Below, piece by piece: positions 1 through 64,000 of a stretch of 64,000 bases of DNA. Position 1 is the stretch's first letter, and each line of letters starts with the position of its first letter. The notes beneath the pieces are model-generated. The model ran no database searches. It was not told where the DNA came from and saw nothing but the letters and a program-made list of their open reading frames with translations. The translations under genes were made by a program, and so were the position numbers. The DNA is from Crossiella equi (GTDB lineage: Bacteria > Actinomycetota > Actinomycetes > Mycobacteriales > Pseudonocardiaceae). The stretch lies in contig NZ_JAGIOO010000001.1 in assembly GCF_017876755.1 (NCBI RefSeq), forward strand, positions 5,751,786 to 5,815,785, written 5' to 3'.

Positions 1-19
1 TCGGTAGGGCAACAGAGTT

Positions 20-54
20 CCTCGGGAAATTCCCAATTCGGACGTGTCCCGAGG
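20..54 (-). terminator. Inverted repeat downstream of rmuC
   Basis: An 8-bp inverted repeat (CCTCGGGA at 20-27, TCCCGAGG at 47-54, 19-nt loop) lies just beyond the rmuC stop on the minus strand. It is a plausible rho-independent-like terminator without a clear U tract. Nothing else is recognisable in bases 1-59. Confidence 0.4.
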
Positions 55-59
55 CGTGG

Positions 60-1034
60 CTACGCATCCTGACCAGCTTCGACACCCGGGGTACCGGTGA
101 CCAGCTCGTCGGCGCGGCGGATCTCCGGCACCGGCGTGGGACTGGCCGAGGCGTCGGTCAGCGGCTGGGCCGCGCCGCGGAAGCTCTCCAGGGCGTCCAG
201 CTCGCGCCGCCGGGCGGAGAGGAAGCGCTGCAGGTGGGTGCTGGACAGGTTCAGCGCGTCCACCGCGCCGGTGGCCGCCCGGTGCGCCTTGGCCGCCTGC
301 GCGCGCACGGTCTCCACGTCGTGCGCCAGCGTGCGCTCGGTGGCGGCGAACAGGGCGGCCGAGGCCAGCACCGCGAAACCCGTTGGGCCGCACAGGAAGA
401 TCCGCCGGTCCAGCAGCCAGGGCAGCAGGTTCGGGTCGGTGTCCATGGCCGAGACCACGGCCGCGTCCGAGGGCACGAACATGATCGTGCCGTAGATGGC
501 GTCCGCCCAGCGCTGGTAGTTCTTGCCCGCCAGCTCGGCCGCGCGGGAGCGGATGTTGCGCACGTGCACGCGCAGCGCCTCGGCGCGTTCGACCGGGTCG
601 TCGGTCTCGGCCGCCTCCATCCACACCGCGAGGCTGGCCTTGCTGTCCACCGGCACCCGCCGCCCGCCGCTGACCGTCAGCAGCAGGTCCGGCTTGGCGC
701 CGCCGCCACCGGCCAGGTCGGTCTGCAACGAGAAGTGCAGGCCCTCGCGCAGGCCGAGCGCGCGGGCGGTCTCCACCAGCACCTGCTCGCCAAGTTCACC
801 CCTTCCAGTGACGGAGCTGAACGCCAGCTCCCACCGGTGCAGGGCCTTCTGGTGCTGGGCCGACCGCCCGCGCTCGGTCTCGACCATGGCGAGCGCGGCG
901 TCGGTGCGGCGAACGCTGTCCTGGTACACGCGCCACAGCAGCACCAGCGCGCCGATGAGCACGAGCGTCAGCACGACCAGGGCGGTGGTGATCACTTCGG
1001 TCACCACTCGATGATGGCCTACGTTGTTCGCCAT
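60..1034 (-). CDS. rmuC: RmuC-family DNA recombination protein
   Basis: RmuC-family protein of 324 aa, associated with limiting recombination at inverted repeats and structurally related to nucleases. A single N-terminal membrane helix (about residues 14-34, rich in V/L/I/A) is followed by a coiled-coil linker and the RmuC core. Visible core segments are KPDLLLTVSGGRRVPVDSKAS, NYQRWADAIYGTIMFVPSDAA and the FLCGPTGFAVLA block. The ATG at 1034 is chosen because AGGAG (plus 1040-1044) precedes it; an upstream in-frame start at 1073 lacks support. The start codon shares a CATG with the divergent sbcD start. Its neighbour is another nuclease system, so a repair role is likely; the substrate is not known from sequence. 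Confidence 0.85.
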   Translation of the reverse strand: MANNVGHHRVVTEVITTALVVLTLVLIGALVLLWRVYQDSVRRTDAALAMVETERGRSAQHQKALHRWELAFSSVTGRGELGEQVLVETARALGLREGLHFSLQTDLAGGGGAKPDLLLTVSGGRRVPVDSKASLAVWMEAAETDDPVERAEALRVHVRNIRSRAAELAGKNYQRWADAIYGTIMFVPSDAAVVSAMDTDPNLLPWLLDRRIFLCGPTGFAVLASAALFAATERTLAHDVETVRAQAAKAHRAATGAVDALNLSSTHLQRFLSARRRELDALESFRGAAQPLTDASASPTPVPEIRRADELVTGTPGVEAGQDA

Positions 1035-2178
1035 GCGGCTCCTGCACACCTCGGACTGGCACATCGGTCGCACCTTCCACGGCCGGGACCTGCTCGCCGA
1101 ACAGGAATCCGTGCTGACCGGCCTGGCCGACCTGGTGGTGGACCAGCGCGTGGACGCGGTGCTGGTGGCGGGCGACCTCTACGACCGCGCGGTGCCCTCG
1201 GCCGAGGCGGTGGAGACCTGCGTGCGGGTGCTGTCCGCGATTCGGGCAGCGGGCGCGGAGATCGTCATCATCAGCGGCAACCACGACTCCGCACAGCGCC
1301 TCGGCCAGTTCGGCGGCTTCGCCCGCGCGGGCGGCCTGCACCTGTGCACGCGCATCGCCACCCTGCACGAGCCGGTGCTGCTCAGCGACGCGCACGGCCC
1401 GGTCGCCTGTTACGGAATCCCTTACCTGGACCCGGATCCGGCGCTGCACGTGCTGGAGCTCACCGGCTGCCGCGGCCACGAGGTGGTGCTCACCGAGGCC
1501 ATGCGCCGGGTGCGTGAGGACCTGGCCGGACGGGGTGCGGGCGTGCGCTCGGTGGTGCTGGCGCACGCGTTCGTGGTGGGCGGCGAGGCCTCGGAGTCCG
1601 AGCGGCGCATCACCGTCGGCGGGGTGGAGCACGTCCCGGGCGGCACCTTCGACGGCGTGGACTACGTGGCGCTGGGCCACCTGCACGGCCCGCAGGTGCT
1701 GGCCGAGCACCTGCGCTACTCGGGCAGCCCGATCGCCTACTCCTTCTCCGAGGCCCGCCACCACAAGGCGGTCTGGCTGGTCGAGTTGGACGAGCGCGGC
1801 CTGGCCGGGGTGGAGCGCGTGGCGCTGCCGGTGCCGCGCAGGCTGGCCACGGTCACCGGGCGGCTGGAGGACCTGCTCGCGGAAACCGACTACGCCGAGC
1901 TCGAGGACTGCTACCTCTCGGCCACCCTCACCGACCCGGTCCGGCCGCTGGAGGCCATGCGCCGCCTGCAGGCCCGGTTCCCGTACGCGGTGCACCTGGA
2001 CTTCCGGCCGGACGGTGGCCGGGACACCGTGCTGCGCTACGCCCAGGCCGTGCGCGGGCGCACCGACGAGCAGATCGCGGAGAAGTTCGTGGACGACTGC
2101 CGGGGCGCGCCCCCGACGCCCCGGGAGGCCGGGCTGCTGACCGCGGCGATCGAGCACACGCGGAGGGGCGAGGCGTGA
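1033..2178 (+). CDS. sbcD: Exonuclease SbcCD, nuclease subunit D
   Basis: Mn-dependent metallophosphoesterase subunit (381 aa) of the SbcCD (Mre11-Rad50-like) complex, which cleaves hairpins and processes double-strand ends. The phosphoesterase motifs occur in order: DWHIG near residue 8, GDLYDR near 50, GNHDS near 80, LAHAFVVGGE, and ALGHLHGPQ. The ATG at 1033 is preceded by TACGTT at 1020-1025 and 7 nt, so a leaderless mRNA is likely; a TTG nine bases upstream is less plausible. It overlaps sbcC by 4 nt (GTGA), indicating translational coupling. Confidence 0.95.
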   Translation: MRLLHTSDWHIGRTFHGRDLLAEQESVLTGLADLVVDQRVDAVLVAGDLYDRAVPSAEAVETCVRVLSAIRAAGAEIVIISGNHDSAQRLGQFGGFARAGGLHLCTRIATLHEPVLLSDAHGPVACYGIPYLDPDPALHVLELTGCRGHEVVLTEAMRRVREDLAGRGAGVRSVVLAHAFVVGGEASESERRITVGGVEHVPGGTFDGVDYVALGHLHGPQVLAEHLRYSGSPIAYSFSEARHHKAVWLVELDERGLAGVERVALPVPRRLATVTGRLEDLLAETDYAELEDCYLSATLTDPVRPLEAMRRLQARFPYAVHLDFRPDGGRDTVLRYAQAVRGRTDEQIAEKFVDDCRGAPPTPREAGLLTAAIEHTRRGEA

Positions 2179-5117
2179 GGCTGCACGTGCTGGAGGTCGA
2201 GGCGTTCGGGCCGTACCCGACGCGGGAGACCGTCGACTTCAACGCGCTCGGCATCGACGGGCTGTTCCTGCTGCACGGGGACACCGGTGCGGGCAAGACC
2301 ACGCTGCTGGACGCGGTGGCCTTCGCGCTGTTCGGCACCGTGCCGGGCGCGCGGGCCGACGCCAAGCGGCTGCGCTGCGACTACGCCGACCCGTCTGCAC
2401 CGACCGAGGTCGCGCTGGAGCTGACCGTGCAGGGGCACCAGCTGCGCATCGTGCGCTCGCCGGAGTACTGGCGGCCCAAGACCCGCGGCACCGGCGTGAC
2501 CAAGCAGAACGCCAAGGCCTCGCTGACCTGGCTCGACGAGGCGCCGCCCGGGCTGCCCGCCGAGGGGCTGTCCCGCATCGACGAGATCGCGCGCACGGTG
2601 GAACGGCTGGTCGGCATGACCGCCGACCAGTTCTTCCAGGTGGTGCTGCTGCCGCAGGGCGAGTTCGCGCGGTTCCTGCGCTCGGAGACCGACGAGCGGC
2701 AGAAGCTGCTGGAGAAGCTGTTCGGTACCGAACGGTTCGGCCGCATCGAGTTCTGGTTCTCCGACCGCCGCCGCGAGGCCGAGCGCGAGCTGACCGCCCG
2801 GCAGCAGGACACCCGGGAGCTGATGGCCCGTCTCGCACAGGCCGCGGGCACTGACCCGGGCGAGGATGAGCTGGCCTGGCTGGACGAGGTGGCCGCGCAG
2901 GTCACCGCCGAGGTCGGGCGCACCGCCGAGGCCGAGCGCGCCGCGCACGAACGCCAGGACGGCGCGGACAAGGCGCTGGCCGAGGCCCGGGCGGCGGCCG
3001 AACGCGTGCGCCGGGTGGTGCGGGCAGGTCAGGACCTCGCCGAGGTCGAGGCGGCCGCGGACAAGCGCGCGCGGTGGGCACGCGAGCTGGCGGAGGCCCG
3101 GCGCGCGGTGCCCGTGCAGGCCGCGCACCGGCTGCTGAGCCGCACCGAGGCCGAGCTGGCCAAGGCCCAGCAGGCGAGCGCGCGGGCCGAGTCCGGTGTG
3201 GACAAGTCTATTGTGGACAGTGAGGTGGTCGCGTTGCGCGCGCTCGCGGCCGGGCACCGGGAGACCGCGGGCGAGCTGGCCGGGCTGGTGGCCGAGGCCA
3301 GACAGCAGGAGACCGACCGGCAGCGCCTGACCCGGCTGGCCGCCGACGCCGAGTCCGCCCGGCAGCGCGGCGGGCAGCTGGAGACCGCGCTCGGCGCCGT
3401 GCCGCAGCGGCTCGCCGACGCGCGCACCGCCCTGGAGGAGGCCAGGACCGCCGCGGGCCGCCTGGAACCGCTGCGGGCCCGGCGGGACGAGCTGGGCGAG
3501 CTGCTCGCCGACGCCCGGCGCCTGCCCGCCGCGCGCACGGTCGTGGAGAAGGCCGCCGACGAGCACCGCCGGGCCGTGGACGAGCACCAGGAAGCCCGGG
3601 ACCGGCGGCAGGAGCTGCGGCAGCGGCGCCTGGACGGCATGGCCGCCGAGCTGGCCGAGGGCCTGGCCGAGGGGCAGGCCTGCCCGGTGTGCGGCGGTAC
3701 CGAGCACCCGGCCCCGGCCGGGGCGGTCGAGGGACGGGTGCGGGCCGAGGACGAGCGGGCCGCCGAGGTCGCCGAGTCCCGCACCGCGCAGCGGCGCGAG
3801 CAGACCCAGGAGGCCTTCCAAAAGGCCGAGCGGGACCTGCTGGTGCTGGAGGAACGCCTTGGCGCACAAGACGTCTCCGCCCTGGAGGCGGCACTGGCCG
3901 AGGCCGAGGCGGAGCTGCGGGCGGTCACCGCCGAGGGGGCGACCGTGCCCGCGCGCACGAAGACCGTGGCCGAGCTGGAGTCCGAGGCGGAGCGGTTGCG
4001 CGAGCAGCTGGCCGCCACCGGGCGCGCGGTGACCTCGGCCGAGACCGAGCACGGCACGCTGTCGGCCACCGTCTCGGCGCGGGCCGACCGCCTGGACGCC
4101 GCGCGCGACGGCCACCCGGACGTCGCCGCCCGGCGCGCGCACCTGCTCGCCTTCGCCACCGCCGTGGAGACCCTCGCCCAGGCCCGGCTCACCGTCGCCG
4201 AGTGCACCCGCCGGGCCGAGGAGCAGCGGCAGGAGCTGGCGGAAAGCGTCACCGCCGCCGGGTTCCCGGACGTGGCCACCGCGCTGGCCGCGGTGCGCCC
4301 CGAGGACAAGTTCGACGAGGTGGAACGGCGTCTCCAGGACTACCGCGACCGCGAGGCCGCCGCCCGTGCCGTGCTCGCCGAGCTGGCCGGGGTCAACCCG
4401 GACACCCAGGTCGACCTGGCCGGCCCGGAGCAGGCCGCGCGCGAGGCCCGGCAGGCCGCCGAGCAGGCCGTCGCCCTGGCCCGGGCCGCGGCCACCCGCG
4501 AGCAGCAGGTGACCGCGCTGGCGGGCCGGGTGCGCGGGGCGCTGGCCGAGCTGGCGCCGGTGCGGGAGGAGTTCGCCGAGCTGAGCGCGCTGACCGACGT
4601 GGTCAACGGGCGCGGGCAGAACAGCCGCCGCATGTCACTGCGCTCGTACGTGCTGGCCGCGCGGCTGGAGGAGGTCGCCGAGGCGGCCACGCACCGGCTG
4701 CGGCGGATGAGCCAGGGCCGCTACTCGTTCGTGCACAGCGACGAGGCCGGACCGCGCGGGCTGCGCGGCGGCCTCGGGCTGGACGTGCTCGACGACTACT
4801 CCGGCCAGCGCCGTCCCGCCAAGACCCTCTCCGGCGGCGAGTCCTTCCTGGCCTCGCTGTCGCTGGCGCTGGGTCTGGCCGACGTGGTGGCGGCCGAGAC
4901 CGGGGGCGCGGTGCTGGACACGCTGTTCGTGGACGAGGGCTTCGGCACGCTGGACGCGGACACGCTCGACCTGGTCATGGACACCCTGGACGAGCTGCGG
5001 GCCGGCGGGCGCGTGGTCGGCCTGGTCTCGCACGTGGAGGAGCTGCGCACCCGGATCCCGACCAGGCTCCGGGTGCGCAAGGCCCGCACCGGGTCCACGC
5101 TGGAGATCACGGTGTGA
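2175..5117 (+). CDS. sbcC: Exonuclease SbcCD, ATPase subunit C
   Basis: Rad50-like SMC ATPase of 980 aa that partners SbcD. Walker A GDTGAGKT lies at residues 35-42. Two long Ala/Glu/Arg-rich coiled coils flank a zinc hook, CPVC at residues 503-506. The C-terminal lobe carries the signature TLSGGESFLASLSLALGLAD and Walker B TLFVDEGFGTLD. Length is near the family norm. The GTG start overlaps the sbcD stop by 4 nt. The stop region overlaps the convergent hydrolase gene by 11 nt. A short AT-rich patch at 3206-3218 (Ser-Ile-Val-Asp codons) carries an iterated 13-mer variant. Confidence 0.95.
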   Translation: MRLHVLEVEAFGPYPTRETVDFNALGIDGLFLLHGDTGAGKTTLLDAVAFALFGTVPGARADAKRLRCDYADPSAPTEVALELTVQGHQLRIVRSPEYWRPKTRGTGVTKQNAKASLTWLDEAPPGLPAEGLSRIDEIARTVERLVGMTADQFFQVVLLPQGEFARFLRSETDERQKLLEKLFGTERFGRIEFWFSDRRREAERELTARQQDTRELMARLAQAAGTDPGEDELAWLDEVAAQVTAEVGRTAEAERAAHERQDGADKALAEARAAAERVRRVVRAGQDLAEVEAAADKRARWARELAEARRAVPVQAAHRLLSRTEAELAKAQQASARAESGVDKSIVDSEVVALRALAAGHRETAGELAGLVAEARQQETDRQRLTRLAADAESARQRGGQLETALGAVPQRLADARTALEEARTAAGRLEPLRARRDELGELLADARRLPAARTVVEKAADEHRRAVDEHQEARDRRQELRQRRLDGMAAELAEGLAEGQACPVCGGTEHPAPAGAVEGRVRAEDERAAEVAESRTAQRREQTQEAFQKAERDLLVLEERLGAQDVSALEAALAEAEAELRAVTAEGATVPARTKTVAELESEAERLREQLAATGRAVTSAETEHGTLSATVSARADRLDAARDGHPDVAARRAHLLAFATAVETLAQARLTVAECTRRAEEQRQELAESVTAAGFPDVATALAAVRPEDKFDEVERRLQDYRDREAAARAVLAELAGVNPDTQVDLAGPEQAAREARQAAEQAVALARAAATREQQVTALAGRVRGALAELAPVREEFAELSALTDVVNGRGQNSRRMSLRSYVLAARLEEVAEAATHRLRRMSQGRYSFVHSDEAGPRGLRGGLGLDVLDDYSGQRRPAKTLSGGESFLASLSLALGLADVVAAETGGAVLDTLFVDEGFGTLDADTLDLVMDTLDELRAGGRVVGLVSHVEELRTRIPTRLRVRKARTGSTLEITV

Positions 5118-5859
5118 GGAAGCCCAGGAGCTCCTTGAGCAGGGGGAGCCCCGCCTCGGTGAACACGTTGTGCCCGGCCGGTACCTCGACCAGCGTGGCG
5201 TCCGGGATGCCGTCGGCGAGGGCGTGGGAGAAGTACGGCGGGGTCAGCCGGTCCTGCGCGGTGGCCACGACCAGGGTGGGCACGGTGACCTGAGGCAGTA
5301 GTGGGCGCACGTCCACGCGGCTGACCAGGTCGAGCTGGTCGTCGACGCCGGGAGCCAGGGAGGCCGCGACCAGGCGGGCCAGGTCGTCGTCCGGTTCGGG
5401 CTGGTCCTCGCCGGAAGCCATGAGCAGTGAGAAGTGGCCCAGGTGCACCGGGTCCGCGGCGAGCAGCGCGCGCCAGGTGCGCACCGCTTGGCGCAGCCAC
5501 GGGTCGGCGTGCGTCAGGCCCGCGATCAGGGCCAGGCTCCGGACCCGGTCCGGGTGGCGGGTGGCGGCGGTGGTGGCCACGGCGGTGCCCAGGGAGTAGC
5601 CCGCGATGGCGAACTCCGCCAGCCCGGCGCCGACCGCGGTGGCCACCAGGTCGTCGGCCAGCCGGTCGAGCTGGAGGGGTTCGGTGGTCCGGGGGTTGCT
5701 GCCCGAGCCGGGGTAGTCCGGGGCCACGACGGTGAAGTGCTCGGCGAGGCCGTCCAGGATCGGCGTCCAGTTCGCCGCCGCGCCGCCGCCCGCGCCGTGG
5801 GCGAGCAGCAGGCCGGGGCCGGAGCCCCTGAGCAGGTAGGGGAGTGGTGTGTCAGCCAT
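5107..5859 (-). CDS. Alpha/beta hydrolase
   Basis: Cytoplasmic alpha/beta-hydrolase fold protein of 250 aa. The oxyanion segment LLLAHGAGGGAAANW is near residues 18-32, the nucleophile elbow GYSLG near 94, the acid Asp in VVATAQDRLTP, and the catalytic His in VPAGHNVF near the C-terminus, so all triad residues are present. There is no signal peptide. The substrate cannot be assigned; the form resembles small esterase or C-C hydrolase members. It converges on sbcC with an 11-nt overlap and diverges from the ada-alkA gene. Confidence 0.8.
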   Translation of the reverse strand: MADTPLPYLLRGSGPGLLLAHGAGGGAAANWTPILDGLAEHFTVVAPDYPGSGSNPRTTEPLQLDRLADDLVATAVGAGLAEFAIAGYSLGTAVATTAATRHPDRVRSLALIAGLTHADPWLRQAVRTWRALLAADPVHLGHFSLLMASGEDQPEPDDDLARLVAASLAPGVDDQLDLVSRVDVRPLLPQVTVPTLVVATAQDRLTPPYFSHALADGIPDATLVEVPAGHNVFTEAGLPLLKELLGFLTP

Positions 5860-5977
5860 GGCTCCACGGTGGGCGTTGACACTGGTGTCAAGGTCAAGGC
5901 GGAGTGCCCGGGATCACGTGAGCGTGGTGTCCGATTCCCGCCAGCGCGGGTGCGTTCGCGCTGGCAGGATCGGTGCC

Positions 5978-7324
5978 ATGCTCCTCGATCCGGAACGCGC
6001 CCACCGCATCGTCGCCGCCCGCGACGCCCGGTTCGACGGCTGCTTCTTCTTCGCCGTGCGGACCACCGGCATCTACTGCCGACCCTCGTGCCCGGCGGTC
6101 ACGCCCAAGCGGCAGAACGTGGAGTTCCACCCGACCGCCGCGTCCGCGCAGGCCGCCGGGTTCCGCGCCTGCCGCCGCTGCCTGCCGGACGCGGTGCCCG
6201 GCTCCCCGGAGTGGGACCTGCGCGCCGACCTGGCCGCGCGGGCCATGCGGCTGATCACCGACGGTGTGGTCGAGCGGGAGGGGGTGTCCGGGCTGGCCGC
6301 GCGCCTGGGGTACTCCGAGCGGCACCTGTCCCGGGTGCTCGCCGCCGAGCTGGGCGCCGGTCCGCTGGCCCTGGCCCGTGCCCACCGGGCGCACTCCGCG
6401 CGGCTGCTGATCGAGACCACCGAGCTGGGCTTCGCCGAGGTCGCCTTCGCCGCCGGGTTCGCCAGCGTGCGGCAGTTCAACGACACCATCCGCGCGGTGT
6501 TCGCGGTGACCCCCACCGCGCTGCGCGCCGGTTCGGCCCGGTGCCGCGTGCACACGCCGGGCGTGCTGCACCTGCGGCTGCCGTTCCGGCCGCCGCTGGA
6601 CGCGGCCGGTCTGCTGGCCTCGCTCGCGGCCTCGGCGGTGCCCGGGGTGGAGCACGTGACGGCGGAGCGGTACGGGCGCACGCTGCGGCTGGCCCACGGC
6701 GTGGCCACGGTCTGGCTGACCCCCGGACCGGGGCACGTGGCCTGCGAGCTGCGGCTGTCCGACCTGCGGGACCTGGGCAGCGCGGTGGCCCGGCTGCGGC
6801 GCCTGCTCGACCTGGACGCCGACCCGCAGGCGGTGGACGGGCTGCTGGGCACGGACCCGCTGCTGGCCCCGCTGGTCGCGGCGGCGCCGGGCCTGCGCGT
6901 CCCGGGCAGCGTGGACGGGGCGGAGACCGTGCTGCGGGCGCTGGCCGCACCGCTGCCGCCGGGCGAGCCGCTGTCCACTCCGGACGGTCCGCTGACCGCG
7001 CTGTTCCCGACCCCGGCGGAGGTCGCGGCCGTCGCGCCGGGCCCCGTGCGGGAGGTGGCGCTGGCGCTGGCCGACGGCACGCTGTCGGTGCACGCGGGCC
7101 GGGACGCGGCCGAGCTGACCGCGGACCTGCTCGCCTACCCGGCGGTCAGCCCCGCGCTGGCCGACCTGGTGGTGACCAGGGTGCTGGGCGCCCCGGACGT
7201 CTGGCGGGTGCCGGACCCCGCGCTGACCACCCGCTCCCGAGCCTGGCGGCCCTGGCGCTCCTACGCCACCGCCCACCTGCTGCGCGCCCAGGGCGCGTCG
7301 AACGCTGACAGGAGAACCGCATGA
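5978..7324 (+). CDS. Ada/AlkA fusion: methylphosphotriester sensor and AraC regulator with an eroded glycosylase domain
   Basis: 448-aa fusion of an Ada N-terminal domain, AraC helix-turn-helix and AlkA-like C-terminus. The Ada zinc cluster is intact: C34, C38, C65 and C68 with Ada-like spacing (GIYCRPSC ... ACRRC). The AraC part (about residues 90-190) includes YSERHLSRVLAAELGAGP and GFASVRQFNDTIR. The AlkA N-domain follows. The glycosylase part appears degenerate: the usual GQQVS-type helix after the ETVLRALA segment is missing and the LPGIGPWTA hairpin reads YPAVSPALA, although VPDPALTT may keep the catalytic Asp and WRPWRSYA is intact. The ATG at 5978 starts exactly at the conserved domain. 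ATGA coupling to ogt suggests an alkylation-response regulator of its own operon; glycosylase activity is doubtful. Confidence 0.85.
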   Translation: MLLDPERAHRIVAARDARFDGCFFFAVRTTGIYCRPSCPAVTPKRQNVEFHPTAASAQAAGFRACRRCLPDAVPGSPEWDLRADLAARAMRLITDGVVEREGVSGLAARLGYSERHLSRVLAAELGAGPLALARAHRAHSARLLIETTELGFAEVAFAAGFASVRQFNDTIRAVFAVTPTALRAGSARCRVHTPGVLHLRLPFRPPLDAAGLLASLAASAVPGVEHVTAERYGRTLRLAHGVATVWLTPGPGHVACELRLSDLRDLGSAVARLRRLLDLDADPQAVDGLLGTDPLLAPLVAAAPGLRVPGSVDGAETVLRALAAPLPPGEPLSTPDGPLTALFPTPAEVAAVAPGPVREVALALADGTLSVHAGRDAAELTADLLAYPAVSPALADLVVTRVLGAPDVWRVPDPALTTRSRAWRPWRSYATAHLLRAQGASNADRRTA

Positions 7325-7821
7325 GCACCGCATCCGTGTCCACAGTGGACACCGAAGCCGGTCCCTTCACCACCGTGCTCGCCGAGGACGGCGCCGTCCT
7401 GGCCTCGGGCTGGACCGCCGACCCGAACCTGCTGCACCCGCTCATCCACCAGTCCATCCGCCCGGCCACCCTGACCGAACGCCCGGACCTGGGCGAGGTG
7501 ACCAAGGCGGTGCTGGCCTACCACGAGGGCGACCTGGCCGCGGTCGAGTCCATCCCGGTCCGCCAGCGCGGCGGTGAGTTCATGGAACAGGCGTGGCGCG
7601 TCCTGCGCACGGTCCCGGCTGGCCACCCGGTCAGCTACGCGGAGTACGCGGCCCTGGCCGGCCGGCCGGCCGCCGTGCGCGCCGCCGCCACGGCCTGCGC
7701 CCGCAACCCGGCCGCCCTGTTCGTCCCGTGCCACCGCGTCCTCCGCACCGGCGGCGCCCTGGGCGGCTTCCGCTGGGGCGCGCCGGTCAAGACGTGGCTG
7801 CTGGCGCACGAGTCGAGCTGA
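7321..7821 (+). CDS. ogt: Methylated-DNA--protein-cysteine methyltransferase
   Basis: Suicide repair protein (166 aa) that transfers O6-alkyl groups from guanine to its own cysteine. The active site PCHRVLR has C137, followed by the GGFRWG loop; the DNA-binding helix region HPVSYAEYAALAGRPAAVRA precedes it. The ATG overlaps the ada-alkA stop by 4 nt, so the direct-reversal enzyme is co-translated with the alkylation sensor. A perfect palindrome GTCCACAGTGGAC sits at 7338-7350 inside the coding region. Confidence 0.93.
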   Translation: MSTASVSTVDTEAGPFTTVLAEDGAVLASGWTADPNLLHPLIHQSIRPATLTERPDLGEVTKAVLAYHEGDLAAVESIPVRQRGGEFMEQAWRVLRTVPAGHPVSYAEYAALAGRPAAVRAAATACARNPAALFVPCHRVLRTGGALGGFRWGAPVKTWLLAHESS

Positions 7822-7873
7822 CCCGGACGGCCCTGGTCGGGGCCCCGGTGCGAGGCCGTTAGACTGGCCGGTC

Positions 7874-8953
<1,080 letters not shown>

Positions 8954-8998
8954 TGGCACAAGGGTTTCAGGCAAATGTGAAACCCGTTCAGCAGCCTG

Positions 8999-9042
8999 GG
9001 AAACCCCCATGCGCTTCGAGCAGAAGCGATCACTGGGGGTTT
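8999..9042 (+). terminator. Two-part hairpin between ychF and a secreted-protein gene
   Basis: An outer stem pairs AAACCCCCA (9001-9009) with TGGGGGTTT (9034-9042). An inner stem pairs CGCTTC (9012-9017) with GAAGCG (9023-9028) over a 5-nt loop. It ends in TTTTT and follows ychF, so it can act as an intrinsic terminator. Its 3' arm contains the only G-rich stretch in front of the next ATG (9047), so it may also mask that ribosome-binding site. Confidence 0.7.
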
Positions 9043-9046
9043 TTCC

Positions 9047-9415
9047 ATGAAGAAGGCAAAGGCCATCGCAGGTGCGGCCATCGCGGCCAGCCTGATGGTG
9101 CTCGCACCGGCGTCCGCCTACGCGGGGCAGAACTCGGCCCAGCTGACCTGCCACGTCACCCAGGGCGACTGGGGCATGTGGTGCGAGAACATGGCCAACA
9201 TCCCGGCCTACCAGCACCGCAACTTCAACTCGGCGATCGTCGGCCGGGTCAAGACGACCACCAGCTACTTCGCCTGCTGGGGCCGTGGCGAACAGAACGG
9301 CCGCAACAGCATCTGGTACTGGGCGCAGACCGACGACACCGGCGCCTGGGGCAATGTCGCCAGTGTCCACGTCAAGACCCCGCAGGACCCGATGTCGCAG
9401 ATGCGGCAGTGCTGA
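9047..9415 (+). CDS. Small secreted protein of unknown function
   Basis: 122-aa preprotein. A classical Sec signal peptide (KK at residues 2-3, hydrophobic AIAGAAIAASLMVLAPASA, cleavage probably after ASA or AYA near residue 26) precedes a compact domain rich in W, N and T. Mature-part cysteines occur in LTCHV, MWCEN, FACWG and the C-terminal QC, so two disulfides are possible. I do not recognise a family. The start is fixed by the signal peptide. The gene begins 5 nt after a terminator-like hairpin and is followed by its own inverted repeat, so it is probably monocistronic. Confidence 0.75.
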   Translation: MKKAKAIAGAAIAASLMVLAPASAYAGQNSAQLTCHVTQGDWGMWCENMANIPAYQHRNFNSAIVGRVKTTTSYFACWGRGEQNGRNSIWYWAQTDDTGAWGNVASVHVKTPQDPMSQMRQC

Positions 9416-9439
9416 ACAGCCACAACGGCTGGACGACCC

Positions 9440-9478
9440 GAGGGTCACGTCATCGGCAACGTCGGTGGCGTGACCCTC
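9440..9478 (+). terminator. Terminator-like inverted repeat after the secreted-protein gene
   Basis: A perfect 10-bp stem (GAGGGTCACG at 9440-9449, CGTGACCCTC at 9469-9478) with a 19-nt loop lies 24 nt after the preceding stop codon. There is no long U tract. Confidence 0.55.
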
Positions 9479-10016
9479 TGATGCTTCTACGGCGCGGGGA
9501 AGGCCAGGAGGCTGTGTTCCGGCAGGCCGAGAGCAGCCATCGCGGGGTTTCTCGCAGGAACTCCGCTGCGATCTCGGACCTGGTCCACTGCGATTCCTGA
9601 CCCCGTGCCCGCGCCTTCGGGCGGCGCTCACCCCTCGCCGTGCGGACCTTCGGTGCGTGGGCCGGGAAAGCCGTGCCCGCTGGCAAGGTCCGGTCGGACG
9701 ATCACCCGCCCCAGGACCGAACCGGGGAGCTCGCACGCGGAGAACGGGCGCGGGATTGAGCACGCGGGGCAGCAGGGTGCTCAGGCGCGTTCGACGCGAC
9801 ATTCGGGGACTTCGGCGGAGAGTGCGGGCGAGCGAGGTCGCCACATCGTCGGGCAAGCGCTCTCACGGGCGCCGCGGCCAGCCGCGAAGTCTGCCCTTTC
9901 CGGCAGGTTGATCTTCTCGTCCGCACGTCAGCGCCGTCTTTGCCGGACCTTAAGCGCCCAGCGCGATCCTGGCCCGGCCGTCGTGACCTCGACGGCGCGG
10001 AATGAGGGGAAGTGCC
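9479..10016. other. Gene-poor intergenic region
   Basis: About 540 bases hold no gene I can support. Open frames on both strands are low-complexity Arg/Pro/Ala translations with no ribosome site or recognisable domain. A 33-codon minus-strand frame ending near 9489 looks slightly protein-like but has nothing to confirm it. Only the last ~20 bases, with AGGGGA before the next ATG, have an evident role. Confidence 0.6.
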
Positions 10017-10700
10017 ATGGAGAAGACGCGCCTTGCTCGCGCCCTCGCCATCGCGGGCCTGGGGGCCTGCCTGGTGTTCACCGGGGTCGGTCCGGCCGGG
10101 GCCGCGGCGGAGGCCCCGGGGGACGTCGCGCCCGCCGTGCTGGCCGTGGAGGACGTGGACGGGCGGCCGCTGGCCGGGGAGGAGCTGCGCGAGTTCCTCG
10201 CCGAGGAGGCCGCCCGGGTCGCCGTCACACAGCCCGATGAGGTGGCGCCCGCCGCCGCGCCGGACCAGGCCGCCGCGGTGTCCCGGGACCGGATCGTGCA
10301 GCTGGCCGCGGCCGAGCTCGGGAACGGGGAGTCGCCCAACGGCAGCAACTGCACCAAGTACTCCTCGCAGTGCGTGGCCTGGTGCGCCCTGTTCTCCACC
10401 TGGGTGTGGCGCAAGGCCGGGGTCGGCATCCCGCAGTACCCGTTCACCGGGGACGTCTACAAGTGGGGCCAGCGCAACGGGAAGTCCTACAGCAAGGCCA
10501 ACCTCGCCTCAGCGCTCAAGGGTGACGTGCTGCTGTTCGGCACCGGGCCGTCCAGCCCGTCCACCAGCACGCACATCGGCATCGTGGAGTCGAAGTCCGG
10601 CAGCACGGTGAAGATGATCGAGGGCAACTCGCAGAACAAGGTCCGGCGCGTCACCCGGACCCTGTCCGGCAGCACCTTCTACGGCGGCACCCGCCCCTGA
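10017..10700 (+). CDS. Secreted CHAP-domain amidase/endopeptidase
   Basis: 227-aa exported protein. The signal peptide (about residues 1-30, hydrophobic ALAIAGLGACLVFTGV, ending GPAGAAA) is followed by a roughly 60-residue acidic Ala/Glu linker and a C-terminal CHAP cysteine-hydrolase domain. The catalytic Cys is most likely C123 in CVAWCALFSTWVW, the His is in STHIGIVES, and the third residue is in MIEGNSQN. CHAP proteins hydrolyse peptidoglycan peptide or amide bonds, so this is probably a cell-wall remodelling enzyme. GAGGGGA precedes the ATG at 10017, which is preferred over one 15 nt upstream. A strong terminator follows. Confidence 0.8.
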   Translation: MEKTRLARALAIAGLGACLVFTGVGPAGAAAEAPGDVAPAVLAVEDVDGRPLAGEELREFLAEEAARVAVTQPDEVAPAAAPDQAAAVSRDRIVQLAAAELGNGESPNGSNCTKYSSQCVAWCALFSTWVWRKAGVGIPQYPFTGDVYKWGQRNGKSYSKANLASALKGDVLLFGTGPSSPSTSTHIGIVESKSGSTVKMIEGNSQNKVRRVTRTLSGSTFYGGTRP

Positions 10701-10705
10701 GGGCC

Positions 10706-10737
10706 GGGGCGGCAGCACCCTGGGGGGCTGCCGCCCC
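10706..10737 (+). terminator. Intrinsic terminator after the CHAP gene
   Basis: GGGGCGGCAG (10706-10715) pairs perfectly with CTGCCGCCCC (10728-10737) across a 12-nt loop, 6 nt after the stop codon. The U tract is weak (ACTTCAAGTTCTT). Confidence 0.75.
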
Positions 10738-10831
10738 ACTTCAAGTTCTTGAGCACCGAGGCGACCGTCGGGGGCAGACAGGCTCCGCCACCCGGCCCAA
10801 CAATGGCCCCAACCGCACTGACGGGGGGCCA

Positions 10832-13800
10832 ATGGTGGACTTCCGCATCCTCGGTCCGGTGGAGGTCTGGGAGTCCGGTGCCCGGCGCGAGCAGCCGTCG
10901 CCGAAAGCCCGCCAGATCCTGGCCATGCTGCTGCTCGAACCCGGCCGGGTGGTCCCGGTCGACCGGCTCGTCGACGCCCTGTGGGGCGAGGCGCCGCCGC
11001 CCCACGCTCGCAAGGCGCTCCAGGTGCACATCTCGCACCTGCGCCAGCTGCTGCCGACCGTGCCGCTGCGGCACCACCCGCCCGGCTACGTGCTGTCCGT
11101 GTGCGCCGACCAGGTGGACCTGCACCAGTTCCGCGCCCTGGCCGCACAGGCCCGGCACGAGCCCGACCCGGCCCGCGCGGGTGCCCTGCTGCGGCGGGCG
11201 CTCGGGCTCTGGCGCGGACCCCTGCTCGCCGACGTCGGCACGGACTGGCAGCGCGAGCGCTACTTCGCCGGGCTGGACGAGGAACGGCTGACCGCGCTGG
11301 AAGCCCGCATGCAGGCCGACCTGGCCCTGGCCCGCCACCCCGAGCTGGCCGCCGAGCTGCCCGCGCTGCTGGCCGAGCACCCGCTGCGCGAACGCCTGCA
11401 CGCCCTCCTGGTCACCGCGCTGCACCGCTGCGGCCGCCGCGCCGAGGCCCTGCGCGCCTTCCACGAGGCCCGCCGGACCGTGGTCGAGGAGCTGGGCGTG
11501 GAACCGGGCGAGGAGCTGCGCGCGCTGCACCGGAGCCTGCTGGCCGATCCGGAACCCGTCACCCCGCGCAACTTCCTGCCCCGGGACCTGCCCGACTTCA
11601 CCGGCCGCGAACCCGAGCTGACCGCCCTCCAGGAGGCCCCGGCGGCCACCGACGGCGTGCTCCCGGTGTGGTGGCTGGACGGCCCGACCGGTGTGGGCAA
11701 GACCGCGCTGGCCGTGCACGCCGCGCACCGGCTCGCCGCGCGCCACCCGGACGGCCAGCTGTTCGTGGAGCTGTCCGGGCGCGGCAGCGAGGAGGCCCTG
11801 GACGTGCTGCTGCGCGCGGTCGGGGTGCCCAGCGAGCGCATCCCGGACGGCCTGGCCGAGCGCACCGCGCTGTGGCGGGCGGAGCTGGCCGGGCGGCGCG
11901 TGCTGGTGGTGCTGGACGACGCGGACAGCCCGGCCCAGGTCCGCCCGCTGCTGGCCGGGGGTGCGGGCTGCCTGGCCCTGGTCACCAGCAGGCAGCGGCT
12001 GGCCGGGCTGGAGGGCGTGCGACGGCTGCCGCTGGACGTGCTGCCGCCGGACCGCGCGCACGAGCTGTTCACCCGCCTGCTCGGCGCGGACCGGGTCGAG
12101 GCCGAGGCGGCGGCGGTCGCCGAGCTCACCCGGCTGTGCGGGTACCTGCCGCTGGCGCTGCGCATCACCGGCGCCAAGCTCGCCGCCCGCCCGCACTGGC
12201 CGGTCGCGCGCCTGTTGGCCCGGCTGCGGGACGAGCGGCGGCGCCTGGACGAGCTCGCGGTGGGCGACCTGGCCGTGCGCACCGGCCTCGCGGTCAGCTA
12301 CCTCGGCCTGCCCGAGGCGGGCCGCCGCGCCTACCGGCTGCTCGGCGCGCTCGGTTACGCGCACCTGCCCGGCTGGCTGGCCGCACCGCTGCTCGGCGTG
12401 GCCGAGGACACCGCCGAGGACCTGCTGGAGCACCTGGTGGACGCGCAGCTGGTCGAGGTGACCAGCGCGCCCGCCGAACCCCCGCGCTACCGCATGCACG
12501 ACCTGGTCCGCCTGCACGCCCGGGAACGCGCCGAGCTGGAGGACGCCCCGGAGCGGCGGCGCGAGGCGGTGCGGCGTGCGGTGACCGCGCTGCTGGCCAC
12601 CGTGGACGAGTTCGCCCAGCCGCTGCCGCCCGCGGTGCCCCGGCTGTGCCAGACCGACCTGAGCGGGCACCCGAAGGCGCGGATCGGGCGCCGCGACCGG
12701 TGGTTCGAGCAGGAGGAGCCCGCGTTGGTGGCCGCGGTGGAACGGGCCGCCGAGCTGGACCTGGCCGAGCTGGCCGCCGCCCTGGCCGAGGCGCTGGTGT
12801 TCAGCTGGTTCGCCGTGCGCAACCGGTACGACGGCTGGCAGCGCACGCACGAGGCGGCGATGGCCGCGCTGCGCCGGGCCGGGCACCGGCGGGGCGAGGC
12901 GGCGCTGGCGTGCAGCCTTGCCCAGCTGCACTACAAGCGGGACCGCTACCTGGCCGCGCGCGGGCACTTCCGTACCGCGCTGGCGCTGTTCGCCGAGGTC
13001 GGCGACACCCGGGGCGAGGCGGTGGCGCTCAACGGGATCGGCATGGTGGACCGCGAGCTGGCCGAGCACCGCAGCGCCCTGCCCGCCCTGCGCCGGGCCC
13101 GGCGGATGCTGGCCGCCTCCGGGGACCGGGAGGGCGTGGCGCACGCGCTGTACGGCATCGGGTACGCCCACCGCGAGCTGGGCGAGGATCCGGCGGCGAT
13201 CAGCACGCTGCGCGCGGCCGCACGGGCCTACCGCGAGTGCGGCAACGAGCGCGGCGAGGCGCTGGCGCTGCGCGGGATCGGGCTGGTGCACCGCGCGGCG
13301 GGGCGGTGGGCGCAGGCCGAGGGGTACTGCAGGCGGTCGCACCGGATCGTCGCGCAGGTCCGGGACAGCCTGCTGTCCTGCTACACCACGCAGGCGCTGG
13401 CGAAGGTGTGGCTGCGGCAGGGCCAGCCCGAACGCGCCGAGCGGGCGCTGCGGGACTGCCTGGCGGACGCGCTCGCGCTGCACGACCTGTTCGGCCTCTC
13501 GCTGCTGCACCGCACGCTCGGCGAGTGCCACGTGGCCCTGGGCGCCCCGGCGAAGGCCCTGCGGTACCTGGACATCTCGCTGGCCGGGTGGACTGAGCTG
13601 GGCCTGCCGGTCTGGCGGGCGCGCACGCTGCGGGACATCGGCGCGGCGCACGCGGTCGGCGGCGCGCAGGGGGCCGCGCACCAGGCCTGGGACGAGGCGC
13701 GCGCGGTGTTCGAGCGGCTGGGCGTGCGCGAGGCGGGGGAGGCGCCGGGCTGGCACCGCCGGTGGGGCTGCCCGTGTGGAACCTTCGCCGGTACCGGCGA

Positions 13801-15016
13801 AGGGGTGGGGCTGGCGAGACTCGGCGGTGTTCCCCACCAACTGACGGGAGTCACCGTGCAGCGACGCAACTTCCTGCGAGTGGCCGTGGTCGGCGCGACC
13901 GCGGCGGCCTTCGGCGGCGCGGCCTGGCGGGACGCCTTCGCCGACGGCGCCCAGCCCGGCCCCAGCCCGTACGGCCCGCTGAAAGCCGCCGACGCCAACG
14001 GGATCGCCCTGCCCGAGGGTTTCACCAGCCGCGTCATCGCCCGCACCGGCCAGCAGGTCCCGGGCACGGGCTACACCTGGCACCCGGCCCCGGACGGCGG
14101 TGCCTGCTTCGCCGACGGCAGCGGCTGGATCTATGTCTCCAACAGCGAGGTCAGCTCCACCGGCGGCGTGGGCGCGGTGAAGTTCGACGTCACCGGCAAG
14201 ATCACCGGCGCCTACCGCACCCTGGCCAACACCAACGTCAACTGCGCCGGTGGCGCCACCCCGTGGCAGACCTGGCTCTCCTGCGAGGAGGTCGACCGGG
14301 GCTATGTCTACGAGACCGACCCGTGGGGCCAGAAGGCGGCGATCCGCCGCCCGGCGATGGGCCGCTTCAAACACGAGGCCTGCGCCGCGGACAGCGACCA
14401 CGGTTACGTCTACCTCACCGAGGACGTCCCGGACGGCTGCTTCTACCGCTTCAAGCCGACCACCTGGGGTGACCTCTCCACCGGCACCCTGGAGGTCCTG
14501 AAGGGCGGCAGCTCCCAGACCTCCGGCCCCGTGACCTGGGCCGTGGTCCCCGAACCGGGTGGCAGCCCAACAGCCACCCGCAACCAGGTCGCCGGCGCGA
14601 AACGCTTCAACGGCGGCGAAGGCTGCTACTACGCGGACGGCACCTGCTGGTTCACCACCAAGGGCGACAACCGGGTCTGGGCCTACGACGCCCGCACCAG
14701 CACCATCTCCCTGACCTACGACGACAACCTGGTCACCTCCGGCACGGCTCCCCTGACGGGCGTGGACAACGTCACCGGCACCAGGAATGGGGACCTGTTC
14801 GTGGCCGAGGACGGCGGGAACATGGAGATCTGCATCATCACGCCGACCGGCGTGGTGGCCCCGTTCCTGCGGATCAACGGCCATTCGGGCTCGGAGATCT
14901 GCGGCCCGGCCTTCAGCCCGGCGGGTGACCGGTTGTACTTCTCCTCCCAGCGGGGTACGTCGGGTAGCAGCAACGGCGGGATCACCTACGAGGTGAAGGG
15001 CCCGTTCCGGCACTGA
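10832..15016 (+). CDS. SARP/BTAD-NB-ARC-TPR regulator, open in frame into a PhoX-like protein
   Basis: The regulator occupies about residues 1-970 of a 1394-codon frame. An OmpR-like winged helix (FRILGPVEVW; ALWGEAPPPHARKALQVHIS) is followed by a bacterial activation domain to about residue 240. An NB-ARC STAND ATPase has Walker A GPTGVGKTA at 284-292 and VVLDDADS near 360, and tandem tetratricopeptide repeats run from about 590 to 960. This is the AfsR-type architecture that activates nearby or secondary-metabolite genes. The natural end should be near LGVREAGEAPG (about 13,735), but no stop occurs there; the frame crosses a palindromic spacer and continues through the Tat-signal PhoX-like protein at 13,856. 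A separate internal start is likely for that part. Confidence 0.75.
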   Translation: MVDFRILGPVEVWESGARREQPSPKARQILAMLLLEPGRVVPVDRLVDALWGEAPPPHARKALQVHISHLRQLLPTVPLRHHPPGYVLSVCADQVDLHQFRALAAQARHEPDPARAGALLRRALGLWRGPLLADVGTDWQRERYFAGLDEERLTALEARMQADLALARHPELAAELPALLAEHPLRERLHALLVTALHRCGRRAEALRAFHEARRTVVEELGVEPGEELRALHRSLLADPEPVTPRNFLPRDLPDFTGREPELTALQEAPAATDGVLPVWWLDGPTGVGKTALAVHAAHRLAARHPDGQLFVELSGRGSEEALDVLLRAVGVPSERIPDGLAERTALWRAELAGRRVLVVLDDADSPAQVRPLLAGGAGCLALVTSRQRLAGLEGVRRLPLDVLPPDRAHELFTRLLGADRVEAEAAAVAELTRLCGYLPLALRITGAKLAARPHWPVARLLARLRDERRRLDELAVGDLAVRTGLAVSYLGLPEAGRRAYRLLGALGYAHLPGWLAAPLLGVAEDTAEDLLEHLVDAQLVEVTSAPAEPPRYRMHDLVRLHARERAELEDAPERRREAVRRAVTALLATVDEFAQPLPPAVPRLCQTDLSGHPKARIGRRDRWFEQEEPALVAAVERAAELDLAELAAALAEALVFSWFAVRNRYDGWQRTHEAAMAALRRAGHRRGEAALACSLAQLHYKRDRYLAARGHFRTALALFAEVGDTRGEAVALNGIGMVDRELAEHRSALPALRRARRMLAASGDREGVAHALYGIGYAHRELGEDPAAISTLRAAARAYRECGNERGEALALRGIGLVHRAAGRWAQAEGYCRRSHRIVAQVRDSLLSCYTTQALAKVWLRQGQPERAERALRDCLADALALHDLFGLSLLHRTLGECHVALGAPAKALRYLDISLAGWTELGLPVWRARTLRDIGAAHAVGGAQGAAHQAWDEARAVFERLGVREAGEAPGWHRRWGCPCGTFAGTGEGVGLARLGGVPHQLTGVTVQRRNFLRVAVVGATAAAFGGAAWRDAFADGAQPGPSPYGPLKAADANGIALPEGFTSRVIARTGQQVPGTGYTWHPAPDGGACFADGSGWIYVSNSEVSSTGGVGAVKFDVTGKITGAYRTLANTNVNCAGGATPWQTWLSCEEVDRGYVYETDPWGQKAAIRRPAMGRFKHEACAADSDHGYVYLTEDVPDGCFYRFKPTTWGDLSTGTLEVLKGGSSQTSGPVTWAVVPEPGGSPTATRNQVAGAKRFNGGEGCYYADGTCWFTTKGDNRVWAYDARTSTISLTYDDNLVTSGTAPLTGVDNVTGTRNGDLFVAEDGGNMEICIITPTGVVAPFLRINGHSGSEICGPAFSPAGDRLYFSSQRGTSGSSNGGITYEVKGPFRH
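13782..13838. repeat. Palindromic spacer between the regulator and PhoX-like segments
   Basis: A perfect 22-bp palindrome at 13782-13803 (half-site CCTTCGCCGGT) is followed by a second inverted repeat, GGTGGGG at 13804-13810 with CCCCACC at 13832-13838. Such structure is typical of intergenic terminator or operator DNA, yet it lies inside an uninterrupted reading frame. Confidence 0.7.
13856..15016 (+). CDS. Tat-exported PhoX/DUF839-like protein
   Basis: 386-aa protein beginning with a twin-arginine signal (RRNFLRVAVVGATAAAFGGAA) followed by a beta-propeller of the PhoX/DUF839 family, which includes Ca/Fe-dependent alkaline phosphatases. Family-like segments are YTWHPAPDGGACF, NCAGGATPWQTWLSCEE, GRFKHEACA and EICGPAFSPAGDRLYFSSQ. 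GGGAG (13846-13850) lies 5 nt before the GTG at 13856. The same frame is open upstream into the SARP regulator, but a Tat signal only works at an N-terminus, so independent initiation here is expected. A phosphatase function is inferred from family only. Confidence 0.75.
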   Translation: MQRRNFLRVAVVGATAAAFGGAAWRDAFADGAQPGPSPYGPLKAADANGIALPEGFTSRVIARTGQQVPGTGYTWHPAPDGGACFADGSGWIYVSNSEVSSTGGVGAVKFDVTGKITGAYRTLANTNVNCAGGATPWQTWLSCEEVDRGYVYETDPWGQKAAIRRPAMGRFKHEACAADSDHGYVYLTEDVPDGCFYRFKPTTWGDLSTGTLEVLKGGSSQTSGPVTWAVVPEPGGSPTATRNQVAGAKRFNGGEGCYYADGTCWFTTKGDNRVWAYDARTSTISLTYDDNLVTSGTAPLTGVDNVTGTRNGDLFVAEDGGNMEICIITPTGVVAPFLRINGHSGSEICGPAFSPAGDRLYFSSQRGTSGSSNGGITYEVKGPFRH

Positions 15017-15026
15017 GGGGGCTGCG

Positions 15027-16157
15027 GTGGCTCGGGTAGGACCAGCGGACGTGTCGGTCGGTGTGGAAGAGGAGTTCCTGCTGGCAGACCCGGTCACCAG
15101 ACATCTCACCCCCACGGCGGCCGCGGTGGTCGAACACGCCGCGGCCGCCCTGGGCCCGAGAGTGGGCCCGGAACTGACCGCCTACCAGGTCGAAACACGC
15201 ACCGACCCACACTCTGACCTGGGCGAACTGACCGAACAGCTCTACACGACCCGCCTGGCCCTGTCCGCCGCGGCAACCACCCGAGGCACCCGCCTGGTGG
15301 CCAGCGGCGCCCCGGTCCTCTCCCCACCAGGCCCACCCCCGGTAACCCCGGGAGAGCGGTACGCCCGCAGCCTGGCAGCGTTCGGCGCCCTGGACGACGA
15401 ACAGGTCTGCTGCGCCTGCCACGTCCACCTGGGCATCGCCGACCGCGACCAGGCCGTGAAGGTGAGCAACCACCTGCGCCCCTGGCTGCCCACACTGATC
15501 GCCCTGTCCGGGAACTCACCCCTGTGGGCCGGTCGGGACACGGGCTACGCGAGCTGGCGCACGATCACCTGGCACCGCTGGCCGGTGAGCGGCCCGCCGC
15601 CGGTGTTCGCCTCGGCGGCCCATTACGACGACGTGGTCGGGGAGCTGATCGAGTCGGGGGCGGTCCTGGACCGTGCGGGGGTCTATTGGGACATCCGCCC
15701 GTCCACCCACGTGCCCACACTGGAGATCCGGGTGGCCGACACGGGCGCGACGGTCGCGGACACAGTGCTGCTGACGGCCCTGCTGCGGGCGGCCGGGACC
15801 ACGGTCCTGCGGGACCCCGCCTCGCCACCCCCTGCGGCGGACCCGGTGCTGCTGCGGGCGGCGTGCTGGCGCGCGGCCCGGGACGGGCTGGACGGGTTTG
15901 TGCCCAGGCCGGGCGGGCGGGGGCTGGTCCCGGCGAAGCGGGCGGTGGCGGACCTGGTGGAGTGGGTGGGGCCGGAGCTGCGGAGGGCAGGCGACGCGGA
16001 GCTCGCGGAGGGGCTGCTGGCGCGGTTGTTCGCCCAGGGGACCGGGGCCGCACGGCAGCTGCGGGCGTTTCGGCGGCACGGGTCGTTGACCGGCGTGGTG
16101 GACGAGCTCGTGGAAGGCACGGTCAGCGCCCCGCTGGGCTTGCCTTCGGTGGCATAG
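15027..16157 (+). CDS. YbdK-type carboxylate-amine ligase (GCS2 family)
   Basis: 376-aa ATP-dependent carboxylate-amine ligase of the glutamate-cysteine ligase 2 (YbdK) family. N-terminal SVGVEEEFLLAD is the family hallmark; ELTAYQVETRTDP, CACHVHLGI, ALSGNSPLWAGRDTGYASWRT and THVPTLEIRVADT follow in order. Length fits YbdK proteins, which have weak gamma-glutamylcysteine synthetase activity. Because mycothiol (see mshB) is the likely thiol here, glutathione synthesis is not implied and the natural substrate is unknown. The GTG start follows GAGGGGGCT, 10 nt after the preceding stop. Confidence 0.88.
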   Translation: MARVGPADVSVGVEEEFLLADPVTRHLTPTAAAVVEHAAAALGPRVGPELTAYQVETRTDPHSDLGELTEQLYTTRLALSAAATTRGTRLVASGAPVLSPPGPPPVTPGERYARSLAAFGALDDEQVCCACHVHLGIADRDQAVKVSNHLRPWLPTLIALSGNSPLWAGRDTGYASWRTITWHRWPVSGPPPVFASAAHYDDVVGELIESGAVLDRAGVYWDIRPSTHVPTLEIRVADTGATVADTVLLTALLRAAGTTVLRDPASPPPAADPVLLRAACWRAARDGLDGFVPRPGGRGLVPAKRAVADLVEWVGPELRRAGDAELAEGLLARLFAQGTGAARQLRAFRRHGSLTGVVDELVEGTVSAPLGLPSVA

Positions 16158-16174
16158 CCCGGGCGGACGGGGTT

Positions 16175-16195
16175 GTGGGCTGCCGCGCAGCCCAC
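16175..16195. terminator. Bidirectional terminator
   Basis: GTGGGCTGC (16175-16183) and GCAGCCCAC (16187-16195) form a perfect 9-bp stem with a 3-nt CGC loop, placed between convergent ybdK-like and phhB genes. Confidence 0.75.
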
Positions 16196-16204
16196 CCCAG
16201 GTGG

Positions 16205-16501
16205 TCAGGCCGTGAGCAGGTCGATTACCTGGTCGATTTCCTGCACCAGGCTGATGTCCAAGTCGGTGATCCCGCCCTTGTAGTGCGTCGAACACCGGAA
16301 CGTGAGCGTCCGCCACCGAATGTCCACATCCGGGTGGTGGTTGTCGTTCTCCGCGATCTCCGCCACCCGGTTCACGACCTGGATGGCCTGCGGAAAGCTG
16401 TCCAGTTCCACCGTGCGCACCAGTTCCCTGCCCTCGTGGCGCCACTGGGGGAGGCGGAGGAGGTGGTCCTTGATCTGGTCTTCGGTCAGGAGGTCGGCCA
16501 T
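16205..16501 (-). CDS. phhB: 4a-hydroxytetrahydrobiopterin dehydratase (PCD)
   Basis: 98-aa pterin-4a-carbinolamine dehydratase, recycling 4a-hydroxy-tetrahydropterin cofactors. The family signature ENDNHHPDVDIRW is central, followed by VRF-like LTFRCSTHYKGGITDLDISL. Length matches the family. The ATG at 16501 starts directly with the conserved MADLLTEDQI segment; further in-frame upstream sequence runs into the divergent TPP riboswitch region. No phenylalanine hydroxylase is visible here. Confidence 0.9.
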   Translation of the reverse strand: MADLLTEDQIKDHLLRLPQWRHEGRELVRTVELDSFPQAIQVVNRVAEIAENDNHHPDVDIRWRTLTFRCSTHYKGGITDLDISLVQEIDQVIDLLTA

Positions 16502-16544
16502 GGGTCCATGGTGGGCGTCTTGGGTGGTTGGCGCTCGGTGGGCG

Positions 16545-16550
16545 TATGGT
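16545..16550 (+). promoter_or_regulatory. Predicted -10 element of the thiBPQ promoter
   Basis: TATGGT lies about 7 nt before the expected transcript start and 12 nt before the riboswitch. A possible -35 (TTGGGT at 16520-16525) is 19 bp upstream. Motif-based only. Confidence 0.4.
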
Positions 16551-16561
16551 CTGGGGCGGAA

Positions 16562-16655
16562 TGCCACGGGAGTCCGGTGTGCCGGGCTGAGAGGAGAGCG
16601 GTCAGCTCTCGACCGTCCGCACCTGATCCGGGTCATGCCGGTGTAGGGAGGCAGC
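16562..16655 (+). promoter_or_regulatory. TPP riboswitch (THI element)
   Basis: Conserved THI-box blocks occur in order: CACGGGAGTCC (16565-16575), GGGCTGAGAGG (16584-16594), and CCTGATCCGGGTCATGCCGG with GTGTAGGGAGGC (16622-16652). This is the class that binds thiamine pyrophosphate and usually shuts expression when TPP is plentiful. It precedes thiB by about 45 nt, and the AGGAGG of thiB (16691-16696) lies close enough for translational or attenuation control. Confidence 0.93.
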
Positions 16656-16700
16656 ACGCGCGGCGGGTTCAGCCTGTACTCCGGTAGTTGAGGAGGAACC

Positions 16701-17753
16701 TTGCTTCGCCGCAGCCTGGCCGCGTTCGCGCTGGTCACGAGCCTGGGTTTGGTCTCCGGGTGTTCCCTCGTCGGTGGGTCCGGCAGTGCGCCCAGCGGGC
16801 CTGGGGAGGCCAAGGTCGTGTTGCTCACGCACGACTCCTTCGCCATCGGCGAGGGGTTGTTCGCCGAGTTCAAGGCGCAGACCGGGATCACCGTTGAGCA
16901 GCGGCCGCTGGGTGATGCCGGGGCCCTGACCAACCAGCTCGTGCTCACCAAGACCAGTCCGCTCGGGGACGTGGTGTTCGGGGTCGACTCCACGTTCGCC
17001 TCCCGTGCCCTGGACAACGGGCTGTTCGAGCCCTACAAGAGCCCCGAGGCCGCCAAGGGACCGCAGCGGTACGCCGTGGACGAGGCCGGGGCGCTCACCG
17101 CGGTCGACCTCGGCGACGTGTGCCTCAACACCGACATCGGGTACTTCGCGCAGAAGAACCTGCCCGAGCCCCGCAACCTCGAGGACCTCGCCGATCCCCG
17201 GTACAAGGACCTGCTCGTCGTCACCGACCCCGCCACCTCCTCGCCCGGCCTGGCCTTCCTGCTGCACACCGTCGCCACCTACGGGGAAGACGGGTGGGCC
17301 GGGTACTGGGGCCGGCTGAAGGCCAACGGGGTGAAGGTCGTCAACGGGTGGGACACCGCGTACAAGCAGGAGTTCACCGTCGGCGGCAAGGGCACCCGGC
17401 CCATCGTGCTGTCCTACGCCTCCTCGCCCGCCGCCGAGGTGGCTGACGGGAAGCCGAAGACCCGCGCCCTGCTCAACACCTGCTACCGGCAGGTCGAGTA
17501 CACCGGCGTGCTGAGGGGCGCCAAGCAGCCCGAGGCCGCCCGCAAGCTCGTCGACTTCCTGCTCGGGGAGAAGTTCCAGGGCCAGGTCGCCGACCAGATG
17601 TACGTCTACCCGGCGCGGGAGGGGATCGCGCTGCCCTCGGTGTGGCAGCAGGTCGCGCCGCAGCCCACGACCGCGGCGACCGTGCCCGCGGCCCAGGTGG
17701 CGGCCAACCGGGAGCGCTGGGTGGAGCAGTGGCGCCAGCTCGTGCAGGGCTGA
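16701..17753 (+). CDS. thiB: Thiamine ABC transporter substrate-binding lipoprotein
   Basis: 350-aa periplasmic-type binding protein for thiamine or its phosphates, exported and lipid-anchored: lipobox LVSGC with C21. The body has ThiB-like VVLLTHDSFAI, DVVFGVDSTFASRAL, AVDLGDVCLNTDIGYF and VLSYASSPAAEV segments. The TTG start at 16701 is chosen because a perfect AGGAGG stands 4 nt before it and the signal peptide begins there. It is the first gene after a TPP riboswitch and overlaps thiP, giving the operon thiB-thiP-thiQ. Confidence 0.93.
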   Translation: MLRRSLAAFALVTSLGLVSGCSLVGGSGSAPSGPGEAKVVLLTHDSFAIGEGLFAEFKAQTGITVEQRPLGDAGALTNQLVLTKTSPLGDVVFGVDSTFASRALDNGLFEPYKSPEAAKGPQRYAVDEAGALTAVDLGDVCLNTDIGYFAQKNLPEPRNLEDLADPRYKDLLVVTDPATSSPGLAFLLHTVATYGEDGWAGYWGRLKANGVKVVNGWDTAYKQEFTVGGKGTRPIVLSYASSPAAEVADGKPKTRALLNTCYRQVEYTGVLRGAKQPEAARKLVDFLLGEKFQGQVADQMYVYPAREGIALPSVWQQVAPQPTTAATVPAAQVAANRERWVEQWRQLVQG

Positions 17754-19330
17754 CCGCCGGGCGGGTCGGGCTCGGGCTGCTCGCCGCTGTCCCGGTCGCC
17801 TTCCTCGGCCTGTTCTTCGCCTGGCCCGTGGCCGCCATCCTCGGGCTCGGGCTCGGCGGGACCGGGGTGGGCAAGACCCTCGCCGATCCGGCGACCTGGG
17901 AGCTGGTCGCCTTCACCCTCGGGCAGGCCGCCGCGGCCACCGGTGTCGCGCTGCTCGCCGGGATGCCCGTGGCCTACGTGCTCGCCCGGTGCCAGGTCCC
18001 CGGGCGGGCCTTCCTGCGGCTGGCCATCACCGTGCCCTTCGTGCTGCCCACCGTGGTGGTCGGGCTGGCCTTCCGGGCCGTGCTCGGCGATGCCGGGGTG
18101 GTCGGGATCGTGCTGGCCAACGCGTTCTTCAACGTCGCCGTGGTCGCGCGGACCGTCGGCGGGCTGTGGGCGCACCTGGACCGCCGGGCCGAGGACGCCG
18201 CCCGGGCGCTCGGGGCCTCGCGGTGGCGCACGTTCGTCTCCGTCACGCTGCCCGCGCTCGGTCCCGCCATCGGGTCGGCCGCCGCCGTGGTGTTCCTGTT
18301 CTGCTCCACCGCCTTCGGCGTCGTGCTCATCCTCGGTGGGTCCCGGCTGCGCACGCTGGAGACCGAGATCTACCTGCGCACCGTCAACCTGCTCGACCTG
18401 TCCGGGGCCGCCGCGCTGTCCCTGCTCCAGCTCGGCGCCGTGCTGGCCGCGCTCCTGGTCGGGACCGTGCTGCGGCGCCGCCGGGAGGCCGCCCTCAAGC
18501 TCCGCGCCGCGCAGGAGAGCCTGCGGCGGCCGGTGGGCGGGGAGTGGGCCGTGGTGGCCGCCGCGGGAGTGGTCATCGCCCTGCTGCTGGTGCCCATCCT
18601 CGGACTGCTCACCCGATCACTGTCCACTTCGGACGGCTGGAGTCTCGCGGGCTACCGCGCGCTGGCCACCGGCGGGACCCAGGGCACGCTGGCCGTGTCC
18701 GGGTTCGACGCCGCGCTCAACTCGGTGCGCGCCGCCTGGGACGCCACGCTGCTCGCCCTCGTGCTCGGGCTGCTCGCCTCCGTCGTGCTCTCCCGCGTGC
18801 GCACCCGCCGCGCGGGGGAGGCCCTGGACCTTGCCCTCATGCTGCCGCTCGGCGTCTCCGCGGTGACCGTCGGCTTCGGCTACCTGGTCACCATGGACGC
18901 CCTGCCCGGGGACTTCCGCACCTCGCCGCTGCTCGTCCCGCTCGCCCAGGCGCTCGTGGTCACCCCGCTCGTGGTGCGCATGGTGCTGCCCGTGCTGCGC
19001 GCGGTGGACGACCGGCTGCGGCAGGCCGCGGGCACCCTCGGCGCCGGGCCGTTCCGGGTGTGGCGCGAGGTCGACCTGCCCCTGGCCGGACGGGCCGTGC
19101 TGGCCGCCGCCGGGTTCGGTTTTGTGGTAGCGCTCGGCGAGTTCGGCGCGACCAGCTTCCTCGCCCGGCCCGAGGCGCCCACCCTGCCGGTGGCCATCGC
19201 GCGCCTCATCGCGCGGCCCGGCGAGATCAACGAGGCCATGGCCTACGCGGCCTGTGCCCTGCTCATGGTGGTGACCGGCCTCGCGGTGCTGGTGATCGAA
19301 CGGCTCAGGATCGGTACCGGGGAGTTCTGA
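17729..19330 (+). CDS. thiP: Thiamine ABC transporter permease
   Basis: About 533-aa inner-membrane permease with two fused BPD-type modules and roughly 12 transmembrane segments. EAA loops are visible twice: EDAARALGASRWRTFVSVTLP and RQAAGTLGAGPFRVWREVDLP. This duplicated form is typical of ThiP. The start is uncertain: the GTG at 17729 overlaps thiB by 25 nt, while conserved sequence begins near AGRVGLGLLAAV. It ends in TGATG shared with thiQ. Control should follow the upstream TPP riboswitch. Confidence 0.88.
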   Translation: MAPARAGLTAGRVGLGLLAAVPVAFLGLFFAWPVAAILGLGLGGTGVGKTLADPATWELVAFTLGQAAAATGVALLAGMPVAYVLARCQVPGRAFLRLAITVPFVLPTVVVGLAFRAVLGDAGVVGIVLANAFFNVAVVARTVGGLWAHLDRRAEDAARALGASRWRTFVSVTLPALGPAIGSAAAVVFLFCSTAFGVVLILGGSRLRTLETEIYLRTVNLLDLSGAAALSLLQLGAVLAALLVGTVLRRRREAALKLRAAQESLRRPVGGEWAVVAAAGVVIALLLVPILGLLTRSLSTSDGWSLAGYRALATGGTQGTLAVSGFDAALNSVRAAWDATLLALVLGLLASVVLSRVRTRRAGEALDLALMLPLGVSAVTVGFGYLVTMDALPGDFRTSPLLVPLAQALVVTPLVVRMVLPVLRAVDDRLRQAAGTLGAGPFRVWREVDLPLAGRAVLAAAGFGFVVALGEFGATSFLARPEAPTLPVAIARLIARPGEINEAMAYAACALLMVVTGLAVLVIERLRIGTGEF

Positions 19331-20361
19331 TGGGTCTCGACGTCACCGGGCTCTCGGTGGACTACGACAGCACGCGGGCGGTCGACGCGGTTGATCTGTC
19401 CATTGTGGAGGGTGAGGTGCTCGCCCTGCTCGGCCCGTCCGGGTGCGGCAAGTCCACGCTGCTGCGCGCGGTCGCCGGGCTGGAACCGCCCTCGGCGGGC
19501 ACGGTCTCCTGGGGCGGGCGCGACCTCGCGGGCACCCCGGTGCACCGTCGCGGGTTCGGGCTGGTCTTCCAGGACGGCCAGCTGTTCCCGCACCGCGACG
19601 TCGCGGGCAACATCGCCTTCGGCCTGCGCATGCACAAGGTGCCCAAGGCCGAGGCGGCCATCCGCATCGACGAGCTGCTGGAGCTGGTCGGGCTCAGCGG
19701 GTACGGGAAGCGCCGGGTGACCGAGCTGTCCGGCGGTGAGCAGCAGCGCGTGGCACTGGCCCGCGCGCTCGCCCCCCGGCCCCGCCTGCTGCTCCTGGAC
19801 GAGCCGCTGTCCGCGCTGGACCGGGCGCTGCGCGAGCAGCTGGCCATGGACCTGGCCACGTTGCTGCGCAAGGCGGGCGCCACCGCGCTGGTGGTCACGC
19901 ACGACCACGACGAGGCCTTCACCCTGGCCGACCGGGTCGCGGTGATGTCGGCGGGCCGGATCCGCCAGCTGGGCACGCCGGAGGAGGTGTGGCGCCGCCC
20001 CGCGACCGAGGAGGTGGCCCGCTTCCTGGGCTGCACCACGGTCATCCCCGCCCGCGTCCAGGACGGGCTCGCCGACTCCGTGCTCGGCCAGGCCCCCGCG
20101 CCGGACGTCCCCGAGGGCCCCGCCCGGCTCGCCCTGCGCGCCGCCGCGCTGCGCGTGGACGGCACCGGGCCGCTCACCGGGCTGGTCGTGCGGCGCGTGC
20201 ACCGCACCGACCACGTGCGGCTGGTGACGAAGCTCGACCTCGCCGACCAGGAGCTGGTCAGCGAGGTCGAGGCGGTGGGGCCGGTGCTCGGCGCGCCCGC
20301 GCCAGGGGAGCCGGTGCGGCTGCGCCTGGATCCCGAGGGGCTCGCCGTGCTGCCCGGCTGA
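19330..20361 (+). CDS. thiQ: Thiamine ABC transporter ATPase
   Basis: 343-aa ABC ATPase. Walker A GPSGCGKST is near residues 37-45, Q-loop VFQDGQLFPHRDV, signature LSGGEQQRVALARAL, Walker B LLLLDEPLSAL and switch His in VVTHDHDEA. A C-terminal TOBE-like region (about residues 240-343) makes it longer than minimal ThiQ and similar to MOI/CUT1 ATPases. The ATG overlaps the thiP stop by one base. It abuts, stop against stop, the convergent ABC-2 permease gene. Confidence 0.92.
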   Translation: MGLDVTGLSVDYDSTRAVDAVDLSIVEGEVLALLGPSGCGKSTLLRAVAGLEPPSAGTVSWGGRDLAGTPVHRRGFGLVFQDGQLFPHRDVAGNIAFGLRMHKVPKAEAAIRIDELLELVGLSGYGKRRVTELSGGEQQRVALARALAPRPRLLLLDEPLSALDRALREQLAMDLATLLRKAGATALVVTHDHDEAFTLADRVAVMSAGRIRQLGTPEEVWRRPATEEVARFLGCTTVIPARVQDGLADSVLGQAPAPDVPEGPARLALRAAALRVDGTGPLTGLVVRRVHRTDHVRLVTKLDLADQELVSEVEAVGPVLGAPAPGEPVRLRLDPEGLAVLPG

Positions 20362-21225
20362 TCACCCGTCCTTGGTGGACATCCGCAGGAACGTCAGCGA
20401 CAGCCCGATCAGCAGGTAACACGCGGCCTTCAGGCTGCTGTCCACCAGGCCGTCCCACGGCATCGGGTCGCGGATGACGTCGGCCAGCGCGGTCCAGCCG
20501 GTGGGCAGCAGGTACGGCTGGAGCCAGTCCATGCCCGGGATCGCGCCCAGCACCTGCACCACGATCAGCCCGCCCAGCGTCGCCGCCAGCACCACCAGCG
20601 GGTGCTCGGTCAGCGAGGACACGGCCAGCGCGATCGAGGCCAGCGCCATCATCTGGAACGCCGCCCAGCCCGCGGCCAGGCCGATCTTGCCGAGCGCGTC
20701 CAGGAACGGCAGCGTGGTGCCGCTGAGCGTGACCACCTCGGTGCCGCCGACCAGCAGCACGCCGGTGATGATGCCCAGCAGCGTGATCAGGGCGATCGAG
20801 ATGACGATCACCGTGGCCACGCCCGCGGCCTTCACCGCCACCAGCCGCACCCGGCTCACCGGTGCGATCAGCAGCCCGCGCAGCGTGCCGTGCGAGGCCT
20901 CACCGGCCAGCGCGTCCGCCGCGGACATCGTGGACACCAGCGGCAGCAGCATCGTCATGGACACCATGAGCGCCATCAGAGGCAGCGCCAGGCCGTTGCC
21001 CACCGAGGCCATCAGCATCTCCGGGCCCCGCCCGGGCACGGACTCGCCGATCACCGAGATGCCGATGCCGATCGCCACCGGTACCAGCGCCATCAGCACC
21101 AGCGCGACGATCGTGCGCGGCCTGCGCAGGATCCAGCGCAGCTCGGAGGCGTACAGCCGAAGGGGAGAAGCCTGCTTGGGGCCGGTGCGCGCCACCACGG
21201 GCGCGGCCAGGGTCGCGGCGGTCAT
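20362..21225 (-). CDS. ABC-2 type transporter permease
   Basis: 287-aa membrane protein with about six hydrophobic helices (IVALVLMALVPVAIGIGISVI; LIALPLMALMVSMTMLL-like; VATVIVISIALITLLGIITG; LVVLAATLGGLIVVQVLG). A cytoplasmic N-terminus precedes WILRRPRT. It is the last gene of a three-gene minus-strand unit and its ATG overlaps the ATPase stop by 4 nt. It is an exporter half; the cargo is unknown. Confidence 0.85.
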   Translation of the reverse strand: MTAATLAAPVVARTGPKQASPLRLYASELRWILRRPRTIVALVLMALVPVAIGIGISVIGESVPGRGPEMLMASVGNGLALPLMALMVSMTMLLPLVSTMSAADALAGEASHGTLRGLLIAPVSRVRLVAVKAAGVATVIVISIALITLLGIITGVLLVGGTEVVTLSGTTLPFLDALGKIGLAAGWAAFQMMALASIALAVSSLTEHPLVVLAATLGGLIVVQVLGAIPGMDWLQPYLLPTGWTALADVIRDPMPWDGLVDSSLKAACYLLIGLSLTFLRMSTKDG

Positions 21226-22205
21226 GCGCCTTCCTCCTCGGTGAGGCGGGCGAACAGCTCCTCGAGACCGGTGCGTTCCCGGTGCACCTCGTGCACCGCG
21301 ACCCCCGCCCGAACCAGGGTCGCGACGACAACGGGTGCCTCGGTACCGGTCAGCTCGACCCGCACCGCCGACCCGGCCGCGCGGGCCGGGATCTTCGCCG
21401 AGCGCAGGGCCTCCACGGCCTGCTCGGCGTCCGGGGTGGTCACCGTCAGCGTCGGCGCCCCGGCTTCGAGGAGCTCCGCGAGCGGCCCCTGGCCGACCAC
21501 GGTGCCCTGGTGCAGCACGGCCACGTGCGTGCAGGTGGCCTCGACCTCGGCCAGCAGGTGCGAGGACACGACCACGGTGGTGCCCTCGGCGTGCAGCTGG
21601 GCCATCACCTTGCGGATCTCGCGGGTACCGGCCGGGTCCATGCCGTTGGTGGGCTCGTCCAGCACCACCAGCTTGCGCGGTACGAGCAGCGCGGCCGCCA
21701 GGCCCAGGCGCTGCTTCATGCCGAGGGAGTAGCCCCGGAACTTGCGGTCCGCCGCGTGCGCGAGCCCCACCCGCTCCAGCGCGTCGGCGACCGCGCCCTT
21801 GATGGCGCGGGTTTCCAGCAGCGGCTCCGCCGCGCCCAGGCGGCGCAGGTTCTCCCGGCCGCTCAGGAACGGGTGGAAGCCCGGTCCCTCGACCAGCGCG
21901 CCGACCGAGGCCAGCGCGGCGGTGGAGTCATCCGGCATGCGGTGGCCGAGCAGCTCGACCTCACCGGCGGTCGGCCGGACCAGGCCGAGCAGCATGCGGA
22001 TCGTGGTGGTCTTGCCCGAACCGTTCGGCCCGAGCATGCCGAGCACCGCACCCTGCGGCACGTCGAGGTCGACCCGGTCCACGGCGACGGTCTTGCCGTA
22101 GACCTTGCGCAGTCCCCTGGTGCGGGCGGCCAGGGTGGAGGGGGCGGGGGCGGCCGGAGCCACCCCCGCCGCACCGGTCTCCGTGCCCGCCAGTCCGGCG
22201 GTCAC
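21222..22205 (-). CDS. ABC transporter ATPase
   Basis: 327-aa CcmA-type ATPase. Walker A GPNGSGKTT, signature-region YSLGMKQRLGLAAALL and Walker B KLVVLDEPTNGMDP are intact; the C-terminal ~100 residues are accessory. The GTG at 22205 overlaps the upstream LolA-like stop by 4 nt (GTGA), so all three genes appear translationally coupled. It pairs with the permease encoded next. An earlier in-frame start inside the preceding gene is rejected. Confidence 0.88.
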   Translation of the reverse strand: MTAGLAGTETGAAGVAPAAPAPSTLAARTRGLRKVYGKTVAVDRVDLDVPQGAVLGMLGPNGSGKTTTIRMLLGLVRPTAGEVELLGHRMPDDSTAALASVGALVEGPGFHPFLSGRENLRRLGAAEPLLETRAIKGAVADALERVGLAHAADRKFRGYSLGMKQRLGLAAALLVPRKLVVLDEPTNGMDPAGTREIRKVMAQLHAEGTTVVVSSHLLAEVEATCTHVAVLHQGTVVGQGPLAELLEAGAPTLTVTTPDAEQAVEALRSAKIPARAAGSAVRVELTGTEAPVVVATLVRAGVAVHEVHRERTGLEELFARLTEEEGA

Positions 22206-23359
22206 TTCACCTGACCGATCGCCTCGGTCAGCACCTGCTGCGGCACCGCGCCGACCGCGAAGCGGCCGTCGGAGGTGACCAGCGCCGTGCCGACCTTGGT
22301 CTCGATGACCCAGCCCGAACCCCACGCGCCGTTCACGGCCTTGCCCAGCTGCTGGACCATGGCCAGCGGGTTGGCGGCCGCGCCGTCGCCACCGCGGCGA
22401 CCCTCGCGCCGCTCGGACTGCTGGCCGTCAGCGGGCTTGAGGGCCTGCTGCGGCAGCTTGCCGACGACGGTGGTGTCCCAGCCCTCGCCGACGACCTTGA
22501 ACGCCTTCTCCAGCTCGGCCTTGGCCTTGTCGAGCTCCTGCTGGGACGGCTTCTCGCGGCCCTCGTGCTGCTTGGCCTTGTCCTCGGCCTTCTGCTCCTC
22601 GACCGTGGCACCGGCGGGCGGCGTGAACTTGAACAGGTTCTCGTCCTGCGCGCCCACGTTGAGCTGGCTGAAGCCGATCTGCAGCGCCGGATCGGTGGAC
22701 CCGTTGGACAGCACGGTCACCCGCAGCGGGATGCGCTTCTCCGCGTCCACCGCGACCCGGACGCCGCGCAGCAGCGTGCGCTCGTTCGGCTTCGGGGTGA
22801 GCACCAGCTCGTAGGCCGCGCGTCCGGCCACCTCGGCGGTGCCGTCGACGGAGAGGTCGCTCTGCTGGCGGACCAGGTTCACCAGCTCGCGCGAGGCGCT
22901 CGCCGGGTCCGTGGGCTCAACCTTCTTCTTGTCGAACTCGGCCTTGTGCTCCTCGAGCTTCTTCGGGTCGATCGTGGTCTTGGTGACCTTGCGCTCGGCG
23001 GAGTCCCAGGACCACACCGTGGTGCCGTCCCGCACGATGGTCTTCTCGTCCTGGCCCTGCGGCAGCGAGAAGCGGCTGCGGCCCGCGCCGTCGGTCCAGA
23101 CCCGGAGCTTGCTCTCGCCCGCACCGGCCTGCGGCAGACCGGGGATCGCGGGCAGACCCAGGTTGTTGGTGACCGACACCGTGCCGCCCAGCGCGGGCGG
23201 GGTGGTGGTCAGCACCGACTGGACCAGGTCCTCGGCGGACACCGACGGCAGGCTGGGCGCCGCACCGGCACCGGCCGGCGAGGCGAGCAGCGCGAGACCG
23301 GCGACCCCGGCCACCGCGCCCGCCGTGGCCAACGCGACCGTGGCCTTCCTTCGATCCAT
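22202..23359 (-). CDS. LolA-like secreted protein (MucB/RseB-type fold)
   Basis: 385-aa exported protein. The signal peptide MDRRKATVALATAGAVAGVA and hydrophobic ALLASPAGAGA precede a LolA/RseB-like half-barrel: VSVTNNLGLP, LRVWTDGAGRSRFSLP, ERKVTKTTID, and later LPLRVTVLSNG-like and FSQLNVG strands. A Lys/Glu-rich insertion sits near residues 285-310. Such actinobacterial proteins are annotated as outer-membrane lipoprotein carrier homologues, but no Lol pathway is expected. GGAGGA precedes the ATG. Coupled to an ABC exporter and divergent from a two-component system, it may be a sensed or exported-substrate partner. Confidence 0.8.
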   Translation of the reverse strand: MDRRKATVALATAGAVAGVAGLALLASPAGAGAAPSLPSVSAEDLVQSVLTTTPPALGGTVSVTNNLGLPAIPGLPQAGAGESKLRVWTDGAGRSRFSLPQGQDEKTIVRDGTTVWSWDSAERKVTKTTIDPKKLEEHKAEFDKKKVEPTDPASASRELVNLVRQQSDLSVDGTAEVAGRAAYELVLTPKPNERTLLRGVRVAVDAEKRIPLRVTVLSNGSTDPALQIGFSQLNVGAQDENLFKFTPPAGATVEEQKAEDKAKQHEGREKPSQQELDKAKAELEKAFKVVGEGWDTTVVGKLPQQALKPADGQQSERREGRRGGDGAAANPLAMVQQLGKAVNGAWGSGWVIETKVGTALVTSDGRFAVGAVPQQVLTEAIGQVK

Positions 23360-23415
23360 GTCTCCTCCATTGCTGTTCGGGTCGTCCCGTCGCAGCCGAG
23401 ACTGGCCCCGTCCTG

Positions 23416-23463
23416 CTGAGACACCACTGAGAATGCCCGCTTTTCGCTGAGAACCCACTGAGA
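23416..23463. repeat. Four CTGAGA direct repeats, candidate response-regulator sites
   Basis: CTGAGA occurs at 23416, 23427, 23447 and 23458, as two pairs with 11-bp periodicity. The two 17-bp blocks differ at only two positions and start 31 bp apart, about three helical turns. They lie between the LolA-ABC unit and the divergent OmpR-family regulator gene, as expected for its binding sites. Confidence 0.65.
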
Positions 23464-23504
23464 GCCTCCCGCACCACCTGCGCGAACAGCGGCATGCTGA
23501 CCGG

Positions 23505-24194
23505 GTGAACGCACGGGTGCTGGTGGTGGACGACGAGCCGGGGGTCCGGCGGGCCCTGGAACGCGGCCTGCGCGCGGAGGGCATGGAGGTGGTCACCGCG
23601 CCGGACGGGGCCAGCGGGCTGCGCGCGGCGCTGACCGGCTCCTTCGACGTGGTGCTGCTGGACATCATGCTGCCCGGCCTGTCCGGCTACCGCGTGCTGG
23701 AACGCCTGCGCGCCGAGGGCGTGACCACGCCGGTGCTGCTGGTCTCGGCCAAGGACGGCGAGATCGACCAGGCCGACGGGCTGGACCTGGGCGCGGACGG
23801 CTACCTGGTCAAACCCTTCTCCTTCGTGGTGCTGGTCGCCCAGGTCAAGGCGTTGCTGCGGCGCAGCGGCACCGAGACCGCGGGCCGGGAGGTGCTGCGC
23901 CTGGGCGGCCTGACCGTGGACCGGGGCACCCGCGAGGTCAGCTGGCGGGACGAGCCCGTCGCGCTCAGCCCCCGCGAGTTCGCGGTGCTGGCCACCCTGG
24001 CGGGCCGACCGGGTGTGGTGGTGAGCAAGGACGAGCTGCTGCGCGCGGCCTGGGGCGATGAGCAGGCCGCCACCCGCAACGCGGTCGAGGTCTACGTCGG
24101 CTACCTGCGGCGCAAGCTGGAGGCGGTGGGCGCCGGGCACGTGGTGCGCACGGTGCGCGGGCACGGCTACCTGGCCGCGGCCGAGGAGCCGTGA
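23505..24194 (+). CDS. OmpR-family response regulator
   Basis: 229-aa regulator. The receiver domain has the acidic pair D9-D10, phospho-acceptor D53 in VVLLDIMLPG, and Lys in YLVKPFS; a winged-helix DNA-binding domain (about 130-229) includes VALSPREFAVLATLA, RNAVEVYVGYLRRKL and VRTVRGHGYLA. The GTG start lacks an obvious strong ribosome site. It overlaps the kinase gene by 1-4 nt. Candidate CTGAGA sites just upstream suggest autoregulation and control of the divergent LolA-ABC unit. Confidence 0.9.
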   Translation: MNARVLVVDDEPGVRRALERGLRAEGMEVVTAPDGASGLRAALTGSFDVVLLDIMLPGLSGYRVLERLRAEGVTTPVLLVSAKDGEIDQADGLDLGADGYLVKPFSFVVLVAQVKALLRRSGTETAGREVLRLGGLTVDRGTREVSWRDEPVALSPREFAVLATLAGRPGVVVSKDELLRAAWGDEQAATRNAVEVYVGYLRRKLEAVGAGHVVRTVRGHGYLAAAEEP

Positions 24195-25546
24195 TGCTGT
24201 CCCGGCTGCGCGGCTGGTGGAGCAGGCGGACCCTGCGGGCGCGCATCACCATGGTGGTGGCCGCGGTGGCGCTGCTCGTCTTCGGCTGGGTGGCCAACGT
24301 GACCACCGCGATCTTCATCTCCGCGCTCACCGACCAGGTCGACGGCCAGCTGCGCACCAGCCTGGAGTCCGCCGCGGCCAACGTCGCGGCGGGCCGCGAA
24401 CCCGGCCAGACCGCCCGCGACCAGCGGGTCCTGGTGCTGGACACCGCCGGCCGCCCGGTCGAGGGCGGCATCCCGCTCCGGCTGGCCGACCACCAGGTGC
24501 GCGAGCTGCGCGCGGGCCAGGGCGTGTCGGTGTTCACCCAGTACGGCCAGGACCGCGAGTCGCACGGCCCCGCCTGGCGCCTGGTCGGCAAGGTCGTCAC
24601 CACCCCGGACGGCACGCAGCGGCTGCTCGTCCTGGGCACCGACTTCACCAGCTACCAGGGTGTGTTCGAGCGCGCGGGCTACTGGTTCCTGCCCGGCGCG
24701 CTGCTGTCCATGGTCGCCGTCGCGGGCACCGCGTTCGTCGCCGTCCGGCTGGCCCTGCGCCCGGTGCAGCGCATGCGCGTGGCCGCCGGGGCCCTGCCGC
24801 CCGGCCAGCGCCTGCCGGTACCGCAGGCCAAGGACGAGCTGCGCGCCCTGGCCGAGGAGCTGAACGCGCTGCTGGCCCGCCGGGACGAGGCCGCCGAGCG
24901 GATGCGCCGGTTCAGCGGGGACGCCGCCCACGAGCTGCGCTCCCCGGTGGCCTCGCTGCGCGTACAGGCCGAGGTCGCGGTGGCGCACCCGGACCCGGAG
25001 CTGGCCCAGGAGACCCTGGCCGATATCGCGGTCGAGGCGGAGAGGCTGTCCCAGCTGGTCGACGACCTGCTGATGCTGGCCCGCGCGGACGCGGTCGACC
25101 TGCCCGACGCCGAACCGGTCGACCTGGTGGCGGTGGCCCGCCGCTCCGCCGACCGGCTGGCCGAACGGGGCGTGCCGGTCCGCGTGGAGGCGCCGACCGC
25201 GGTCGAGGTGCTGGCCGCCGAGCGCGAGGTCGAGCTGGTGCTGGACAACGTGCTGCGCAACGCCGCCCGCTACGCCCGCGCCCTGGTGCGCGTGGTGGTG
25301 CTGCCCGCGGGCCGGATGGGCCGGGTGCTGGTCGAGGACGACGGCCCGGGTGTGCCCGAGGAGCACCGCGAGCAGGTCTTCGAGCGCTTCCACCGCGTGG
25401 ACGAGGCCCGGGACCGGGCCAGCGGGGGTGCCGGGCTCGGGTTGGCGCTGGTCGCGGACCTGGTGCGCCGCCGCGACGGCACGGTCCGGGCGGCCACCTC
25501 CCCGGAGGGCGGGGCGCGCTTCGAGATCCGCTGGCCCACGCCCTGA
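24191..25546 (+). CDS. Sensor histidine kinase (HisKA type)
   Basis: 451-aa membrane kinase. Transmembrane helix 1 (about 18-42, MVVAAVALLVFGWVANVTTA) and helix 2 (about 160-185) flank an extracytoplasmic sensor of ~115 residues. HAMP linker LRPVQRMRVAAGALPPG follows, then the HisKA box SGDAAHELRSPVASL with H247, N-box LDNVLRNAARYAR, and G-boxes VEDDGPGVPEEHRE and GGAGLGLALVADL. Start is GTG 24191 or the adjacent ATG 24194, overlapping the regulator stop. Cognate partner is the preceding OmpR-type protein. Confidence 0.9.
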   Translation: MMLSRLRGWWSRRTLRARITMVVAAVALLVFGWVANVTTAIFISALTDQVDGQLRTSLESAAANVAAGREPGQTARDQRVLVLDTAGRPVEGGIPLRLADHQVRELRAGQGVSVFTQYGQDRESHGPAWRLVGKVVTTPDGTQRLLVLGTDFTSYQGVFERAGYWFLPGALLSMVAVAGTAFVAVRLALRPVQRMRVAAGALPPGQRLPVPQAKDELRALAEELNALLARRDEAAERMRRFSGDAAHELRSPVASLRVQAEVAVAHPDPELAQETLADIAVEAERLSQLVDDLLMLARADAVDLPDAEPVDLVAVARRSADRLAERGVPVRVEAPTAVEVLAAEREVELVLDNVLRNAARYARALVRVVVLPAGRMGRVLVEDDGPGVPEEHREQVFERFHRVDEARDRASGGAGLGLALVADLVRRRDGTVRAATSPEGGARFEIRWPTP

Positions 25547-25600
25547 GCCGAGACCGGGGCACTGACCCCGGTGTCAGCCCTGGGTGACACCATTTCCCGC

Positions 25601-26428
25601 ATGGGTGTACTGCGGTCCACGGTGCTGATCGACGCGCCGGTGCAGACGGTGGCGGCTGCGCTGCGCGAGGTGCGCACCTGGGGCAAGGCCGTGGCCGAGG
25701 CGGGCGGCAGGCTGCAGGTCACCGCGGGCAGCGAGCTGCTGGTCCTGGGCGATGAGCTGAAGTGCCTGCTCCCGCTGCTGCCCGCGCAGCGGCTGCGCGT
25801 GGACGCCGTCGACGAGCACGGCCTCAGCCTGGTCACCCCGGACGGGGGCGGGTTCAGCATCCGGGTCAACGACACCGGCGGCGGTGTGCTGGTCACCGAG
25901 AGCCTGAGCTGGCACAACCCGCTCGGCAAGCTCGGCGACATCCTCATGTTCCGGCGTGTGGTGCTGCGCCTGCTGGCCGCGCACCGCACCCAGGTCGAGC
26001 TGCGCTCCCTGGAGCTGGCCGCCGAGAAGATCGTGGTGGCCGCGGCCGTGGTGCGCGAGGGCCGGGTGCTCGTGCAGCAGCGCAGCTTCCCCCAGAGCCT
26101 GGCGGGCAAGTGGGAGCTGCCCGGTGGCCGGGTCGAGCCGGGGGAGACCGAGGCCGAGGCCCTCGTGCGCGAGTGCGAGGAGGAGATGGGGGTCATCGTC
26201 ACGCCCTTCGGCCGCCTCGGCCCCGACATCCCGCTGCCCGGCGTGGGCCTGCTGCGCACCCACACCGCCCGCCTGTCCGACCCGGACGCCGTGCCCCGGG
26301 CCAAGGAGCACTTCGCCGTGCGCTGGATCTCGGCGCACGAGCTGGCCGGGCTGGACTGGGTCCCCGCGGACCGTGTCCTGGTGCCCGGCCTGCTCGCGCT
26401 GACCGAGGAGGTCACCGCAGACCGGTGA
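25601..26428 (+). CDS. SRPBCC-Nudix hydrolase fusion
   Basis: Two-domain protein of 275 aa. The N-terminal half (about 1-135; STVLIDAPVQTVAAALREV ... ESLSWHNPLG) resembles an SRPBCC/polyketide-cyclase ligand-binding domain. The C-terminal half is a MutT-type Nudix hydrolase whose box is complete: GGRVEPGETEAEALVRECEE followed by EMGV. Substrates of the Nudix part are likely (d)NTPs or related dinucleotides but are not evident. The ATG at 25601 fits the start of the fold; a GTG 30 nt earlier is possible. It converges on trpS with a 17-nt overlap. Confidence 0.82.
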   Translation: MGVLRSTVLIDAPVQTVAAALREVRTWGKAVAEAGGRLQVTAGSELLVLGDELKCLLPLLPAQRLRVDAVDEHGLSLVTPDGGGFSIRVNDTGGGVLVTESLSWHNPLGKLGDILMFRRVVLRLLAAHRTQVELRSLELAAEKIVVAAAVVREGRVLVQQRSFPQSLAGKWELPGGRVEPGETEAEALVRECEEEMGVIVTPFGRLGPDIPLPGVGLLRTHTARLSDPDAVPRAKEHFAVRWISAHELAGLDWVPADRVLVPGLLALTEEVTADR

Positions 26429-27383
26429 CCTTCAGCACGGCGTCCAGCCGGGGACGGCACCGGGCGCGTGCCCGTTCGGCCCCGTGCCGCCGGATCGAGT
26501 CCAGCTCGCCCGGGTCGGCCAGCAGCTTCTCCACGCCCTCGCGCACCGGCCGCAGCTCCTCGACCACCGCGTCCGCCACCAGGCGCTTCAGCTCCGCGTA
26601 GCCCGAGATGCCGCCCGCCAGCTCCCTCGGGCTGCCGCCGGTGCACGCGGCGAGGATGGTCAGCAGGTTGCTCACCCCCGGCTGGGTCTCCGGCGCGTAG
26701 CGGACCTCGCCGAGCTGGTCGGTCACCGCCCGCTGCACCTTGCGCCGGATCATGTCCGGCGAGTCCAGCACCAGCACCGTGCCGGACTGGTCACCGCTGG
26801 ACTTGGACATCTTCTTCTCCGGGCTGGCCAGGTCCGCGATCCGCGAGCCCACGGCGGGCAGCACCAGCTCCGGCACGCGCAGCACCTCCCCGTAGGTCGT
26901 GTTGAACCGTTTCGCCAGCGTGCGGGCCAGTTCCAGGTGCTGGGACTGGTCCTCGCCCACCGGTACCTCATCCGCCCCGTGCAGCAGGATGTCCGCCGCC
27001 ATCAGCACCGGGTAGGTGAACAGCCCGACCCGTACCCCGGCCTGGCCCTTCGCCTTGTCCTTGAACTGGGTCATGCGGGCGAGCTCGCCGTAGGAGGCGG
27101 TGCACTCCAGGACCCAGGTCATGGCCCCGTGCTCCTCGATGAGGTCCGACTGGGTGAAAACACACGCGATGTCCGGATTGACGCCTGCTGCGATCAGTAG
27201 CGCGAGCTGCTCCCTACTGCGTGAACGCAACACGTTCGGGTTGTGGCTGACCGTCATGGCGTGCAGGTCCACGACGCAGAACAGGTCGTCCGGCCCGTGC
27301 TGCGCGGCCCACCGGCGCACGGCCCCGAGGTAGTTGCCCAGGTGGGTCAGGCCGGTCGGCTGGATGCCGGAGAGCTGGGTCAT
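26412..27383 (-). CDS. trpS: Tryptophanyl-tRNA synthetase
   Basis: 323-aa class Ic synthetase charging tRNA-Trp. The HIGH-like motif is THLGNYLG near residues 13-20 and the KMSKS loop is intact (EKKMSKSSGDQSG). The active-site VDLHAMT keeps the His linked to indolmycin sensitivity in characterised enzymes, so resistance is not suggested. Length is typical. GGAGG precedes the ATG at 27383. The leader carries a Trp-rich leader peptide and competing hairpins, so expression probably responds to charged tRNA-Trp. Whether another trpS exists elsewhere cannot be seen. Confidence 0.95.
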   Translation of the reverse strand: MTQLSGIQPTGLTHLGNYLGAVRRWAAQHGPDDLFCVVDLHAMTVSHNPNVLRSRSREQLALLIAAGVNPDIACVFTQSDLIEEHGAMTWVLECTASYGELARMTQFKDKAKGQAGVRVGLFTYPVLMAADILLHGADEVPVGEDQSQHLELARTLAKRFNTTYGEVLRVPELVLPAVGSRIADLASPEKKMSKSSGDQSGTVLVLDSPDMIRRKVQRAVTDQLGEVRYAPETQPGVSNLLTILAACTGGSPRELAGGISGYAELKRLVADAVVEELRPVREGVEKLLADPGELDSIRRHGAERARARCRPRLDAVLKVTGLR

Positions 27384-27439
27384 GACGGTGCTTCCTCCGT
27401 GGAGTGTCCTGCGCCGCCACGGGGAGCCGTCCTGCGGAA

Positions 27440-27513
27440 ACACGACAGGCCGCCAGTGGCGGCGGCCTGTGTCGTGTGCTGGTGCGCGAGACTAGGGCCG
27501 CCGGTCGGCGGCC
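27440..27513 (-). promoter_or_regulatory. Transcription attenuator of trpS
   Basis: On the minus strand four alternating complementary segments occur: 1 GGCCGCC (27507-27513), 2 GGCGGCC (27496-27502), 3 GGCCGCC (27461-27467), 4 GGCGGCC (27448-27454). The 3:4 stem extends outward on both sides to ACACGAC/GTCGTGT-type arms (27440-27477) and is followed by TTT, forming a terminator. A 2:3 pairing would be the antiterminator. Segment 1 directly follows two Trp codons of a leader peptide. Confidence 0.85.
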
Positions 27514-27539
27514 CACCAGAGGTTGGTCATCGTGCGCAC
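27492..27539 (-). CDS. trpS leader peptide with tandem Trp codons
   Basis: A 15-codon frame reads MRTMTNLWWAADRRP and stops at 27492. The GTG at 27539 follows TACAGT (plus 27546-27551) by 6 nt, fitting a leaderless start; an internal ATG at 27530 would give 12 residues. The two adjacent Trp codons (27513-27518) lie exactly before pairing segment 1 of the downstream hairpins, so ribosome stalling at low charged tRNA-Trp would free segment 2. Typical of ribosome-mediated attenuation in actinobacterial trp genes. Confidence 0.8.
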   Translation of the reverse strand: MRTMTNLWWAADRRP

Positions 27540-27706
27540 GGGAGGACTGTAGCGCATAAGGTCTGGGCCGAACGTGTCGCATCACACACAGTGGGTGCGG
27601 ACACGGTGGTATGTCCCCCGAATCGGGGCGTTAAGAAAGCATATAAGTCAAAACCGTGACTTGCTCCACGGATCCCTTCCGGCGGGATCCGGCGTATTTT
27701 CGGGTT

Positions 27707-28015
27707 ATGTACATCGTGCTGCTGAACTACACCGCCTCGACCGACCAGGTCGATTTGGTACTGCCGGAGCACTCGGCCTGGCTCGACCGTCAGTACGCGG
27801 CAGGGAACTTCCTGCTCTCCGGCCGCTGCCGGACCCTCGGGACCACCCACGACCGACTGATCATCGCCCGTCCCATGCTGCGTGGGCAGCTCGACGCGAT
27901 CCTGGCCACGGACCCGTTCAAGCTGCGCAGGGTGGTCCGCCACGAGGTGATCGACTTCGAGGCGTCCCGCACCGCGCCCGGCCTCCTGGCGTACAACGAG
28001 CTACTCGCGAGTTAA
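27707..28015 (+). CDS. YciI-family protein
   Basis: 102-aa small ferredoxin-like-fold protein of the YciI family. The family pattern is seen as YIVLLNYT at the start, LPEHSAWLDRQYAAGNFLLSGRCR in the middle (conserved His and the Ser/Gly turn), and DPFKLRRVVRHEVIDFEAS at the end. Function in this family is mostly uncharacterised; some act as dehalogenase- or lactonase-like subunits. The ATG at 27707 follows TATTTT (27695-27700) by 6 nt, consistent with leaderless translation; an upstream in-frame start is rejected. Confidence 0.8.
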   Translation: MYIVLLNYTASTDQVDLVLPEHSAWLDRQYAAGNFLLSGRCRTLGTTHDRLIIARPMLRGQLDAILATDPFKLRRVVRHEVIDFEASRTAPGLLAYNELLAS

Positions 28016-28071
28016 CCAGCCATATCCACGCGGCACCATGACAAACCGGACGTCTCCCGTTGTTCCCGGCG

Positions 28072-28119
28072 CCCGCCGGTAGTGCTCGGCAGGTATTCCT
28101 GTCCGTGGTTCCCGGCGGG
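28072..28119. terminator. Bidirectional hairpin between the YciI gene and the Cys-rich microprotein
   Basis: CCCGCCGG (28072-28079) is complementary to CCGGCGGG (28112-28119), with further imperfect pairing between CGGCAGG and CCTGTCCG inside. It lies between two convergent genes. Confidence 0.5.
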
Positions 28120-28139
28120 GCCCTGGCATCGTTTTCTGA

Positions 28140-28238
28140 CTATTTCTTTAACTTCTCTTTGGCCTTTTTCAAAGCGAGCACAGGACACCTCTTGCACCGC
28201 GGTTTCGAGCGGCAGCACTTCTTCTTGACCTTGCCCAC
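28140..28238 (-). CDS. 32-residue Lys/Cys-rich microprotein under an iron box
   Basis: Very small basic protein. After the start it reads GKVKKK, then CCRSKPRCKRCPVLAL, and ends in a Lys/Ala/Glu tail. Cysteines 8, 9, 15 and 18 form CC-x5-C-x2-C, a plausible metal or iron-sulfur-binding pattern; 14 of 32 residues are Lys or Arg. The GTG at 28238 has GGGAG (plus 28246-28250) at good distance. It uses a TTA leucine codon (28149-28151), rare in such genomes. A near-consensus IdeR/DmdR box overlaps its likely -10. I recall similar short Cys-rich frames in other actinobacteria but no function. Confidence 0.75.
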   Translation of the reverse strand: MGKVKKKCCRSKPRCKRCPVLALKKAKEKLKK

Positions 28239-28272
28239 TTCGCAGCTCCCAGTCGTCCAGGTTGAGCTCAGT

Positions 28273-28291
28273 GTAGGTTAGGCTTACCTGA
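28273..28291. promoter_or_regulatory. IdeR/DmdR/DtxR-like iron box
   Basis: The 19-mer GTAGGTTAGGCTTACCTGA matches the iron-box consensus TTAGGTTAGGCTAACCTAA at 16 of 19 positions, keeping the central dyad. It overlaps TACACT (minus strand, plus 28270-28275), the probable -10 of the Cys-rich microprotein, placing it as a repressor site for that gene. It also lies 115 bp before typA; a plus-strand TAGGCT falls within it. Confidence 0.75.
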
Positions 28292-28405
28292 TCTCCGAGG
28301 GGATCGTGCCGTCCCCAGGTTCGGGGGCGGATACCATGGGGCGGGCTACAAAGGGCGCAGGAGCCGGTGGCCATCTCCCAACAGGCAGAATTCGAGGAGT
28401 TTCGC

Positions 28406-30322
28406 GTGCCCACCGCCGCGCCTGCCACCGTCAGGACCGATCTTCGCAACATCGCCATCGTCGCTCACGTCGACCACGGCAAGACCACCCTCGTCGACGC
28501 CATGCTCCGGCAGTCGGGCGCCTTCGCGGCCCGCGCCGAGCTCGTCGACCGCGTCATGGACTCCGGTGAGCTCGAACGCGAGAAGGGCATCACCATCCTC
28601 GCGAAGAACACCGCCGTGAAGCGCCACACGCCCGACGGGGTGATGACCATCAACGTGGTCGACACCCCCGGCCACGCCGACTTCGGCGGTGAGGTCGAGC
28701 GCGGCCTGTCCATGGTCGACGGCGTCGTGCTGCTCGTGGACGCCAGCGAGGGGCCGCTGCCCCAGACCCGGTTCGTCCTCCGCAAGACCCTGGCCGCCGG
28801 TCTGCCGGTGATCCTCGTGGTCAACAAGGTCGACCGCCCCGACGCCCGGATCTCCGAGGTGGTCGAGGAGACCCACGACCTGCTCCTGGAGCTGGCCTCG
28901 GACCTGGACGCCGAGGGCGTCGAGCACCTGGACATGTCCGCCGTGCTCGACCTGCCGGTCGTCTTCGCCTCCGCCCGCGCGGGCAAGGCCAGCCTGGAGC
29001 AGCCCGCCGACGGCGGCCTGCCGGACGCGGAGAACCTGGACGTCCTCTTCGACGTGCTGCTCAAGCACGTGCCGCCGCCCACCGGCGACGCCGAGGCCCC
29101 GCTGCGCGCCCTGGTCACCAACCTGGACGCCTCCGCCTTCCTCGGCCGCATCGCGCTCTGCCGCATCCACGCGGGCCAGATCCGCAAGGGCGAGTGGGTG
29201 GCCTGGTGCCGCGAGGACGGCTCCACGCAGAAGGTCAAGATCACCGAGCTGCTGATCACCGAGGCGCTGGAGCGCGTGCCCGCCGAGGTCGCCTCCGCGG
29301 GCGAGCTGGTGGCCATCGCGGGCATCCCGGACATCACCATCGGCGACACCCTCGCCGACCTGGAGAACCCGGACCCGCTGCCCCGGATCACCGTGGACCA
29401 GCCCGCGATCTCCATGACCATCGGTGTGAACACCTCGCCGATGGCCGGTCGCAACGGCGGCGACAAGCTCACCGCCCGCCTGGTCAAGGGCCGCCTGGAC
29501 TCCGAGCTGGTCGGCAACGTCTCCATCAAGGTGCTGCCCACCGAGCGCCCGGACACCTGGGAGGTGCAGGGCCGTGGCGAGCTGGCCCTGGCCATCCTGG
29601 TCGAGCAGATGCGCCGCGAGGGCTACGAGCTCACCGTCGGCAAGCCGCAGGTGGTCACCCGCACCATCGACGGCCAGCTGTGCGAGCCGTTCGAGCGCCT
29701 GTCCGTGGACACCCCGGAGGAGCACCTCGGCGCGGTCACCCAGCTGCTGGCCAACCGCAAGGGCCGCATGGAGAACATGACCGGCCACGGCACCGGCCGC
29801 ATCAAGCTCGACTACGTGATCCCGGCGCGCGGCCTGATCGGCTTCCGCACCGAGTTCCTCACCGAGACCCGTGGCGCGGGCATCGCCAACCACGTGTTCG
29901 AGGGCTACTTCCCGTGGGTGGGCGAGCTGCGCACCCGCCACACCGGCTCGCTGGTGTGCGACCGCACCGGCCAGGTCACCAGCTACGCCATGATCCAGCT
30001 GGCCGACCGCGGCACCTTCTTCGTGGAGCCGGGCGCCGAGGCGTACGAGGGCATGGTCGTGGGCGAGAACCCGCGCTCGGAGGACCTCGACGTCAACGTC
30101 TGCCGCGAGAAGAAGCTCACCAACATGCGTTCCTCCACCGGTGACGAGCTGGAGCGCCTGGCACGCCCCCGCAAGCTGAGCCTGGAGGAGGCCCTGGAGT
30201 TCTGCTCCAGCGACGAGTGCGTCGAGGTGGGCCCGAACGTGGTCCGCGTGCGCAAGCTGGTGCTGGACTCCACCCAGCGCGGCCGCGAGCGCTCCCGCGC
30301 GAAGGCCCGCGACAACAAGTGA
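28406..30322 (+). CDS. typA: Ribosome-associated GTPase TypA/BipA
   Basis: 638-aa translational GTPase of the TypA/BipA family, acting on 50S assembly and stress adaptation. G1 is AHVDHGKTT, G2 region ERERGITI-like LEREKGITILAKN, G3 VDTPGHADFGGEV, G4 VNKVDRPDAR, G5 SARAGKA. EF-G-like domains III and V and a BipA C-terminal domain follow. The GTG at 28406 is chosen because GAGGAG stands 8 nt before it and homologues begin MPT; a GTG at 28367 would add 13 residues. Corresponds in order to Rv1165. Confidence 0.93.
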   Translation: MPTAAPATVRTDLRNIAIVAHVDHGKTTLVDAMLRQSGAFAARAELVDRVMDSGELEREKGITILAKNTAVKRHTPDGVMTINVVDTPGHADFGGEVERGLSMVDGVVLLVDASEGPLPQTRFVLRKTLAAGLPVILVVNKVDRPDARISEVVEETHDLLLELASDLDAEGVEHLDMSAVLDLPVVFASARAGKASLEQPADGGLPDAENLDVLFDVLLKHVPPPTGDAEAPLRALVTNLDASAFLGRIALCRIHAGQIRKGEWVAWCREDGSTQKVKITELLITEALERVPAEVASAGELVAIAGIPDITIGDTLADLENPDPLPRITVDQPAISMTIGVNTSPMAGRNGGDKLTARLVKGRLDSELVGNVSIKVLPTERPDTWEVQGRGELALAILVEQMRREGYELTVGKPQVVTRTIDGQLCEPFERLSVDTPEEHLGAVTQLLANRKGRMENMTGHGTGRIKLDYVIPARGLIGFRTEFLTETRGAGIANHVFEGYFPWVGELRTRHTGSLVCDRTGQVTSYAMIQLADRGTFFVEPGAEAYEGMVVGENPRSEDLDVNVCREKKLTNMRSSTGDELERLARPRKLSLEEALEFCSSDECVEVGPNVVRVRKLVLDSTQRGRERSRAKARDNK

Positions 30323-30332
30323 TGGTGTGACC

Positions 30333-30376
30333 GACGGACGCCCTCCCGGCCTGCCGGGGAGGCGTCCGTCGTGTTT
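30333..30376 (+). terminator. Intrinsic terminator of typA
   Basis: GACGGACGCC (30333-30342) pairs with GGCGTCCGTC (30361-30370), extended by CTCCC/GGGGA inside, and ends in GTGTTTT. It lies 10 nt after the typA stop. Confidence 0.85.
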
Positions 30377-30481
30377 TCGAACTCGGCCGGACAACCCGGA
30401 CCAGGGGCCGCACGTCCTGTTCACGGAGGCTCCACTACGGTCTGGGAGCCTCTGGGGAACACTTCCAAGGAGGGGTGCCGA

Positions 30482-32248
30482 GTGGGCTCGGCCGCAACCA
30501 CGACACGCCTGGCATCGGTCCTGCTCGGACTCGGCTTGCTGGCGGCCTGCACGACGGCTCCTCCGCCGCCCCTGGTCACCTCCGGCCAGCAGGGCGTGCC
30601 CACCAAGGTCATCGACATCAACGAGATCCTGGTCGGTGTCGACCGGCTCACCCGCGGCTTCAACCCGCACACCCTGGCCGACCAGTCGCCGGTCACGACC
30701 GCGCTGGCCTCACTGATCCTGCCCTCGGCCTTCCGCACCGGGCCGGACGGCGTGCCCCGGCCCGACCCGGCGCTGCTCAACAGCGCGCAGGTCACCAAGA
30801 GCGAGCCGTTCACCGTCACCTACTCGCTGCGCAAGGACGCGTCCTGGTCCGACGGCGGGCCCATCGCCGCCGAGGACTTCGACTACCTGTGGCGGCAGAT
30901 GAACACCCAGCCCGGCACGGTGAACCCGGCGGGCTACCGGCTGATCAGCAACGTCGTCTCCCGGGACAGCGGCAAGACGGTCGAGGTCGTGTTCAGCAAG
31001 CCCTACCCGGGCTGGCGCTCGCTGTTCCGCAACCTGCTGCCCGCGCACCTGCTCAAGGACGCCTTCGGCGGCTGGAACGCCGTCGCCGACCAGAGCTTCC
31101 CCGCCTCCGGCGGCCGCTTCACCATCCGCCAGCTCGACCTGGCGCGCGGTGAGGTCACCCTGGAGCGCAACGACCGCTACTGGGGCACCCCGGCCACCCT
31201 CGGCCGCATCGTCATCCGCCGCGCCGACACCGAGGGCCTGACGTCCGCGCTGCGCTCCGGGAACAACCAGCTCGCGCTGCTCACCCCGGACCAGGTCACC
31301 TACGACGCCCTGCGCGCCCTCAGCCCCGCGCCGCCCCTGACCACGCTGCCCCGCGGCAGCACCGTGCAGCTGCTGCTGCGCCCGGTCAGCCCGGTGCTGG
31401 CCGACGTGCGCATGCGCACCGCCCTGGTCAGCTACCTCGACCGCAACGCCCTCATCGCCTCCGCCACCGGCAACGGCCCCTCGGCGGGCCTGCGGGCCGA
31501 CGCGCAGCTGTTCGCGCCCGGCCAGCCCGGCTACGCGCCCACCATGCCCCCGGACACGCCCTCGGCCCGTCCGGACCCCGGCCGTGCGGACGCCCTGCTG
31601 CGCGAGCTCGGCTACCAGCGCGACGAGGCGGGGAAGTGGAAGCGTGAGGGGGTGCCGCTGGGCATCACCATCGGCGCGCCCACCGACCGCGAGCCCTACG
31701 CCTCGCTGGCCAACCAGATCCGGCGCGTGCTGGCCGAGGCCGGGGTGGACGCCAGGGTCACCAGCACCGGCGGCGACCAGCTCTTCGGCGAGCTGCTGCC
31801 CAGCACCGCGCCCACCGGCACCAGCACCACCACGACGACCACCACCGGGCCCACCAGCACCACCGGGGTGCCCGCCACCGACACCGGCGTGGTCGACCTC
31901 GCGGTGGTCCCCCAGGTGGTGGACGGCGACCCGGCCACCGTGCTCGCCTCCAGCTTCGGCTGCCCGGTGCGCCAGGGCGACAACCCGCCCGGCCCCGGCA
32001 ACCCGGCCGGGTTCTGCGACCGCACGCTGCAACCGGTGATCGACTCCGCGCTGACCGGCGCCGCGCCGCTGTCCCAGGTGCTCCCGGGCATCGAGACCAC
32101 GCTCTGGCAGCAGGTGGTCGCGGTCCCGCTGTACGAACCGGCGGACGTGCTGGTCAGCGGGCCGGACGTGAGCGGTGTGGACCCCGGCCCGCTGTTCGCC
32201 GGGCCGTTCAGCTCCGCGCACCTCTGGAAGCGCTCCCTGCCCAAGTAA
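30482..32248 (+). CDS. LpqW-like lipoprotein (SBP family 5), copy 1
   Basis: 588-aa lipoprotein: signal peptide ending LLAAC, lipidated C23. The body is a family-5 solute-binding fold (LRKDASWSDGGPIAAEDFDYLW; FTIRQLDLARGEVTLERNDRYWG). There are no permease or ATPase genes nearby. In mycobacteria the positional homologue LpqW has been linked to lipomannan/lipoarabinomannan biosynthesis, so a non-transport role is plausible. A Thr/Pro-rich low-complexity insertion (GTSTTTTTTTGPTSTTG) lies near residues 445-465. The GTG at 30482 follows AAGGAGG. The next gene is a paralogue. Confidence 0.82.
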   Translation: MGSAATTTRLASVLLGLGLLAACTTAPPPPLVTSGQQGVPTKVIDINEILVGVDRLTRGFNPHTLADQSPVTTALASLILPSAFRTGPDGVPRPDPALLNSAQVTKSEPFTVTYSLRKDASWSDGGPIAAEDFDYLWRQMNTQPGTVNPAGYRLISNVVSRDSGKTVEVVFSKPYPGWRSLFRNLLPAHLLKDAFGGWNAVADQSFPASGGRFTIRQLDLARGEVTLERNDRYWGTPATLGRIVIRRADTEGLTSALRSGNNQLALLTPDQVTYDALRALSPAPPLTTLPRGSTVQLLLRPVSPVLADVRMRTALVSYLDRNALIASATGNGPSAGLRADAQLFAPGQPGYAPTMPPDTPSARPDPGRADALLRELGYQRDEAGKWKREGVPLGITIGAPTDREPYASLANQIRRVLAEAGVDARVTSTGGDQLFGELLPSTAPTGTSTTTTTTTGPTSTTGVPATDTGVVDLAVVPQVVDGDPATVLASSFGCPVRQGDNPPGPGNPAGFCDRTLQPVIDSALTGAAPLSQVLPGIETTLWQQVVAVPLYEPADVLVSGPDVSGVDPGPLFAGPFSSAHLWKRSLPK

Positions 32249-32332
32249 CGCTCCGCTGAACCGGCATCACCCTTTGGTCACGATCCGTGGCGAGAGGGTG
32301 ACCACCGGAGCAGGCCTTCATAACCTCCGCAC

Positions 32333-34156
32333 GTGTCTGTGTCAACGGCAGGAGCCCGGTCGCGCGCGTTTCTGGCGGTACTCACCAGTCTCGTCCTCGT
32401 GGCGGGCGCGTGCTCCTCCGTCGCCGACGTGCCGCTGGACGCCGACTCCTCGCGCACCGGTGCCAAGGGCCGCAAGCCCGGCAACCTGTACGAGATGCCT
32501 GAAGTGGCCGCGGGCGGCGAGGTGGTCATCGGCCACGACAAGCCGTTCACGGCCTACAACAACCAGGCCAGCGACGCGGGCAACTTCAACAACACCATCG
32601 TGCTGACCCCGGTGCTGACCGGGCCGTACGTGCACGACGACACCCAGACCCCGCTGCTGAACACCGACGTCATGCGGGCCGTCGAGCTGACCTCGACCAG
32701 CCCGCAGGTGGTCACCTACCGGATCAAGCCGGGCGTGAGGTGGTCGGACGGCGGCGCGTGGGACTGCGACGACTTCTACCTGGCCTGGCTCGCGCAGAGC
32801 GGCAAGGCGCTGCGCAAGAGCAGCACCGGCGAGCCGGTGATCGGCAAGGACGGCAAGCAGGCCCGGCACTTCACCCCGGCCTCCACCACCGGCTACGAGC
32901 TCATGACCGCCCGGTGCCAGGACGACCTGACCCTCGTCACCACCTATGAGCGGCCGTTCCCGGACTACACCAGCCGCTTCGACAACACCCACCTGCTGCC
33001 CGCGCACGTGCTGGAGCGCGAGACCGGCATCAAGGACATCACCCAGGTCACCCCGGACAGCCCCCAGGACGTGCTGGCCAACGCCGCGCGGTTCTGGAAC
33101 ATCGAGTGGAACACCCCGGGCCTGCGGCCGGAGCGCATGCTGGCCTCCGGGCCGTACCGCTTCGACAGCTGGCAGCCCAACCAGCAGGTCCGCCTGGTCC
33201 GCAACGAGAAGTGGGCCGGCCGCCGTGGCGGCCCGGCCTCGGTGGTGCTGCGCAACCTGGAGAAGCCCGCGGACCAGGTCAAGGCCCTGCAGGAGAACAA
33301 GATGCAGGTCATCGCCCCGCAGGCGGACCCGGAGACCGCGCTGGCCATCCGCAACCTCGGCGCGCAGGGGGTGAAGTACTCCGCGGGCGGCGGTCTGACC
33401 TACGAGCACCTGGACCTGAACTTCCGGGTCAAGCTGTTCCAGGACAAGGCCGTGCGGTACGCCTTCGCGCAGTGCGTCAAGCGCGGGGAGATCGTGGCCG
33501 CCACGATGGCCGGGGTCGACCCCTCGACCAAGCCCCTGGGCAGCCTGTTCTTCCAGCCCAACGAGGACGGCTACCAGGACCAGTACAGCAGCTTCATGCT
33601 CGACCACCCCGAGGAGGCGCTGCGCACCCTCCAGCAGGCGGGCTGGCGCCGGGACGGCAAGTACTTCGACAAGAACGGCAAGACGCTGGAGTTCACCCTC
33701 AGCCACAACGGGATCCCGCGCCGCAAGCAGACCGCCGAGCTGATCCGGGCCTCCTGCGAGCAGGCCGGTATCAAGATCAACGATGACGCGGACCCGGACT
33801 TCCTCGACGGCCGCAACAGCCGGGGCGACTATGAGGTGGCGCTGTTCGGCTGGGTGGGCACGTCCTGGAAGTCGGACAAGAAGTCGATGTTCGTCACCGG
33901 CGGCGGCCGCAACTTCAGCCTGTGGTCCTACCCGGACGTCGACGCCGACCTCAACGCGGTGGACCAGGAGTTCGACCCGGCCAAGCGGATCGCGCTGCTC
34001 CAGCGGGCGGACAAGCGGCTGGCCCAGGAGATCACGTCGATCCCGTTGTTCCAGGTGCCGTCGATGGTCGGCTACCGGGACACCATCGACAAGGTCACCT
34101 ACCACCCCCGGCTCGGGGTCACCTGGAACATCGGCGAGTGGGTCGTCGCCAGCTGA
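32333..34156 (+). CDS. LpqW-like lipoprotein (SBP family 5), copy 2
   Basis: 607-aa lipoprotein; signal SRAFLAVLTSLVLVAGAC places the lipid Cys near residue 27. Family-5 binding-protein features include TYRIKPGVRWSDGGAWDCDDFYLAW, LLPAHVLERE and SGPYRFDSWQPNQQVRLVRN. It differs clearly from the upstream paralogue but shares its architecture. GTG 32333 follows TAACCT (32321-32326) by exactly 6 nt, so the message is probably leaderless; a second GTG lies 6 nt downstream. No transport partner genes are adjacent. Confidence 0.82.
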   Translation: MSVSTAGARSRAFLAVLTSLVLVAGACSSVADVPLDADSSRTGAKGRKPGNLYEMPEVAAGGEVVIGHDKPFTAYNNQASDAGNFNNTIVLTPVLTGPYVHDDTQTPLLNTDVMRAVELTSTSPQVVTYRIKPGVRWSDGGAWDCDDFYLAWLAQSGKALRKSSTGEPVIGKDGKQARHFTPASTTGYELMTARCQDDLTLVTTYERPFPDYTSRFDNTHLLPAHVLERETGIKDITQVTPDSPQDVLANAARFWNIEWNTPGLRPERMLASGPYRFDSWQPNQQVRLVRNEKWAGRRGGPASVVLRNLEKPADQVKALQENKMQVIAPQADPETALAIRNLGAQGVKYSAGGGLTYEHLDLNFRVKLFQDKAVRYAFAQCVKRGEIVAATMAGVDPSTKPLGSLFFQPNEDGYQDQYSSFMLDHPEEALRTLQQAGWRRDGKYFDKNGKTLEFTLSHNGIPRRKQTAELIRASCEQAGIKINDDADPDFLDGRNSRGDYEVALFGWVGTSWKSDKKSMFVTGGGRNFSLWSYPDVDADLNAVDQEFDPAKRIALLQRADKRLAQEITSIPLFQVPSMVGYRDTIDKVTYHPRLGVTWNIGEWVVAS

Positions 34157-34239
34157 CGGCCGGGCCGGTCGCACAGCGTCACACTGAAGAGTTACCGCAC
34201 TGAGGTGACATTGGTGAGAACGGTTCAACTCTGAGCCAC

Positions 34240-34251
34240 TAGGCTATTCCG
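34240..34251 (+). promoter_or_regulatory. Leaderless -10 element of mshB
   Basis: TAGGCT (34240-34245) is followed by 6 nt and then the GTG of mshB, so transcription would start at the initiation codon. No ribosome-binding site is present. Confidence 0.55.
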
Positions 34252-35130
34252 GTGACACTGACCGCCCCACCACGGTTGCTGCTGGTACACGCTCATCCGG
34301 ACGACGAGAGCCTGTGGACCGGGGGCACCATCGCCCGCTATGCCGCCTACGGCGCGCACGTGACCGTGGTCACCTGCACCCTGGGCGAGGAGGGCGAGGT
34401 CATTCCCGAGGGCCTGCGCGGCCTCGGCCCGGACGCCGCCGACCAGCTCGGCGGGTACCGCGTCGGCGAGCTGCGCCAGGCGTGCGCCGCCCTCGGCGTG
34501 ATCGACCACCGCTTCCTCGGCGGCATGGGCCGCTGGCGCGACTCCGGCATGGCGGGCACCGAGGCCAACGCGCGCCCGCGCTGCTTCGTGGCCGGGGACC
34601 CCGAGGAGCAGACCTCGGTGCTCGCGACCATCCTGCGCGAGGTGAAGCCGCAGGTCGTGGTCACCTACGACGCCAACGGCGGCTACGGGCACCCCGACCA
34701 CATCCGGGCGCACGAGATCACCATGGCGGCCACCGCCGAGGTGTCCGGCATCGACCGCGTCTTCCACACCGTCACCTCCCGCGCGGCGCTGGACGCCGGG
34801 GTCGAGGGGCTGCGCACGCTGGAGTCGCTGCCGTTCCGGCTGCCCGAGGACGGCGAGCTGCCCGCGGTCGACGACGCCCTGATCACGACCTCGGTGGACA
34901 TCGCCGAACACGTACCTGCCAAGCTCAGTGCGCTGCGCGCGCACGCGACGCAGGTGCAGGTGTGGCAGGGCAACGACGGCGCGGCCGCCTACGCCCTGTC
35001 CAACGGCATCGCCCAGCCGGTGCTGGGCACCGAGCACTTCGTCCTGGCGCGGGGCAGCGCCGAGGGGATCGCCACCGACCTCTTCGGCGGGGGAGGTGCA
35101 CCCAGCGCGGACGGAGGCGGATCACGGTGA
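34252..35130 (+). CDS. mshB: GlcNAc-Ins deacetylase of mycothiol biosynthesis
   Basis: 292-aa zinc deacetylase converting GlcNAc-inositol to GlcN-inositol, the second committed step of mycothiol synthesis. The zinc site is AHPDDES (H15, D18) and H147 in GYGHPDHIRAHE. Other family segments are VTVVTCTLGEEGEVIPEGL and LGVIDHRFLGGMGRWRDSGM. Its presence marks an actinobacterium using mycothiol. Length matches the family. It is coupled by 4 nt to the small membrane protein downstream, as in mycobacteria (Rv1170-Rv1171 order). Confidence 0.95.
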   Translation: MTLTAPPRLLLVHAHPDDESLWTGGTIARYAAYGAHVTVVTCTLGEEGEVIPEGLRGLGPDAADQLGGYRVGELRQACAALGVIDHRFLGGMGRWRDSGMAGTEANARPRCFVAGDPEEQTSVLATILREVKPQVVVTYDANGGYGHPDHIRAHEITMAATAEVSGIDRVFHTVTSRAALDAGVEGLRTLESLPFRLPEDGELPAVDDALITTSVDIAEHVPAKLSALRAHATQVQVWQGNDGAAAYALSNGIAQPVLGTEHFVLARGSAEGIATDLFGGGGAPSADGGGSR

Positions 35131-35606
35131 CCGAGGTCGAGGAGCTACCTGTCGAGCAGGTCGTCGCCCGCGAGCCGCTCAGTGGCCGGGCGGGCCGGGC
35201 CCTGGTGCTCCTCGTGCTGATCGCGGACGCGGTGCTGCTGGCCTGGCTGGAGCTGATCTTCCTGCCGCTGCGGGTCTCCGACCTGTGGGCCGCCGTGCCG
35301 CCCGCCTACAACTGGCCGCTGCCGGTCACCATCCTGCTCGCCGGTGCGGCCACGCCGTGGCTCATCCTGGCCGCCGCCAAGTGCACCAGCCGCATGATCC
35401 TCATCTCCCTGCCGTTCCTGGCCTGGCTCGGGGCCTCCATCGTCTTCGGCGTGGCCGGGCCGGGCGGGGACGTGCTGCTCACCGACGACTGGCGCGCGCT
35501 GGCCTTCCTCGCGGTCGGGTCCCTCTCCGGCGCGGTCGCGCTGGGCACCCGGCTGTCCTTCCCGCACCCGGCCGATGCCCGCTTCTCCGGGCAGATCTCG
35601 CGCTGA
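35127..35606 (+). CDS. Four-helix membrane protein downstream of mshB
   Basis: 159-aa integral membrane protein with four hydrophobic segments (ALVLLVLIADAVLLAWL; LPVTILLAGAATPWLILAAA; ILISLPFLAWLGASIVFGVAG; ALAFLAVGSLSGAVALG). The N-terminal ~25 residues are acidic and cytoplasmic. No catalytic motif is visible. The same position after mshB is occupied in mycobacteria by an uncharacterised membrane protein (Rv1171), so linkage is conserved although function is unknown. The GTG overlaps the mshB stop. Confidence 0.8.
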   Translation: MTEVEELPVEQVVAREPLSGRAGRALVLLVLIADAVLLAWLELIFLPLRVSDLWAAVPPAYNWPLPVTILLAGAATPWLILAAAKCTSRMILISLPFLAWLGASIVFGVAGPGGDVLLTDDWRALAFLAVGSLSGAVALGTRLSFPHPADARFSGQISR

Positions 35607-35634
35607 CCTGGGCGGTATCACCTTTTTGTTCTGC

Positions 35635-35658
35635 AGGTGGCAGAATTTAGGACCACCT
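35635..35658. repeat. Inverted repeat in the fdxC upstream region
   Basis: AGGTGG (35635-35640) and CCACCT (35653-35658) form a dyad around an AT-rich 12-nt centre. It could be an operator or a terminator for the preceding gene. There is no direct support for either. Confidence 0.35.
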
Positions 35659-35723
35659 AATTTCCGTGTGAGCGAGAGCACCAGGTGTGATTGTGTCCGT
35701 CAGGCAAGGAATACTTGTCTGGC

Positions 35724-35748
35724 GCCGTGCTGAGCCCGACAGCACGGC
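35724..35748 (+). other. Hairpin in the fdxC leader
   Basis: GCCGTGCTG (35724-35732) pairs perfectly with CAGCACGGC (35740-35748) over 7 nt, about 30 nt before the fdxC start and its AGGAG. It may stabilise the mRNA or tune expression. Confidence 0.4.
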
Positions 35749-35778
35749 TGGAACGGACCAAGGAGCAGGAGACCTGCT

Positions 35779-36102
35779 GTGACCTACGTGATCGCCGAGC
35801 CCTGCGTCGACGTGCTGGACAAGGCCTGCATCGAGGAATGCCCGGTCGACTGCATCTACGAGGGCGACCGCATGCTCTACATCCACCCGGATGAGTGCGT
35901 GGACTGCGGTGCCTGCGAGCCGGTGTGCCCCGTCGAGGCCATCTACTACGAGGACGACACCCCGGACCAGTGGAAGGACTACATCAAGGCCAACGTGGAC
36001 TTCTTCAGCGAGCTGGGTTCGCCCGGCGGCGCCTCGAAGTTCAACGGCAAGATCTCCGCTGACCCGGACTTCATCAAGGCGCTGGAGCCCCGGGGCGAGT
36101 GA
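35779..36102 (+). CDS. fdxC: Seven-iron ferredoxin
   Basis: 107-aa 3Fe-4S/4Fe-4S ferredoxin. The first cluster region is DKACIEECPVDCIYEG and the second CVDCGACEPVCPVEAIYYED; these cysteines fit the seven-iron pattern. The C-terminal tail NVDFFSELGSPGGASK is typical of actinobacterial FdxC. It is an electron carrier, for example to cytochromes P450. The GTG follows AGGAG. It overlaps dapC by 4 nt, the same order as Rv1177-Rv1178. Confidence 0.95.
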   Translation: MTYVIAEPCVDVLDKACIEECPVDCIYEGDRMLYIHPDECVDCGACEPVCPVEAIYYEDDTPDQWKDYIKANVDFFSELGSPGGASKFNGKISADPDFIKALEPRGE

Positions 36103-37211
36103 GCACGTCAGCCACGCCCGCACGCGGCGGGCCCGCCCTACCCGACTTCCCGTGGGACTCCCTCGCGGGCCACGCCGCCACCGCCCGGGCGCACCCGGAC
36201 GGGGTGGTCGACCTCTCGGTCGGCACCCCGGTGGACGAGGTGGCCCCGGCCCTGCGGGAGGCCCTGGGGTCGGTCGCGCACATCCCGGGCTACCCCACCA
36301 CGCACGGCACCCCGGCGCTCCGGGAGGCCGCGGTGGGGGCGCTGGCCCGGCGCTACGGCGTCACCGGGCTCGACCCGGTGGCGGTGCTGCCCACCATCGG
36401 CTCCAAGGAGCTGGTGGCGTGGCTGCCGACGCTGCTGGGCATCGGCAAGGGTGATGTGGTGGCCGTCCCCGAGCTGGCCTACCCCACCTACGAGGTCGGG
36501 GCCAGGCTGGCGGGTGCGGACGTGGTGCGCCTGGCTGACGGCCAGGCCCCGCCGCCGGGTACCGCGCTGGTGTGGCTGAACTCGCCGTCCAACCCCACCG
36601 GCCGGGTGCTGCCCGCCGGTGACCTGGCCAAGGCGGTGGCGGCCGCCCGCGAGGCGGGCGCCGTGGTGGCCTCCGACGAGTGCTACCTGTCACTCGGCTG
36701 GACCGCCGAACCCGTCTCGGCCCTTTCCGAGCACGTGCACGGGGGCAGCCTCGACGGGCTGCTCGCCGTGCACTCGCTGTCCAAGTCCTCCAGCCTGGCC
36801 GGCTACCGCGCGGGGTTCGTCACCGGCGATCCGGCGCTGGTCGCGCGGCTGCTGGAGGTGCGCAAGCACGCGGGCATGATCGTGCCGCGGCCGGTGCAGG
36901 AGGCCGTCACGGCCGCCCTGGCCGACGACGAGCACGTGGCCGTGCAGCGCGAGCGCTACCGGGCCCGGCGCGAGGTGCTGCTGCCCGCGCTCCGGGCGGC
37001 CGGGTTCACCGTCACCCACTCCGAGGCGGGCCTGTACCTGTGGTCCACCCGGGGCGAGGACGCCTGGCAGACCGTGGCCTGGCTGGCCGAGCGCGGCATC
37101 CTGGTCGCCCCCGGCACGTTCTACGGCCCGGCCGGTGACCAGCACGTGCGGGTGGCCCTGACCGCCACCGATGAGCGCATCGCCGCGGCCGCGAAGCGGC
37201 TGACCGGCTGA
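36099..37211 (+). CDS. dapC: Succinyldiaminopimelate transaminase
   Basis: 370-aa PLP-dependent class I/II aminotransferase producing N-succinyl-LL-diaminopimelate for lysine and peptidoglycan. The Schiff-base Lys is about K229 in VHSLSKSSSLAGYRAGF; the upstream NSPSNPTGRVLP and SDECYLSLG motifs bind PLP, and the C-terminal VRVALTATDERI carries the conserved Arg. Start GTG overlaps fdxC. dapD and dapE lie just beyond, so three succinylase-branch enzymes are clustered. Confidence 0.93.
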   Translation: MSTSATPARGGPALPDFPWDSLAGHAATARAHPDGVVDLSVGTPVDEVAPALREALGSVAHIPGYPTTHGTPALREAAVGALARRYGVTGLDPVAVLPTIGSKELVAWLPTLLGIGKGDVVAVPELAYPTYEVGARLAGADVVRLADGQAPPPGTALVWLNSPSNPTGRVLPAGDLAKAVAAAREAGAVVASDECYLSLGWTAEPVSALSEHVHGGSLDGLLAVHSLSKSSSLAGYRAGFVTGDPALVARLLEVRKHAGMIVPRPVQEAVTAALADDEHVAVQRERYRARREVLLPALRAAGFTVTHSEAGLYLWSTRGEDAWQTVAWLAERGILVAPGTFYGPAGDQHVRVALTATDERIAAAAKRLTG

Positions 37212-37218
37212 GACGACA

Positions 37219-37251
37219 ACGGCCGGTACCCGGGATCCGGGCACCGGCCGT
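37219..37251. terminator. Bidirectional terminator between dapC and dapD
   Basis: ACGGCCGGT (37219-37227) pairs with ACCGGCCGT (37243-37251), and CCCGG/CCGGG extend the stem toward a 3-nt loop. It lies between convergent genes. Confidence 0.8.
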
Positions 37252-37263
37252 CTGCGCTCGTGC

Positions 37264-38253
37264 TCAGTCGTTGGCGTGCAGCGCCGAGTTCAGCTCGATC
37301 CCGGTGCCCTTGCGCGCCTTCACCACGACCGCGCCGGTCACCGAGTCGCGCAGGAACAGCAGGCCGTTGGACCCGGACAGCTCCCCGGCCTTGACCGTGC
37401 GCCCGTCCGGCAGCGCGACCTTGGTGCCCGCGGTGACGTAGAGCCCGGCCTCGACCACGCAGTCGTCACCGAGCGAGATGCCGACGCCCGCGTTGGCGCC
37501 CAGCAGGCAGCGCTTGCCGATGCTGATGACCTGCGTGCCGCCGCCGGACAGGGTGCCCATGACCGACGCGCCGCCGCCCACGTCGGAGCCGTCGTCCACG
37601 ACCACCCCGGCGGAGATCCGGCCCTCGACCATGCTCGCGCCCAGGGTGCCCGCGTTGAAGTTGACGAAGCCCTCGTGCATCACGGTGGTGCCGGAGGCCA
37701 GGTGCGCGCCCAGGCGCACGCGGTCCGCGTCGGCCACCCGCACGCCGGTGGGCAGCACGTAGTCGACCATGCGCGGGAACTTGTCCACGCCGTACACGGT
37801 CACCGCGCCCCGGGTGCGCAGGCGCAGGCGGGTGGCCTCGAAACCGGCCACCGGGCACGGCCCGTGGTTGGTCCACACGACGTTGGCCAGCAGCCCGAAC
37901 ACACCGTCCAGGTTCTGCCCGTGCGGGCGCACCAGGCGACCGGAGAGCAGGTGCAGCCGCAGGTAGACGTCGTGCGCGTCTAGGGGCTTGTCGGCCAGGC
38001 GGCCGACGGTGGTGCGCACCGCGACCACCTCGACCCCCCGGGCCGGGTCCGGGCCGAGTTGCCCGGCCACGTCCTCCCCGAGGGCCTCGGCGGCCTGCTC
38101 GGCGGTCAGGCGCTCGGTGCCCGAGCTGTCCGAGGGCTCGCCGACCTGCGGCGAGGGGAACCAGGTGTCCAGCACGGTGCCGTCGGCGGCGATGGTGGCC
38201 AGGCCGACACCGTGCGCACCGGTGGCCTGCGGGTCAAGGATCTGCTCGCTCAC
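37264..38253 (-). CDS. dapD: Tetrahydrodipicolinate N-succinyltransferase
   Basis: 329-aa actinobacterial-type DapD that succinylates tetrahydrodipicolinate. The C-terminal left-handed beta-helix is shown by hexapeptide repeats ([57 protein letters not shown]). Active-site segment [14 protein letters not shown] is present. On the minus strand the GTG follows TACCGT by 7 nt with AGGGGG between, so either leaderless or Shine-Dalgarno initiation is possible. Confidence 0.94.
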
Positions 38254-38304
38254 GCCCCCTACGGTAACCGATGCAACCGGGAAGCGGTCCTTACAGGGGC
38301 AGGA

Positions 38305-38766
38305 TCACCAGCCCGGCGCGCTGACCAGCGCGTCGACCTCGGTCAAGCTGCTCACCACCGCGCTCAGGTGGTCGGCGCACCGCGCACCCCTCGGTTCGTC
38401 ACCCGCGCCGGCGGGCCGGTAGCACTGGTCCCTGGCGTTCTCCACCATCGCCCGGTTCGCCGCGGCCAGCGCGTCGGCGAAGAGCTTCCGGTTGCCGAAC
38501 CCGGGCTGTCCGGCCAGGACCTTCTTGGTCTGTTCCAGCTGCTTGAAGACGTCGTCCTGCCACAGGTAGCAGTCGGCGAACTTGGTCCGGTCGCGGTCGG
38601 TCGCGGTGCACTGCTTGTTCTCGCGCAGCTTCTGGATCCCGTCGCACACCTGCTGGCACCACGGGCTGCGCGCCTGCCGGTCGCGATCAGCCTCCCCCGG
38701 CACGGCCACCGTGCACCCGCCGAGCAGCAGCGCGACCGCCGCGAACAGCACCGACACCTTGCTCAT
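38305..38766 (-). CDS. Cys-rich lipoprotein, function unknown
   Basis: 153-aa lipoprotein with lipobox LLGGC (C18) after a short signal peptide. The mature part has paired cysteines ([37 protein letters not shown]) and is mostly helical and charged. No known family is recognised. Of three in-frame ATGs (38766, 38772, 38784), 38766 is chosen because GGGGG sits at proper spacing. It lies between dapD and dapE, divergent from dapE. Confidence 0.75.
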
Positions 38767-38827
38767 CGTCATCCCCCGTTTCATCCTGCGCGGCAGACTA
38801 GCGGCCCACCTGGGTAGCCTGCCGGGC

Positions 38828-39910
38828 GTGACCGCTCGCCTTGACCTCACCGCCGACCCCATCGAGCTCACCGCCGCGCTGGTGGACGTGCCCAGCGTGT
38901 CGGGCAACGAGAAGGAGCTCGCCGACCTCGTGGAGGCGGCCCTGCGCGAGCAGGCGCCGCACCTGGAGGTCGTGCGCAACGGGGATGCCGTGCTCGCCCG
39001 CACCAACCTGGGCCGGGCCTCGCGCATCATCCTCGCCGGACACCTGGACACCGTGCCGATCGTGGACAACGTGCCGCACCGGCGGACCGGGGAGGGCGAG
39101 AGCCTGGTGCTGCACGGCTGCGGCACCGTGGACATGAAGTCCGGTGACGCCGTGATGCTGCACCTGGCCGCCACCGTCACCGACCCCGCCTACGACCTCA
39201 CCTTCGTCTTCTACGACTGCGAGGAGGTCGAGGCGGTGCGCAACGGCCTCGGCCGCATCGAGCGCGAGCTGCCCGAGTGGCTGGCCGCCGACCTGGCCAT
39301 CGTCACCGAGCCCAGCGGCGCGGTGATCGAGGCGGGCTGCCAGGGCACCATCCGGGTCGAGGTGCGCACCACCGGCAAGCGCGCGCACACCGCCCGCGCC
39401 TGGATGGGCAGCAACGCCATCCACGCCGCCGCGCCGATCCTGGCCGCGCTCAACGCCTACCAGCCCCGGACCCTGGAGATCGACGGCTGCACCTACCGCG
39501 AGGGCTTGCAGGCCGTGCGCATCGGTGGCGGCGTGGCGGGCAACGTGGTGCCGGATGAGTGCGTGGTCACCGTCAACCACCGCTTCGCCCCCGACCGCAC
39601 CGGCGCCCAGGCCGAGGCACACCTGCGCGAGGTGTTCGCGGGCTTCGACGTGACGGTCGTCGACCTGTCCGAGGGCGCCCTGCCGGGTCTGGGCTCGCCG
39701 GTGGCCAAGCAGCTGCTCGCCGCCTCCGGGGCCGAGCCGGTCGGCAAGCTCGGCTGGACCGACGTGGCCCGCTTCGCCGCCCTGGGCATGCCCGCGGTGA
39801 ACTTCGGGCCCGGCGACCCCTCGCTGTCGCACACCCCCGAGGAGCACGTGCCCGCGCCGCGCATCACGCACTGCGCGGACGTGCTGCGCCGGTTCGTCAC
39901 GAAGGACTGA
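38828..39910 (+). CDS. dapE: Succinyl-diaminopimelate desuccinylase
   Basis: 360-aa M20 zinc peptidase-fold enzyme releasing succinate to give LL-diaminopimelate. Metal and catalytic motifs: [24 protein letters not shown] (Asp bridge), [11 protein letters not shown] (Glu-Glu) and IVTEPSG; the terminal His is in SLSHTPEEH. The dimerisation lid begins near [15 protein letters not shown]. The GTG follows TAGCCT (38815-38820) by 7 nt without a ribosome site, suggesting a leaderless mRNA. Its end overlaps the convergent regulator gene by 14 nt. Confidence 0.93.
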
Positions 39911-40550
39911 GCCCGGACTGCAGGGCGAAGACCACCAGCTGCGCGCGGTCCCTGGCCTGCATCTTCAGCATGGCCCGGCTCACGTGCGTGCGCACGGTCT
40001 CGCTGCTCAGCACCAGCTGCGCGGCGATCTCGTCGTTGGACATGCCGGTCGACACCCAGCCGAGGACCTCGCGCTCGCGTTCGGTCAGGTGGGCCACCCC
40101 CGGGTGGCTCACCTGCGCCGGGCCGGGCCGCGCGAAGCGCGCGATCACACTGCGCGTCACCGACGGACTGAGCAGGGAGCCGCCCCGCGCCACCACCCGC
40201 ACCGCGCGCAGCAGCTCCTCCGGCTCGGCGTCCTTGAGCACAAAACCGCTGGCCCCAGCCCGCAGCGCCTCGAAGACGTACTCGTCCAGCCCGAACGTGG
40301 TCAGCATGACCACCCGCACGTCGGCCAGCGCCGGGTCCGCGGTGATCTCGCGCAGCGCGGCCAGCCCGTCCACCTCCGGCATCCGGATGTCCATCAGCAC
40401 CACGTCCGGGCGCAGCTCGCGCACCAGCGCCACGCCCGTGCGGCCGTCCGCGGCCTCGCCGACCAGCTCGGTGTCCGGTTCCGAACCCAGCAGCGTGCGC
40501 ACCCCGACCCGCACCAGCGCCTGGTCGTCGACCACCACCACCCGGACCAT
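39897..40550 (-). CDS. NarL/LuxR-family response regulator
   Basis: 217-aa regulator: receiver with D8-D9, phospho-acceptor D54 ([13 protein letters not shown]) and Lys in [13 protein letters not shown]-terminal LuxR helix-turn-helix [22 protein letters not shown] and [19 protein letters not shown] overlaps the kinase stop by one base (TGATG). The pair diverges from an ABC exporter, the usual DesKR-like arrangement in actinobacteria, so that exporter is the likely target. Confidence 0.9.
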
Positions 40551-41680
40551 CAGGCCTCCTCCACCGGCAGCCGCGCCGTGACCGCGAAGCCGCCGCCGTC
40601 GCGGGGCCCGGCGGTCAGTGTGCCGCCCAGGGCCTCGGCCTGCGCCCGCATGCCCCGGATCCCGGTGCCGCCGCCCGCGGGCATGACCGGGCCCGCGCCG
40701 CCGGTGTCGGTGACCTCGACCAGCAGCCCGTGCCCGTCCCGGGCCAGCCGGATGTGCGCCGAGGCCGCGCCCGCGTGCCGCAGCACGTTGGTCAGCGACT
40801 CCTGCACGATCCGGTACGCCGCCGCGTCCACCGGTGCGGGCAGCACGCCCGCCGCGCCGTCCAGGCCGACCTCGACCCCGCCCGCGTGCACGCGGTCCAG
40901 CAGCCTCGGCAGGTCGGCCAGCCCGGGCGTGGGCCGCCGCTCGGCCGCGCCCGGGCTGCGCAGGGCATCCAGTGCGAACCGCAGGTTCTCCAGCGACTCC
41001 TTGCTGGTCACGCGCACCGCCTCCATGGCCTCGCGCGCCTGCTCCGGGCTGCGGGCGAGCACGTGCAGCGCCACCCCGGCCTGCATGGCGATCACCGCCA
41101 GGCCGTGGCCGATCGTGTCGTGCAGGTCCTGGGCCATGCGCAGCCGCTCCTCCGAGGCCACCCGTCGCGCCTGCTCGGCCCGCACGTCCTCGGCCGCCGC
41201 GCGGCGCACCCGGGTGGCCTGGCCCAGCGCCAGCGCGGCCGCGAGCAGCACCAGCCACACCCCGGTCAGCGCCAGCATCCGGCTCACGTCGAACACCGGC
41301 TGGTCCAGGAGGTTCTTGGTGAACAGCGCGACGGTGAACACGCCGAAGTAGGCGGCCACCGTGACCGCGGCCTGCCGGAACGGCCAGCGCACCGAGACCA
41401 GGTAGACCACCGCGGGCACGGTCAGCAGGATCGGCCCGAACGGGTAGCCCAGGGTCAGGTAGGCGGTGAGCGCGACGCCGTTGACCACCAGCGCCGGGCC
41501 CGGCCAGCGGCGCAGTGCCAGGGAGGCCGCCGCGACCACCACGAACAGGTGGGCCAGCCAGTCCGGGTACGTGCCCAAGCCCTGCTGGAAGAAGAAGGCG
41601 GCCTGCGTACCGGCCAGGCCCACGGCCAGGAACGGCAGCGCGGGCCAGGCGGCGCGGAAGGTCTCCCTGGCGGACGGCAT
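40550..41680 (-). CDS. Sensor histidine kinase (HisKA_3)
   Basis: 376-aa kinase. About five to six transmembrane helices occupy residues 10-155 with no large extracellular domain. The dimerisation/phosphoacceptor motif is EERLRMAQDLHDTIGHGLAV, followed by an ATPase domain with IVQESLTNVLRHAGA (N-box) and GGGTGIRGMRAQAEALGG (G-box). Such kinases sense membrane state or small lipophilic agents; the signal here is unknown. It is the first gene of a two-gene unit with the NarL-type regulator. Confidence 0.9.
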   Translation of the reverse strand: MPSARETFRAAWPALPFLAVGLAGTQAAFFFQQGLGTYPDWLAHLFVVVAAASLALRRWPGPALVVNGVALTAYLTLGYPFGPILLTVPAVVYLVSVRWPFRQAAVTVAAYFGVFTVALFTKNLLDQPVFDVSRMLALTGVWLVLLAAALALGQATRVRRAAAEDVRAEQARRVASEERLRMAQDLHDTIGHGLAVIAMQAGVALHVLARSPEQAREAMEAVRVTSKESLENLRFALDALRSPGAAERRPTPGLADLPRLLDRVHAGGVEVGLDGAAGVLPAPVDAAAYRIVQESLTNVLRHAGAASAHIRLARDGHGLLVEVTDTGGAGPVMPAGGGTGIRGMRAQAEALGGTLTAGPRDGGGFAVTARLPVEEA

Positions 41681-41738
41681 GCGGGCAACGATAGGAGCGC
41701 GCGGCGCCGAGGGCGTCCCCGTCGGCGCGTAGCCGGGG

Positions 41739-41754
41739 TACGCGATCCCGCGTA
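41739..41754. promoter_or_regulatory. TACGCG-N4-CGCGTA dyad between kinase and exporter genes
   Basis: The dyad TACGCGATCCCGCGTA lies midway in the intergenic region, with another partial arm (GCGCGTAG at 41725-41732) beside it. Position suits a binding site for the NarL-type regulator controlling the divergent exporter. Inference only. Confidence 0.45.
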
Positions 41755-41814
41755 GGGCAGGAGCCGGTGCGCGGGGGACGACCCGGCAGCGGGTGCGCGA
41801 GCACGCTCCTGGCC

Positions 41815-42714
41815 ATGACCGAAGCAGTGCGGACCAGAGGACTGACCAAGCGCTACGGCGGCCGCCTCGCGGTGGACGCGGTGGCGATGACGGTGCGGCG
41901 GGGTGAGGTGTACGGCTTCCTCGGCCCGAACGGCGCGGGCAAGACCACCACGCTGCGCATGGTGCTCGGACTGGTGCGCCCGAGCGCGGGCTCGGCCACC
42001 GTGCTCGGCGAGCGCGCGGGCACCCCGGCGGCCAACCGCCAGGTCGGCGCGCTGATCGAGGGGCCGGGCTTCTTCCCGTACCTCAGCGGCCGGGACAACC
42101 TGCGCGTGCTGGCCCGGGCACGCGGCCTGCGCGAGGACCACGTGGCCACCGCGCTGGCCAAGGTCGACCTGGTGGCCCGCGGCAAGGACCGCTTCGCCTC
42201 GTACTCGCTGGGCATGAAGCAGCGCCTGGGCGTGGCCGCCGCCCTGCTCGGCGACCCCGAGTTGCTGGTCCTGGACGAGCCGACCAACGGCCTGGACCCG
42301 GCGGGGGTGAGCGACATGCGCGCGCTCATCGCCGAGCTGTCCTCGGCCGGGCAGACCGTGCTGCTGTCCAGCCACCAGCTCAGCGAGGTGCAGGCCGTCT
42401 GCGACCGGGTCGGCGTGATCACCCGGGGCCGCCTGGTCACCGAGGCCACCGTGGGCGAGCTGCGCGGCGGCGGCGGGCTGCTGGTGCGCGCCGACCCGCT
42501 GGACCACGCGCTGGCCATCGGCATGCGGGTGGCGGGGGAGGACAACGTGTCGGTCACCGCCGACGGCCTCCAGCTGCGCATCGACCCGGCCCGTGCCGCC
42601 GAGGTCAACCGGGCCCTGGTCACCGACGGCGTGGCCGTGCACGAGATCCGCCCGTCCGAACGTTCCCTGGAAGAGGTCTTCTTCGAGATGACCGCCGAGG
42701 AGGTGGCGGCATGA
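41815..42714 (+). CDS. ABC transporter ATPase
   Basis: 299-aa CcmA/DrrA-type ATPase. Walker A GPNGAGKTT, signature region YSLGMKQRLGVAAALLG, Walker B LLVLDEPTNGLDP and switch LLSSHQLSEV are intact, with an accessory C-terminal domain typical of drug or lantibiotic exporters. ATG 41815 is the start that begins the conserved region. ATGA overlap with the permease gene. Likely induced by the divergent two-component system. Confidence 0.9.
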   Translation: MTEAVRTRGLTKRYGGRLAVDAVAMTVRRGEVYGFLGPNGAGKTTTLRMVLGLVRPSAGSATVLGERAGTPAANRQVGALIEGPGFFPYLSGRDNLRVLARARGLREDHVATALAKVDLVARGKDRFASYSLGMKQRLGVAAALLGDPELLVLDEPTNGLDPAGVSDMRALIAELSSAGQTVLLSSHQLSEVQAVCDRVGVITRGRLVTEATVGELRGGGGLLVRADPLDHALAIGMRVAGEDNVSVTADGLQLRIDPARAAEVNRALVTDGVAVHEIRPSERSLEEVFFEMTAEEVAA

Positions 42715-43562
42715 CCGCCGTGCTCGCGACCACCCGCGCCGAGCTGTTCCGGCTGCGGCGCTGGCCTGCCGTCTGGGTGATCGGCGGCGCCTGGCTGCTG
42801 CTCAACCTGGTCTTCGTCTACGTCTTCAACTACCTGTCCTACACCGACGCGATGGCCGGGTTCGCCGAGGGCGCGCCCAAGTCGGTGCTGCTGGACCGGC
42901 TGCTGCCCGAGGCGGTGCCGGTGGCCCTGGTGCAGGGCACGCCGATGTTCGGCGGCGCGATCATGCTGACCCTGGGCGCGCTGGCCGCGGGCAGCGGATA
43001 CGGCTGGGGCACCTGGAAGACCGCGTTCACCCAGGGCCGGAGCCGCTGGCGCGTGCTCGCCGGTACCGCCGCCGCGCTGGCCTCGGTCGTGGTGACCGTC
43101 GTGCTGGTGACCCTGGCCGTGGACCTCGCGGTGTCCACCGGCATCGCCCTGGCGCAGGGGCAGGCGCTGGCCTACCCGCCGCTGGCCGAGGTGCTGCGCG
43201 CGCTGCTGGGCGGCCTGCTGGTGCTGGGCATGTGGGTCAGCGCGGGTGTCGCGCTCGGCACCCTGTCCCGCGGTCCGGCGCTCGCGGTCGGCTTGGGCGT
43301 GGTGTGGGTGCTGGCGGTGGAGAACCTGCTGCGCGGGGTCGCGGGCGCGCTGGACTGGCTGGCGCCGGTGACCGACGTGCTGCCGGGCTCGGTGGCCGGT
43401 TCGGTGGTGGCCGCGCTCGGGGCCACTCCGGTCTCGCAGGGCGGGACACCCGGGGTGGTGGCCGCGCTCGGCGGCTGGTCCGCGGTCGGGCTGGCGGCGG
43501 GGTACCTGGTGGCCTTCGCCGCGCTGACCGCGTGGCTGGTGCGCCGCCGGGACATCTCCTGA
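42711..43562 (+). CDS. ABC-2 type transporter permease
   Basis: 283-aa membrane protein with about six helices (PAVWVIGGAWLLLNLVFVYVF; IMLTLGALAAGSGYGWGTWK; ASVVVTVVLVTLAVDLAV; LLVLGMWVSAGVALGTL; LAAGYLVAFAALTAWLV). It forms an exporter with the preceding ATPase, to which it is translationally coupled. Cargo is unknown; antimicrobial or lipid efflux is typical of such TCS-linked pairs. Confidence 0.87.
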   Translation: MTAVLATTRAELFRLRRWPAVWVIGGAWLLLNLVFVYVFNYLSYTDAMAGFAEGAPKSVLLDRLLPEAVPVALVQGTPMFGGAIMLTLGALAAGSGYGWGTWKTAFTQGRSRWRVLAGTAAALASVVVTVVLVTLAVDLAVSTGIALAQGQALAYPPLAEVLRALLGGLLVLGMWVSAGVALGTLSRGPALAVGLGVVWVLAVENLLRGVAGALDWLAPVTDVLPGSVAGSVVAALGATPVSQGGTPGVVAALGGWSAVGLAAGYLVAFAALTAWLVRRRDIS

Positions 43563-43564
43563 GG

Positions 43565-43599
43565 CACGGCCCCGGGGGCACCGCCGCCCCGGGGCCGTG
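43565..43599. terminator. Strong bidirectional terminator
   Basis: CACGGCCCCGGGG (43565-43577) and CCCCGGGGCCGTG (43587-43599) form a perfect 13-bp stem over a 9-nt loop between the convergent permease and wrbA genes. Confidence 0.85.
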
Positions 43600-43605
43600 G
43601 CCGGG

Positions 43606-44208
43606 TCAGGAGCCGGAGTTCAGGCGCGCGGTCACCTCGGCGACGCGCTTGCCCTGGTAGGCCGCGGAGGCCAGGGTCTCCTCGCTGATCGGCACGTTGC
43701 CGTTGCCGTCGGCGTGCGAGGCGCCGTACGGGGTGCCGGTGGCGAACTGGATCGGGTCGGTGTAGCCCGGGGTCACCAGGATGCCGCCGAAGTGGTGCAC
43801 GGTGTTGTACAGCGCGAGCAGCGTGGACTCGCGGCCGCCGTGCAGCGTGGCGGTGGAGACGAAGCCCGAGTAGACCTTGTCCGCCAGCTTGCCCTGCGCC
43901 CACAGGCCGCCCAGGGTGTCCAGGAACTGCTTGAGCTGGCTGGCCACGTTGCCGAAGCGGGTGGGGGTGCCGAAGATGACCGCGTCCGCCCAGACCACGT
44001 CGTCCGCGGTGGCGACCGGCACGTCCGAGGTGGCCTCGGCGTGCGCCTGCCAGGCCGGGTTGCTGGCGATGGCGGCCTCCGGCGCGAGCTCGGGGACCTT
44101 GAGCACGCGCACCTCGGCACCGGCCTCCCGCGCGCCCTTGGCGACGGCCTCGGCCAGGGTGTGCACGTTGCCGGTGGAGCTGTAGTAGATGACGGCGACC
44201 TTGGTCAT
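43606..44208 (-). CDS. wrbA: NAD(P)H:quinone oxidoreductase, WrbA type
   Basis: 200-aa flavodoxin-like quinone reductase. The FMN phosphate loop is YYSSTGNVHTLA near residues 8-19; TPTRFGNVASQLKQFLD and STATLHGGRESTLLALY are WrbA hallmarks, and GTPYGASHADG completes the FMN site. It gives two-electron reduction of quinones, protecting against redox cycling. ATG at 44208 begins the flavodoxin fold. Confidence 0.93.
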   Translation of the reverse strand: MTKVAVIYYSSTGNVHTLAEAVAKGAREAGAEVRVLKVPELAPEAAIASNPAWQAHAEATSDVPVATADDVVWADAVIFGTPTRFGNVASQLKQFLDTLGGLWAQGKLADKVYSGFVSTATLHGGRESTLLALYNTVHHFGGILVTPGYTDPIQFATGTPYGASHADGNGNVPISEETLASAAYQGKRVAEVTARLNSGS

Positions 44209-44343
44209 GACGGCTGACTCCACTGGGTAGTCCAAATTTCAACTTCTTCCGTGGCAGATAATGCCCCGGCCGCCGCCAACCCGCAACCCGGCGTTCGGAA
44301 AGTCGTCCCGCTGTGTGGATCTCCCGTCACTAGGCTGTGGACC

Positions 44344-45114
44344 ATGACGCTCGACCCCAAGGACGAGGCCCGCCCCCGCGAGAAGCAGCGCGGCCCGGTG
44401 ACCCTGCGGCGAGGCCGCAGCGAGGAGTCCACCACCACTGACCAGCGGCTGCTCGACTCGCGCGGTCCGTCCGACTGGGTGCACACCGACCCGTGGCGCG
44501 TGATGCGCATCCAGGCGGAGTTCGTCGAGGGCTTCGGTGCCCTGGCCGAGCTGCCCCGCGCGGTCACCGTCTTCGGCTCGGCCCGCACCCCGCGCGACCA
44601 CCCCGAGTACGAGACCGGCCGCAAGCTCGGCGCGGCGCTGGCCGAGGCGGGCTTCGCCTCGATCACCGGCGGCGGCCCGGGCGCCATGGAGGCGGTCAAC
44701 CGGGGCGCGCAGGAGGCGGGCGGCATGTCCGTCGGCCTGGGCATCGAGCTGCCGTTCGAGCAGGGCCTGAACCCGTGGGTCGACCTCGGCGTCAACTTCC
44801 GCTACTTCTTCACGCGCAAGACCATGTTCGTGAAGTACTCGCAGGCCTTCATCTGCCTGCCGGGCGGCTTCGGCACGCTGGACGAGCTGTTCGAGGCGCT
44901 CACCCTGGTGCAGACCAAGAAGGTCACCAAGTTCCCGGTGGTCCTCTTCGGCACCGAGTACTGGCAGGGCCTCTACGACTGGATCCAGGGCACGGTCGCC
45001 AAGTCGGGCAAGGTCGGCGAGAAGGACCTGGCGCTGCTGCACCTCACCGACGACATCGACGACGCGGTCCGCGTGGTCGAGGACGCCTACAAGGCCTGGG
45101 AGGACGCCCACTGA
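44344..45114 (+). CDS. LOG-family protein, copy 1
   Basis: 256-aa Rossmann-type LOG family protein. TVFGSARTPRDHP, SITGGGPGAMEAVNRGA and the catalytic PGGFGTLDELFEALTLVQ motif are present. A basic N-terminal extension of about 70 residues (RPREKQRGPVTLRRGRS) exceeds the minimal enzyme. Homologues release cytokinin free bases from nucleotide precursors or act as nucleotide 5'-phosphate ribohydrolases. The ATG follows TAGGCT (44331-44336) by 7 nt, so it is probably leaderless. TGATG joins it to a second LOG gene. Confidence 0.88.
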   Translation: MTLDPKDEARPREKQRGPVTLRRGRSEESTTTDQRLLDSRGPSDWVHTDPWRVMRIQAEFVEGFGALAELPRAVTVFGSARTPRDHPEYETGRKLGAALAEAGFASITGGGPGAMEAVNRGAQEAGGMSVGLGIELPFEQGLNPWVDLGVNFRYFFTRKTMFVKYSQAFICLPGGFGTLDELFEALTLVQTKKVTKFPVVLFGTEYWQGLYDWIQGTVAKSGKVGEKDLALLHLTDDIDDAVRVVEDAYKAWEDAH

Positions 45115-45659
45115 TGCGGGTCTGCGTCTACTGCGGCTCCTCCCCGGGCAAGGGCGGGAAGTACGTCGAAGCGGCCCGCCACCTGGGCACCGTCCTGGCC
45201 GAACAGGGCGTGGAACTGGTCTACGGCGGCGCCAGCGTGGGCACCATGGGCGTGGTCGCGGACGCGGCGCTGGCCGCGGGCGGCCGGGTCCAGGGCGTGA
45301 TCCCGCAGGGCCTGTGGGACCGCGAGATCGCGCACCAGGGCCTCACCGAGCTCCACCTGGTCGCGGACATGCACGAGCGCAAGGCCAAGATGGCGGCCCT
45401 GTCGGACGCCTTCATCGCCCTGCCCGGCGGCCTGGGCACGTTCGAGGAACTGTTCGAGATGTGGACCTGGGCCATGCTCGGCATCCACGCCAAGCCGCTC
45501 GCGCTGCTCGACGTCGACGGCTACTACACCAAGCTCAACGAGTTCCTCGACCACGCCAGGGACGAGCAGTTCATCCAGCCCCGCTTCCGGGACCTGGTCT
45601 TCACCGAGTCGGACCCGCTGAGGGTGCTCAAGACCTTCGCGGAGCGGGGAGCGGCGTAG
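45114..45659 (+). CDS. LOG-family phosphoribohydrolase, copy 2
   Basis: 181-aa minimal LOG (TIGR00730) enzyme. Motifs: VCVYCGSSPGKGGKYVEAA, LVYGGASVGTMGVVADAAL, MHERKAKMAALSDAFIALPG and PGGLGTFEELFEMWTW (PGGxGTxxE). Predicted cytokinin riboside 5'-monophosphate phosphoribohydrolase; the mycobacterial positional homologue is Rv1205. It starts within the stop codon of copy 1 and its end overlaps a convergent gene by 32 nt. Confidence 0.93.
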   Translation: MRVCVYCGSSPGKGGKYVEAARHLGTVLAEQGVELVYGGASVGTMGVVADAALAAGGRVQGVIPQGLWDREIAHQGLTELHLVADMHERKAKMAALSDAFIALPGGLGTFEELFEMWTWAMLGIHAKPLALLDVDGYYTKLNEFLDHARDEQFIQPRFRDLVFTESDPLRVLKTFAERGAA

Positions 45660-46191
45660 CCGGTCGGCAGGTGTCGCAGTGGCGGTCCGGTGCCCACCGG
45701 GCCGCCTCGGCGTCGCTGAGCCGCCGCTGCCCCGGGTGCCAGGAGTACCGCGCCTCGTGCACGTACTGCTGCAGGCTCCGCCCGGGGTGCGTGGGCCCGG
45801 CGCCCGGCACGGTCGGGCAGTCCCACCGGTGCAGGGTGCCGCTGTTGACCAGGTACGGGTAGCGCACCGGATCGGTGAAGCGGCGGCGGGCGGCGTCGAA
45901 CTCGGTCAGCGCGCGCTCGTAGTGCTCGGCCCGGTCCTCGCACCGGGGACAGCAGCCGCTGTGCGGCACACACGCCCGGGCGGCGGCCAGGAGCTCGGCC
46001 TTGGCCTCGGCGGCGGAGGTGCGGCCGCCCTCGATCGCGTCCAGCAGGCGCACCACCACCGGCAGCTCCACGTCCCACCCGAACCCGGGCACGTCCCGCC
46101 TGCGCTGCGAGGACCACCCACCCCAGCTCAGCGCCACGTCCTCGTGGCGCGCGTCAGTCAGCTCGATGTCCACCCGGAAGCTGCGAGGCAT
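45628..46191 (-). CDS. Hypothetical protein with Cys pairs
   Basis: 187-aa cytoplasmic protein of unknown family. The N-terminal strand-rich part (RSFRVDIELTDARHEDVALSWGGW) is followed by a possible zinc site: CVPHSGCCPRCEDRAEHY, a Trp/Cys segment LHRWDCPTVPG, and a C-terminal RHCDTCRP. The ATG at 46191 is favoured over an upstream frame with poor composition. Its end overlaps the LOG gene by 32 nt on the opposite strand. Confidence 0.65.
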   Translation of the reverse strand: MPRSFRVDIELTDARHEDVALSWGGWSSQRRRDVPGFGWDVELPVVVRLLDAIEGGRTSAAEAKAELLAAARACVPHSGCCPRCEDRAEHYERALTEFDAARRRFTDPVRYPYLVNSGTLHRWDCPTVPGAGPTHPGRSLQQYVHEARYSWHPGQRRLSDAEAARWAPDRHCDTCRPATPLPAPRRS

Positions 46192-46240
46192 GGGCCCGCA
46201 CTCTAGGAAATACGCGGCTTCCCTGATCGGGTGAACCCCA

Positions 46241-46627
46241 CTAGACAACGCAGAACTGGTTCCCCTCCGGGTCCAGCAGGGTGATGTGGTCCAGCACGCC
46301 ACGCCAGTGGTCCTCGCGGAACACCGTGGCGCCGAGGCCGACCAGCCGGGCCGCCTCGGCGCGCAGCAGCGGGGTGCGCTCGTCCGCCGGGCGGTCCCGG
46401 CCCCCGGTCACCCGGAGGTCCAGGTGCAGCCGGTTCTTCTCCCGCCTGGGCTCCGGCACGCGCAGCAGGGAGATCCTCGGGCCCGTACCGTCCGGGTCGG
46501 CCAGGTAGCCGCCCTCCTCGGGGTCGCCGGGCAGCGGCACCTCGTCGTAGCCGAGGGCCGCCGCCCAGAACGCCACCATCCGGGGTGCGTCGGTGCAGTC
46601 GATGGTCAGGGTCCATGTCACGGCCAT
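46241..46627 (-). CDS. VOC/glyoxalase-like domain protein
   Basis: 128-aa single-domain protein. TLTIDCTDAPRMVAFWAAALGY at the N-terminus and LLDPEGNQFCVV at the C-terminus are the paired glyoxalase/bleomycin-resistance (VOC) signatures; NRLHLDLRV provides the central metal-type strand. Likely a dimeric metalloenzyme or drug-binding protein; substrate unknown. Confidence 0.83.
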   Translation of the reverse strand: MAVTWTLTIDCTDAPRMVAFWAAALGYDEVPLPGDPEEGGYLADPDGTGPRISLLRVPEPRREKNRLHLDLRVTGGRDRPADERTPLLRAEAARLVGLGATVFREDHWRGVLDHITLLDPEGNQFCVV

Positions 46628-46655
46628 GCCGCGAAGCTAGCCCCGGCCACCGACA

Positions 46656-48233
46656 TCAGCCGATCGGCAGGTCCAGCCGTGACGGGTCGGCGGCGGGCGA
46701 GCTGAAGGTCACCGACGAGCCGATCTTGCTCTCGCCCCGGTACAGCCCGTCCACGGTGTCCACCACCACGCCCACCCGGTGCCCGGCGTCGACCTGGTGC
46801 ACCAGCGGGTCCAGCGCGATGTCCACCGCCTTGGCCACACCCGGCTTGGCGTCCAGCAGGGTCAGGGGCTGGTGGGTGAGCAGGCGGCCGGTGCCGGAGG
46901 GGCCCACGTCGTAGAGATAGGCCACAACGGTGGTGCGCGGGCTGCTCGGCGTCACGGTCAGGTGCAGCTTCGGGGTACCCCGCACCGTGGCCGCGCGGTC
47001 CAGCACCGGGCCCTGCCAGACGCCCGCGTTGGTGCGCAGCACGCCCGGCAGCCAGGCGAACTGGGGGATGCCCAGGGCCTCCGCGCCGCCGGTGAGCAGG
47101 GCCACGCCACCGTTGGCGATCGTGTCCACACCCGCGCCGACCTCGTGCTGCCAACCGGTCTTGGGCGTGGCGAGCAGGTCGCCGGTGCGGTCCACCACCG
47201 GGGTCAGGCCGGACAGGTACATCTTCTTCGGCGCCGCTTCCAGGGCCGCCCAGCTCGGGTAGCCGCGCCAGTCGCCGCCCAGGGTCGGGCGCACCTGGAC
47301 CGCGGGCTCGGCGTTGATGCCGTTGGCCAGGCCGCGCAGGTGGTGGTCGAACCAGCGGCGCACCGAGGCCCAGGTGTCGTTGGGCAGGCCGATCACGCCG
47401 GTCAGCTCCGGGATCGCGTGGTCGCCGGGCTGGAACTCCAGGCGCTTGGGCACGGTCAGCCTGTTGTAGAAGTCGGCGAGCTGGCCCGCCGGGAACAGGC
47501 TGTCCGACCAGCCGTTGGCGATCAGCACCGCGGGCTTGTTCGCGTTCAGCCCGGCCAGCTGCGCGGATGGGCTGCGCTCCGGGGCGAAGGCCATCGCGGC
47601 CACGCGGTCGTTGCGCTCGTAGGCGGCCAGGGTGTCGTCGAGCTTCTTGCCCGGACGGCCGGTGAGCTTGCCCGCCAGCGCGAGCAGCCCGATCGCCTGC
47701 TGGCTCCAGGTCTGGTTCGGCAGCAGCGAGGTGGCCAGGTCGGCCCACGCGCTCATCGCCGCCACCGCCCGCACGCGCTTGTCCTTGGCGGCGGTCAGCA
47801 GGGAGATGCCCGCGCCGTAGGAGATGCCCGCCATGCCGATGCGGGCCGGGTCCGCGGTGGTGTTGGCCAGCAGCCAGTCCACCGCCGAGCTCGCGTCCGC
47901 CACGTCCTCTGGTCCGGCCACCTCGATGGTGCCGCCGGACTCCCAGAAGCCGCGGGTGGTGTAGCTCAGCGCCACGTAGCCCGCCTCGGCGAGCTTCTTC
48001 GTCTGGGCGATGTACTCCAGGTTGTTGATGCCCCAGCTGGAGATCAGCACGACGGCCGGGTGCGGACCCGGGCCGGTCGGGCGGACCACGTGCCCGCCGA
48101 GCTTCGTGCCGTCCTTGCTGGTCAAGGTGAGGAACTCCGGTCCCGTGGCGGCGGGGGCGGCACTGGCGGGCGCGAGCCCGCTCGTGGTCAGTGCCAGCAG
48201 CGCGGTGAGGAGCAGCAGGGTGAACCGACGCAT
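46656..48233 (-). CDS. Secreted CocE/NonD-type (S15-like) hydrolase
   Basis: 525-aa exported serine hydrolase. Sec signal MRRFTLLLLTALLALTTSG with cleavage near ASAA. The alpha/beta-hydrolase core has VVLISSWGINN, the nucleophile GISYGA near residue 150, an Asp in IANGWSDSLFPAG and His in FQPGDHAIPEL. The C-terminal jelly-roll (about 330-525) resembles X-Pro dipeptidyl-peptidase/CocE proteins. It may act as an extracellular peptidase or esterase. Monocistronic and divergent from the DHPS-like gene. Confidence 0.83.
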   Translation of the reverse strand: MRRFTLLLLTALLALTTSGLAPASAAPAATGPEFLTLTSKDGTKLGGHVVRPTGPGPHPAVVLISSWGINNLEYIAQTKKLAEAGYVALSYTTRGFWESGGTIEVAGPEDVADASSAVDWLLANTTADPARIGMAGISYGAGISLLTAAKDKRVRAVAAMSAWADLATSLLPNQTWSQQAIGLLALAGKLTGRPGKKLDDTLAAYERNDRVAAMAFAPERSPSAQLAGLNANKPAVLIANGWSDSLFPAGQLADFYNRLTVPKRLEFQPGDHAIPELTGVIGLPNDTWASVRRWFDHHLRGLANGINAEPAVQVRPTLGGDWRGYPSWAALEAAPKKMYLSGLTPVVDRTGDLLATPKTGWQHEVGAGVDTIANGGVALLTGGAEALGIPQFAWLPGVLRTNAGVWQGPVLDRAATVRGTPKLHLTVTPSSPRTTVVAYLYDVGPSGTGRLLTHQPLTLLDAKPGVAKAVDIALDPLVHQVDAGHRVGVVVDTVDGLYRGESKIGSSVTFSSPAADPSRLDLPIG

Positions 48234-48363
48234 GTGACCTCCATTGGCCCTTACCGGTCAGTAGTAGAAAGTGGCGAAGGCCACAGAAGTGACGGTGCTG
48301 TGTTGGATGTCACAGCGAGGTGACCGGGCACGGGTGCCGGGGGAGAGGTGGCACGATCGAGGG

Positions 48364-48903
48364 GTGGAGCCACTCCGGATCGGGACGAGGGCGGTGCCGG
48401 TGCACGACCGCGCACTGGTGCTGGCGGTTGCCGGGCAGACCGTCGCCGACGTCGAACGCGCGCTCGCCGAGGGGGCCGACCTGGTCGACCTCGGTACCGC
48501 CGAACCCGCCTTCGCCGCCGAGGTCCGGGCCCGGTTCCCCGCGCTCGTGCTCGCCGCCACCCCCGGCGACCTGCCCGGACTGTGTGCGGCCGGGGTGGAC
48601 CTGCTGTTCACCGCCGACCCGGTCCCGCCCGGTGCGGTTGCCGTCGGCGAGGTGTTCGCCGACACCCCGCCCGGGGCGGACCTGCTGGCCCGGCTGGCTG
48701 AGCCGTCCGTGCTGCCCCGGCTGATGTCCTTGCCGGGCAAGGACTTCGGTGACGACTCGCTCGCCGTGGTCGCCCTGGCCGCCGCCCGCGGCGTGCGGGT
48801 GTTCCGCGTGCACGAGGTGCGGCGGGTCAAGCAGGTGGTCGAGATGGCGGCCAGCATCAACGGGACCCGGCCGCCCGCCGCGGTCATCCGCGCCCTGACC
48901 TGA
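48364..48903 (+). CDS. Truncated dihydropteroate-synthase-like protein
   Basis: 179-aa protein related to the FolP2 branch. The C-terminus (AAARGVRVFRVHEVRRVKQV and the following VEMAASINGTRPP) matches DHPS barrels closely, and EGADLVDLGTAEP resembles an early strand. The pterin-binding NxTPDSF loop and about 100 central residues are missing, so synthase activity is unlikely. In mycobacteria folP2 (Rv1207) also precedes gpgS, where FolP2 is considered non-canonical. The GTG at 48364 follows GAGGG closely. It is 10 nt upstream of gpgS, an operon. Confidence 0.75.
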   Translation: MEPLRIGTRAVPVHDRALVLAVAGQTVADVERALAEGADLVDLGTAEPAFAAEVRARFPALVLAATPGDLPGLCAAGVDLLFTADPVPPGAVAVGEVFADTPPGADLLARLAEPSVLPRLMSLPGKDFGDDSLAVVALAAARGVRVFRVHEVRRVKQVVEMAASINGTRPPAAVIRALT

Positions 48904-48913
48904 GAGGACGTCC

Positions 48914-49846
48914 GTGCGGCAACGGATCGAGGACTGGTTCGCCGCGCGCACCTGGCAGAGTCCACAGTGGACTGTCGAGGAGCTGGTGCGCGCCAAGGGG
49001 AACCGCACGGTCAGCGTGGTGCTGCCCGCGCTGGACGAGCAGAAGACGGTGGGCGCCATCGTCGAGGCGCTGCTGCCCATGGCCCAGGGGCCGAGCCCGC
49101 TGGCCGACGAGCTGGTGGTGCTGGACTCCGGGTCCACCGACGCCACCGCCGAGGTCGCGGCGCGGGCGGGTGCGCGCGTGGTGGCCCGCGAGCAGGTGCT
49201 GCCCGGCCTGCCGGTGCGGCCGGGCAAGGGCGAGGCGCTCTGGCGCTCGCTGGCCGCCACCACCGGTGACCTGGTGGTGTTCCTGGACTCCGACCTGGTC
49301 GACTTCGACCCCGCCTTCCTGCCCGCGCTGCTCGGCCCGCTGCTCACCGAGCCCGAGGTAGCGCTGGTGAAGGGGTTCTACCGGCGTCCGCTGCGGCTGG
49401 AGAGCGAGGGCGGCGGCCGGGTCACCGAGCTGCTGGCCCGGCCGGTGCTGGGCGCGCTGCGGCCCGAGCTCGCCGGCATCGTGCAGCCGCTGGGCGGGGA
49501 GTACGCGGCCCGACGCGACTTCCTGGCCGCCGTGCCGTTCGCGCCCGGGTACGGCGTGGAGATCGGCCTGCTGCTGGACGCGCACGCCCGTTACGGCCTG
49601 TCCGGGCTGGCCCAGGTCAACCTCGGCGTGCGCAAGCACCGCAACCGTTCGCTGGCCCAGCTCGGTGTGATGGCCAGGCAGATCCTGGGCACCGCGCTGG
49701 CCCGCTGCGGCGTCGAGGGGGACGCGGGGTCGTACACGCAGTTCACCCAAGTGGCGGGTGAGTGGCTGCCCGAGGAGACCGATATCGCACTCGAGGACCG
49801 TCCCCCGCTGAGTGAGATTCAGCGCATGTGTAGTGGGGCTACCTGA
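48914..49846 (+). CDS. gpgS: Glucosyl-3-phosphoglycerate synthase
   Basis: 310-aa GT81 glycosyltransferase making glucosyl-3-phosphoglycerate, the primer step for 6-O-methylglucose lipopolysaccharides. Nucleotide-sugar motifs: SVVLPALDEQKTVG, VVLDSGSTDATAEVAARAGA, PGKGEALWRSL and the metal-binding DSD in VFLDSDLVDFD. C-terminal GVRKHRNRSLAQL supplies the metal His. The GTG is 10 nt after the DHPS-like gene. Order matches Rv1207-Rv1208. A GTCCACAGTGGAC palindrome lies at 48960-48972. Confidence 0.94.
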   Translation: MRQRIEDWFAARTWQSPQWTVEELVRAKGNRTVSVVLPALDEQKTVGAIVEALLPMAQGPSPLADELVVLDSGSTDATAEVAARAGARVVAREQVLPGLPVRPGKGEALWRSLAATTGDLVVFLDSDLVDFDPAFLPALLGPLLTEPEVALVKGFYRRPLRLESEGGGRVTELLARPVLGALRPELAGIVQPLGGEYAARRDFLAAVPFAPGYGVEIGLLLDAHARYGLSGLAQVNLGVRKHRNRSLAQLGVMARQILGTALARCGVEGDAGSYTQFTQVAGEWLPEETDIALEDRPPLSEIQRMCSGAT

Positions 49847-49862
49847 TCTACTTAGGCTCCCC

Positions 49863-49876
49863 TACACTCATAGTGT
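49863..49876. promoter_or_regulatory. PadR-type dyad over a leaderless promoter
   Basis: ACACT-CAT-AGTGT (49864-49876) overlaps TACACT (49863-49868), which precedes the padR GTG at 49875 by 6 nt. A repressor bound here would block its own start, the usual PadR logic. Confidence 0.6.
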
Positions 49877-50213
49877 GAAGTCGGACGCTCTACGTGGGCA
49901 CCTGGACGCCCTGCTGCTGGCCACTCTCGACGGCAGGGAGCTCCACGGTTACGCCATCATCGAGGCACTCCAGCTGCTCAGCGGGGGCGCACTGGACCTG
50001 CCGACCGGCACTGTCTACCCCGCCTTGCGGAGGTTGGAACGAGCCGGGTACGTCCGCAGCGAGTGGAGTACGGTTGCCGGGCGGCAACGGCGCACCTACC
50101 AACTGACCGGCGCCGGGAAGCGGGCACTTGCCGCGGAGCGCACCGCCTGGCGGGAGTTCACCGCGGCCATCGAGGGCGTACTCGGAGGCGGACCATGGCC
50201 TGCAAAGGCGTGA
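49875..50213 (+). CDS. PadR-family transcriptional regulator
   Basis: 112-aa winged-helix regulator: KSDALRGHLDALLLATLDGRELHGYAIIEAL, TGTVYPALRRLERAGYV and RRTYQLTGAGKRAL are PadR hallmarks. The GTG at 49875 begins the conserved region and is probably leaderless. Its 3' end overlaps the next membrane-protein gene by 19 nt, a common PadR arrangement in which the regulator represses its membrane partner. Confidence 0.88.
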   Translation: MKSDALRGHLDALLLATLDGRELHGYAIIEALQLLSGGALDLPTGTVYPALRRLERAGYVRSEWSTVAGRQRRTYQLTGAGKRALAAERTAWREFTAAIEGVLGGGPWPAKA

Positions 50214-50860
50214 TCGAGTCCTACCTGGGCGAGCTGGACTCGCGACTGCAGGGCCCCAAAGCGGCCAAGGCCGATCTGCTGGCCGAGGCGGAGCACAGCC
50301 TGCGCGACGTGGCCGAGGCCTACGCCGACGCGGGCATCGCGGACGCGGACGCCCGCGCGGTGCGCGAGTTCGGCCCCATTCCCATGATCGCCCGGGAGTA
50401 CCAGGCCGAGCTGGCCGCCGCGCACGGCGCGTACGCCATCCGCTCGCTGCTGCTGGCCATCCCGCTCATCCACGTGATCCACCAGACCTCCCGGCAGCTG
50501 TGGGAGGGCGCGTCCTGGCAGGGCGGGGCCCTGCCGCCGGACTGGTTCCTGATGCTCACCAACGCCGTCGACTACGTCTGGGTGCTGATCGCGGTGTTCG
50601 CGCTGCTCGCGCTCGTGGTGGGCAAGCGGGTGGCGCAGCGCTGGGTGTCCTCGCGCATGATCGGCCGGTCGGCGGGCGCGTTCATGACCATCATGCTCGG
50701 TGGCTACCTGGTGCTCCAGCTGCCCATCGTCATCGGCGGCCTGGCCATGGACGGCATGCTGCTGCACCCCTCGGCCGCGCTGACCACCGCCGCTGCCGCC
50801 CTGGTGCTGGCCTACCTGGTGCACCTGACCAGGCGCTGCTTCGTACTGTCGGCCGCCTGA
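50195..50860 (+). CDS. HAAS/permease-prefix domain membrane protein
   Basis: 221-aa protein. The N-terminal ~75 residues (VIESYLGELDSRLQGPKAAKADLLAEAEHSL) form a helical HAAS-like domain found with PadR regulators. Four transmembrane helices follow (AIRSLLLAIPLIHVIH; VWVLIAVFALLALVVG; MTIMLGGYLVLQLPIVIGGL; TTAAAALVLAYLVHL). No catalytic motif. Translationally coupled to padR and likely its regulatory target. Confidence 0.8.
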   Translation: MACKGVIESYLGELDSRLQGPKAAKADLLAEAEHSLRDVAEAYADAGIADADARAVREFGPIPMIAREYQAELAAAHGAYAIRSLLLAIPLIHVIHQTSRQLWEGASWQGGALPPDWFLMLTNAVDYVWVLIAVFALLALVVGKRVAQRWVSSRMIGRSAGAFMTIMLGGYLVLQLPIVIGGLAMDGMLLHPSAALTTAAAALVLAYLVHLTRRCFVLSAA

Positions 50861-50895
50861 GACGCCCGGGGGCGCTTTCTGGCACCCTCTTCGGC

Positions 50896-51207
50896 GTGAC
50901 CACCGCCCTCATCTACCTCGTCGTCATGATCTTCGTGGCGGCCGTGGTCTTCCTCGTCGCCTCGCTGGTCTTCGGCCGGGGCGAGCAGCTGGCCCCGCTG
51001 GCCCCCGGCGCCACCCCGACCGAGCTGCCCTCGGGCCCGGTCTCCGGCGCGGACGTGCGCGCGGTGCGCTTCCAGCAGGTCGTGCGAGGTTACAAGATGT
51101 CCGAAGTGGACTGGGTGCTCGCGCGCACCGCCGACGAGCTGGACGCCCTGCGCGCCCGCGTCGCCGAGCTGGAGTCCGAGAAGCAGGAGGCGAACACCGG
51201 TGAGTGA
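50896..51207 (+). CDS. DivIVA-domain membrane-anchored protein
   Basis: 103-aa protein with one N-terminal transmembrane helix (IYLVVMIFVAAVVFLVASLVF), a Pro/Ala linker and a short DivIVA-like segment (VRFQQVVRGYKMSEVDWVLA) with a coiled-coil tail. A positional equivalent near tag exists in mycobacteria. It is probably linked to polar growth or division, inferred from the domain. GTG follows CACCCT by 7 nt. It overlaps the next gene by 8 nt. Confidence 0.82.
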   Translation: MTTALIYLVVMIFVAAVVFLVASLVFGRGEQLAPLAPGATPTELPSGPVSGADVRAVRFQQVVRGYKMSEVDWVLARTADELDALRARVAELESEKQEANTGE

Positions 51208-51646
51208 GCAGCTCACGCTGACCGTGGCGGTCCCGGCCCCGGCCGAGGTGGCCTGGGAGGTGGCCTCGGACTGGAACGCCCAGGGCGAGTGGATGCTGGG
51301 CACGGAGGTGCACCGCACCGGCGGCGCGGAGGGTGTCGGCACCACGATGGTCGCCTTCACCGGCGTGGCCGGGCTGGGCTTCTTCGACACCATGGAGGTC
51401 ACCGCCTGGGACCCGCCGCGCAGCTGCGAGGTGCGCCACACCGGCAAGCTGCTGCGCGGCACGGGCGGCTTCACCATCGAGCCGACCACGGACAAGCTCA
51501 GCAAGATGGTCTGGTGGGAGCGCCTGGAGCTGCCGTTCGGCCCGGTGGGCCGCCTGGCGTGGCCGCTCGCTCGCCCGGCCCTGACCTGGGGGCTGCAACG
51601 GTCCCTGGACCGCTTCGCACGCCTGTGCCGGGACCGCCAGCGGTGA
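51200..51646 (+). CDS. SRPBCC-family protein
   Basis: 148-aa START/SRPBCC-like ligand-binding protein: LTVAVPAPAEVAWEVASDWNAQGEW at the N-terminus, EVTAWDPPRSCEVRHTGKLLRG in the middle and a long C-terminal helix ALTWGLQRSLDRFARLC. Ligand unknown. Coupled to the DivIVA-domain gene (8-nt overlap) and to tag (4-nt overlap). Confidence 0.8.
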   Translation: MSEQLTLTVAVPAPAEVAWEVASDWNAQGEWMLGTEVHRTGGAEGVGTTMVAFTGVAGLGFFDTMEVTAWDPPRSCEVRHTGKLLRGTGGFTIEPTTDKLSKMVWWERLELPFGPVGRLAWPLARPALTWGLQRSLDRFARLCRDRQR

Positions 51647-52209
51647 CCGGTGCGGCCCTGGGCCCGGACGGCAGGCCGCGCTGCTCCTGGGGCGCGAGCA
51701 CCCCGGACTACCTCGAGTACCACGACACCGAGTGGGGCCGCCCGGTCCACGGCGACCAGGCCCTGTTCGAGCGGATGTGCCTGGAGGCCTTCCAGTCGGG
51801 GCTGTCCTGGATCACCATCCTGCGCAAGCGGGAGAACTTCCGGGCGGCCTTCCACGGCTTCGACCCGGCCGCGGTCGCCGAGTTCGGCGAGACCGAGGTC
51901 GAGGCCCTGATGGCCGACGCGGGCATCATCCGCAACCGGGCGAAGATCCTGGCCACGGTGAACAACGCCCGCACGCTCACCACCCTGGGCGAGTCCCTGG
52001 ACGAGCTGCTGTGGTCCTTCGCCCCGCCGCCGCGCCCGCGTCCGGCGACGATGGCCGACGTGCCCGCGACCACCCCGGAGTCCACGGCCATGGCGAAGGC
52101 GCTGAAGAAGCGCGGCTTCGCCTTCATCGGCCCGACGACCAGCTACGCCCTGATGCAGGCCACGGGCATGGTGAACGACCACATCCAGGACTGCTGGGTC
52201 GAGTACTGA
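51643..52209 (+). CDS. tag: DNA-3-methyladenine glycosylase I
   Basis: 188-aa Tag enzyme excising 3-methyladenine. Zinc ligands are recognisable: C in RCSWG, H in YHDTEWGRP, and H and C in NDHIQDCW. The base-binding helix FERMCLEAFQSGLSWITIL and the RNRAKI segment are intact. Last gene of the DivIVA-SRPBCC-tag unit; the order near gpgS matches mycobacteria (Rv1210). Confidence 0.93.
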   Translation: MTGAALGPDGRPRCSWGASTPDYLEYHDTEWGRPVHGDQALFERMCLEAFQSGLSWITILRKRENFRAAFHGFDPAAVAEFGETEVEALMADAGIIRNRAKILATVNNARTLTTLGESLDELLWSFAPPPRPRPATMADVPATTPESTAMAKALKKRGFAFIGPTTSYALMQATGMVNDHIQDCWVEY

Positions 52210-52256
52210 CCCCCGGCGCGGCCGCCCGCCACTGCCCGTGGCCCGGCTGTGCGAAC

Positions 52257-52316
52257 CCGGCCAACACGGGGTACGAGACCGGCCAACACGGAGTACGGGG
52301 TCGGCGTGTTGGCCGG
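52257..52316. repeat. Hairpin with a duplicated 5' arm
   Basis: A 19-nt unit is repeated at 52257-52275 and 52279-52297 with one mismatch (CCGGCCAACACGG core). The reverse complement CGTGTTGGCCGG follows at 52305-52316, so either copy can form a 12-bp stem. It lies between convergent tag and the enoyl-CoA hydratase gene and probably terminates both. Confidence 0.7.
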
Positions 52317-52327
52317 TTGGGGCTGGG

Positions 52328-53113
52328 TCAGCTGCCCGTGAAGTCCGCCTTGCGCTTGTTCACGAAGGCGTCCACGGCCTCGCGGTGGTCCTTCGTCGCG
52401 CCCGCCTCGGCCTGGGTGCGCTCCTCGGTGGCCAGGGCCAGCTCCAGGTCACCGCCCGAGGCCGCCAGCAGGGCTTCCTTGATCTTGGCGTAGGCGGTGG
52501 TCGGGCCCGCGGCCATCCGGGCGGCCAGCTCCTGGGTGCGGTCCAGGGCCTCGCCGTCCGGGACGATCTGGTTGACCATGCCGATCGCCTTGGCCTCCGC
52601 GGCCGGGACCGGCTGGGCCAGCAGCATCATCTCCATCGCCCGGCCGTAGCCGATCAGGCGCGGCAGGGTCCAGGAGGCCGCGCTGTCCGCGGTCAGGCCC
52701 ACGTTGGCGAAGGCCATCAGGAACTTCGCCGACTCGGCCGCGATGCGCAGGTCGCACGCGTAGGCCAGGGAGGCGCCCGCGCCCGCCGCCATGCCGTTCA
52801 CCGCGGCCAGCACCGGCTTGGGCATACCGGTTATGGCCCGGACCATCGGGTTGTAGTGGTCGGTGACCGTGGAGAGCGGGCGAGGGTCGTTCGCGGCCAG
52901 CAGCGCGATGTGCTCCTTGAGGTCCTGACCCGCGCAGAAGGCCTTGCCCGCGCCCGTCAGCACCACCGCGCGCACCGCCGGGTCCGCTGCCGCTTCGGCC
53001 AGCTCGGCCAGCAGGGTCTCCTTCAGGGACAGGGTGAAGGAGTTGAAGGACTCGGGGCGGTTCAGAGTGAAGGTGCGCACTCCATCGGTGGTGTCGACCA
53101 GCAGATCGGACAC
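52328..53113 (-). CDS. Enoyl-CoA hydratase/isomerase (PaaG-like)
   Basis: 261-aa crotonase-fold protein. Oxyanion-hole segments are GAGKAFCAGQDLKEH and NGMAAGAGASLAYACDL; FANVGLTADSAASWTLPRLIG follows, with Asp as in PaaG-type isomerases rather than the paired Glu of hydratases. A role in ring-epoxide isomerisation or beta-oxidation is possible. It lies just downstream of a PaaX-type regulator, which supports a phenylacetyl-CoA or acyl-CoA link. GTG start; GGAGG is upstream. Confidence 0.83.
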   Translation of the reverse strand: MSDLLVDTTDGVRTFTLNRPESFNSFTLSLKETLLAELAEAAADPAVRAVVLTGAGKAFCAGQDLKEHIALLAANDPRPLSTVTDHYNPMVRAITGMPKPVLAAVNGMAAGAGASLAYACDLRIAAESAKFLMAFANVGLTADSAASWTLPRLIGYGRAMEMMLLAQPVPAAEAKAIGMVNQIVPDGEALDRTQELAARMAAGPTTAYAKIKEALLAASGGDLELALATEERTQAEAGATKDHREAVDAFVNKRKADFTGS

Positions 53114-53139
53114 TGTGGACCTCCTCGGCGTTGAAGGGA

Positions 53140-53913
53140 TCAGTCGAGACAGCTGTCGAGGAACGCGGTGGCGCCCCCGGCCAGCTTCTGGGTGCTCGAG
53201 TCGAAGAACCGGGCCGCGGTGTGGCCCGGCCAGTCCGGCGGTAGCAGCTGCGGGGGCAGTCCCGGGTCACGAAAGAGAAACTTTCTCCACGCGTGCAGCA
53301 GCTCCTGTGACGCGGCGAACGCGGCCGGTGGCGAGGCGGGGTCCACTGCGGACAGTCGGGGCTGCCACTCGGCCACGAACTGCTCGTACTCCGCGCCGAG
53401 GGCGCCCAGGTCCCAGGCCCGCGCGGCCAGCTCCACGTCGCTGCCCTCGTGGGCGGCGAAGAAGGTGCGCGCGGCGATGTTCTCGGTGCCCAGGAGCTCG
53501 CCCAGCTCGGCCGAACGGCGGGGTGCGACCCAGGTCACTGGCCCCAACTCTCCGTAGCCCAGCAGCTTCAGAGAGGAGGTGAGCTCCTCCCGCGCCGGGC
53601 GTGCGGGCAGCTCCTCAAGCACCACCAGGTGCCACTGGCCGTCCCATGTGGACGGACGGGTCCGGTAGATTCGCGCGGCCGCTTCGTCGAGCCTCCGCTC
53701 CGCACGCGGGGTGAGCGCGTAACCTGGACTCCCGCGCAGCCGAACGGGCTTCAACCAGCCCTGACGGACCGTCCGAGACACGGCGGTGCGCACAGCAGGA
53801 GCGGCAAAACCCAACGGCTCCAACAGCCGGACCAGCGCGGCGACGGTCGCCGCACCGCCCCTGTCACGAAGGTGTCCGCCATACACGTCGAACAACGCTG
53901 AACGAGCCCGCAC
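53140..53913 (-). CDS. PaaX-family transcriptional regulator
   Basis: 257-aa regulator. N-terminal winged helix (ALFDVYGGHLRDRGG, GFAAPAVRTAVSRTVRQGWL), middle WDGQWHLVVLEELPARPAREEL, and the C-terminal PaaX motif FRDPGLPPQLLPPDWPGHTA. PaaX repressors sense phenylacetyl-CoA; here the probable target is the adjacent enoyl-CoA hydratase, as no full paa cluster is in view. GTG start preceded by CAGACT at 8 nt. Confidence 0.88.
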   Translation of the reverse strand: MRARSALFDVYGGHLRDRGGAATVAALVRLLEPLGFAAPAVRTAVSRTVRQGWLKPVRLRGSPGYALTPRAERRLDEAAARIYRTRPSTWDGQWHLVVLEELPARPAREELTSSLKLLGYGELGPVTWVAPRRSAELGELLGTENIAARTFFAAHEGSDVELAARAWDLGALGAEYEQFVAEWQPRLSAVDPASPPAAFAASQELLHAWRKFLFRDPGLPPQLLPPDWPGHTAARFFDSSTQKLAGGATAFLDSCLD

Positions 53914-54074
53914 GACGGCCGAGTCTGTCAGTCCGAGGACTGCTCGACCAGCCCGACCGCGACACGAGATGATCGGTTCGGTTTCGCAGGTGCGTACATA
54001 TGGGGGACAATGGTGGCCGGTCGGTATGTCGGGGGATGTGCCGGCGGGGAAGGCGTATACGGAGGGAGCACGCG

Positions 54075-54242
54075 ATGGCGGCCATGAAGCCCCGGACCGG
54101 TGACGGTCCCATGGAGGTCACCAAGGAGGGCCGCGGCATTGTCATGCGCGTTCCGCTTGAAGGTGGGGGGCGCCTAGTCGTCGAGATGTCGCCGGCTGAG
54201 GCAGAAGCGCTCGCAGATGCCTTGCAGGGCGCGACCAGCTGA
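54075..54242 (+). CDS. DUF3117 small protein
   Basis: 55-aa conserved actinobacterial protein: MAAMKPRTGDGPMEVTKEGR and VPLEGGGRLVVEMSPAEAEAL are near-invariant in the family (compare Rv1211). Function unknown. GGAGGGA precedes the ATG at 54075. A strong terminator follows 31 nt after the stop. Confidence 0.9.
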   Translation: MAAMKPRTGDGPMEVTKEGRGIVMRVPLEGGGRLVVEMSPAEAEALADALQGATS

Positions 54243-54273
54243 CGAACAGGCACTAGGTTTCGTCGCTTTTGCA

Positions 54274-54306
54274 GTCCCCGGCCTGCCCTGCGCAAGCCGG
54301 GGACTT
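54274..54306 (+). terminator. Intrinsic terminator of the DUF3117 gene
   Basis: AGTCCCCGGC (54274-54283) pairs with GCCGGGGACT (54297-54306), 13-nt loop, followed by TGTT. Confidence 0.75.
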
Positions 54307-54384
54307 GTTACGTTCACCCAACAGTGTGCGAAGGTTCACCCCTCGCGCCTGAGATTCCTCTCACCCCCGCCCAGGAGGTCCTGC

Positions 54385-55890
54385 GTGCCACCCGTGGTGC
54401 CCACCGTGCCGAGCCCGGCGCCGGAAGTCTCGATCACCAGCAAGAGGCGCAAGTCCGCGCCGGTGGTCGTGTTGGCGTACAAGGGTGATCAGGGCCCCGA
54501 GGTGGGGACCGGGGTCGCACCGGAGTGGGTGACCGCGCTCGCGCTGACCGGCGCGGCCGGGGAGACCAAGGCCGTGCCCGGCCAGGACGGTGGGCTGACC
54601 TGGGTGCTTGGCGTGGGTGCGGGCGCGGTCAAGGACTGGCGTTCGGCCGGTGCCGCGCTCGTCCGAGCGGCCGATGCCAGGGCCGCCGCCGACGCCGAGG
54701 CCGGGCGCACCCCGGCCAAGCAGCTCCAGCTGCTGCTGCCCGCCGACGTCGACCCGGAGCGCGTGGCCGCGCTCACCACCGGGATCGCGCTCGGCGGCTA
54801 CCGCTTCAAGGTCACCGGCACCGACCGGCCCGCCACCACCAAGGCGGTCGAGCTCGTGCTGCCCGAGGGCGAGGCCTCGCCGGAGCTCGCCGAGGCGGTC
54901 GTGCAGGCCGCCCAGCGGGCCCGGGTGACCTCGATCGCACGTGACCTTGCTAACACCCCTTCGGACGTCAAGGACCCGGCCTGGCTGGCGAACACCGCCG
55001 CCAAGCTCGGCAAGGGCGTGCCGGGCCTGACCGTCACCGTGCGGGACGAGAAGTGGCTCGCCGCCCAGGGCTTCGGGGGCGTGCTCGCCGTCGGCGGTGG
55101 CTCGGCCCGCCCGCCCCGCCTGGTCGAGCTCACCTGGCGCCCGGACCAGGTCGACGTCGACACCCCGCACCTGGTGCTGGTCGGCAAGGGCATCACCTTC
55201 GACACCGGCGGCATCTCGATCAAGCCCGCGCTGGGCATGCACCTGATGCGCACCGACATGTCCGGCGGCGCCGCGGTCATCGCCGCCCTGCTCGGCATCG
55301 CCGCGCTCAAGCTCCCGGTCAAGGTCACCGGCCTGGTGCCGTGCGCGGAGAACCACGTCTCCGGCACCGCCTACCGGCCGGGCGACGTGGTGCGCCACTA
55401 CGGCGGCACCACCACCGAGGTCACCAACACCGACGCCGAGGGCCGCATGGTCCTGGCCGACGCGCTGGCCTACGCGGTCGCCCAGCACTCGCCGGACGTC
55501 CTGGTTGACGTGGCCACGCTGACCGGCGCGATGAAGGTCTCCCTGGGCCTGCGCACCGGCGGCCTGTTCAGCACCGACGACGAGGTGGCCGAGCGCATCG
55601 CCGAGGCGGGCACCCGCACCGGTGAGGCCTGGTGGCGCATGCCGCTGCTGGACGCGCACACCGAGGACGTGGCCAGCGACCTCGCCGACCTGCGGCAGTG
55701 CCCGCCGGGACCGGGCGGCATCACCGCCGCGCTGTTCCTGCGCACCTTCGCCGCCGGGCTGCCCTGGGCACACCTGGACATCGCGGGCCCGGCCCGCGCG
55801 GAGAAGGCCTACGACGAGGTCACCCTCGGCGCCACCGGCTTCGCCGCGCGCACGCTGGTGGAGTTCGCCGCGGGCTACACGAAGGCCTGA
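54385..55890 (+). CDS. pepA: Leucyl aminopeptidase (M17)
   Basis: 501-aa cytosolic dimetal aminopeptidase. The catalytic C-terminal domain has VLVGKGITFDTGGISIKP (Lys and Asp ligands), MRTDMSGGAAV, and NTDAEGRMVLADALAY (Asp, Glu and catalytic Arg). The N-terminal ~180 residues form the usual macro-like domain. GTG 54385 follows AGGAGGT at 5 nt. It converges on a LysR-type gene 12 nt away. Confidence 0.93.
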   Translation: MPPVVPTVPSPAPEVSITSKRRKSAPVVVLAYKGDQGPEVGTGVAPEWVTALALTGAAGETKAVPGQDGGLTWVLGVGAGAVKDWRSAGAALVRAADARAAADAEAGRTPAKQLQLLLPADVDPERVAALTTGIALGGYRFKVTGTDRPATTKAVELVLPEGEASPELAEAVVQAAQRARVTSIARDLANTPSDVKDPAWLANTAAKLGKGVPGLTVTVRDEKWLAAQGFGGVLAVGGGSARPPRLVELTWRPDQVDVDTPHLVLVGKGITFDTGGISIKPALGMHLMRTDMSGGAAVIAALLGIAALKLPVKVTGLVPCAENHVSGTAYRPGDVVRHYGGTTTEVTNTDAEGRMVLADALAYAVAQHSPDVLVDVATLTGAMKVSLGLRTGGLFSTDDEVAERIAEAGTRTGEAWWRMPLLDAHTEDVASDLADLRQCPPGPGGITAALFLRTFAAGLPWAHLDIAGPARAEKAYDEVTLGATGFAARTLVEFAAGYTKA

Positions 55891-55902
55891 TCCCCGCCCG
55901 GT

Positions 55903-56814
55903 CTACCGCGCGAGCCCGCGCAGCACGAAGTCCCGGAAGGTCCGCACCGCGGGGGACAGGCCGTCCTCGGCCAGCCAGACCAGCTCGATGGTGCGGACCG
56001 CGCCCGGCCGCAGGGGCAGCTCCACCACCCCCGGTGGCGGGACGTGCTCCGAGGCGGGCAGCAGCGCCACGCCCAGCCCGGCCGAGACCAGCCCGCGCAG
56101 GGTTTCGGTCTCCTGGCCCTCGAAGGCGATGCGCGGGGTGAACCCGGCCGCCGCGCACAGCTCGTCGGTCATCAGCCGCAGCCCGAACCCGGGCTCCAGC
56201 TGCACGAAGTCCTCACCAGCCAGGTCGGTCACCGCGATCTCGGGGCGCCCGGCCAGCCGGTGCGCCTCCGGCAGCACCGCCACCAGGGCCTGCTCCTGCA
56301 CCGGCACCCGGCACAGCCCGTCCGGGTAGCCCCGGGGCGGGGCCGCGGTCAGCGCCAGGTCCAGCTCGCCCGCGACCACCCGGGCCACCACGGTGTCGTG
56401 CGCGGCCTGGGACAGGCTGAACCGGATGCCCGGGTGCTCGGCGCGGAAGGAGCGCAGCAGCTCCGGCACCAGCGAGCGGCCGAAGACGTGCAGGAAGCCC
56501 AGCGAGACGTGCCCGCGCTCCGGGTCGACCTCCTCGGCCGCCCGGCGGCAGCCCGCCTCCAGCACCGACAGCGCCTCGCCGGCCGCCTCGGCGAGCAGCC
56601 GCCCGGCCCGGGTCAGCCGGATGCCGCGGCCGTCCCGGCTGGTGAGCGGAGCCCCCAGCTTGCGTCCCAATTCCGCCACCCATCGGGTCACCGTGGGCTG
56701 CGGCACCCCGAGGGATTGGGCCGCCCGGGTGACGTGGCCGTGCTCGGCCAGCGCCCGGAGCAGCTCCAGGCGCGGTGCCAGTGCGCTGACCAGTGGTTCC
56801 GGCAACTCATTCAT
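55903..56814 (-). CDS. LysR-family regulator
   Basis: 303-aa LysR regulator. Helix-turn-helix: LLRALAEHGHVTRAAQSLGV and PTVTRWVAELGRKLGAPL. The effector domain (about 95-300) has VSLGFLHVFGRSLVPELL, LDLALTA and a C-terminal VSAGLGVALLP. ATG at 56814 begins MNELPEP; the codon overlaps one arm of an 8-bp dyad. Divergent from an MFS transporter, its likely target. Confidence 0.9.
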   Translation of the reverse strand: MNELPEPLVSALAPRLELLRALAEHGHVTRAAQSLGVPQPTVTRWVAELGRKLGAPLTSRDGRGIRLTRAGRLLAEAAGEALSVLEAGCRRAAEEVDPERGHVSLGFLHVFGRSLVPELLRSFRAEHPGIRFSLSQAAHDTVVARVVAGELDLALTAAPPRGYPDGLCRVPVQEQALVAVLPEAHRLAGRPEIAVTDLAGEDFVQLEPGFGLRLMTDELCAAAGFTPRIAFEGQETETLRGLVSAGLGVALLPASEHVPPPGVVELPLRPGAVRTIELVWLAEDGLSPAVRTFRDFVLRGLAR

Positions 56815-56844
56815 GTCGGTATGAATCGTCGCACAAACCGACAT
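56813..56844. promoter_or_regulatory. LysR-type operator dyad
   Basis: ATGTCGGT (56813-56820) and ACCGACAT (56837-56844) are perfect inverted repeats with 16 bp between. A second pair, GAATCG (56823-56828) with CGATTC (56860-56865), extends toward the MFS start. Position fits joint control of both genes. Confidence 0.55.
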
Positions 56845-56880
56845 TGGACGGATGGAAAACGATTCCCTACCGTTCGCGCC

Positions 56881-58236
56881 ATGACCTCGGACCACTGGCG
56901 GCAGACCCGGCTGACGCTGTCGGTCGCCTTCGGCGGGTTCACGGTCTTCGCCCTGCTCTACGCCCCGCAGTCGGTGCTCCCGGTGCTCGCGCGCGGCTTC
57001 TCCCTCACCGAGGCGCAGGCCTCGCTCAGCGTCACCGTGGCCACCGCCGCGCTCGCGGTCGGCGTGCTGCCGATCGCCATGCTCTCCGAGGCGGTCGGAC
57101 GGCGCCCGGTCATGCTCGGCGCGCTCATCGGCGCGGTGGTGCTGGCCCTGCTCTGCCCGTACACGCAGACCTTCGAGGCCCTGCTGGTGATGCGCGCCCT
57201 GCAGGGCCTGGCGGTGGCCGGGCTGCCCGCGGTGGCCATGGCCTACCTGGCCGAGGAGATCGAGCCGGGCCGGGTGGGCACCGCGATGGGCCGCTACGTG
57301 GCGGCCAACTCGCTCGGCGGCCTGTCCGGCCGCCTGGTCTCCGGCCTGGGCACCGCGTGGGGCACCTGGCACGCGGGCCTGTTCGCGGTGGCGCTGCTGT
57401 CCACGGTCACCGGCGTGCTGGCCATCGTGCTGCTGCCCCGGTCCACCGCGCCCCGCAAGGGTCTGAAGCTGCCGAAGGTGCTGGGCGGCGTGCGCACGGC
57501 CCTGCGCGACCCGGTGCTCTACGGCCCGTACGTGGTGGCGCTGCTGCTCATGGGCGTGTTCGTGGCCGTGCACAACGTGGTGACCTTCCGGCTCACCTCG
57601 GCGCCGTTCCACCTCTCACCCGCGGTCGTCTCGCTGGTCTTCCTCTGCTACGCGGTGGGCGGTGTGGCCTCGGCGCTGGCCGGGCGGGCCGCGGACCGGC
57701 ACGGCAGGCTGCCCGCGCTGCTGGTGGCCATCGGCCTGGTGGTCCTGGGCCTGATGCTGACCCTGCCCGACGACGTGACCACGATCGTGGTCGGCCTGTG
57801 CGTGCTGACCGGCGGGTTCTTCGCCGCGCACTCGGTGGCCAGCGGCTGGGTCGGCGCCCGGGCGCCCGCCTCCGCGCGCGGCCAGGCCTCGGCGATCTAC
57901 CTGCTGGCCTACTACCTGGGCAGCAGTGTCGGCGGCACGCTCGGCGGCCTGGTGTTCGCACCCTGGGGCTGGCTCGGCGTGGTGGCCATGTCCTGCTGCT
58001 GGCTCGTCGCGGCGGCCGCGGTGGCGCTGGGCGCCGGGCTGGCCTGGCGGGACGAGGTGTCGGACGCGCTGGCTCAGAAGTCCAGGGACAGGGCCATCGC
58101 CGCGCTGGTCGAGGAGAAGCTGAACGAGCCCCGGCTGGGCAGGGACACCGAGCCCGAGCCCAGCGACACGGTCACCGACCGCACGTCCTCGGGCACCTCG
58201 ACCACCAGGGCGGTCGGGAAGACGTCCCCGCCGTAG
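56881..58236 (+). CDS. MFS transporter (YnfM/CynX-like)
   Basis: 451-aa membrane transporter with about 12 helices. The MFS loop signature appears as MLSEAVGRRPVMLG after helix 2, and RAADRHGRLPALL in the second half. Helix content ends near residue 395; the last ~55 residues are charged and hydrophilic (LVEEKLNEPRLGRDTEPEPS) and are encoded antisense to the convergent lipoprotein gene over 163 bp. Efflux of a small compound under LysR control is likely. Confidence 0.87.
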   Translation: MTSDHWRQTRLTLSVAFGGFTVFALLYAPQSVLPVLARGFSLTEAQASLSVTVATAALAVGVLPIAMLSEAVGRRPVMLGALIGAVVLALLCPYTQTFEALLVMRALQGLAVAGLPAVAMAYLAEEIEPGRVGTAMGRYVAANSLGGLSGRLVSGLGTAWGTWHAGLFAVALLSTVTGVLAIVLLPRSTAPRKGLKLPKVLGGVRTALRDPVLYGPYVVALLLMGVFVAVHNVVTFRLTSAPFHLSPAVVSLVFLCYAVGGVASALAGRAADRHGRLPALLVAIGLVVLGLMLTLPDDVTTIVVGLCVLTGGFFAAHSVASGWVGARAPASARGQASAIYLLAYYLGSSVGGTLGGLVFAPWGWLGVVAMSCCWLVAAAAVALGAGLAWRDEVSDALAQKSRDRAIAALVEEKLNEPRLGRDTEPEPSDTVTDRTSSGTSTTRAVGKTSPP

Positions 58237-59534
58237 CGCTGGCCCTTCAGCTTGGCCTTGCCGCCGCCGGGCAGCTTGACCTCGATGCGCTCGCCGAACA
58301 GCGTGCCGCCCACGGCGTCCGGCAGCGGCCCCTCGGCCTTGAGGCGGATCTCCAGCAGGCCCTTGCCCGGCTCGGCGGTCAGCAGCTCCATCCGGCCCTC
58401 GCTGTTCAGGACCGGGCGCACCAGGCCCAGGCGCACGTCGGTCACGGTGAGCTTCGCGGTGCCCGAGCTGCCCTTGTGCTGGAAGGTGAAGTCCTGGCTC
58501 GCGGTGACCGGGGCGGGGCCGGTGGCGGCCCGCCGCAGCACCTTGGGCAGCGCGTAGGGCGCGTTGCCGGTGGGCAGCTCGATCTGCTGCTCCAGCGAGG
58601 GGCTCGGCTTGGACCGCAGCACCAGCTTGGGCGGGGTCTGCCCGGTGTTCTTCGCCGGGGTGGTGAAGACCAGGAAGAAGTTGCCGAAGCTGGGCAGCTG
58701 CGCGTCCGGGATGTCGTGCCAGCCGTCCGGCAGGTCCAGCGCGAGCTGGGGCTTCGGCGGGGAGCCGCCCACCCAGGAACGCTCGATGAGCTCCGGTTCG
58801 AGCTGGCTGAGCCGGTCCGCGCGCAGCCGCAGCACGGCCAGGCGGCTGCCGGGTTCCGGGGTGAGGGTGCCCCCGTCCGGCAGGGTGAAGCGGTTCGGGT
58901 TGCCCCAGCCGGTGCCGCGGATGTCGAGGAAGTCGTCGCGCAGGCGGATCGCGTCGGCGGGGTTGAGGCCCAGGTCGCCGCTGTTCTTCTCGCCGGTGTC
59001 GGCGACCACGGCGAAGAAGCCGGGGCCCGCGCTGCGGTCCTTGCCGCCGTCCGGCTTGGTCGCCGAGCCGTCCACCCGGACCATCTCGATCTCCGGGGAG
59101 CTGGACGTGCCCGGTTCGGGCAGCCGGGGCTCGCCGACCTGGTAACCGCCGTCGCCCTGGGTCAGCGGCACCGGGATCCAGTCCGGGGCCGGGCCGGTGC
59201 CCGGGACCTGCACCGGGCCGCACCACAGGGTGTCGGAGACGTTGACCGGCTCGCCCTCCTCGGGCTTGGCGCCGGTCTGGGCCTTGGCGAACCAGCAGCT
59301 CACCGTGCCGTCCCCGGAGCGGGCCACCTTCTGCTGGCTGAGCGCCCGCACGATGGAGGCCTCCGCCGTGGTCTGGAGCACCCCGGCCGTGGCCACGCGC
59401 TTGCCGCCGATCGCGACGTCGATCGGCTTGAGTGGCTCGGGCTTCGGCTGCTGCGGCGGCGCCGCGCAGCCCGCACCCAGAAGCAGTGCGGCGAGCACGG
59501 CGCCACCGATCGCGCGGTCGGCACACACGGCCAC
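58074..59534 (-). CDS. Large hypothetical lipoprotein
   Basis: 486-aa exported lipoprotein with lipobox LLGAGC near residue 23 and a Pro-rich linker (APPQQPKPEPLKP). The rest is beta-rich with repeated domains (VSDTLWCGPVQVPGTG; VLRLRADRLSQLEPELIE; FLVFTTPAKNTGQTPPKLVL; ending VPEDVRSVTVSLGSGSVSL). No family recognised. The GTG at 59534 has GGAGGGG at 6 nt; a TTG at 59561 is possible. Its 3' end lies antisense to the MFS gene for 163 bp. Confidence 0.75.
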   Translation of the reverse strand: MAVCADRAIGGAVLAALLLGAGCAAPPQQPKPEPLKPIDVAIGGKRVATAGVLQTTAEASIVRALSQQKVARSGDGTVSCWFAKAQTGAKPEEGEPVNVSDTLWCGPVQVPGTGPAPDWIPVPLTQGDGGYQVGEPRLPEPGTSSSPEIEMVRVDGSATKPDGGKDRSAGPGFFAVVADTGEKNSGDLGLNPADAIRLRDDFLDIRGTGWGNPNRFTLPDGGTLTPEPGSRLAVLRLRADRLSQLEPELIERSWVGGSPPKPQLALDLPDGWHDIPDAQLPSFGNFFLVFTTPAKNTGQTPPKLVLRSKPSPSLEQQIELPTGNAPYALPKVLRRAATGPAPVTASQDFTFQHKGSSGTAKLTVTDVRLGLVRPVLNSEGRMELLTAEPGKGLLEIRLKAEGPLPDAVGGTLFGERIEVKLPGGGKAKLKGQRYGGDVFPTALVVEVPEDVRSVTVSLGSGSVSLPSRGSFSFSSTSAAMALSLDF

Positions 59535-59636
59535 GGCAACCCCTCCGGTAGTGGAGATCAATTCCCTCTACCGGCTAAGGCGCCAAATCGGTCCTCGGGG
59601 TTGTATGGTTACGGAAAGATCAAACTGTGATCAGCG

Positions 59637-60812
59637 TCACGCCTGAATGGATGAAGGTGGGACCAGCGTGGACCGGTACACGTCGATGGTCTGCTCGGCC
59701 ATCGTCGCCCAGGAGAACTCGGTCTCCGCGCGCCGCCGCCCGGCCTCGCCCATCGCGCGCGCCCGCGCCGGATCGGCCAGCAGCTCGTTGACCGAGGCGG
59801 CCAGGCCGGACCGGAAGGCGACCGGGTCGGCCTCGTCGTAGTGCACCAGCAGACCGGTCTCGCCCTGCGCGACCACCTCGGGGATGCCGCCCACGTCGGA
59901 GGCCACCACGGCGGTGCCGCAGGCCATCGCCTCCAGGTTCACGATGCCCAGCGGCTCGTAGACCGAGGGGCAGACGAACGCGGTGGCGTGCGAGAGCACC
60001 TGGCGCACCTCGTGCTGTTCGAGCATCTTCTGGATCCAGAACACGCCCGGCCGCACCCGGGACAGCTCGGCCACCGCGGCTGCGGTCTCCTCGGCGATCT
60101 CCGGGGTGTCCGGGGCGCCCGCGCACAGCACGAGCTGGGCCGACGGGTCGATCTCGTGGGCGGCCGCGACCAGGTGCCCGACGCCCTTCTGCCGGGTGAT
60201 CCGGCCGACGAAGGCCACGGTCGGCCGGGCCGGGTCGATGCCGAAGCGCTCGAGCGCGTCGGTCTCGGTCACCCGGTGGTACTTCGCCGAGTCGATGCCG
60301 TTGCGGACCACGTGCACGCGGGCCGGGTCCAGCGCCGGGTAGCAGTCCAGCACGTCCGCGCGCATGCCCTCGCTGACCGCGATGATCGCGTCCGCGGCCT
60401 CGTAGGCGGTCCGCTCGACCCAGGAGGACAGCCGGTAGCCGCCCCCGAGCTGCTCGGCCTTCCACGGCCGGCGCGGCTCCAGGGAGTGCGCGGTGATGAC
60501 GTGCGGCACGCCGTGCAGCAGCTTGGCCAGGTGGCCCGCCATGTTGGCGTACCAGGTGTGGCTGTGCACGAGGTCGGCCCCGGCCACCGCGTCCACCATG
60601 GACAGATCCACGCCCAGTGTGCTCAGCGCCGGGTTGGCCTGCTCGAGTCCCGGTGGGACGGAGTGCGCGACCGCATCCGGCCTCGGCGCACCGAAGCAGT
60701 GCACGTCGACCTCGATCCGCGCCCGCAGCTCCGGTGTCAGGAAACCGACGTGCACACCCGCCCCGCCGTAGACCTCCGGCGGGAACTCCCGTGTCAGCAA
60801 CGCAACTCGCAC
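59637..60812 (-). CDS. glgA: Glycogen synthase / alpha-maltose-1-phosphate synthase
   Basis: 391-aa actinobacterial GlgA/GlgM-type GT-B glycosyltransferase using (A)UDP-glucose. The N-terminal acceptor loop [15 protein letters not shown] is the glycogen-synthase KxGGL counterpart; [29 protein letters not shown] and the donor-site [17 protein letters not shown] follow. In mycobacteria the homologue Rv1212c makes maltose-1-phosphate. GTG follows TAGCCT by 8 nt. Divergent from glgC, so donor synthesis and use are paired. Confidence 0.92.
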
Positions 60813-60861
60813 GCTTCGGGAGGCTAGTCGTCGAGAGGGCTCCCATATAGGGTCGGAGATC

Positions 60862-62079
60862 GTGAGAGGGCAGCCGAAGGTTCTCGGGATCGTGCTCGCC
60901 GGCGGGGAAGGTAAGCGCTTGTTCCCGCTGACCGCGGACCGGGCGAAACCAGCGGTGCCGTTCGGCGGCAACTACCGCCTGATCGACTTCGTCCTGTCCA
61001 ACCTGGTCAACGCGGGGCTGACGCAGATCTGCGTGCTGACGCAGTACAAGTCCCACTCGCTGGACCGCCACATCTCCACCACGTGGCGGCTGTCCAGCGT
61101 GCTCGGGCAGTACATCACCCCGGTCCCGGCGCAGCAGCGGCTCGGTCCGCGCTGGTACACCGGCAGCGCGGACGCGATCTACCAGTCGCTCAACCTGGTC
61201 TACGACGAGGCGCCGGACCACATCGCGGTCTTCGGCGCCGACCACGTGTACCGGATGGACCCGGGTCAGATGATCCAGCGGCACATCGACTCGGGCGCGG
61301 GCGTGACCGTGGCCGGTATCCGGGTGCCGCGCGCCGAGGCCAAGGCCTTCGGCTGCATCGACGCCGACGCCTCCGGCCGGATCACCCGCTTCCTGGAGAA
61401 GCCCAGCGAGCCGCCGGGCACCCCGGACGACCCCGAGGTCACCTTCGCCTCGATGGGCAACTACGTCTTCCGCACGGAGACGCTGCTGGAGGCGCTGCGG
61501 GCCGACTCGGCCAACCCGGACTCCGACCACGACATGGGCGGCGACATCATCCCCATGCTGGTCGACGCCGACCAGGCCGCCGTCTACGACTTCGCCGACA
61601 ACAAGGTGCCGGGCGCCACCGAGCGCGACCGGGGCTACTGGCGCGACGTCGGGACCCTGGACGCCTACTACGACGCCCACATGGACCTGGTCTCGATCCA
61701 CCCGGTGTTCAACCTCTACAACCAGGCCTGGCCCATCCGCACCGCCATCCCGCCGCTGGCCCCGGCCAAGTTCGTACAGGGCGGCACCGCGCAGGAGTCC
61801 ATCGTCGGACCCGGGTCGATCGTGTCCGGCCTGGTCAGCAACTCGGTGATCTCCTCGGACGTGATCATCGAGGCGGGCGCCCAGGTGCAGGGCAGCGTGC
61901 TCATGCCGGGCGTGCGCATCGGCCGCGGCGCGATGGTCCGGGGCGCGATCCTGGACAAGAACGTCGTGGTGGACGCCGGGGTCGGCATCGGCGTGAACCA
62001 CGCGCTGGACCGCGAGCGCTACACCGTGAGCGCGGGCGGCATCGTCGTGCTCGGCAAGGGCGTGCGGGCGACCAGGTAG
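60862..62079 (+). CDS. glgC: Glucose-1-phosphate adenylyltransferase
   Basis: 405-aa ADP-glucose pyrophosphorylase. Nucleotide site [40 protein letters not shown], catalytic Asp in [10 protein letters not shown], sugar site [13 protein letters not shown] and FLEKPSEPP; a C-terminal beta-helix ([20 protein letters not shown]) completes it. Length typical. GTG has GGAG 5 nt upstream and TAGGGT 8 nt upstream. It divides a 49-bp intergenic region with glgA. Confidence 0.95.
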
Positions 62080-62104
62080 CCGCCCGCCAGCCCCGGGACT
62101 GGCC

Positions 62105-62755
62105 TCAGCCGGTCTTGGCGGCCACCAGCAGGCCGTCGCCCAGGGGCAGCAGCACCGGCACCAGCCGCTCGTCCTCGCGGACCAGCCGCGCGATCTCGCG
62201 CAGTGCGTTGGTGTCCGGGTCGCGCTGGTCCGGGTCGGCCACCCGGCCGCCCCACAGGGCGTTGTCGAAGGCGATCACGCCGCCCGGGCGGAGCAGGCGG
62301 ATGCCCTCCTCCAGGTAGCGGACGTACTCGGCCTTGGCCGCGTCCACGAAGACCAGGTCGTAGCCGCCGTCGGTGAGCCGGGGCAGCACGTCCAGGGCCT
62401 GGCCGAGGATCAGGCGGGTGCGGCCCTGGCCGATCCCGGCCTCCAGGAAGGCCCGGCGGGCGGCCCGCTGGTGCTCGGGCTCGACGTCGATCGAGGTCAG
62501 CACGCCGTCCTGGGCCATGCCCCGGAGCAGCCAGACACCGCTGACGCCCGCGCCGGTGCCGATCTCCACGACCACCCTGGCCTGCAGGGCGGCGGCCAGG
62601 AAGGACAGGGCGGAGCCCCCGCTCGCGGCGATCGGCATGCAGCCCAGCTCGCGGCCCCGGGCCCGTGCGGCGACCAGCACCTCGTCCTCGGGGCGGAAGT
62701 CCTCCACGTACTCGTGCACGGCCGATTCTCGCGTGGTCGGCATGTCCGGTGTCAC
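62105..62755 (-). CDS. Class I SAM O-methyltransferase
   Basis: 216-aa methyltransferase of the caffeoyl-CoA/catechol O-methyltransferase family (compare Rv1220c). Motif I VVEIGTGAGVSGVWLL, post-I TSIDVEPEHQ, and metal/catalytic Asp in LVFVDAAKAEY and IAFDNALWGG are present. Substrate unknown. GTG at 62755 follows TAACCT by 8 nt; an ATG 12 nt downstream is an alternative. Divergent from sigE. Confidence 0.9.
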   Translation of the reverse strand: MTPDMPTTRESAVHEYVEDFRPEDEVLVAARARGRELGCMPIAASGGSALSFLAAALQARVVVEIGTGAGVSGVWLLRGMAQDGVLTSIDVEPEHQRAARRAFLEAGIGQGRTRLILGQALDVLPRLTDGGYDLVFVDAAKAEYVRYLEEGIRLLRPGGVIAFDNALWGGRVADPDQRDPDTNALREIARLVREDERLVPVLLPLGDGLLVAAKTG

Positions 62756-62970
62756 GAGCGGGAAGGTTACTGGCAGCCACCCCCACCGCAGGTGTACGCG
62801 CCGTATCGAACGCCCATCGGGGCGGTTGTGCGGGCGAAGTCCACCCGGACGGCGGTTCCTCTGGATTCTCAGGCTGCTCTCAGCTCGTTCTCACCCTTGC
62901 CTCACCGGCCTCGGACACAGTAGGTCGCACAGAAGTGAAGGGTGAACCCGAAGGACCCGTGGCACGTCCT

Positions 62971-62999
62971 GGGAACTGAAGACCCATCCCGACACGTTG
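62971..62999 (+). promoter_or_regulatory. Sigma-E-like autoregulatory promoter
   Basis: GGGAACTG (62971-62978), 16 nt, then CGTTG (62995-62999) matches the ECF sigma-E/sigma-H type GGGAAC-N-CGTT pattern. It lies 48 nt upstream of the chosen sigE start. Confidence 0.65.
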
Positions 63000-63046
63000 A
63001 ACCGACAGAGCGGAACACCCGCTCGCAGGAGGTGCCTACCCGCACG

Positions 63047-63640
63047 ATGCGTACGCAGCAGACAGTTCCGGCCCCCGGCTCGGCGACCGCCGCCGTCCCG
63101 GTACAGGAGGCCGAGTGGACGGCACCCTCGTGGGACGAGGTTGTGCGTGAGCATGCGGACCGCGTGTACCGGCTGGCCTACCGTCTGACCGGCAACGCCT
63201 ACGACGCCGACGACCTCACCCAGGAGACCTTCATCCGGGTGTTCCGGTCGCTGGCCTCCTACAAGCCCGGCACCTTCGAGGGCTGGTTGCACCGCATCAC
63301 GACGAACCTGTTCCTGGACATGGCGCGTCGCAAGACCAAGGTGCGCATGGAGGGCCTCCCCGAGGACACCGACCGGCTGGCCGACGACGGCCCCACGCCG
63401 GAGGAGATCTACGACGACCTGCACCTGAGCCCGGAGCTCCAGGCCGCTCTCGACGAGCTGCCCCCGGAATTTCGCGCCGCTGTTGTCTTGTGCGACGTTG
63501 AGGGGTTGTCCTACGAAGAGATCGGCGCGACGCTGGGCGTGAAGCTCGGCACCGTGCGCAGCCGCATCCACCGTGGGCGGCAGGCACTGAAGGCGGCGCT
63601 GGAGAAGCACCGCGAGAAGGCGATGGAGGCGAACGGATGA
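63047..63640 (+). CDS. sigE: ECF sigma factor SigE
   Basis: 197-aa extracytoplasmic-function sigma factor. Region 2 includes [37 protein letters not shown] and [17 protein letters not shown]; region 4 has [20 protein letters not shown] and the recognition helix [15 protein letters not shown]. The ATG at 63047 is favoured: AGGAGGT lies upstream (13-nt spacing) and it follows the sigma-E-like promoter. A GTG at 63032 or a longer form from 62942 (upstream promoter) is possible, as multiple SigE starts occur in mycobacteria. Coupled to rseA. Confidence 0.9.
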
Positions 63641-64000
63641 CGGACCTGCGCGGTTGGGTCAGGTCGGAGCAGCACCTCACCCCGGACGCGATCGTCGCGT
63701 TCGTCGACGGGGAGCTGTCTCCGGTCGCCCACGACCGGGCTTCGGCGCACGTGGCCAAGTGCCAGCTCTGCGCCGGTGAGGTCTCCGCTCAGCGCTCCGC
63801 CAAGTCGGCTCTGCGCACCTCGGCCCTGCCCGGGGTGTCCAGCCGCCTGATGGCTTCCCTGTGCGCCATCCCGCAGAACACCGAACTCCCCGCGATGCCC
63901 GACGAGCTCGCGGTCACCGACGACGGCCAGCTGGTCGCCGTGCAGCGCCCCAACGCCGCCAAGGCCGCGGCCGCCGCGCGCCCGGCCACCGGCTTCGGCT
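63637..64000 (+). CDS. rseA: Anti-sigma-E factor RseA (zinc-associated), partial
   Basis: The gene runs off the right edge after 121 codons. It begins [20 protein letters not shown] and contains the zinc anti-sigma motif [12 protein letters not shown] (HxxxCxxC). The C-terminal half is missing from the window. ATGA overlap with sigE couples antagonist to sigma factor, as in Rv1221-Rv1222. It should hold SigE inactive until a redox or envelope signal. Confidence 0.9.

Follow-up and report, generated by a model that had tools for sequence, protein, structure and literature searches.

A conserved cysteine-rich actinobacterial microprotein behind an iron box, with a possible part in recovering iron from ferritin

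A 32-codon frame in the genome of Crossiella equi almost certainly represents a real family of microproteins under the control of the iron regulators IdeR/DtxR. We observed that the frame and its cysteines are conserved, that an iron box is kept with the gene, and that a ferritin gene repeatedly adjoins it in four other families, an adjacency which is new here. If the assignment is right, the microprotein would be a tiny and widespread new member of the actinobacterial iron response.

The microprotein gene and its conservation

The gene lies on the minus strand of the window, the whole 64-kb stretch of DNA that was analysed, and encodes a lysine-rich peptide of 32 aa with the cysteine pattern CC-x5-C-x2-C (Table 1). 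The original prediction had described the GTG-started frame, a GGGAG ahead of its start, a 16/19 match to the IdeR/DmdR consensus, a TACACT hexamer sharing bases with that match and a TTA leucine codon near the end of the frame, and all of these were recovered as described, with the coordinates, start and length of the frame correct. Along the window, trpS lies beyond the convergent yciI-type gene, which is followed by the microprotein frame and then by the divergent typA gene. The yciI-type gene is present in many, not all, relatives, and trpS sits directly 3' of the microprotein gene on the same strand where the yciI-type gene was undetected. A stretch with CAGGAATACCTGCC at about 28060-28110 of the window, 3' of the microprotein gene, is well kept within the genus and was not flagged in a terminator scan. 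A simple sigma-70 promoter scan returned no -35/-10 pair near the gene. The peptide was also considered as a leader peptide, a reading that was set aside; in the window no same-strand gene follows 3' of the microprotein before the convergent gene is reached, though many loci do have trpS 3' on the same strand, either past the yciI-type gene or directly.

Table 1. Features at and around the microprotein gene, in window coordinates
Feature	Position	Strand	Basis
Microprotein gene, 32 codons, GTG start, TAG stop	28140..28238	-	Homologues; 0 non-synonymous changes among five same-genus copies
GGGAG, likely ribosome-binding site	28246..28250	-	Sequence reading; GGAG before GTG in 5/5 same-genus loci
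IdeR/DmdR-type iron box, 16/19	28273..28291	.	Kept in homologous loci; box core identical in 5/5 same-genus copies
Likely -10 hexamer TACACT (TANNNT), overlapping the iron box	28270..28275	-	Inferred from sequence reading; T at the corresponding position in 61% of 123 distinct boxed regions
TTA leucine codon (codon 30)	28149..28151	-	Sequence reading; genus level only
typA (translational GTPase), conserved divergent neighbour	28367..30322	+	TIGR01394 and synteny; probably not box-controlled
yciI-type gene, small, convergent to the microprotein gene	27713-28015		Weak Pfam match below cut-off

Five same-genus copies of the gene, that of the window included, were compared codon by codon. The 12 variable sites within codons 1-32 are all synonymous, and the pairwise differences amount to 68 synonymous and 0 non-synonymous changes, while the flanks vary at 44 sites in the 120 bases upstream and at 88 in the 120 bases downstream. 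Read from these substitutions, the frame is under strong purifying selection. Two of the five copies extend four codons further.

Conservation reaches well past the genus. Among the 100 relatives' genomes searched (own included), 54 match at E<=0.01 and 69 at E<=1, and the full cysteine pattern C-x6/7-C-x2-C-P is present in all 54 loci with E<=0.01. C8, C9, C15, C18 and P19 are invariant in alignments of 40 rows and of 59 rows, the second set having been picked by pattern; as the later homologue scripts demanded CC-x5/6-C-x2-C-P, the later statements of invariance hold partly by construction, and the unbiased figure is that of all 54 loci. Class-wide, a microprotein profile found a match at E<=0.01 in 66 of 296 genomes, and in 58 of these the E value was roughly 1e-6 or lower. 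The contigs of GTDB r220 yielded 209 relatives, found with a CC-containing pattern, of which the best 80 were kept as named loci, some of their species also being among the genome samples. These best 80 of 209 include Amycolatopsis, Lentzea, Saccharothrix, Pseudonocardia, Actinophytocola, Actinokineospora, Umezawaea and Crossiella, as well as Corynebacterium spheniscorum and Mycolicibacterium frederiksbergense. The prediction that the microprotein gene is real was thus borne out, since relatives were found to carry a conserved frame together with the cysteines.

The TTA codon fared differently. It had been taken as possibly bldA-linked, a meaning that fails beyond the genus: TTA occupies codon 30 in 5/5 same-genus loci and another codon in two more, which makes 7 of the 55 loci in a first set (58 loci minus L002, L056 and L058, which are without the cysteine pattern and have E values of 2.65, 0.076 and 0.101). 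The gene was therefore not assigned to the bldA-dependent class, for which a conserved TTA is the criterion.

The iron box and the direction of regulation

Boxes were scored out of 19 against TTAGGTTAGGCTAACCTAA, and at least 13/19 was required for conservation counts. The box ahead of the microprotein gene reaches 16/19 when read on the plus strand, compared with 15/19 on the minus strand, and is the sole site scoring 14 or more within the 64-kb window. In the 9.44-Mb genome, a perfect AGGTNAGNCTNACCT occurs at 4 places, and with up to one mismatch it occurs at 35 places per strand versus 5 for a reversed-pattern control. The genome also has two matches to PF02742 over the cut-off, corresponding to DtxR-family repressors. 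Of the 35 box loci, 15 were read, three of which have Pfam-confirmed siderophore genes, the boxes preceding two siderophore-interacting proteins and a lysine/ornithine monooxygenase; the remaining sites that were read include apparent chance sites inside coding sequence.

The box is largely retained in homologous loci. In the first set, a box of at least 13/19 lies within 200 nt upstream of the cysteines in 46 of the 55 loci, against a background of 0.35% of 3140 windows elsewhere in those loci. In the larger set, from which the duplicates L076, L089, L093 and L100 were excluded, 139 of 181 homologous loci carry such a box upstream, versus 2 of 181 in equal downstream stretches, and 0.55% of 3620 first-order Markov shuffles reach the threshold; because the named loci and the genome sample overlap and many loci are close relatives, the 181-locus counts do not represent independent events. 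With this degree of retention, the claimed control by an iron regulator is well supported by sequence. By group, the box was found in 40/45 loci of the window's own family (f1), 75/80 named loci, 14/20 loci of f41, 2/3 of f3, 2/4 of f4 and 1/1 each of f16, f48 and f54; the counts for f34 (2/9), f8 (1/14), f27 (0/2) and f51 (0/1) leave it absent from 7/9, 13/14, 2/2 and 1/1 loci, respectively. Family f8 (L079-L081, L083-L085, L092, L096, L097, L102, L197, L198) keeps the microprotein, mostly beside typA, with 13/14 loci lacking the box. In this family iron control has therefore apparently disappeared or given way to another control, and, judged by the box scores, f8 speaks against a universal control of the microprotein by the box.

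In f1 and f8 the gene divergent from the microprotein is typA, which was detected as its neighbour in 139/187 loci. A box 76 nt ahead of the typA start adopted for the window might instead control typA, and the small frame be incidental. However, in 28 genomes of other families, where typA is located elsewhere, a box of at least 13 was found upstream of typA in 0/28 and upstream of the microprotein in 21/28, so the box travels with the microprotein. The strong purifying selection on the frame also argues against typA as the target, and this explanation, largely refuted by the two counts, was rejected as highly improbable. Conservation of a box across gene rearrangements can in this way reveal short genes.

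The position of the box relative to the promoter bears on the direction of regulation. The -10 of the same-genus copies reads TACACT, TACTAT or TACGAT, and among 123 distinct upstream regions that carry a box, 61% have a T three bases past its end (position +22), following on the last T-A of the box, compared with a T share of 4-31% at the remaining flanking positions displayed; a TANNNT -10 appears to be built into the iron box. According to a review, IdeR-repressed genes usually have just one box, which covers part of the -10, the start or both, whereas IdeR-activated genes tend to carry several upstream boxes (PMC10317159). In C. glutamicum, the DtxR site lies within the promoter of repressed genes and upstream of the -35 in ftn, dps and sdh (PMC1382209), and for this species and M. 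tuberculosis the same two papers describe DtxR/IdeR as activating ferritin genes (PMC1382209, PMC10317159). A single box overlapping the -10 in the window therefore fits repression by iron-loaded IdeR, and the overlap makes induction by iron starvation the right prediction. From this geometry we infer that the window's microprotein gene is likely repressed: iron-loaded IdeR on the box over the -10 would keep the gene off, and iron starvation would lift the block and turn it on.

The 19-bp box is identical in kind to that of the IdeR/DtxR regulon of Saccharopolyspora and Corynebacterium. For S. erythraea, 37 putative IdeR/DtxR sites in 23 clusters are given in a paper (PMC8464063) the main text of which contains neither 'typA' nor 'small protein', while its Supplementary Table S2 may still mention such a site. 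The open-access literature yielded no description of such a microprotein, and four motif sequence strings are absent from open-access texts; subscription papers or the supplement of PMC8464063 may hold an earlier notice.

The cysteine motif and related families

That a lysine-rich peptide keeps four cysteines points to a metal site. The window peptide has no match in Pfam even at E<=10, and its sole match in NCBIfam is mutY (E 0.24); the microprotein profile matched no solved structure at E<=10, and no phage or plasmid sequence was matched at E<=1 (the phage query being a 55-residue relative). The NCBIfam mutY model is weakly matched by 17 of 59 alignment members and Pfam EndIII_4Fe-2S by 2 of 59 (best E 0.0016, 19.1 bits versus a cut-off of 20.5), all matches to MutY/EndoIII models falling below curated cut-offs. 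When the microprotein profile was aligned with the MutY/EndoIII loop in hhalign, the score was 25.4 with a probability of 74; none of 30 column permutations scored above 17.7, and the reversed profile scored 8.1. The microprotein shares with the MutY/EndoIII [4Fe-4S] loop (PF10576, TIGR01084) the C-x6-C-x2-C-P spacing and local sequence, and it differs in having no fourth cysteine (x5 further on) and no glycosylase domain and in carrying an extra cysteine adjacent to the first. Of the pattern C-x6-C-x2-C-x5-C, the first three positions fit and the fourth cysteine is absent; the extra neighbouring cysteine could replace the missing fourth ligand. Because that ligand is missing and the comparison was picked after a weak match had appeared, the resemblance is a lead only. 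Taken together, the cysteines and the likeness to the Fe-S loop point to metal binding, and we propose a cytoplasmic, lysine-rich microprotein whose CC-x5/6-C-x2-C-P loop would be a metal-binding site, with iron or an Fe-S cluster as the likeliest occupant.

The C-x2-C spacing suits zinc equally, and the protein may instead be a zinc-binding or ribosome-associated basic microprotein whose rise in starvation is unrelated to iron storage. The lysine-rich peptide agrees with this, and the divergent typA (139/187 loci) hints at translation; yet in other families, which have no adjoining typA, the box stays with the microprotein, and the ferritin adjacency described below also argues against such a role, which we consider unlikely.

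Two further protein groups were compared with the microprotein. The YgbA-type 'nitrous oxide-stimulated promoter' family (PRK10410 models), whose protein is longer and comes from other bacteria, has sibling models that are weakly matched by up to 5 of 59 members (best E 0.01); these matches are far too weak for membership, and none of ten members rechecked showed a match. FbpA/B/C of Bacillus subtilis are small basic proteins under Fur, an iron repressor, and we know of no invariant CC-C-C motif in them. Compared by description only, they resemble the microprotein in being small, basic and under an iron repressor and are set apart from it by their regulator (Fur) and by the cysteine motif. An IdeR-controlled, basic, RNA-binding microprotein similar to FbpA/B/C, acting as an iron-sparing aid at the RNA level with cysteines that hold a structural metal, would suit a small, very basic, lysine-rich product under an iron regulator, but it leaves the invariant cysteines and the ferritin adjacency without explanation, and Rfam gave no match within 27400-28600. 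We regard an RNA-binding function as quite unlikely.

Ferritin neighbours and a proposed role in iron release

In families without a typA neighbour, a ferritin gene (PF00210, E 2.8e-36) is found beside the microprotein gene. Family f41 accounts for 15 of the 18 ferritin-adjacent loci, and f48, f16 and f3 contribute a single locus apiece; L090 and L091 represent near-identical genomes. Nine of the 18 are divergent with back-to-back promoters, and nine are co-directional with ferritin 3' of the microprotein. The co-directional pairs are separated by gaps of -1 to 77 nt, with a stop/start overlap of TGATG in L098, and are likely operons. In all 17 sampled f41/f48 genomes with a strong ferritin (E<=1e-60), no more than 114 bp separate it from the microprotein match, and 5 of the 20 f41 loci examined (L077, L087, L095, L099 and L200) have no adjoining ferritin. 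In genomes outside f41, f48, f16 and f3 that do have the ferritin, it was not observed next to the microprotein gene.

Co-occurrence was also considered as proof of a ferritin partnership. A strong ferritin is present in 28 of the 58 genomes of the class sample that carry the microprotein, versus 10.2 expected, a comparison from which relatedness was not removed; bacterioferritin is found in 13 of 58 versus 19.8 expected and is thus not enriched, and 12 of 58 have no ferritin, weaker ferritin or bacterioferritin at the thresholds used. Because of the relatedness and the lack of bacterioferritin enrichment, co-occurrence was demoted to suggestive evidence.

A box of at least 13/19 is present in 14 of the 18 ferritin-linked loci (L078, L082, L103 and L196 being below), and a single box would serve the ferritin gene too. 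Since storage genes are usually activated by IdeR/DtxR, the shared box counts against a repression-based model at these loci. The microprotein could be a ferritin partner that loads or protects iron; the two would be produced jointly, perhaps when iron is sufficient, and the shared box would act positively. The likely microprotein-ferritin operons accord with such a partner, as does the activation of ferritin genes by DtxR/IdeR in C. glutamicum and M. tuberculosis described in the papers cited above. Against it, the window and Pseudonocardiaceae have a single box, which overlaps the -10, and lack a ferritin close by, and activated genes tend toward several upstream boxes (PMC10317159). We judge iron loading or protection to be improbable.

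A role in releasing iron may be compared with that of Bfd (bacterioferritin-associated ferredoxin), in which the cysteines are laid out as C-x-C ... C-x2-C. According to a review of bacterial iron storage, Bfd is a small [2Fe-2S] ferredoxin often encoded beside bfr, tied to iron starvation and proposed to release stored iron, and loss of Bfd traps iron in the store (PMC7762939). The microprotein is likewise a small cysteine protein with a predicted tie to iron starvation and a proposed part in iron release, and it adjoins an iron-storage gene in 18 loci of four families. The two differ in that Bfd is under Fur, whereas the microprotein is lysine-rich, has the pattern CC-x5/6-C-x2-C-P and an IdeR box, and lies beside a non-haem ferritin or typA. 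No Bfd model in Pfam or NCBIfam was matched at E<=1 among the 59 members, and in the window the gene is not adjacent to an iron-storage gene (ferritin at G000:C1:4728723). A starvation-induced small cysteine protein encoded with ferritin nevertheless fits the Bfd role best.

Our best explanation, which we hold tentatively and consider tenable though short of probable, is that an IdeR-repressed, metal- or Fe-S-binding microprotein mobilises stored iron like Bfd. An action directed at ferritin is suggested, in which the microprotein would meet ferritin or another iron store, pass electrons or take up Fe2+, and help to release or hand on the stored iron; the Bfd-like mechanism itself is somewhat doubtful. 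The separate ferritin in the window's genome, the microprotein genomes without ferritin and the shared box at the linked loci speak against the explanation. In its most specific form, it would mean that undescribed IdeR-repressed Fe- or Fe-S-binding actinobacterial microproteins, as short as 32 residues, unload ferritin in starvation as a counterpart of Bfd built on a stripped-down MutY/EndoIII-type loop, which is rather unlikely but, if true, would offer a concrete candidate for how actinobacteria recover iron from ferritin.

The ferritin of the window's own genome (G000:C1:4728723-4729229, L234) is located away from the microprotein and is preceded, in the 400 nt upstream of it, by two iron boxes scoring 14/19, an arrangement that an IdeR-activated storage gene might have. 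Elsewhere in the same genome, a perfect AGGTCAGTCTGACCT palindrome at G000:C1:3055469 (L059) precedes, by some 290 nt, a frame that by eye begins like lipoyl synthase.
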